Positions 1 through 11,931 of a stretch of 11,931 nucleotides of DNA are shown here, piece after piece. Position numbers and translations under genes: made by a program. The stretch comes from CBDUXP01 sp965371225 [NCBI: uncultured bacterium]. Its GTDB lineage: Bacteria > Abyssobacteria > SURF-5 > CBDUXP01. The notes under the pieces are model-generated. The model had not been told where the DNA came from. It ran no database searches and saw only the letters and a program-made list of their open reading frames with translations. The stretch is from assembly GCA_965371225.1 (NCBI GenBank), contig CBDUXP010000089.1:1-11931 (forward strand), in the 5' to 3' direction. Every line of letters begins with the position of its first letter. The stretch's first letter is position 1.

Positions 1-52
1 GGGGTACTCTCTAGTACGGGGTTTTTTTCTGGTGTCTTTTGGTGGGGTTTTT

Positions 53-79
53 GGGGCCGTTCGACACCCCGGCCCCTAC
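53..79 (-). repeat. REP-like hairpin unit, GGCCG family
   Basis: On the minus strand a GTAG foot (79-76) is followed by a hairpin with arms GGGCCG and CGGCCC (70-75 and 54-59 on the plus strand). It belongs to the same family as the units at 963-987 and 1158-1183 but has a different loop. It lies in tandem, in the same orientation, with the unit at 89-112. Confidence 0.6.
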
Positions 80-88
80 CTGGCAGGC

Positions 89-112
89 GGGCGCAATGAA
101 TTGCGCCCCTAC
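89..112 (-). repeat. REP-like hairpin unit, GCGCAATTCAT family
   Basis: On the minus strand a GTAG foot (112-109) is followed by a 20-nt palindrome (108-89) with arms GGGCGCA and TGCGCCC around the loop ATTCAT. The same word recurs at 1089-1112 and 3268-3291. Confidence 0.8.
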
Positions 113-161
113 GCAAACCAAGGACGGCCCGGTTTGGCAGCAGTTCCCGACAAGTGTTTCT

Positions 162-194
162 TATCTGTGTTTATCCGTGTTCATCTGTGGTTTC
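162..194 (+). repeat. Three-unit 10-bp-period tandem element, copy 1
   Basis: Three adjacent 10-mers, TATCTGTGTT, TATCCGTGTT and CATCTGTGGT, are followed by TTC. The same three-unit layout occurs inverted at 997-1026 and directly at 3371-3404, with T-to-C changes in the GTGTT part. The element lies just upstream of the HAD gene. It creates a short open frame that reads as a plausible peptide, but the element is noncoding in all three sites. Function is unknown. Confidence 0.7.
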
Positions 195-244
195 AGGTGT
201 CTGGTCTTCTCTTCGTGTGCGTCACGCGCTAGACTGCGTGCTTC

Positions 245-940
245 ATGGCCGACGCCGCGGCGACAGCGAATGCGAACGGGCGCGTGCCCGTCTACTTCGA
301 CTTGGACCACACGCTCATCGACACCAGCTCGGGGCTGCTGTACTACAAGTACATGCTGAAGATCGGGCAGGTCGGCCGGCTCGATGTGGTCCGGGCGGCG
401 TGGTGGATGCTGCTCAACCGCCTGAACCGGCTGGACGTGGTCAGCTTGGCGGAGCGCGAGCTGCGCCGCCATGCTGGCACCGAAGAAGGCGTGGTGCGCG
501 AGCGGATGGACCAGTGGTTTGACGATTACGTGCAGCACCGGGTGTACCAGGGGGCGGTGGACGCGTTGCGCGAACATCACGAGGCGGGGCACCACACGGC
601 GATCCTCTCGGCCGCGACGCCCTACGTGTGCGAGCCCATGACGCGGCACCTGGAGTTCGACTCGTTCGCGTGTACGACGCCGGCGGTGGCCGACGGCAAG
701 TTCACCGGCGAGTTCGTGCCGCCGTACTGTTATGGCGCCGGCAAGATCACCTGGGCCGAGCGCCACTGCGACGAGTGGGGGTTGGACCTGGAGCAGGCGT
801 ACTTCTATAGCGACAGCTACAGCGACCTGCCCATGCTCGAGCGCGCCGCGAACCCGCGCATCGTCAATCCCGACGCGCAGCTCCGCGCCCACGCCCAGAA
901 GCACGCCTGGCCCATCCTGAAGTGGACCGCCACCGTCTGA
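245..940 (+). CDS. HAD-IB family phosphatase (SerB-like)
   Basis: This 231-residue protein is a cytoplasmic haloacid-dehalogenase-superfamily hydrolase of subfamily IB, the group that includes phosphoserine phosphatase SerB and several uncharacterised phosphatases. All four motifs are visible: motif I FDLDHT with nucleophile D19 and D21, motif II Ser122 in LSAAT, motif III Lys167 in YGAGK, and motif IV YSDSYSDLPML with D190 and D194 for Mg2+. The helical cap lies at about residues 30-110. The length fits the family. The ATG at 245 lies 9 bp after a -10-like TAGACT (230-235), and no Shine-Dalgarno site is visible, so a leaderless transcript is possible. It stands alone between two repeat-filled gaps. 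Phosphatase chemistry is well supported; the substrate (phosphoserine, phosphatidylglycerophosphate or another monophosphate) cannot be told from sequence. Its short Ala-rich N-terminus is not a signal peptide. Confidence 0.92.
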   Translation: MADAAATANANGRVPVYFDLDHTLIDTSSGLLYYKYMLKIGQVGRLDVVRAAWWMLLNRLNRLDVVSLAERELRRHAGTEEGVVRERMDQWFDDYVQHRVYQGAVDALREHHEAGHHTAILSAATPYVCEPMTRHLEFDSFACTTPAVADGKFTGEFVPPYCYGAGKITWAERHCDEWGLDLEQAYFYSDSYSDLPMLERAANPRIVNPDAQLRAHAQKHAWPILKWTATV

Positions 941-962
941 CCCAGGGGCGGGCGCGATCTTT

Positions 963-987
963 GTAGGGGCCGGTATTGTGACCGCCC
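963..987 (+). repeat. REP-like hairpin unit, GGCCGGT family
   Basis: A GTAG foot (963-966) is followed by GGGC and GGT arms (with C971 bulged) pairing with ACC and GCCC around the loop ATTGTG. It is a degenerate relative of the perfect unit at 1158-1183, and the first complete repeat after the HAD stop codon. Confidence 0.6.
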
Positions 988-996
988 GAAAGAGAC

Positions 997-1026
997 ACCG
1001 CAGATGCACGCGGATACACGCAGACA
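997..1026 (-). repeat. Three-unit 10-bp-period tandem element, copy 2 (inverted)
   Basis: Read on the minus strand, the units are TGTCTGCGTG, TATCCGCGTG and CATCTGCGGT. Register and unit order match the copies at 162-194 and 3371-3404. It lies between two GTAG-footed hairpins. Confidence 0.7.
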
Positions 1027-1036
1027 AGAAAATCTT

Positions 1037-1062
1037 GTAGGGCACGGATGCCAATCCGTGCC
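1037..1062 (+). repeat. REP-like hairpin unit, GGCACGGAT family
   Basis: A GTAG foot (1037-1040) is followed by a perfect 9-bp stem, GGCACGGAT with ATCCGTGCC, around the loop GCCA. It is the only copy of this stem sequence in the window. It abuts a half unit (1063-1075) of the GCGACGCATGC type found complete at 3338-3361. Confidence 0.75.
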
Positions 1063-1088
1063 GCATGCGTCGCCCGCATCGATGTTCC

Positions 1089-1112
1089 GTAGGGGCGCAA
1101 TTCATTGCGCCC
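1089..1112 (+). repeat. REP-like hairpin unit, left half of BIME-like pair 1
   Basis: A GTAG foot (1089-1092) precedes a 20-nt palindrome with arms GGGCGCA and TGCGCCC and loop ATTCAT. It is paired, in opposite orientation and 8 bp away, with the unit at 1121-1144, so the GTAG feet lie at the outer ends of the pair. Confidence 0.85.
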
Positions 1113-1120
1113 AGGCACAT

Positions 1121-1144
1121 GGGCGCGATGAATCGCGCCCCTAC
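1121..1144 (-). repeat. REP-like hairpin unit, right half of BIME-like pair 1
   Basis: On the minus strand a GTAG foot (1144-1141) precedes arms GGGCGCG and CGCGCCC around the same loop, ATTCAT. Compared with the unit at 1089-1112, the loop-closing pair A-T is replaced by G-C, so pairing is kept. Confidence 0.85.
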
Positions 1145-1157
1145 GAAAGAAGGTCAT

Positions 1158-1183
1158 GTAGGGGCCGGTCTTCAGACCGGCCC
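1158..1183 (+). repeat. REP-like hairpin unit, GGCCGGTCT family
   Basis: A GTAG foot (1158-1161) is followed by a perfect inverted repeat, GGGCCGGTCT and AGACCGGCCC, separated by TC. This is the longest stem in the cluster. It faces the unit at 1190-1214. Confidence 0.85.
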
Positions 1184-1189
1184 GCACCG

Positions 1190-1214
1190 GGGCGATCACA
1201 AGGATCGCCCCTAC
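1190..1214 (-). repeat. REP-like hairpin unit, GGCGATC family
   Basis: On the minus strand a GTAG foot (1214-1211) is followed by arms GGGCGATC and GATCGCCC around the loop CTTGT. With 1158-1183 it forms a second outward-foot pair, here of two unlike stem sequences. Confidence 0.8.
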
Positions 1215-1262
1215 GTGGCGCGGATACAAGAATGCGCGGCCGTGCTGCCACCGTTGTTTGGG

Positions 1263-1268
1263 TATAGT
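1263..1268 (+). promoter_or_regulatory. -10-like box immediately upstream of selD
   Basis: TATAGT matches the sigma-70 -10 consensus at five of six positions and ends 7 bp before the ATG at 1276. A start site at the usual distance would fall at or next to the A of that ATG, giving a leaderless mRNA. No convincing -35 hexamer and no Shine-Dalgarno site are seen. Confidence 0.4.
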
Positions 1269-1275
1269 GCCTGCG

Positions 1276-2325
1276 ATGCCGGATACGATTCGCCTGACGC
1301 AGCTAAGCGAGGCCGCCGGGTGCGGGTGCAAGACGGACCCCGCGCGGCTGGCGCGCATCCTGAAGGACGTGCAATTGCCCACGCACGAGCACGTGCTGGT
1401 GGGTATCGACACGAGCGACGACGGCGGCGTGATTCAGTTGCGCGACGACCTGGCGCTGATCGTAACCGCGGACTTCTTTACGCCCATCGTGGACGACCCG
1501 TACGACTTCGGGCGCGTCGCGGCAGCCAACGCCATCAGCGATATCTACGCCATGGGGGGGACGCCGACGGCGGCCATCAACCTGGTGGGCTTCCCCAGCC
1601 GCACGCTGCCGATGGAATTGCTCGCCGACATCCTGCGCGGCGGCGCGGCGGTCTGCGCCGGGGACGGCGTCGCGATCGTCGGCGGCCACACCATCGACGA
1701 TCCGGAGCCGAAGTATGGGCTCGCAGTCATCGGCACCGTGCACCCGGATGCGGTCGTCCGGAACGCCACCGCGCAGGCGGGCGATGTGCTCGTGCTCACC
1801 AAACCCCTCGGCACGGGCGTCATCAGCACGGCGCTCAAGGGGGGCGAAGCGTCGCCCGAAGCGGTCGCCGCGATCACGGAACAGATGGCCACGACCAACC
1901 GCGCCGCCGCCGAGGCCATGTGTGAGGTGGGCGTGCACGCCGCGACGGACGTTACCGGCTTCGGCCTGCTCGGGCACCTGCGCGAGCTGTGCGACGGCAG
2001 CGGCGTCGGTGCCACGGTCTGGGCGAACGCCGTGCCCGTGCTCGAGTGGGTGTGGGGTCACGTGGCGGATGACGTGATTCCCGCAGGCACGTACGCGAAC
2101 CTGAGCGCGCTCGAAGGCGCCGTCGCATGGGCGGCCGACGTGGCGCCCGACATGCAGGTGGTGCTCGCCGACGCGCAGACCTCCGGCGGGTTGCTCATGG
2201 CCGTGGCGCCGGACAGGGTGGACGCGCTCGTGACCGCGTGCCGGACGCGCGGGGTCGCCACCGCCGCCGTCATCGGCCAGTGCGATGCTACACGCGGGTT
2301 GCGCGTGCAGCTGGAACGCGCGTAG
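1276..2325 (+). CDS. selD: Selenide, water dikinase (selenophosphate synthase)
   Basis: SelD makes selenophosphate from selenide and ATP, the selenium donor for selenocysteine and for 2-selenouridine in tRNA; it acts in the cytoplasm as a dimer. The 349 residues nearly match E. coli SelD (347). The start IRLTQLSEAAGCGCK aligns with the E. coli start and places the catalytic Cys at residue 16 and the essential Lys at 19. Acidic Mg-ATP ligands are present: D49 in DDGG, D66 in TADFF, D89 in AISDIYAMGG and D225 in TDVTGFGLLGH; AQTSGGLL lies near the C-terminus. The catalytic codon is TGC, so this is the cysteine form, not a selenoprotein. ATG at 1276 is preferred over an upstream in-frame TTG (1258) because it matches the family start. 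No SelA, SelB, SelU or tRNA-Sec gene is in view. The next gene follows after 13 bp, suggesting co-transcription. Confidence 0.97.
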   Translation: MPDTIRLTQLSEAAGCGCKTDPARLARILKDVQLPTHEHVLVGIDTSDDGGVIQLRDDLALIVTADFFTPIVDDPYDFGRVAAANAISDIYAMGGTPTAAINLVGFPSRTLPMELLADILRGGAAVCAGDGVAIVGGHTIDDPEPKYGLAVIGTVHPDAVVRNATAQAGDVLVLTKPLGTGVISTALKGGEASPEAVAAITEQMATTNRAAAEAMCEVGVHAATDVTGFGLLGHLRELCDGSGVGATVWANAVPVLEWVWGHVADDVIPAGTYANLSALEGAVAWAADVAPDMQVVLADAQTSGGLLMAVAPDRVDALVTACRTRGVATAAVIGQCDATRGLRVQLERA

Positions 2326-2330
2326 GGAGG
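2326..2330 (+). promoter_or_regulatory. Strong Shine-Dalgarno site for the downstream exported protein
   Basis: GGAGG starts immediately after the selD stop codon (TAG, 2323-2325) and lies 8 bp before the ATG at 2339. It decides that start over longer in-frame readings. It is the only clear Shine-Dalgarno site in front of any gene in the window. Confidence 0.75.
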
Positions 2331-2338
2331 GAAGGGCC

Positions 2339-3205
2339 ATGCGTGTCACGAACCAATTGGCGATCGCCGCGACGGCGTGCCTGCTGGCGGGCGCGTCCTG
2401 CACGTCCGTCCCGGTGGCGACGGGGCGCCGCGCCGCGCGCGTGTCCCAGCGCAACCTGACCGACGCGCGCACGGCCCTGGCGCGGAACGACGGGGCCGCC
2501 GCGACTGATGCGCTGGTGGGTGCGATCCATGCCGCCCAGTACTTCGAGCGCAGCCGCCCGTCCGCCCGCCTTACGGGCGCCCTCGACTGGGCCCTGGCCG
2601 ACGTGGAGCGCGACAACCTGCCGGCGGTGGTGGAGCGGGGCGAGCGCATTCGCGAACAACTGGTGCGCTACGACGTCTACACCGACACGGCCGATACGTT
2701 GCAGATCGTGGACGAGGCGCTGGCGGCGGCAGAGCGCGGCGACGCCGGCATGACCCGCGCCCTGCTGGTCCGCGCGAAAACGGCGGTGCGGTTGCGGCCC
2801 ATCGACCGCGACGTGGGCGTGGCGCACGCGGCGCTCGGGGCCGCCTATCGCCATGTGGCCCTGCACCGCTATCGCGACGCGGAGGCGGACGTCACGAAAG
2901 CGCAAGCGGCGTTCCGGCGGGCGGAGAATGACATCCTGCTCGCCCACGCGCTGGCGCGGGTGCGGTGGGCGGAAGCCGCGGCGCCGGCGACCGATTACCG
3001 CGAGGCGGGGCGGCAAGCGGGATGGGCGGTGGCCATGTTGCGCGGGACGCGGGGCGACGTCGAGGGCGCGAGCCATCGGCGCATGTACGAATTGCTCGGC
3101 CAGTTGACGGCCATCGACGAGCGCGCGCGCTGGCAGGACGCCACCATCTGGGATGAACTGCCCGAGATCAGCGCCGCGCTGCACGCGCTGTTGCACGGAA
3201 AGTAA
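2339..3205 (+). CDS. Exported helical protein of unknown function, possible lipoprotein
   Basis: I do not recognise this 288-residue protein. Residues 1-21 form a signal sequence: MRVTN, then a hydrophobic run ending LLAGASC. Cys21 could be lipidated, but the residue at -3 is Gly rather than the usual Leu, so the lipobox is degenerate and cleavage by ordinary signal peptidase is also possible. The rest is rich in Ala, Arg, Asp and Glu and looks almost wholly alpha-helical, with amphipathic stretches resembling degenerate tetratricopeptide hairpins at about residues 38-60 and 165-215. No catalytic motif is seen. It starts 13 bp after selD behind a strong Shine-Dalgarno site and is probably co-transcribed, although nothing links it to selenium. 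A periplasmic or membrane-attached scaffold role is a guess. Its 3' end faces the MEMO gene across a repeat cluster that may help terminate both transcripts. Confidence 0.82.
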   Translation: MRVTNQLAIAATACLLAGASCTSVPVATGRRAARVSQRNLTDARTALARNDGAAATDALVGAIHAAQYFERSRPSARLTGALDWALADVERDNLPAVVERGERIREQLVRYDVYTDTADTLQIVDEALAAAERGDAGMTRALLVRAKTAVRLRPIDRDVGVAHAALGAAYRHVALHRYRDAEADVTKAQAAFRRAENDILLAHALARVRWAEAAAPATDYREAGRQAGWAVAMLRGTRGDVEGASHRRMYELLGQLTAIDERARWQDATIWDELPEISAALHALLHGK

Positions 3206-3267
3206 GCGCGAGACCGCGGCACGGTACGGCACGGCGCGGCGCGGGGCGATAGAGAACGAAGTCCAGC

Positions 3268-3291
3268 GTAGGGGCGCAATTCATTGCGCCC
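3268..3291 (+). repeat. REP-like hairpin unit, left half of BIME-like pair 2
   Basis: A GTAG foot (3268-3271) and a 20-nt palindrome (3272-3291) are identical to the unit at 1089-1112. With the next unit it forms a pair in the gap between convergent genes, where REP elements often protect or terminate transcripts. Confidence 0.85.
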
Positions 3292-3300
3292 AGCGCAACC

Positions 3301-3324
3301 GGGCGCGATGAATCGCGCCCTTAC
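3301..3324 (-). repeat. REP-like hairpin unit, right half of BIME-like pair 2
   Basis: The palindrome at 3301-3320 is identical to that at 1121-1140. The foot on the minus strand is GTAA instead of GTAG (TTAC at 3321-3324), the only foot mismatch among the complete units. The spacer to the left unit is 9 bp (8 bp in pair 1) and differs in sequence. Confidence 0.8.
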
Positions 3325-3337
3325 GGAACCACGATGC

Positions 3338-3361
3338 GGGCGACGCATGCGTCGCCCCTAC
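3338..3361 (-). repeat. REP-like hairpin unit, GCGACGCATGC family
   Basis: On the minus strand a GTAG foot (3361-3358) precedes a fully self-complementary 20-nt sequence with arms GGGCGACGCA and TGCGTCGCCC. Its inner part and flank (3325-3350) recur inverted at about 1062-1087, so more than the hairpin is shared. Confidence 0.8.
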
Positions 3362-3370
3362 ACGCGCCTC

Positions 3371-3404
3371 TCATCTGCGTTCGTCCGCGTCCATCCGCGG
3401 TTCC
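3371..3404 (+). repeat. Three-unit 10-bp-period tandem element, copy 3
   Basis: The units TCATCTGCGT, TCGTCCGCGT and CCATCCGCGG are followed by TTCC. They are the same element as at 162-194, with the window shifted by one base. It follows the hairpin at 3338-3361 by 9 bp and lies 3' of both convergent genes. Confidence 0.7.
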
Positions 3405-3437
3405 GATGTCCGGGGTGTCGACGGGCCGCGGGTGGAG

Positions 3438-4682
3438 TTAGGGCGCGTGAAACGCCACGCTCGCGAACGTGACGCAATCATGCGGGTCCGGCCACTGCCG
3501 GTATTGCAGCAGCTCGCCGCGCGTGGGGTCGAGGACGGACAGCATGGTGTAGATGCACGGGAGGCCGCAGACGCGGCGCTCGTCCCGCACCGCTTGAATC
3601 TCCGCGAAGAACTGGTCCGCGTTGCCGGCCACGACGGCGTCGAGCATCTGCAGGTCCGCCTCCTGCACCCGGCTGCGCACCGCGTCATCCGCGGGGTCCG
3701 CATCCCCGAATTTCGTGCCCACGTGCGCCAGGTCCGCGCTCGCGAGGAGACACACGCGGGCGCCGTCGGCCCGCGCCTCCGCCACCGCCGCGCGCAGGCC
3801 TGCCACCATCCCGGCGACCCCCGGCGCGCGGTCCGGGGCGGCGTTCTCCTGGATGAAGTGGTGGAAGGAGCCGCAGAGGATGGGCACGATGCGGATGTCC
3901 CGCCGCGCCGCGTAGAGATACTGCAGCAGCACCGCGTGGAATTCGATGGAATGCTCGCCCCGGTGGGCGAACTCGTCCGCGGTCAGGTCCAGGTCCACGT
4001 GCCGTTGCACCGTATCGAGGAAGCGCGTGTCGGTGGGCAGGGTGCCGAACGGGGTCGCGAAGCCCTTCCACGTGGCCGTGTAGAGGTTGTACACCTCCCC
4101 GTGGCCGGTGCCGAGAATGACGAACAGGTCCGCGTCCGCGTGCGCCGCGATCGCCGCGTAGCCGTGGCCGTACGTGGGCCCGCCGCGCCGGAAATCGATG
4201 TGCGGCACGATCGCTCCGCGCAGGCTGCCCGTGCCCCCGCCCACCGTCGGCACCCGTCCCGGGCCGTCCGCCTGGGTGAAGAGTGCGTCGAGTTCCGCGC
4301 GCAGCGCCACCGGCTCCGCGTCGTAACTCCGCCCCGCCAGCGAGGCCGGCCGCACCGGGGCGCTCCGAAACTCTTCTTCCAGGTGGGCGCGCGCGTCGCG
4401 GTAGGTGGGCGAATCGAGAAACGTATGCCGGTCGAGGGTCTCGAGTAATTGCCGGATTTGCGCGGTGTCGATGCTGACGCCGTGGTCCGCCTGCACCGCT
4501 GCGGCCACGTCCTCCACGGTCCGGGTCCCAGTGCAATAGTTGAGCACCACCGCGGCCGCGAGGGGGAACACGAGCACCGCGTCGGTAACATCGAAGGGGT
4601 CGCGCAGCACGATGACTTGCTCCCCCTCCACCTCGGCCCCCTGCGCGTCCACGTGGCGCAGGCGCGGGCGTTCGGGAATCAT
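3438..4682 (-). CDS. MEMO-family protein (AmmeMemoRadiSam system protein B type) with N-terminal PqqD-like domain
   Basis: This 414-residue protein belongs to the MEMO family, which shares the fold of class III ring-opening dioxygenases; human MEMO1 binds iron or copper through two His and a Cys. The family pattern is complete in residues 155-414: H161 (IVPHIDF), H194 (LGTGHG), the HSIEFH block from H244, D317 and H320 (ASADLAHVG), and C372 (RRVCGLP). The first 100 residues (PRLRHVDAQG to TFLDSP) look like a PqqD-like or winged-helix domain, a layout I recall from other bacterial members. The ATG at 4682 is chosen because it overlaps the LysM stop as ATGA, implying translational coupling; a reading 73 residues longer would overlap the LysM gene heavily and adds a low-complexity Arg/Gly leader. 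The usual AMMECR1 and radical-SAM partners are absent here. It is the last gene of the operon. Family is confident; reaction unknown. Confidence 0.9.
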   Translation of the reverse strand: MIPERPRLRHVDAQGAEVEGEQVIVLRDPFDVTDAVLVFPLAAAVVLNYCTGTRTVEDVAAAVQADHGVSIDTAQIRQLLETLDRHTFLDSPTYRDARAHLEEEFRSAPVRPASLAGRSYDAEPVALRAELDALFTQADGPGRVPTVGGGTGSLRGAIVPHIDFRRGGPTYGHGYAAIAAHADADLFVILGTGHGEVYNLYTATWKGFATPFGTLPTDTRFLDTVQRHVDLDLTADEFAHRGEHSIEFHAVLLQYLYAARRDIRIVPILCGSFHHFIQENAAPDRAPGVAGMVAGLRAAVAEARADGARVCLLASADLAHVGTKFGDADPADDAVRSRVQEADLQMLDAVVAGNADQFFAEIQAVRDERRVCGLPCIYTMLSVLDPTRGELLQYRQWPDPHDCVTFASVAFHAP

Positions 4683-5173
4683 CGGCGGGGCGAACTCAGC
4701 CCTAACGCCGTGTCGGCATGGCGGCGCGAGCGGATGTACAGCGCGACCGACAGCCCGGCGGCCACGCTTCCGTAGATGGCGAAGGCCCACCACCGCCGCC
4801 CGCCCCCCTCGCGCAGCGGCGACACGGCCACGTCCTCGCTCCCACCCCCACCGCCGGTCGCGGCGAGGTCCAGGCCCGCCCGCTCCGCATACGCCGCCCA
4901 CATGTGCGAATCGTAGAAGGGAATGCTCAAGTCCTGCCCCACCCCGATGCGGTTCATGTTCGTCAGCCGATTGTAATCCGCAATGGCGGGCGCGCGCGTC
5001 TGGTCGGTGTAGAAGTACTCCGCGATGGCACTCATGGTATCGCCCGTTTGCACCTGGTAGGTCACCACGTGGATGGGCGTCCCGGTTTGCGCGCGGGCGA
5101 GGCCGGGCCCCAGCGCGGCGGCCACGAGGGCCGCGGCGGCTGCGCGGGCGAGGTTACGGATGCAGAATCGCAC
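4679..5173 (-). CDS. Exported LysM-domain protein with C-terminal membrane segment
   Basis: This 164-residue protein has a signal peptide (residues 1-28, ending ARA before Q29), one LysM domain at about 39-85 (YQVQTGDTMSAIAEYFYTD to GQDLSIPF), a Gly-rich linker at 107-111, and a hydrophobic helix at 128-147 followed by RSRRH. It should be exported, bind peptidoglycan through LysM, and stay anchored by its C-terminal helix with a positively charged inside tail. No enzymatic domain is present, so a wall-binding adaptor is more likely than a hydrolase. The start is a GTG at 5173, inside the last 20 bp of the acyl-CoA dehydrogenase gene; no other start gives a full signal peptide. Its stop shares the ATGA overlap with the MEMO gene. 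The LysM call is firm; the partner it serves is not known. Confidence 0.88.
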   Translation of the reverse strand: MRFCIRNLARAAAAALVAAALGPGLARAQTGTPIHVVTYQVQTGDTMSAIAEYFYTDQTRAPAIADYNRLTNMNRIGVGQDLSIPFYDSHMWAAYAERAGLDLAATGGGGGSEDVAVSPLREGGGRRWWAFAIYGSVAAGLSVALYIRSRRHADTALGLSSPRR

Positions 5174-6305
5174 GACTGATAATCAACCGTTGAATTTCCG
5201 ACGGGCCTTCACAAATTTCCAGCAGCTTTGCATCGCGCATCCACTTCTCCACCGGATGGGCGTCCGTACACCCGGCGCCGCCCACCAACTGCACCGCGCT
5301 GATGGTGGTGGCCATGGCCACCTCGGTGGCGAAGCACTTGGCCATGCTGCTTTCCCCCTGCCGCTGCGGGCCTCCCCGGCTCGCCATGGTCCCGGCGTGC
5401 CACGTGAGCAGCCGCGCCGCTTGGATGCGCATGGCCATGTCCGCCAGGGTGAACGCGATGGATTGCTGCGCGGCGAGGGGGCGGCCGAACTGTTCCCGGC
5501 GCTTCGTATGTGCCAGGCTGTACTCGTACGCCGCCCGCGCCAGCCCCACCGCGATGGCCGCGACCACGGGCCGCGATGACTCCAGAATGCGTAAGCCGGC
5601 GAGGGACGGCGAGCGCTCCGCCGGGCCCAGGCTGTGACTCACGGGGATCCGGCAGTCCGTCAGGGTCAGGTCGCCGAAGCGGCCGGCGCGCACCCCCATG
5701 GGCCGCGCCGTGGGCCGAATCTCCAGCCCCGGCGTGTCCGTCGGCACCAGGTAGGGCGCGATGCCCGCCCAGCCCAGCGAGCGGTCCGTGGTGGCATACA
5801 CGAGGAGGCCCGCGGCATCCAGCGCGTTGGTCACGAACGTCTTGTGGCCGGTGAGGACATAGGCGTCCCCGTCCAGCCGTGCCATGGTGGCGATGGCGGC
5901 GATATCCGAGCCGGCCCCGGGCTCGCTGATCGCCACGCCTCCCACGCGGGGGCCGTCGGCGCCGTCACTAATGATGGGCAGCAGTTCCTCCACTTGCGCC
6001 GGGGAGCCGACGGCGCGCACGGTCCGCACGGCCAGGCCGGCCGCGTGCAGGGCGTAGGCGAACCCCGCGCAGCCCCACCCGACCGACTCGAACACCTGGA
6101 GCGCGGTGACGGGATCGTCGATTTCGTTCGGGATCCCCCAGCCCGGGGTGAACAGCCCGGCGGCGCGTCCGGCGGCCAGGCCCTCCGCAATGGGGCGCGG
6201 CTCGTGATCCCAGCCGGACGCGAGTGGCCGGATGGTCCCCTCGGCGAACTCGTGGGCGCGCGCGTCAAGGGATTCCTGGGCCGAGGCGGGAGAGGCAACG
6301 GTCAT
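5154..6305 (-). CDS. Acyl-CoA dehydrogenase family protein
   Basis: This 383-residue flavoprotein has the full acyl-CoA dehydrogenase length. The N-terminal helical domain covers about residues 10-120. The beta domain (about 120-230) has the flavin-binding AISEPGAGSD and a GHKTFVTNA segment. The C-terminal helical domain has KRREQFGRPLAAQQ and ends with KLLEICEGPSEIQRLIISR, where E366 lies at the catalytic-base position of medium-chain-type enzymes. It should oxidise an acyl-CoA thioester to the 2-enoyl form with FAD and pass electrons to electron-transferring flavoprotein; chain length and substrate cannot be read. The ATG at 6305 has a sigma-70-like promoter about 30 bp upstream but no clear Shine-Dalgarno site. 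It is first in a three-gene operon with a LysM and a MEMO protein. No other fatty-acid oxidation gene is in the window, so a specialised catabolic or biosynthetic dehydrogenase is possible. Confidence 0.94.
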   Translation of the reverse strand: MTVASPASAQESLDARAHEFAEGTIRPLASGWDHEPRPIAEGLAAGRAAGLFTPGWGIPNEIDDPVTALQVFESVGWGCAGFAYALHAAGLAVRTVRAVGSPAQVEELLPIISDGADGPRVGGVAISEPGAGSDIAAIATMARLDGDAYVLTGHKTFVTNALDAAGLLVYATTDRSLGWAGIAPYLVPTDTPGLEIRPTARPMGVRAGRFGDLTLTDCRIPVSHSLGPAERSPSLAGLRILESSRPVVAAIAVGLARAAYEYSLAHTKRREQFGRPLAAQQSIAFTLADMAMRIQAARLLTWHAGTMASRGGPQRQGESSMAKCFATEVAMATTISAVQLVGGAGCTDAHPVEKWMRDAKLLEICEGPSEIQRLIISRAILHP

Positions 6306-6328
6306 GAAAGGGGCTGGGGCGGGGACCC

Positions 6329-6357
6329 GGCCTCAGGATAGCACGAGGCCTGAGGCC
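6329..6357. promoter_or_regulatory. Perfect 9-bp dyad in the divergent promoter region (candidate operator)
   Basis: GGCCTCAGG (6329-6337) and CCTGAGGCC (6349-6357) are exact inverted repeats with an 11-bp centre. The dyad covers the -10 box and the spacer of the predicted minus-strand promoter, as expected for a repressor site. It is not followed by a T-run and lies between divergent genes, so a terminator is unlikely. It lacks the GTAG foot of the repeats elsewhere. Confidence 0.45.
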
Positions 6358-6363
6358 GAACAA
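6335..6363 (-). promoter_or_regulatory. Sigma-70-like promoter for the acyl-CoA dehydrogenase operon
   Basis: On the minus strand a -35 TTGTTC (6363-6358) and a -10 TATCCT (6340-6335) are separated by exactly 17 bp. Transcription would start near 6328, leaving a leader of about 20 bases before the ATG at 6305. Matches to consensus are partial (four of six in each box). Confidence 0.45.
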
Positions 6364-6374
6364 CCGCGCGCTGC

Positions 6375-6403
6375 TTGATTCTCAGCGCGCCCTCCCGCAG
6401 AAT
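6375..6403 (+). promoter_or_regulatory. Weak sigma-70-like promoter for the M1-M28 peptidase gene
   Basis: TTGATT (6375-6380) and CAGAAT (6398-6403) are separated by 17 bp, each matching consensus at four positions. A start near 6410 would exclude the in-frame TTG at 6375 and ATG at 6402 and support the ATG at 6450. Confidence 0.3.
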
Positions 6404-6449
6404 GAGGCCCGCACTGACCCCTTGGGAACTACCGTTCCGCTGCTGCCGG

Positions 6450-9400
6450 ATGCCGAGTCGCTTCTCCCCAATCGCCCTCCTGGGCGGCGTTTGCCTCCTG
6501 GCTTGGGGCGTACCCCGCTCCGCCTGGGCCGTCGCGCCGCAGATCACGCACCACGAACTGGAAGTGGTGATGGATCCCGACACCCACTGGTTGGCGGCGA
6601 CGGATCGCCTGCACATCGTGTGGGATCCGGGCGGGGGCCGGCCCGTCAACTTTCTCCTGTCCGACGCGTTGAAAGTGGAGGCCGTCCGCCTGGAGGATGG
6701 CACGGAGTTGGACTGGACTGTGAGCGCGGCATTAAACGGCCGCCAACAGGTGACCGTGCTGGTGCCCCCGAGCGCCCCGCGCCAGTTGAAGATCACGGTG
6801 GTGTACCGCGGTGCGATCGCCGATGCGATCGACCCGGAGCCGGGGCTGACGTTCGTGGCCGGCGACCGGACCCGGGGCATCATCGATCCCCAGGGAATTT
6901 ACCTGTCTAGCGACAGCGGCTGGATCCCCGCCGGGCCCGATGCGCTAGCCACTTACCGCATCGGGGTGACCGTGCCCGAAGGGTGGCAGGTGTGCACGCA
7001 GGGCCGCCTGGTGCGCGACGGCGTCGATCCCGCCGGGTGGCGCAGCGAGTGGCTCACCACCGTGCCCAGCGACGGGTTGGCGCTGGTGGCCGGCCACTAT
7101 GAAGTCGAACGGCGCCGGTTCGGCGACTTCGTAGTGGCCACGTACCTGTTCGCCGAACACGCGCAGGCATCCGAACAACTGGCGCGCGCTGCGGGGGACT
7201 ACCTGCGGCGGTTCAGCGACCTGCTCGGCCCCTACCCGTTCGAAGAGTTCGCCATCGTCGAGAACTTCTTCTCGAGCGGCTACGCGTTTCCCGGGTTCAC
7301 GCTGCTGGGGAAGGGCGTCCTGAGCGCGCCGCAGCGGATGCTCACCCCCGGCTACCTGGATCACGAGATCGTGCACAACTGGTGGGGGAACGGCGTGGTG
7401 GTGGACGAGCGGGAAGGCAACTGGTCCGAGGCGCTGGCCACGTACTACGCCAACTACCTGGCCGCGGAACGGGAGAGCCCGGCGGCCGCGGCCGCGTACC
7501 GGCGCCGCGGCGTGTTGCGCTTCAGCCTGCACGCGCCGCCCGGGGCGGACTATCCCGTCAGCATGTTCGAGACCAAGACGTCCAAGCTGGACGACGCGGT
7601 GGGGTACACGAAGGGGGCCATGCTCGTGCATCACTTGCGCCGGACGGTGGGCGACGAGGTGTTCTGGCCGACCATGCGCGAGGTGGCGCAGGCGCACATC
7701 GGCACGCGCGTGGGGTGGAGCACGTTCGTCAACGCGCTCGCGCAGCGGTCGGGCCGGCCGCTGCAGGAGTGGGTCGGCCAGTGGCTGCACCGCACGGGCG
7801 CGCCGGACCTGCGGCTGGAGGACGTGCGCGTTACGCCGCAGGCCGAGGGCTACCGCATCTCGGGGGTCGTGGCGCAGGAAGGCGAGCCGTACACCCTCGC
7901 GTTGCCCGTGCGGGTCGACACCAGCCGGGGGCCGTACCGGGCGACCCTGCCGGTGACCCAGGCGCGCACGCGATTCGCGTTGCCGGTCAGCGGCCTCCCG
8001 GTCCGGTTGACCTTGGACCCGGAAGACCTGGTGTTTCACCGCCTCCCCCCGGCGGCGCAGACCCCGTGCCTGAACCGGACGCTGTACGGCGGCCCGCTCC
8101 TGTGCGTATACCCGGAAGACCCGCAGGACGCGCGCAACCCCATCTATCGCCGGCTGGCGGAGAAAGCGGCGGCGGACCGCGACGGCCGGGCGATCCCGGA
8201 GAGTGAAGTCACTTCGCGGTTGCTCGCGGACCGGTCGCTTCTGCTGTTCGGCGCCCCGACGGCCCACCCGCTGCTGCGGCGGCTGTTGCAACCTGAGGTG
8301 GGGCTGCCTTCCGTCGAGGCGCAGGCGTTCACCCTGCGCGGCGTGCGCCACGCCGGAGAGATGGATGCGGTGCTGGCGACGGCGACGCGGGTGGGGGCGC
8401 CGGAGCGGACCGTCACCCTGTATGCGGGCAATAGCGCCGCCGCCCTGGAACGCGCCGACCTGATGTTCTTTTACGGATGGGATTCCGTCGTTCGGTTTGC
8501 GCGCGGCCGCCCGGTCGAACGCTTCGACCTGCCCGCGGTCGCCTCCCCCCGGGTGTGGGACGGCGTGGCGGCCATCGGGGCTGCCCCGGACCCGGACGGC
8601 ATGGCCGAGGTGGTGCGCTACCTGGCGGATCCGTGGCTGCTGGGGCGCCTGACCGGCCAACCAGAAAGCCTGCAAGCGCGCCGTCTGCTTATCACGCGCT
8701 TTGCCGCGCTCGGTCTGGGCACCGCCTCGTCGGCCGTGCAAGAGTTTTCCGTGGCCGATCCCGAGGTGCTCGGGCCGCAGCCCACAGGGATCCTGTCATC
8801 GCGCCGCACGGAACTCTCGGTGCCCGTGTGGCCCGTGGCGTGGAGCGCGCCGGCGGCGGCCGAGGGGAACCTGATGTTCGCCGGTTACGGGTGGGCCGAC
8901 GGGGTGTGGAACGACTACGGACGCCAGCGCGCGCGCGGCCGAATTGTGGCCGTGTTCGGTGGGGGCCCGCCGGGGCTGGACGACATGCCCAAGCTGGACG
9001 CGCTGGCGCGGCAGGCGGTGACGGCGCAGGCGCGGGAGGCCGCCGGCTTGCTGGTGGTAGTGCCCACGGATGAATTGAGTGAGTACCTGCCCGCCATCGC
9101 GCTGCCGTATACCAACCTGCCGTGGCCCGGCCCGCGCAGTCCGCGGGGGGAGGGGGGCGTCCGCGGCCGGCCGGCACTCGCCGTGCGCGCCGCGCGTATC
9201 CGGAACCGCCAGCCGCCGCCCTCGACGCCCATCACGATCCCCGTGTGGATTCTGCCCTGGGACGCGGCGGCCGCGCCGGAACTCGGGCCGCTGCAATTGC
9301 TGCGCTGGCGCACCCGCCTGGAGAGCGGCCGGGTGTCGACCGTCGCGCGTATGCGTGGGGCGGCGTTCCGGGCGCCCGTCTTCTGGTCGGCGCGGCAGCG

Positions 9401-10133
9401 GACCGGGGCGAACGTGCTGGGCCTGCTCGAGGGAACCGACCCGGTATTAAAGGATGAGGTCATCGTGGTCGGCGCGCACTACGACCACCTGGGGTTGGCG
9501 GAGTCCGGCGAAGTCTTCCGCGGGGCGGACGACAATGCGTCCGGCGTGGCGGCGCTGCTGGCGGCCGCCCAGCTGTTGGTCGGCCAGAAGGCCCACCTGC
9601 GGCGCAGTGTCGCTTTCGTGGCGTTTGACGCGGAAGAATGGGGGTTGGTCGGGTCGCGCGCCTTCGTGCAGGCGGACCTGCTGGCGCCCAAGCGCATCAT
9701 CGCCATGCTGAACGTCGATAGCATCGGCCACAACATCGGGGACACGGTGTACCTGGTGGGGGGCAGCCGGCATCCGGAGTTGGGCGCCGCGGCGCGCGGG
9801 TGGGCCAGCGTGCTGGGGCTGACCGTCGGGCGCGACATTGACACCGTGGCCTATCGCGCCGGGAGCGACCACTGGCCGTTTGCGGAACGGGGCATCCCCG
9901 CGCTGACCCTGTTCGCGTCGGACTACCGTGCCATCGATTCGCTCACGGACGTGCCCGAGGCGACGGACGCGGAACACATGGCGCGGGTGGCGCACCTGCT
10001 CGGAACGCTCACGTACGAACTCGCCACGCGGCCCGGCGCGCGGGGAGCGGCAGAGCCCGCACCAACCCCCAGGGTGGTTGTACCCGACCCGCTGGAGCCG
10101 AGCGCGGTGCAACCCAACTGGCCCGCGCCGTGA
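6450..10133 (+). CDS. Secreted double metallopeptidase: M1 aminopeptidase-like plus M28 peptidase
   Basis: This 1227-residue exported protein joins two zinc peptidase families. ATG 6450 is chosen because it begins a clean signal peptide (residues 1-27, ending SAWA); upstream in-frame TTG 6375 and ATG 6402 would bury it. The M1 part (about 30-460) has the VENFFSSGYAFPGFTLLG segment, HEIVH (H305, E306, H309) with the third ligand probably E327 in GNWSEAL, and YTKGAM with a likely catalytic Tyr386. Residues about 540-700 match, as I recall it, a domain often seen in such M1 proteins (TLYAGNSAAAL, FYGWDS). The M28 part starts near 720 (RYLADPWLLGRLTGQPES), carries a PA-like insert around 805-930, and has AHYDHLG (H1010), GADDNASG (D1028), FDAEEWG (E1062, E1063) and NVDSIG (D1090). 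The expected last ligand His appears to be Asp1163. It probably degrades peptides outside the cytoplasm. The next peptidase gene follows after 16 bp. Confidence 0.9.
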   Translation: MPSRFSPIALLGGVCLLAWGVPRSAWAVAPQITHHELEVVMDPDTHWLAATDRLHIVWDPGGGRPVNFLLSDALKVEAVRLEDGTELDWTVSAALNGRQQVTVLVPPSAPRQLKITVVYRGAIADAIDPEPGLTFVAGDRTRGIIDPQGIYLSSDSGWIPAGPDALATYRIGVTVPEGWQVCTQGRLVRDGVDPAGWRSEWLTTVPSDGLALVAGHYEVERRRFGDFVVATYLFAEHAQASEQLARAAGDYLRRFSDLLGPYPFEEFAIVENFFSSGYAFPGFTLLGKGVLSAPQRMLTPGYLDHEIVHNWWGNGVVVDEREGNWSEALATYYANYLAAERESPAAAAAYRRRGVLRFSLHAPPGADYPVSMFETKTSKLDDAVGYTKGAMLVHHLRRTVGDEVFWPTMREVAQAHIGTRVGWSTFVNALAQRSGRPLQEWVGQWLHRTGAPDLRLEDVRVTPQAEGYRISGVVAQEGEPYTLALPVRVDTSRGPYRATLPVTQARTRFALPVSGLPVRLTLDPEDLVFHRLPPAAQTPCLNRTLYGGPLLCVYPEDPQDARNPIYRRLAEKAAADRDGRAIPESEVTSRLLADRSLLLFGAPTAHPLLRRLLQPEVGLPSVEAQAFTLRGVRHAGEMDAVLATATRVGAPERTVTLYAGNSAAALERADLMFFYGWDSVVRFARGRPVERFDLPAVASPRVWDGVAAIGAAPDPDGMAEVVRYLADPWLLGRLTGQPESLQARRLLITRFAALGLGTASSAVQEFSVADPEVLGPQPTGILSSRRTELSVPVWPVAWSAPAAAEGNLMFAGYGWADGVWNDYGRQRARGRIVAVFGGGPPGLDDMPKLDALARQAVTAQAREAAGLLVVVPTDELSEYLPAIALPYTNLPWPGPRSPRGEGGVRGRPALAVRAARIRNRQPPPSTPITIPVWILPWDAAAAPELGPLQLLRWRTRLESGRVSTVARMRGAAFRAPVFWSARQRTGANVLGLLEGTDPVLKDEVIVVGAHYDHLGLAESGEVFRGADDNASGVAALLAAAQLLVGQKAHLRRSVAFVAFDAEEWGLVGSRAFVQADLLAPKRIIAMLNVDSIGHNIGDTVYLVGGSRHPELGAAARGWASVLGLTVGRDIDTVAYRAGSDHWPFAERGIPALTLFASDYRAIDSLTDVPEATDAEHMARVAHLLGTLTYELATRPGARGAAEPAPTPRVVVPDPLEPSAVQPNWPAP

Positions 10134-10149
10134 AGTCCCGCCCCGGGCC

Positions 10150-11931
10150 GTGACCCGGCCCGCCGTGCGCCCGCGCCGCCCGCCGGTAAGCGCGTGGCTG
10201 CTCGCCGCTGTGTTGGCGCTGCCCGGTCCGGCCGCCGCCGCGCCCCAGGCGGAAGCCTGGACCCTGGCCAACGGCCTGCGCGTGCTGTTCATTCCCGCGC
10301 CGGGCGCGCCCATGACCGCGTGCGTGGCGCTGGTGGGGGTGGGCAGCGCGGACGAGAAGGCGCACATGCACGGCGCCGCGCACCTGCTGGAGCATCTGCT
10401 GTTCAACGGCACCGGCGCGCTGACGCAAGAGCAGCTCTACGCGCGGATCGACTCCCTCGGCGCGTACGCGAACGCGGCGACCCGAAAAGATTTCACCATG
10501 TTCCAGATGCTCGCGCCCCGGGACCAGGCGCCGCAGGCCGCGGACCTGCTGGCGCAGATGCTGTTCGCGTCCACCCTGCCGCGCGTGGCGTTCGAGAAGG
10601 AGAAGGGCATCGTGCTGGAAGAGTTGCGCACGGGCGTCGGCCCCGGCGAGCAGGTCCAACGGGTGGCGGACGCGGTGCTGCTTGGTGGCACGCCCTTCGC
10701 CCGGTCCGCCATCGGGACCGAAGCGGAGATTCGCGCCATCGACCGCGCGGACGTGGAGACGTTCTACGCCCGGGGATACGTGCCCCGCAACGTGACCCTG
10801 GTGGTGATGGGGGCCGGCGCGGCGGCGGACGCGCGCCCGTGGATCGACGCGGCCTTCGGGCGCGGCGAACGGGCGCCGCACGTCCGGGTAATTCCCAAGC
10901 GGCCGGCGTGGCCGGTGGAGGGCGCCTGGAGCACCGCGCCCGCGCCGGACGAGCGGTGGCGCCTGGTGGCGCGGTACCCGGCGCCCGCGCCGGGCGACCC
11001 GCTGTATCCGGCTGCGGTGGTGCTCGCCGCCGCCTTGGACCGCCGCCTGATCCGGATGCCGGACTTGCCGCCGCTGGACGAACTGGCGGCCTCCCTGGAC
11101 GTGGGCCGGTGGTTCACGCACCTGGTGATCTCCGTGCCCTTCCCACTGGCGGAACCGTATGACGCGCTGTTCGCCTGGCGGCGCGCGGCGCGGACGCTGG
11201 CCGACGGGATCCCCGCGGACCTGGACCTGGCGCCGGTCCGCGCGCACCTGGCGTTCGAGGATGCGTCCCTGCGCGACCGGCCGCATTACTACCCCTTCTT
11301 TCGCGGACCGGAATTTCTGCTCCGCCCCAGCCCAGCCACCGTGGCGCTCCCCGACGCCGCAGCCCAGGTGAACGTGGCGGCGGTGCGCGCGGCGGCGCGC
11401 ACCATTTTCGGCGGGGCCCATGCGGCCGTCGTACTCGTGCCGGACGGGGAGACGCGGGCGATCACCCCCCCGCCGCTCCAGAAGCTGCCGGACCCGCCGG
11501 TCCCGACGGAGCCCCCGCCCCCGGCTCAGCGCGAGGTGAGCGAAACCTGGCCCAACGGGTTGGCGTTTCAGGCGCGGCAGGAGCCCGGCCTGCGGGTTGG
11601 GGCCATTCACGTCCTGGTGGAAGGGCGGAGTGCGCGCGAACCGGCCGGGCAGGCGGGCATTGCGGCACTCGTGCATCGCTGCCTGCTGGGCGGCACGCGG
11701 GACCGGGACGAGACGGCGTTGACGCAGGCGCTGACCGCCATGGGCGCGCGGCTGAAGACGCATGACGATCCGAACATTCCCTACGACGACTATTCGCTTT
11801 CCTCGGCCTACAGCTATCTGCGCGTGGAGGTGGTGAGCGACCTCGGGCCCGACCCCCTCGCGCTGCTGTCGGACGTGCTGGCGCACGCCGCGTACCCGGC
11901 CGACAGCGTGCATCGCCAGCGGGAGATGCTC
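10150..11931 (+). CDS. M16 family zinc peptidase, secreted (3' end missing)
   Basis: The gene runs off the window after 594 codons with no stop. M16 (insulinase/pitrilysin-type) peptidases degrade peptides inside a clam-shaped chamber built from homologous domains. The first module (about residues 36-230) has the inverted zinc motif HLLEH (78-82) in AAHLLEHLLFNGT and the third ligand, probably E158, in EKEKGIVLEELRT, so it should be active. A Pro-rich linker (about 438-462) leads to a second module starting near 465 (ETWPNGLAFQ), where the motif region reads AALVHRCLLGGT (505-516) without HxxEH; this inactive partner is normal for the family. The start is a GTG at 10150, or GTG 10165, giving an Arg-rich N-terminus, a hydrophobic stretch (WLLAAVLALPG) and a likely cleavage after PAAA. 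It lies 16 bp after the M1-M28 gene and is likely co-transcribed. Confidence 0.9.
   Translation, partial: MTRPAVRPRRPPVSAWLLAAVLALPGPAAAAPQAEAWTLANGLRVLFIPAPGAPMTACVALVGVGSADEKAHMHGAAHLLEHLLFNGTGALTQEQLYARIDSLGAYANAATRKDFTMFQMLAPRDQAPQAADLLAQMLFASTLPRVAFEKEKGIVLEELRTGVGPGEQVQRVADAVLLGGTPFARSAIGTEAEIRAIDRADVETFYARGYVPRNVTLVVMGAGAAADARPWIDAAFGRGERAPHVRVIPKRPAWPVEGAWSTAPAPDERWRLVARYPAPAPGDPLYPAAVVLAAALDRRLIRMPDLPPLDELAASLDVGRWFTHLVISVPFPLAEPYDALFAWRRAARTLADGIPADLDLAPVRAHLAFEDASLRDRPHYYPFFRGPEFLLRPSPATVALPDAAAQVNVAAVRAAARTIFGGAHAAVVLVPDGETRAITPPPLQKLPDPPVPTEPPPPAQREVSETWPNGLAFQARQEPGLRVGAIHVLVEGRSAREPAGQAGIAALVHRCLLGGTRDRDETALTQALTAMGARLKTHDDPNIPYDDYSLSSAYSYLRVEVVSDLGPDPLALLSDVLAHAAYPADSVHRQREML

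Follow-up and report, generated by a model that had tools for sequence, protein, structure and literature searches.

A cluster of GTAG-footed REP hairpins in a 71% G+C bacterium and its ties to RAYT genes of other genomes

Genes and hairpins of the window

The window, i.e., the whole stretch of DNA analysed here, comprises 11,931 bases with a G+C content of 71%. On its + strand, a HAD-type hydrolase is predicted at 245-940, a selD-like AIR-synthase protein at 1276-2325 (counted from the ATG at 1276) and a protein without a match at 2339-3205, and a Memo-like protein is predicted on the - strand (3438-4679); further genes code for a LysM protein, an acyl-CoA dehydrogenase and an M16 peptidase. 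The + strand open reading frame at 6375-10133 is a single frame of 1252 residues, in which a Pfam M1 peptidase domain is followed by an M28 peptidase domain.

Three clusters of REP hairpins are present in the window (53-112, 963-1214 and 3268-3361), all of them intergenic; the preliminary description had covered the second, and the pattern thus extends to two further places. The cluster at 963-1214 lies within a 335-base gap between the HAD-type hydrolase and the selD-like gene. It contains six GTAG feet, four on the + strand (963, 1037, 1089 and 1158) and two on the - strand (1144 and 1214). The preliminary description had counted six complete hairpins starting with GTAG; all six feet are there, and five of them carry perfect stems of 8-10 bp, but the sixth, at 963, is bulged and incomplete. 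This imperfect REP (963..987, + strand, GTAG foot, stem GGGCCGGT/ACCGCCC) folds with -5.5 kcal/mol (z -1.3), and the other five elements with -9.5 to -11.7 kcal/mol (z about -5.5 to -6.0). The REP at 1037..1062 (+ strand) has the stem GGCACGGAT of 9 bp and the four-base loop GCCA. The next one, at 1089..1112 (+ strand, stem GGGCGCAAT, 9 bp, loop 2), forms a feet-out, i.e., head-to-head, pair with the - strand element at 1121..1144 (foot 1141-1144, stem GGGCGCGAT, 9 bp, loop 2), and a second such pair is made by 1158..1183 (+ strand, stem GGGCCGGTCT, 10 bp, loop 2) and 1190..1214 (- strand, foot 1211-1214, stem GGGCGATC, loop CTTGT; 8 bp and loop 5, foot excluded). The presence of both orientations and of four hairpins arranged as two outward-foot pairs (1089+/1144- and 1158+/1214-), as described before, was thus confirmed. 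Folded as DNA, the region 955-1215 (261 nt) gave z values of -9.3 for the + strand and -10.7 for the - strand. GTAG remained unpaired in seven of eight folded sequences, the exception being a degenerate element with its foot at 79 on the - strand.

This degenerate GTAG element (53..79, foot 76-79, stem 6-7 bp, loop 10) shares its cluster with a - strand REP at 89..112 (GTAG foot 109-112, stem GGGCGCAAT). In the cluster at 3268-3361, a + strand REP with a GTAG foot and the stem GGGCGCAAT (3268..3291) forms a feet-out pair with a - strand REP that has the stem GGGCGCGAT and the degenerate foot GTAA (3301..3324); a further - strand REP lies at 3338..3361 (GTAG foot 3358-3361, stem GGGCGACGC). The window thus has two GTAG feet-out pairs and one with a GTAA foot, with a pair length of about 52-62 bp. 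Its arms are GCAAT, GCGAT, GATC, CGGTCT, GACGC and CACGGAT, plus the bulged one.

We compared the number of hairpins with that in shuffled DNA, counting as perfect those with a GTAG foot, a stem of at least 7 bp and a loop of 2-8. Eight were found in the window (8 per 11.9 kb), as against a mean of 0.063 and a maximum of 1 in 300 dinucleotide shuffles. Among all 256 possible feet GTAG ranked top with its 8 hairpins, tied with TAGG, since TAGG represents the same hairpins read one base on. Three degenerate elements (963, 79- and the GTAA-footed 3324-) come on top of the eight. All eight perfect stems start with three G-C pairs (GGG, or GGC in the 1037 element), and in seven of them the stem opens with GGGC, the 1037 element opening with GGCA. 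Double-foot elements were absent among the window elements.

The sequence of 1037-1145 and that of 3267-3361 in reverse complement seem to be variants of a single composite, laid out as a REP, then the spacer GCATCG..GTTCC, then the GCAAT/GCGAT pair. The + strand segment 1063..1088, which consists of a spacer and the right half of a REP of the GGGCGACGC type, resembles the region beside the 3361 element and is apparently a remnant of this composite whose left half was replaced by the 1037 element. In comparison to 3338-3361, the chimeric REP at 1037-1088 has the GGCACGGAT hairpin in place of the left part (GACGC/GGGCGACGC type), and the right half GCATGCGTCGCCC and the spacer remain. The chimera, which is a single case, could have arisen either by entry of a REP into a REP with a loss of about 11 bases, or by a template switch at the shared GTAGGG.

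GTAG hairpins at RAYT genes of other genomes

The selD product identified at least 80 loci with 43-56% identity, spread over many phyla; for the other seven window proteins, tblastn against these loci gave three weak matches with 29-32% identity (L011, L023 and L039). For 42 of the 80 selD loci, the genome was searched with the RAYT model NF047646, which gave matches in 19 of the 42, in 5 of them above the curated cut-off. GTAG hairpins were present in 8 of the 20 NF047646 loci returned, with GTAGGGGC in 7 of those 8. Six of the seven RAYTs with GTAGGGGC share the motifs RL..YDYS..G.YFVT, MPNH.HG and WQR.YYEH, and the seventh (L082) represents a different class. A profile named A2 was built from those six, i.e., from RAYTs already seen beside GTAG hairpins. 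It gave no match to the 179 ORFs of at least 30 codons in the window, and a Pfam scan of the 8 predicted proteins found no Y1 domain; this agrees with the earlier statement that no RAYT gene is in the window. Matches to A2 were found in 75 of 201 genomes from the phylum of G013 (locus labelled Chloroflexota) and, mostly weak, in 53 of 299 genomes from the phylum of G040 (locus labelled Proteobacteria). The sole PDB match of the profile was E. coli TnpAREP (4ER8, E 6.6e-6). Two proteins of the clade defined below were compared with Pfam Y1_Tnp: that of L094 passes (26.2 vs 23 bits) and that of L237 lies just under (22.0).

Loci were then sampled mainly as best A2 matches (L131-L160, 20 further stretches and 30 loci from the G040 phylum). 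At a score cut of 130, set in this analysis, all loci in hand together yielded a RAYT clade of 61 distinct genes, duplicate proteins and matches of fewer than 100 profile positions being left out. Perfect GT[AG]G hairpins were found inside, or at most 300 bp away from, 45 of the 61 genes, and the remaining 16 were without such a hairpin nearby. The hairpin readings at the clade genes numbered 134, a double-foot palindrome being counted once per foot, vs 0.6 in shuffles, and 115 of the 134 have a GGGC stem base. As all six seed genes have hairpins, we also counted without the seeds, which left 39 of 55 genes and 118 readings. In 28 of the 61 genes a hairpin lies in the open frame between the HUH and Tyr motifs. 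Such hairpins occurred at 6 of the 26 other Y1 genes kept, none of them between the motifs. Thus, the proposed identity of the window elements as RAYT-linked GTAG REPs is well supported via the RAYT genes of other genomes. A scan of IMG/VR for RAYTs returned one locus, L230.

One RAYT gene is tied to the window by a stem word. At L237 (genome G216, phylum of G013), the RAYT open frame carries GTAGGGGCGATCCTGGTGATCGCCC at its 5' end; this element, with a GATC stem, equals the window element at 1190..1214 with one loop base changed. The 5' part of this open frame also contains tandem 41-base repeats composed of a REP half and a spacer (L237:1330-1460).

The TnpAREP subclass 2.4 has been described by Quentin et al. 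(2018; accessible part of PMC6006769) as having three G-C pairs at the stem base, double-foot REPs and in-frame REPs between HuH and Y. The window stem bases of three consecutive G-C pairs resemble those of subclass 2.4 REPtrons, and the RAYT genes of other genomes share with them both the in-frame REPs between HuH and Y and the double-foot REPs; the subclass is assigned here from this published description and not via its authors' model. The window, however, differs from subclass 2.4 REPtrons in that it is without a RAYT and without a double-foot element, and its elements fit the canonical long type. REPs inside RAYT genes had been considered as a novelty, but this was dropped, as they are already reported in the same paper.

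Stem types, pairs and shared words

Conservation along the stem was measured on the 41 different arms found at RAYTs of the clade. It amounts to 2.0, 2.0, 1.67 and 1.56 bits at positions 1-4, drops to 0.82 bits at position 5, where G or A prevails, and is only 0.21, 0.13, 0.13 and 0.34 bits at positions 6-9; most window elements fit this form. These numbers set the part that the transposase seems to read (foot and lower stem) against the free part (upper stem). For the mixed stems of the window, the preliminary description had offered either several sublines or one transposase tolerating many stems. Among the 43 RAYTs with GG-stem REPs (only elements opening GG entered the arm counts and the pair counts), one arm was found in 28, two in 13 and three in 2. 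RAYT pairs that share an arm (24 of 891 pairs, all between different genomes) have a mean identity of 57% vs 42% for the rest, a difference reached in 0 of 2000 permutations. As most RAYTs have one arm and sharing follows relatedness, the stem is the mark of its RAYT subline, other stems being tolerated to a limited extent. A single RAYT of broad specificity, moving every stem of the window, is a doubtful alternative, yet one with some weight: 15 of 43 RAYT loci have two or three stem types, the halves of pairs often differ (see below) and the upper-stem positions are nearly free. It fits less well with the single-stem majority, with the way in which stem sharing tracks RAYT relatedness and with the at least five different arms of the window. 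Thus, the several arms of the window point to several sublines, which fits better than one tolerant transposase.

In the window, the halves of the feet-out pairs carry different stems in 3 of 3 cases, the GTAA pair included. Unlike halves were also found in 12 of 12 feet-out pairs with perfect stems at 59 RAYT loci and in 16 of 16 from the samples of G001 and G014, and the G190 samples had 10 elements and no pair. Among all loci in hand, which include loci fetched for holding a window word, 44 of 65 feet-out pairs have unlike arms (8 of them by one base) vs 21 alike; in this count the 3268 element is paired with the 3361 one, because the GTAA-footed element between them goes unrecognised. Of the alike pairs, 17 have a GGGCGAAT arm, two come from L081, and L162 and L175 have one apiece. 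The idea that feet-out pairs are always unlike is ruled out by these 21 pairs. At least two alike pairs with the GGGCGAAT arm come from L082, a G040 RAYT locus; there the RAYT is of another class, most REPs are GTGG-footed GGGCGAAT elements and like halves are paired, in contrast to the mostly unlike pairs in the 2.4 clade. Heterodimers, and also protection from cleavage, are already discussed in PMC3733652 (accessible part). The choice of partner is partly kept between genomes. GCAAT pairs with GCGAT in both the window and G001, and GATC is paired with GAAT in G001, GAAC in L235 and CGGTCT in the window, with pair centres that are the same but for one base (GCATCG in G001 vs GCACCG in the window).

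Four window words recur letter for letter outside the source DNA. Two of them occur in G001, a genome whose locus comes from groundwater and is labelled Latescibacterota; there the elements at 1121..1144 and 1190..1214 have exact words. GTAGGGGCGATCCTTGTGATCGCCC has at least 20 copies in G001 among the 100 places listed and is also found in 5 IMG/VR stretches; GTAGGGGCGCGATTCATCGCGCCC has 4 copies in G001 and none in the other 15 genomes searched of that phylum. The genomes G006 (from a locus labelled Nitrospinota) and G014 (Chloroflexi) contain GTAGGGGCGACGCATGCGTCGCCC, as do 17 IMG/VR stretches, and GTAGGGGCGCAATTCATTGCGCCC is present in 3 IMG/VR contigs. One of the latter (L161) is a tailed phage with a tail tape-measure gene (PHROG 991, E 9e-50), and a feet-out partner of GTAGGGGCGCAATTCATTGCGCCC is present there too. 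The REP pair with the window GCAAT word lies at L161:4162-4213, about 650 bases before the tail tape-measure gene. The GGGCCGGTCT word had no match in IMG/VR and the CACGGAT word none among the loci in hand. A looser pattern gave 227 matches on G001 vs 557 in the reversed control; being below its own control, it was dropped with its counts and only exact G001 words were used. As for the genes, the M1/M28 protein has distant matches in 16 of 16 genomes of the G001 phylum, the best one (E 1.9e-33) with 32% identity over about 500 residues and up to 48% in short stretches.

The sharing of words could reflect either transfer or a recurrence owing to the small number of loops and stems allowed. Tentatively, the identical 24-25 nt GTAG-GGGC hairpins and feet-out pairs might represent a phylum-crossing vocabulary passing between distant bacteria, possibly via phages, ahead of or apart from the transposase gene, with halves exchanged while the partner half and the short centre stay recognisable; we regard this as possible rather than probable. 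Some GTAG REP families occupy evolutionarily distant organisms (PMC3733652, accessible part), and the partial texts returned by literature searches aimed at other points included no paper on exact REP words shared between phyla. Exact words across several phyla and in one phage contig make horizontal REP spread directly testable, and this sharing is the part that could become more.

We also related REP content to RAYT presence in the 42 genomes. Genomes with at least 20 matches to the pattern GTAGGGGC-N10-15-GCCC, and three times the reversed control, were called REP-rich, a rule chosen after the counts were seen. Nine of the 42 are REP-rich by this rule. Strong A2 matches occur in 4 of these 9 vs 2 of the 33 others (Fisher p 0.013), and any A2 match in 6 of 9 vs 4 of 33 (p 0.0025). 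Among REP-rich genomes, neither NF047646 nor A2 found a match in G003 and G006; in G031 and G040 the A2 matches are only weak and the RAYTs belong to another class. The search for a RAYT proposed in the preliminary description had a negative outcome for G001, which is likewise REP-rich and shares two window words: none was found with NF047646, A2 or PF01797. The G001 assembly consists of short contigs, at least six of those listed starting within 60 bases of a REP, so that a REP-flanked RAYT could be lost from it.

Nature of the REP array

The cluster is real, well above chance and of an ordinary kind, namely GTAG REPs of the subclass 2.4 type. With a probability of about 0.88, we consider it an array of non-autonomous REPs that occur mostly in feet-out pairs (REPINs) and belong to the class mobilised by TnpAREP/RAYT of subclass 2.4. 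This reading builds on what was observed directly: the hairpins, their excess, their class, the pairs and the ties to RAYT genes in other genomes. REPINs, a name that goes back to Bertels and Rainey in 2011, are reportedly feet-out pairs with a short centre and the apparent unit of spread; the window has feet-out pairs with a short centre alike, but their halves carry different stems.

How such elements would move can be sketched by analogy with published work on E. coli, Stenotrophomonas and Marinomonas, from which both mobilisation in the source genome and the cleavage chemistry are taken. In a region made single-stranded by replication or repair, each element would fold and leave a 5' GTAG unpaired. 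The gene for a Y1 HUH transposase acting in trans would lie at another place in the genome or have belonged to a former resident; the enzyme would recognise GTAG together with the constant bases of the lower stem (GGGC followed by G or A), and cleavage at a nearby dinucleotide would allow the element to be copied or rejoined at other intergenic sites. The upper stem would need only to pair; it would therefore drift and mark sublines, and the window stem words would thus record several RAYT/REP sublines piled into the same gene gaps. The hairpins may have a secondary role at transcript ends.

Transcription terminators or mRNA-stabilising hairpins, retained for that role and not mobile, would account for the gene-gap position and the strong folding, and REPs elsewhere can act so (PMC3733652, accessible part); one or more of the hairpins may serve so secondarily. 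As an explanation of the cluster this is unlikely, since it leaves unexplained the fixed unpaired GTAG foot in both orientations, the stacks of at least five hairpins with different stems, and the words common to several phyla and a phage contig together with the tie to RAYT genes; moreover, an Rfam search of the window gave no hit at gathering score. The hairpins could also be left over from IS200/IS605 ends or from MITE termini and have nothing to do with REPs; such ends have similar hairpins and are served by the same enzyme superfamily (PMC6006769, accessible part). However, in an IS200/IS605 insertion sequence the two ends enclose a Y1 transposase gene, and no transposase or Y1 ORF was found in the window, the pairs measure only about 52-62 bp, and the hairpins are single or paired in a REP-like manner, which makes this origin very improbable. 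Chance palindromes are favoured by high G+C, which raises the number of hairpins (35 perfect stems of at least 7 bp with loops of 2-14 in the window), but this reading is refuted for practical purposes by the GTAG-footed hairpins (8 vs 0.06) and by the recurrence of exact words in other genomes.

Among known systems, the array is thus best compared with the GTAG REPs, of which 24 families have been reported from several phyla, Chloroflexi and PVC among others, and which form heterodimers, feet-out pairs and mixed clusters (Di Nocera et al. 2013; PMC3733652, accessible part). In members of this superfamily GTAG is left unpaired at one end, the stems mostly measure 6-13 bp and the loops are often short, and the perfect window elements, with 8-10 bp stems and loops of 2-5, lie within this form. 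As in the window, they are intergenic and occur as singles, feet-out pairs and mixed clusters with frequent heterodimers. The organism is different, and the likeness is one of form, not of specific stem words. The foot being GTAG and not CGTC, the elements fall outside the CGTC REP superfamily. Mosaics of unlike REPs are also known from E. coli BIMEs with y and z REPs (PMC8266576, accessible part), but E. coli REPs need a bulge, whereas the eight main elements of the window have perfect stems. According to the same source, SELEX on three systems found the relative weight of foot and stem to depend on the enzyme, and a non-specific structural role was suggested for the E. coli upper stem-loop. 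A hairpin cluster from a 71% G+C bacterium is hereby placed in a known class.

Next to each of the REP clusters lies a copy of another short repeat, which has the form ATCTGTGTTTATCCGTGTTCATCTGTGGTT and a periodicity of about 10 bases (158-197, 990-1030 in reverse, and 3367-3412). An exact 23-mer of this repeat is present in 2 IMG/VR contigs, and a related form in L166.
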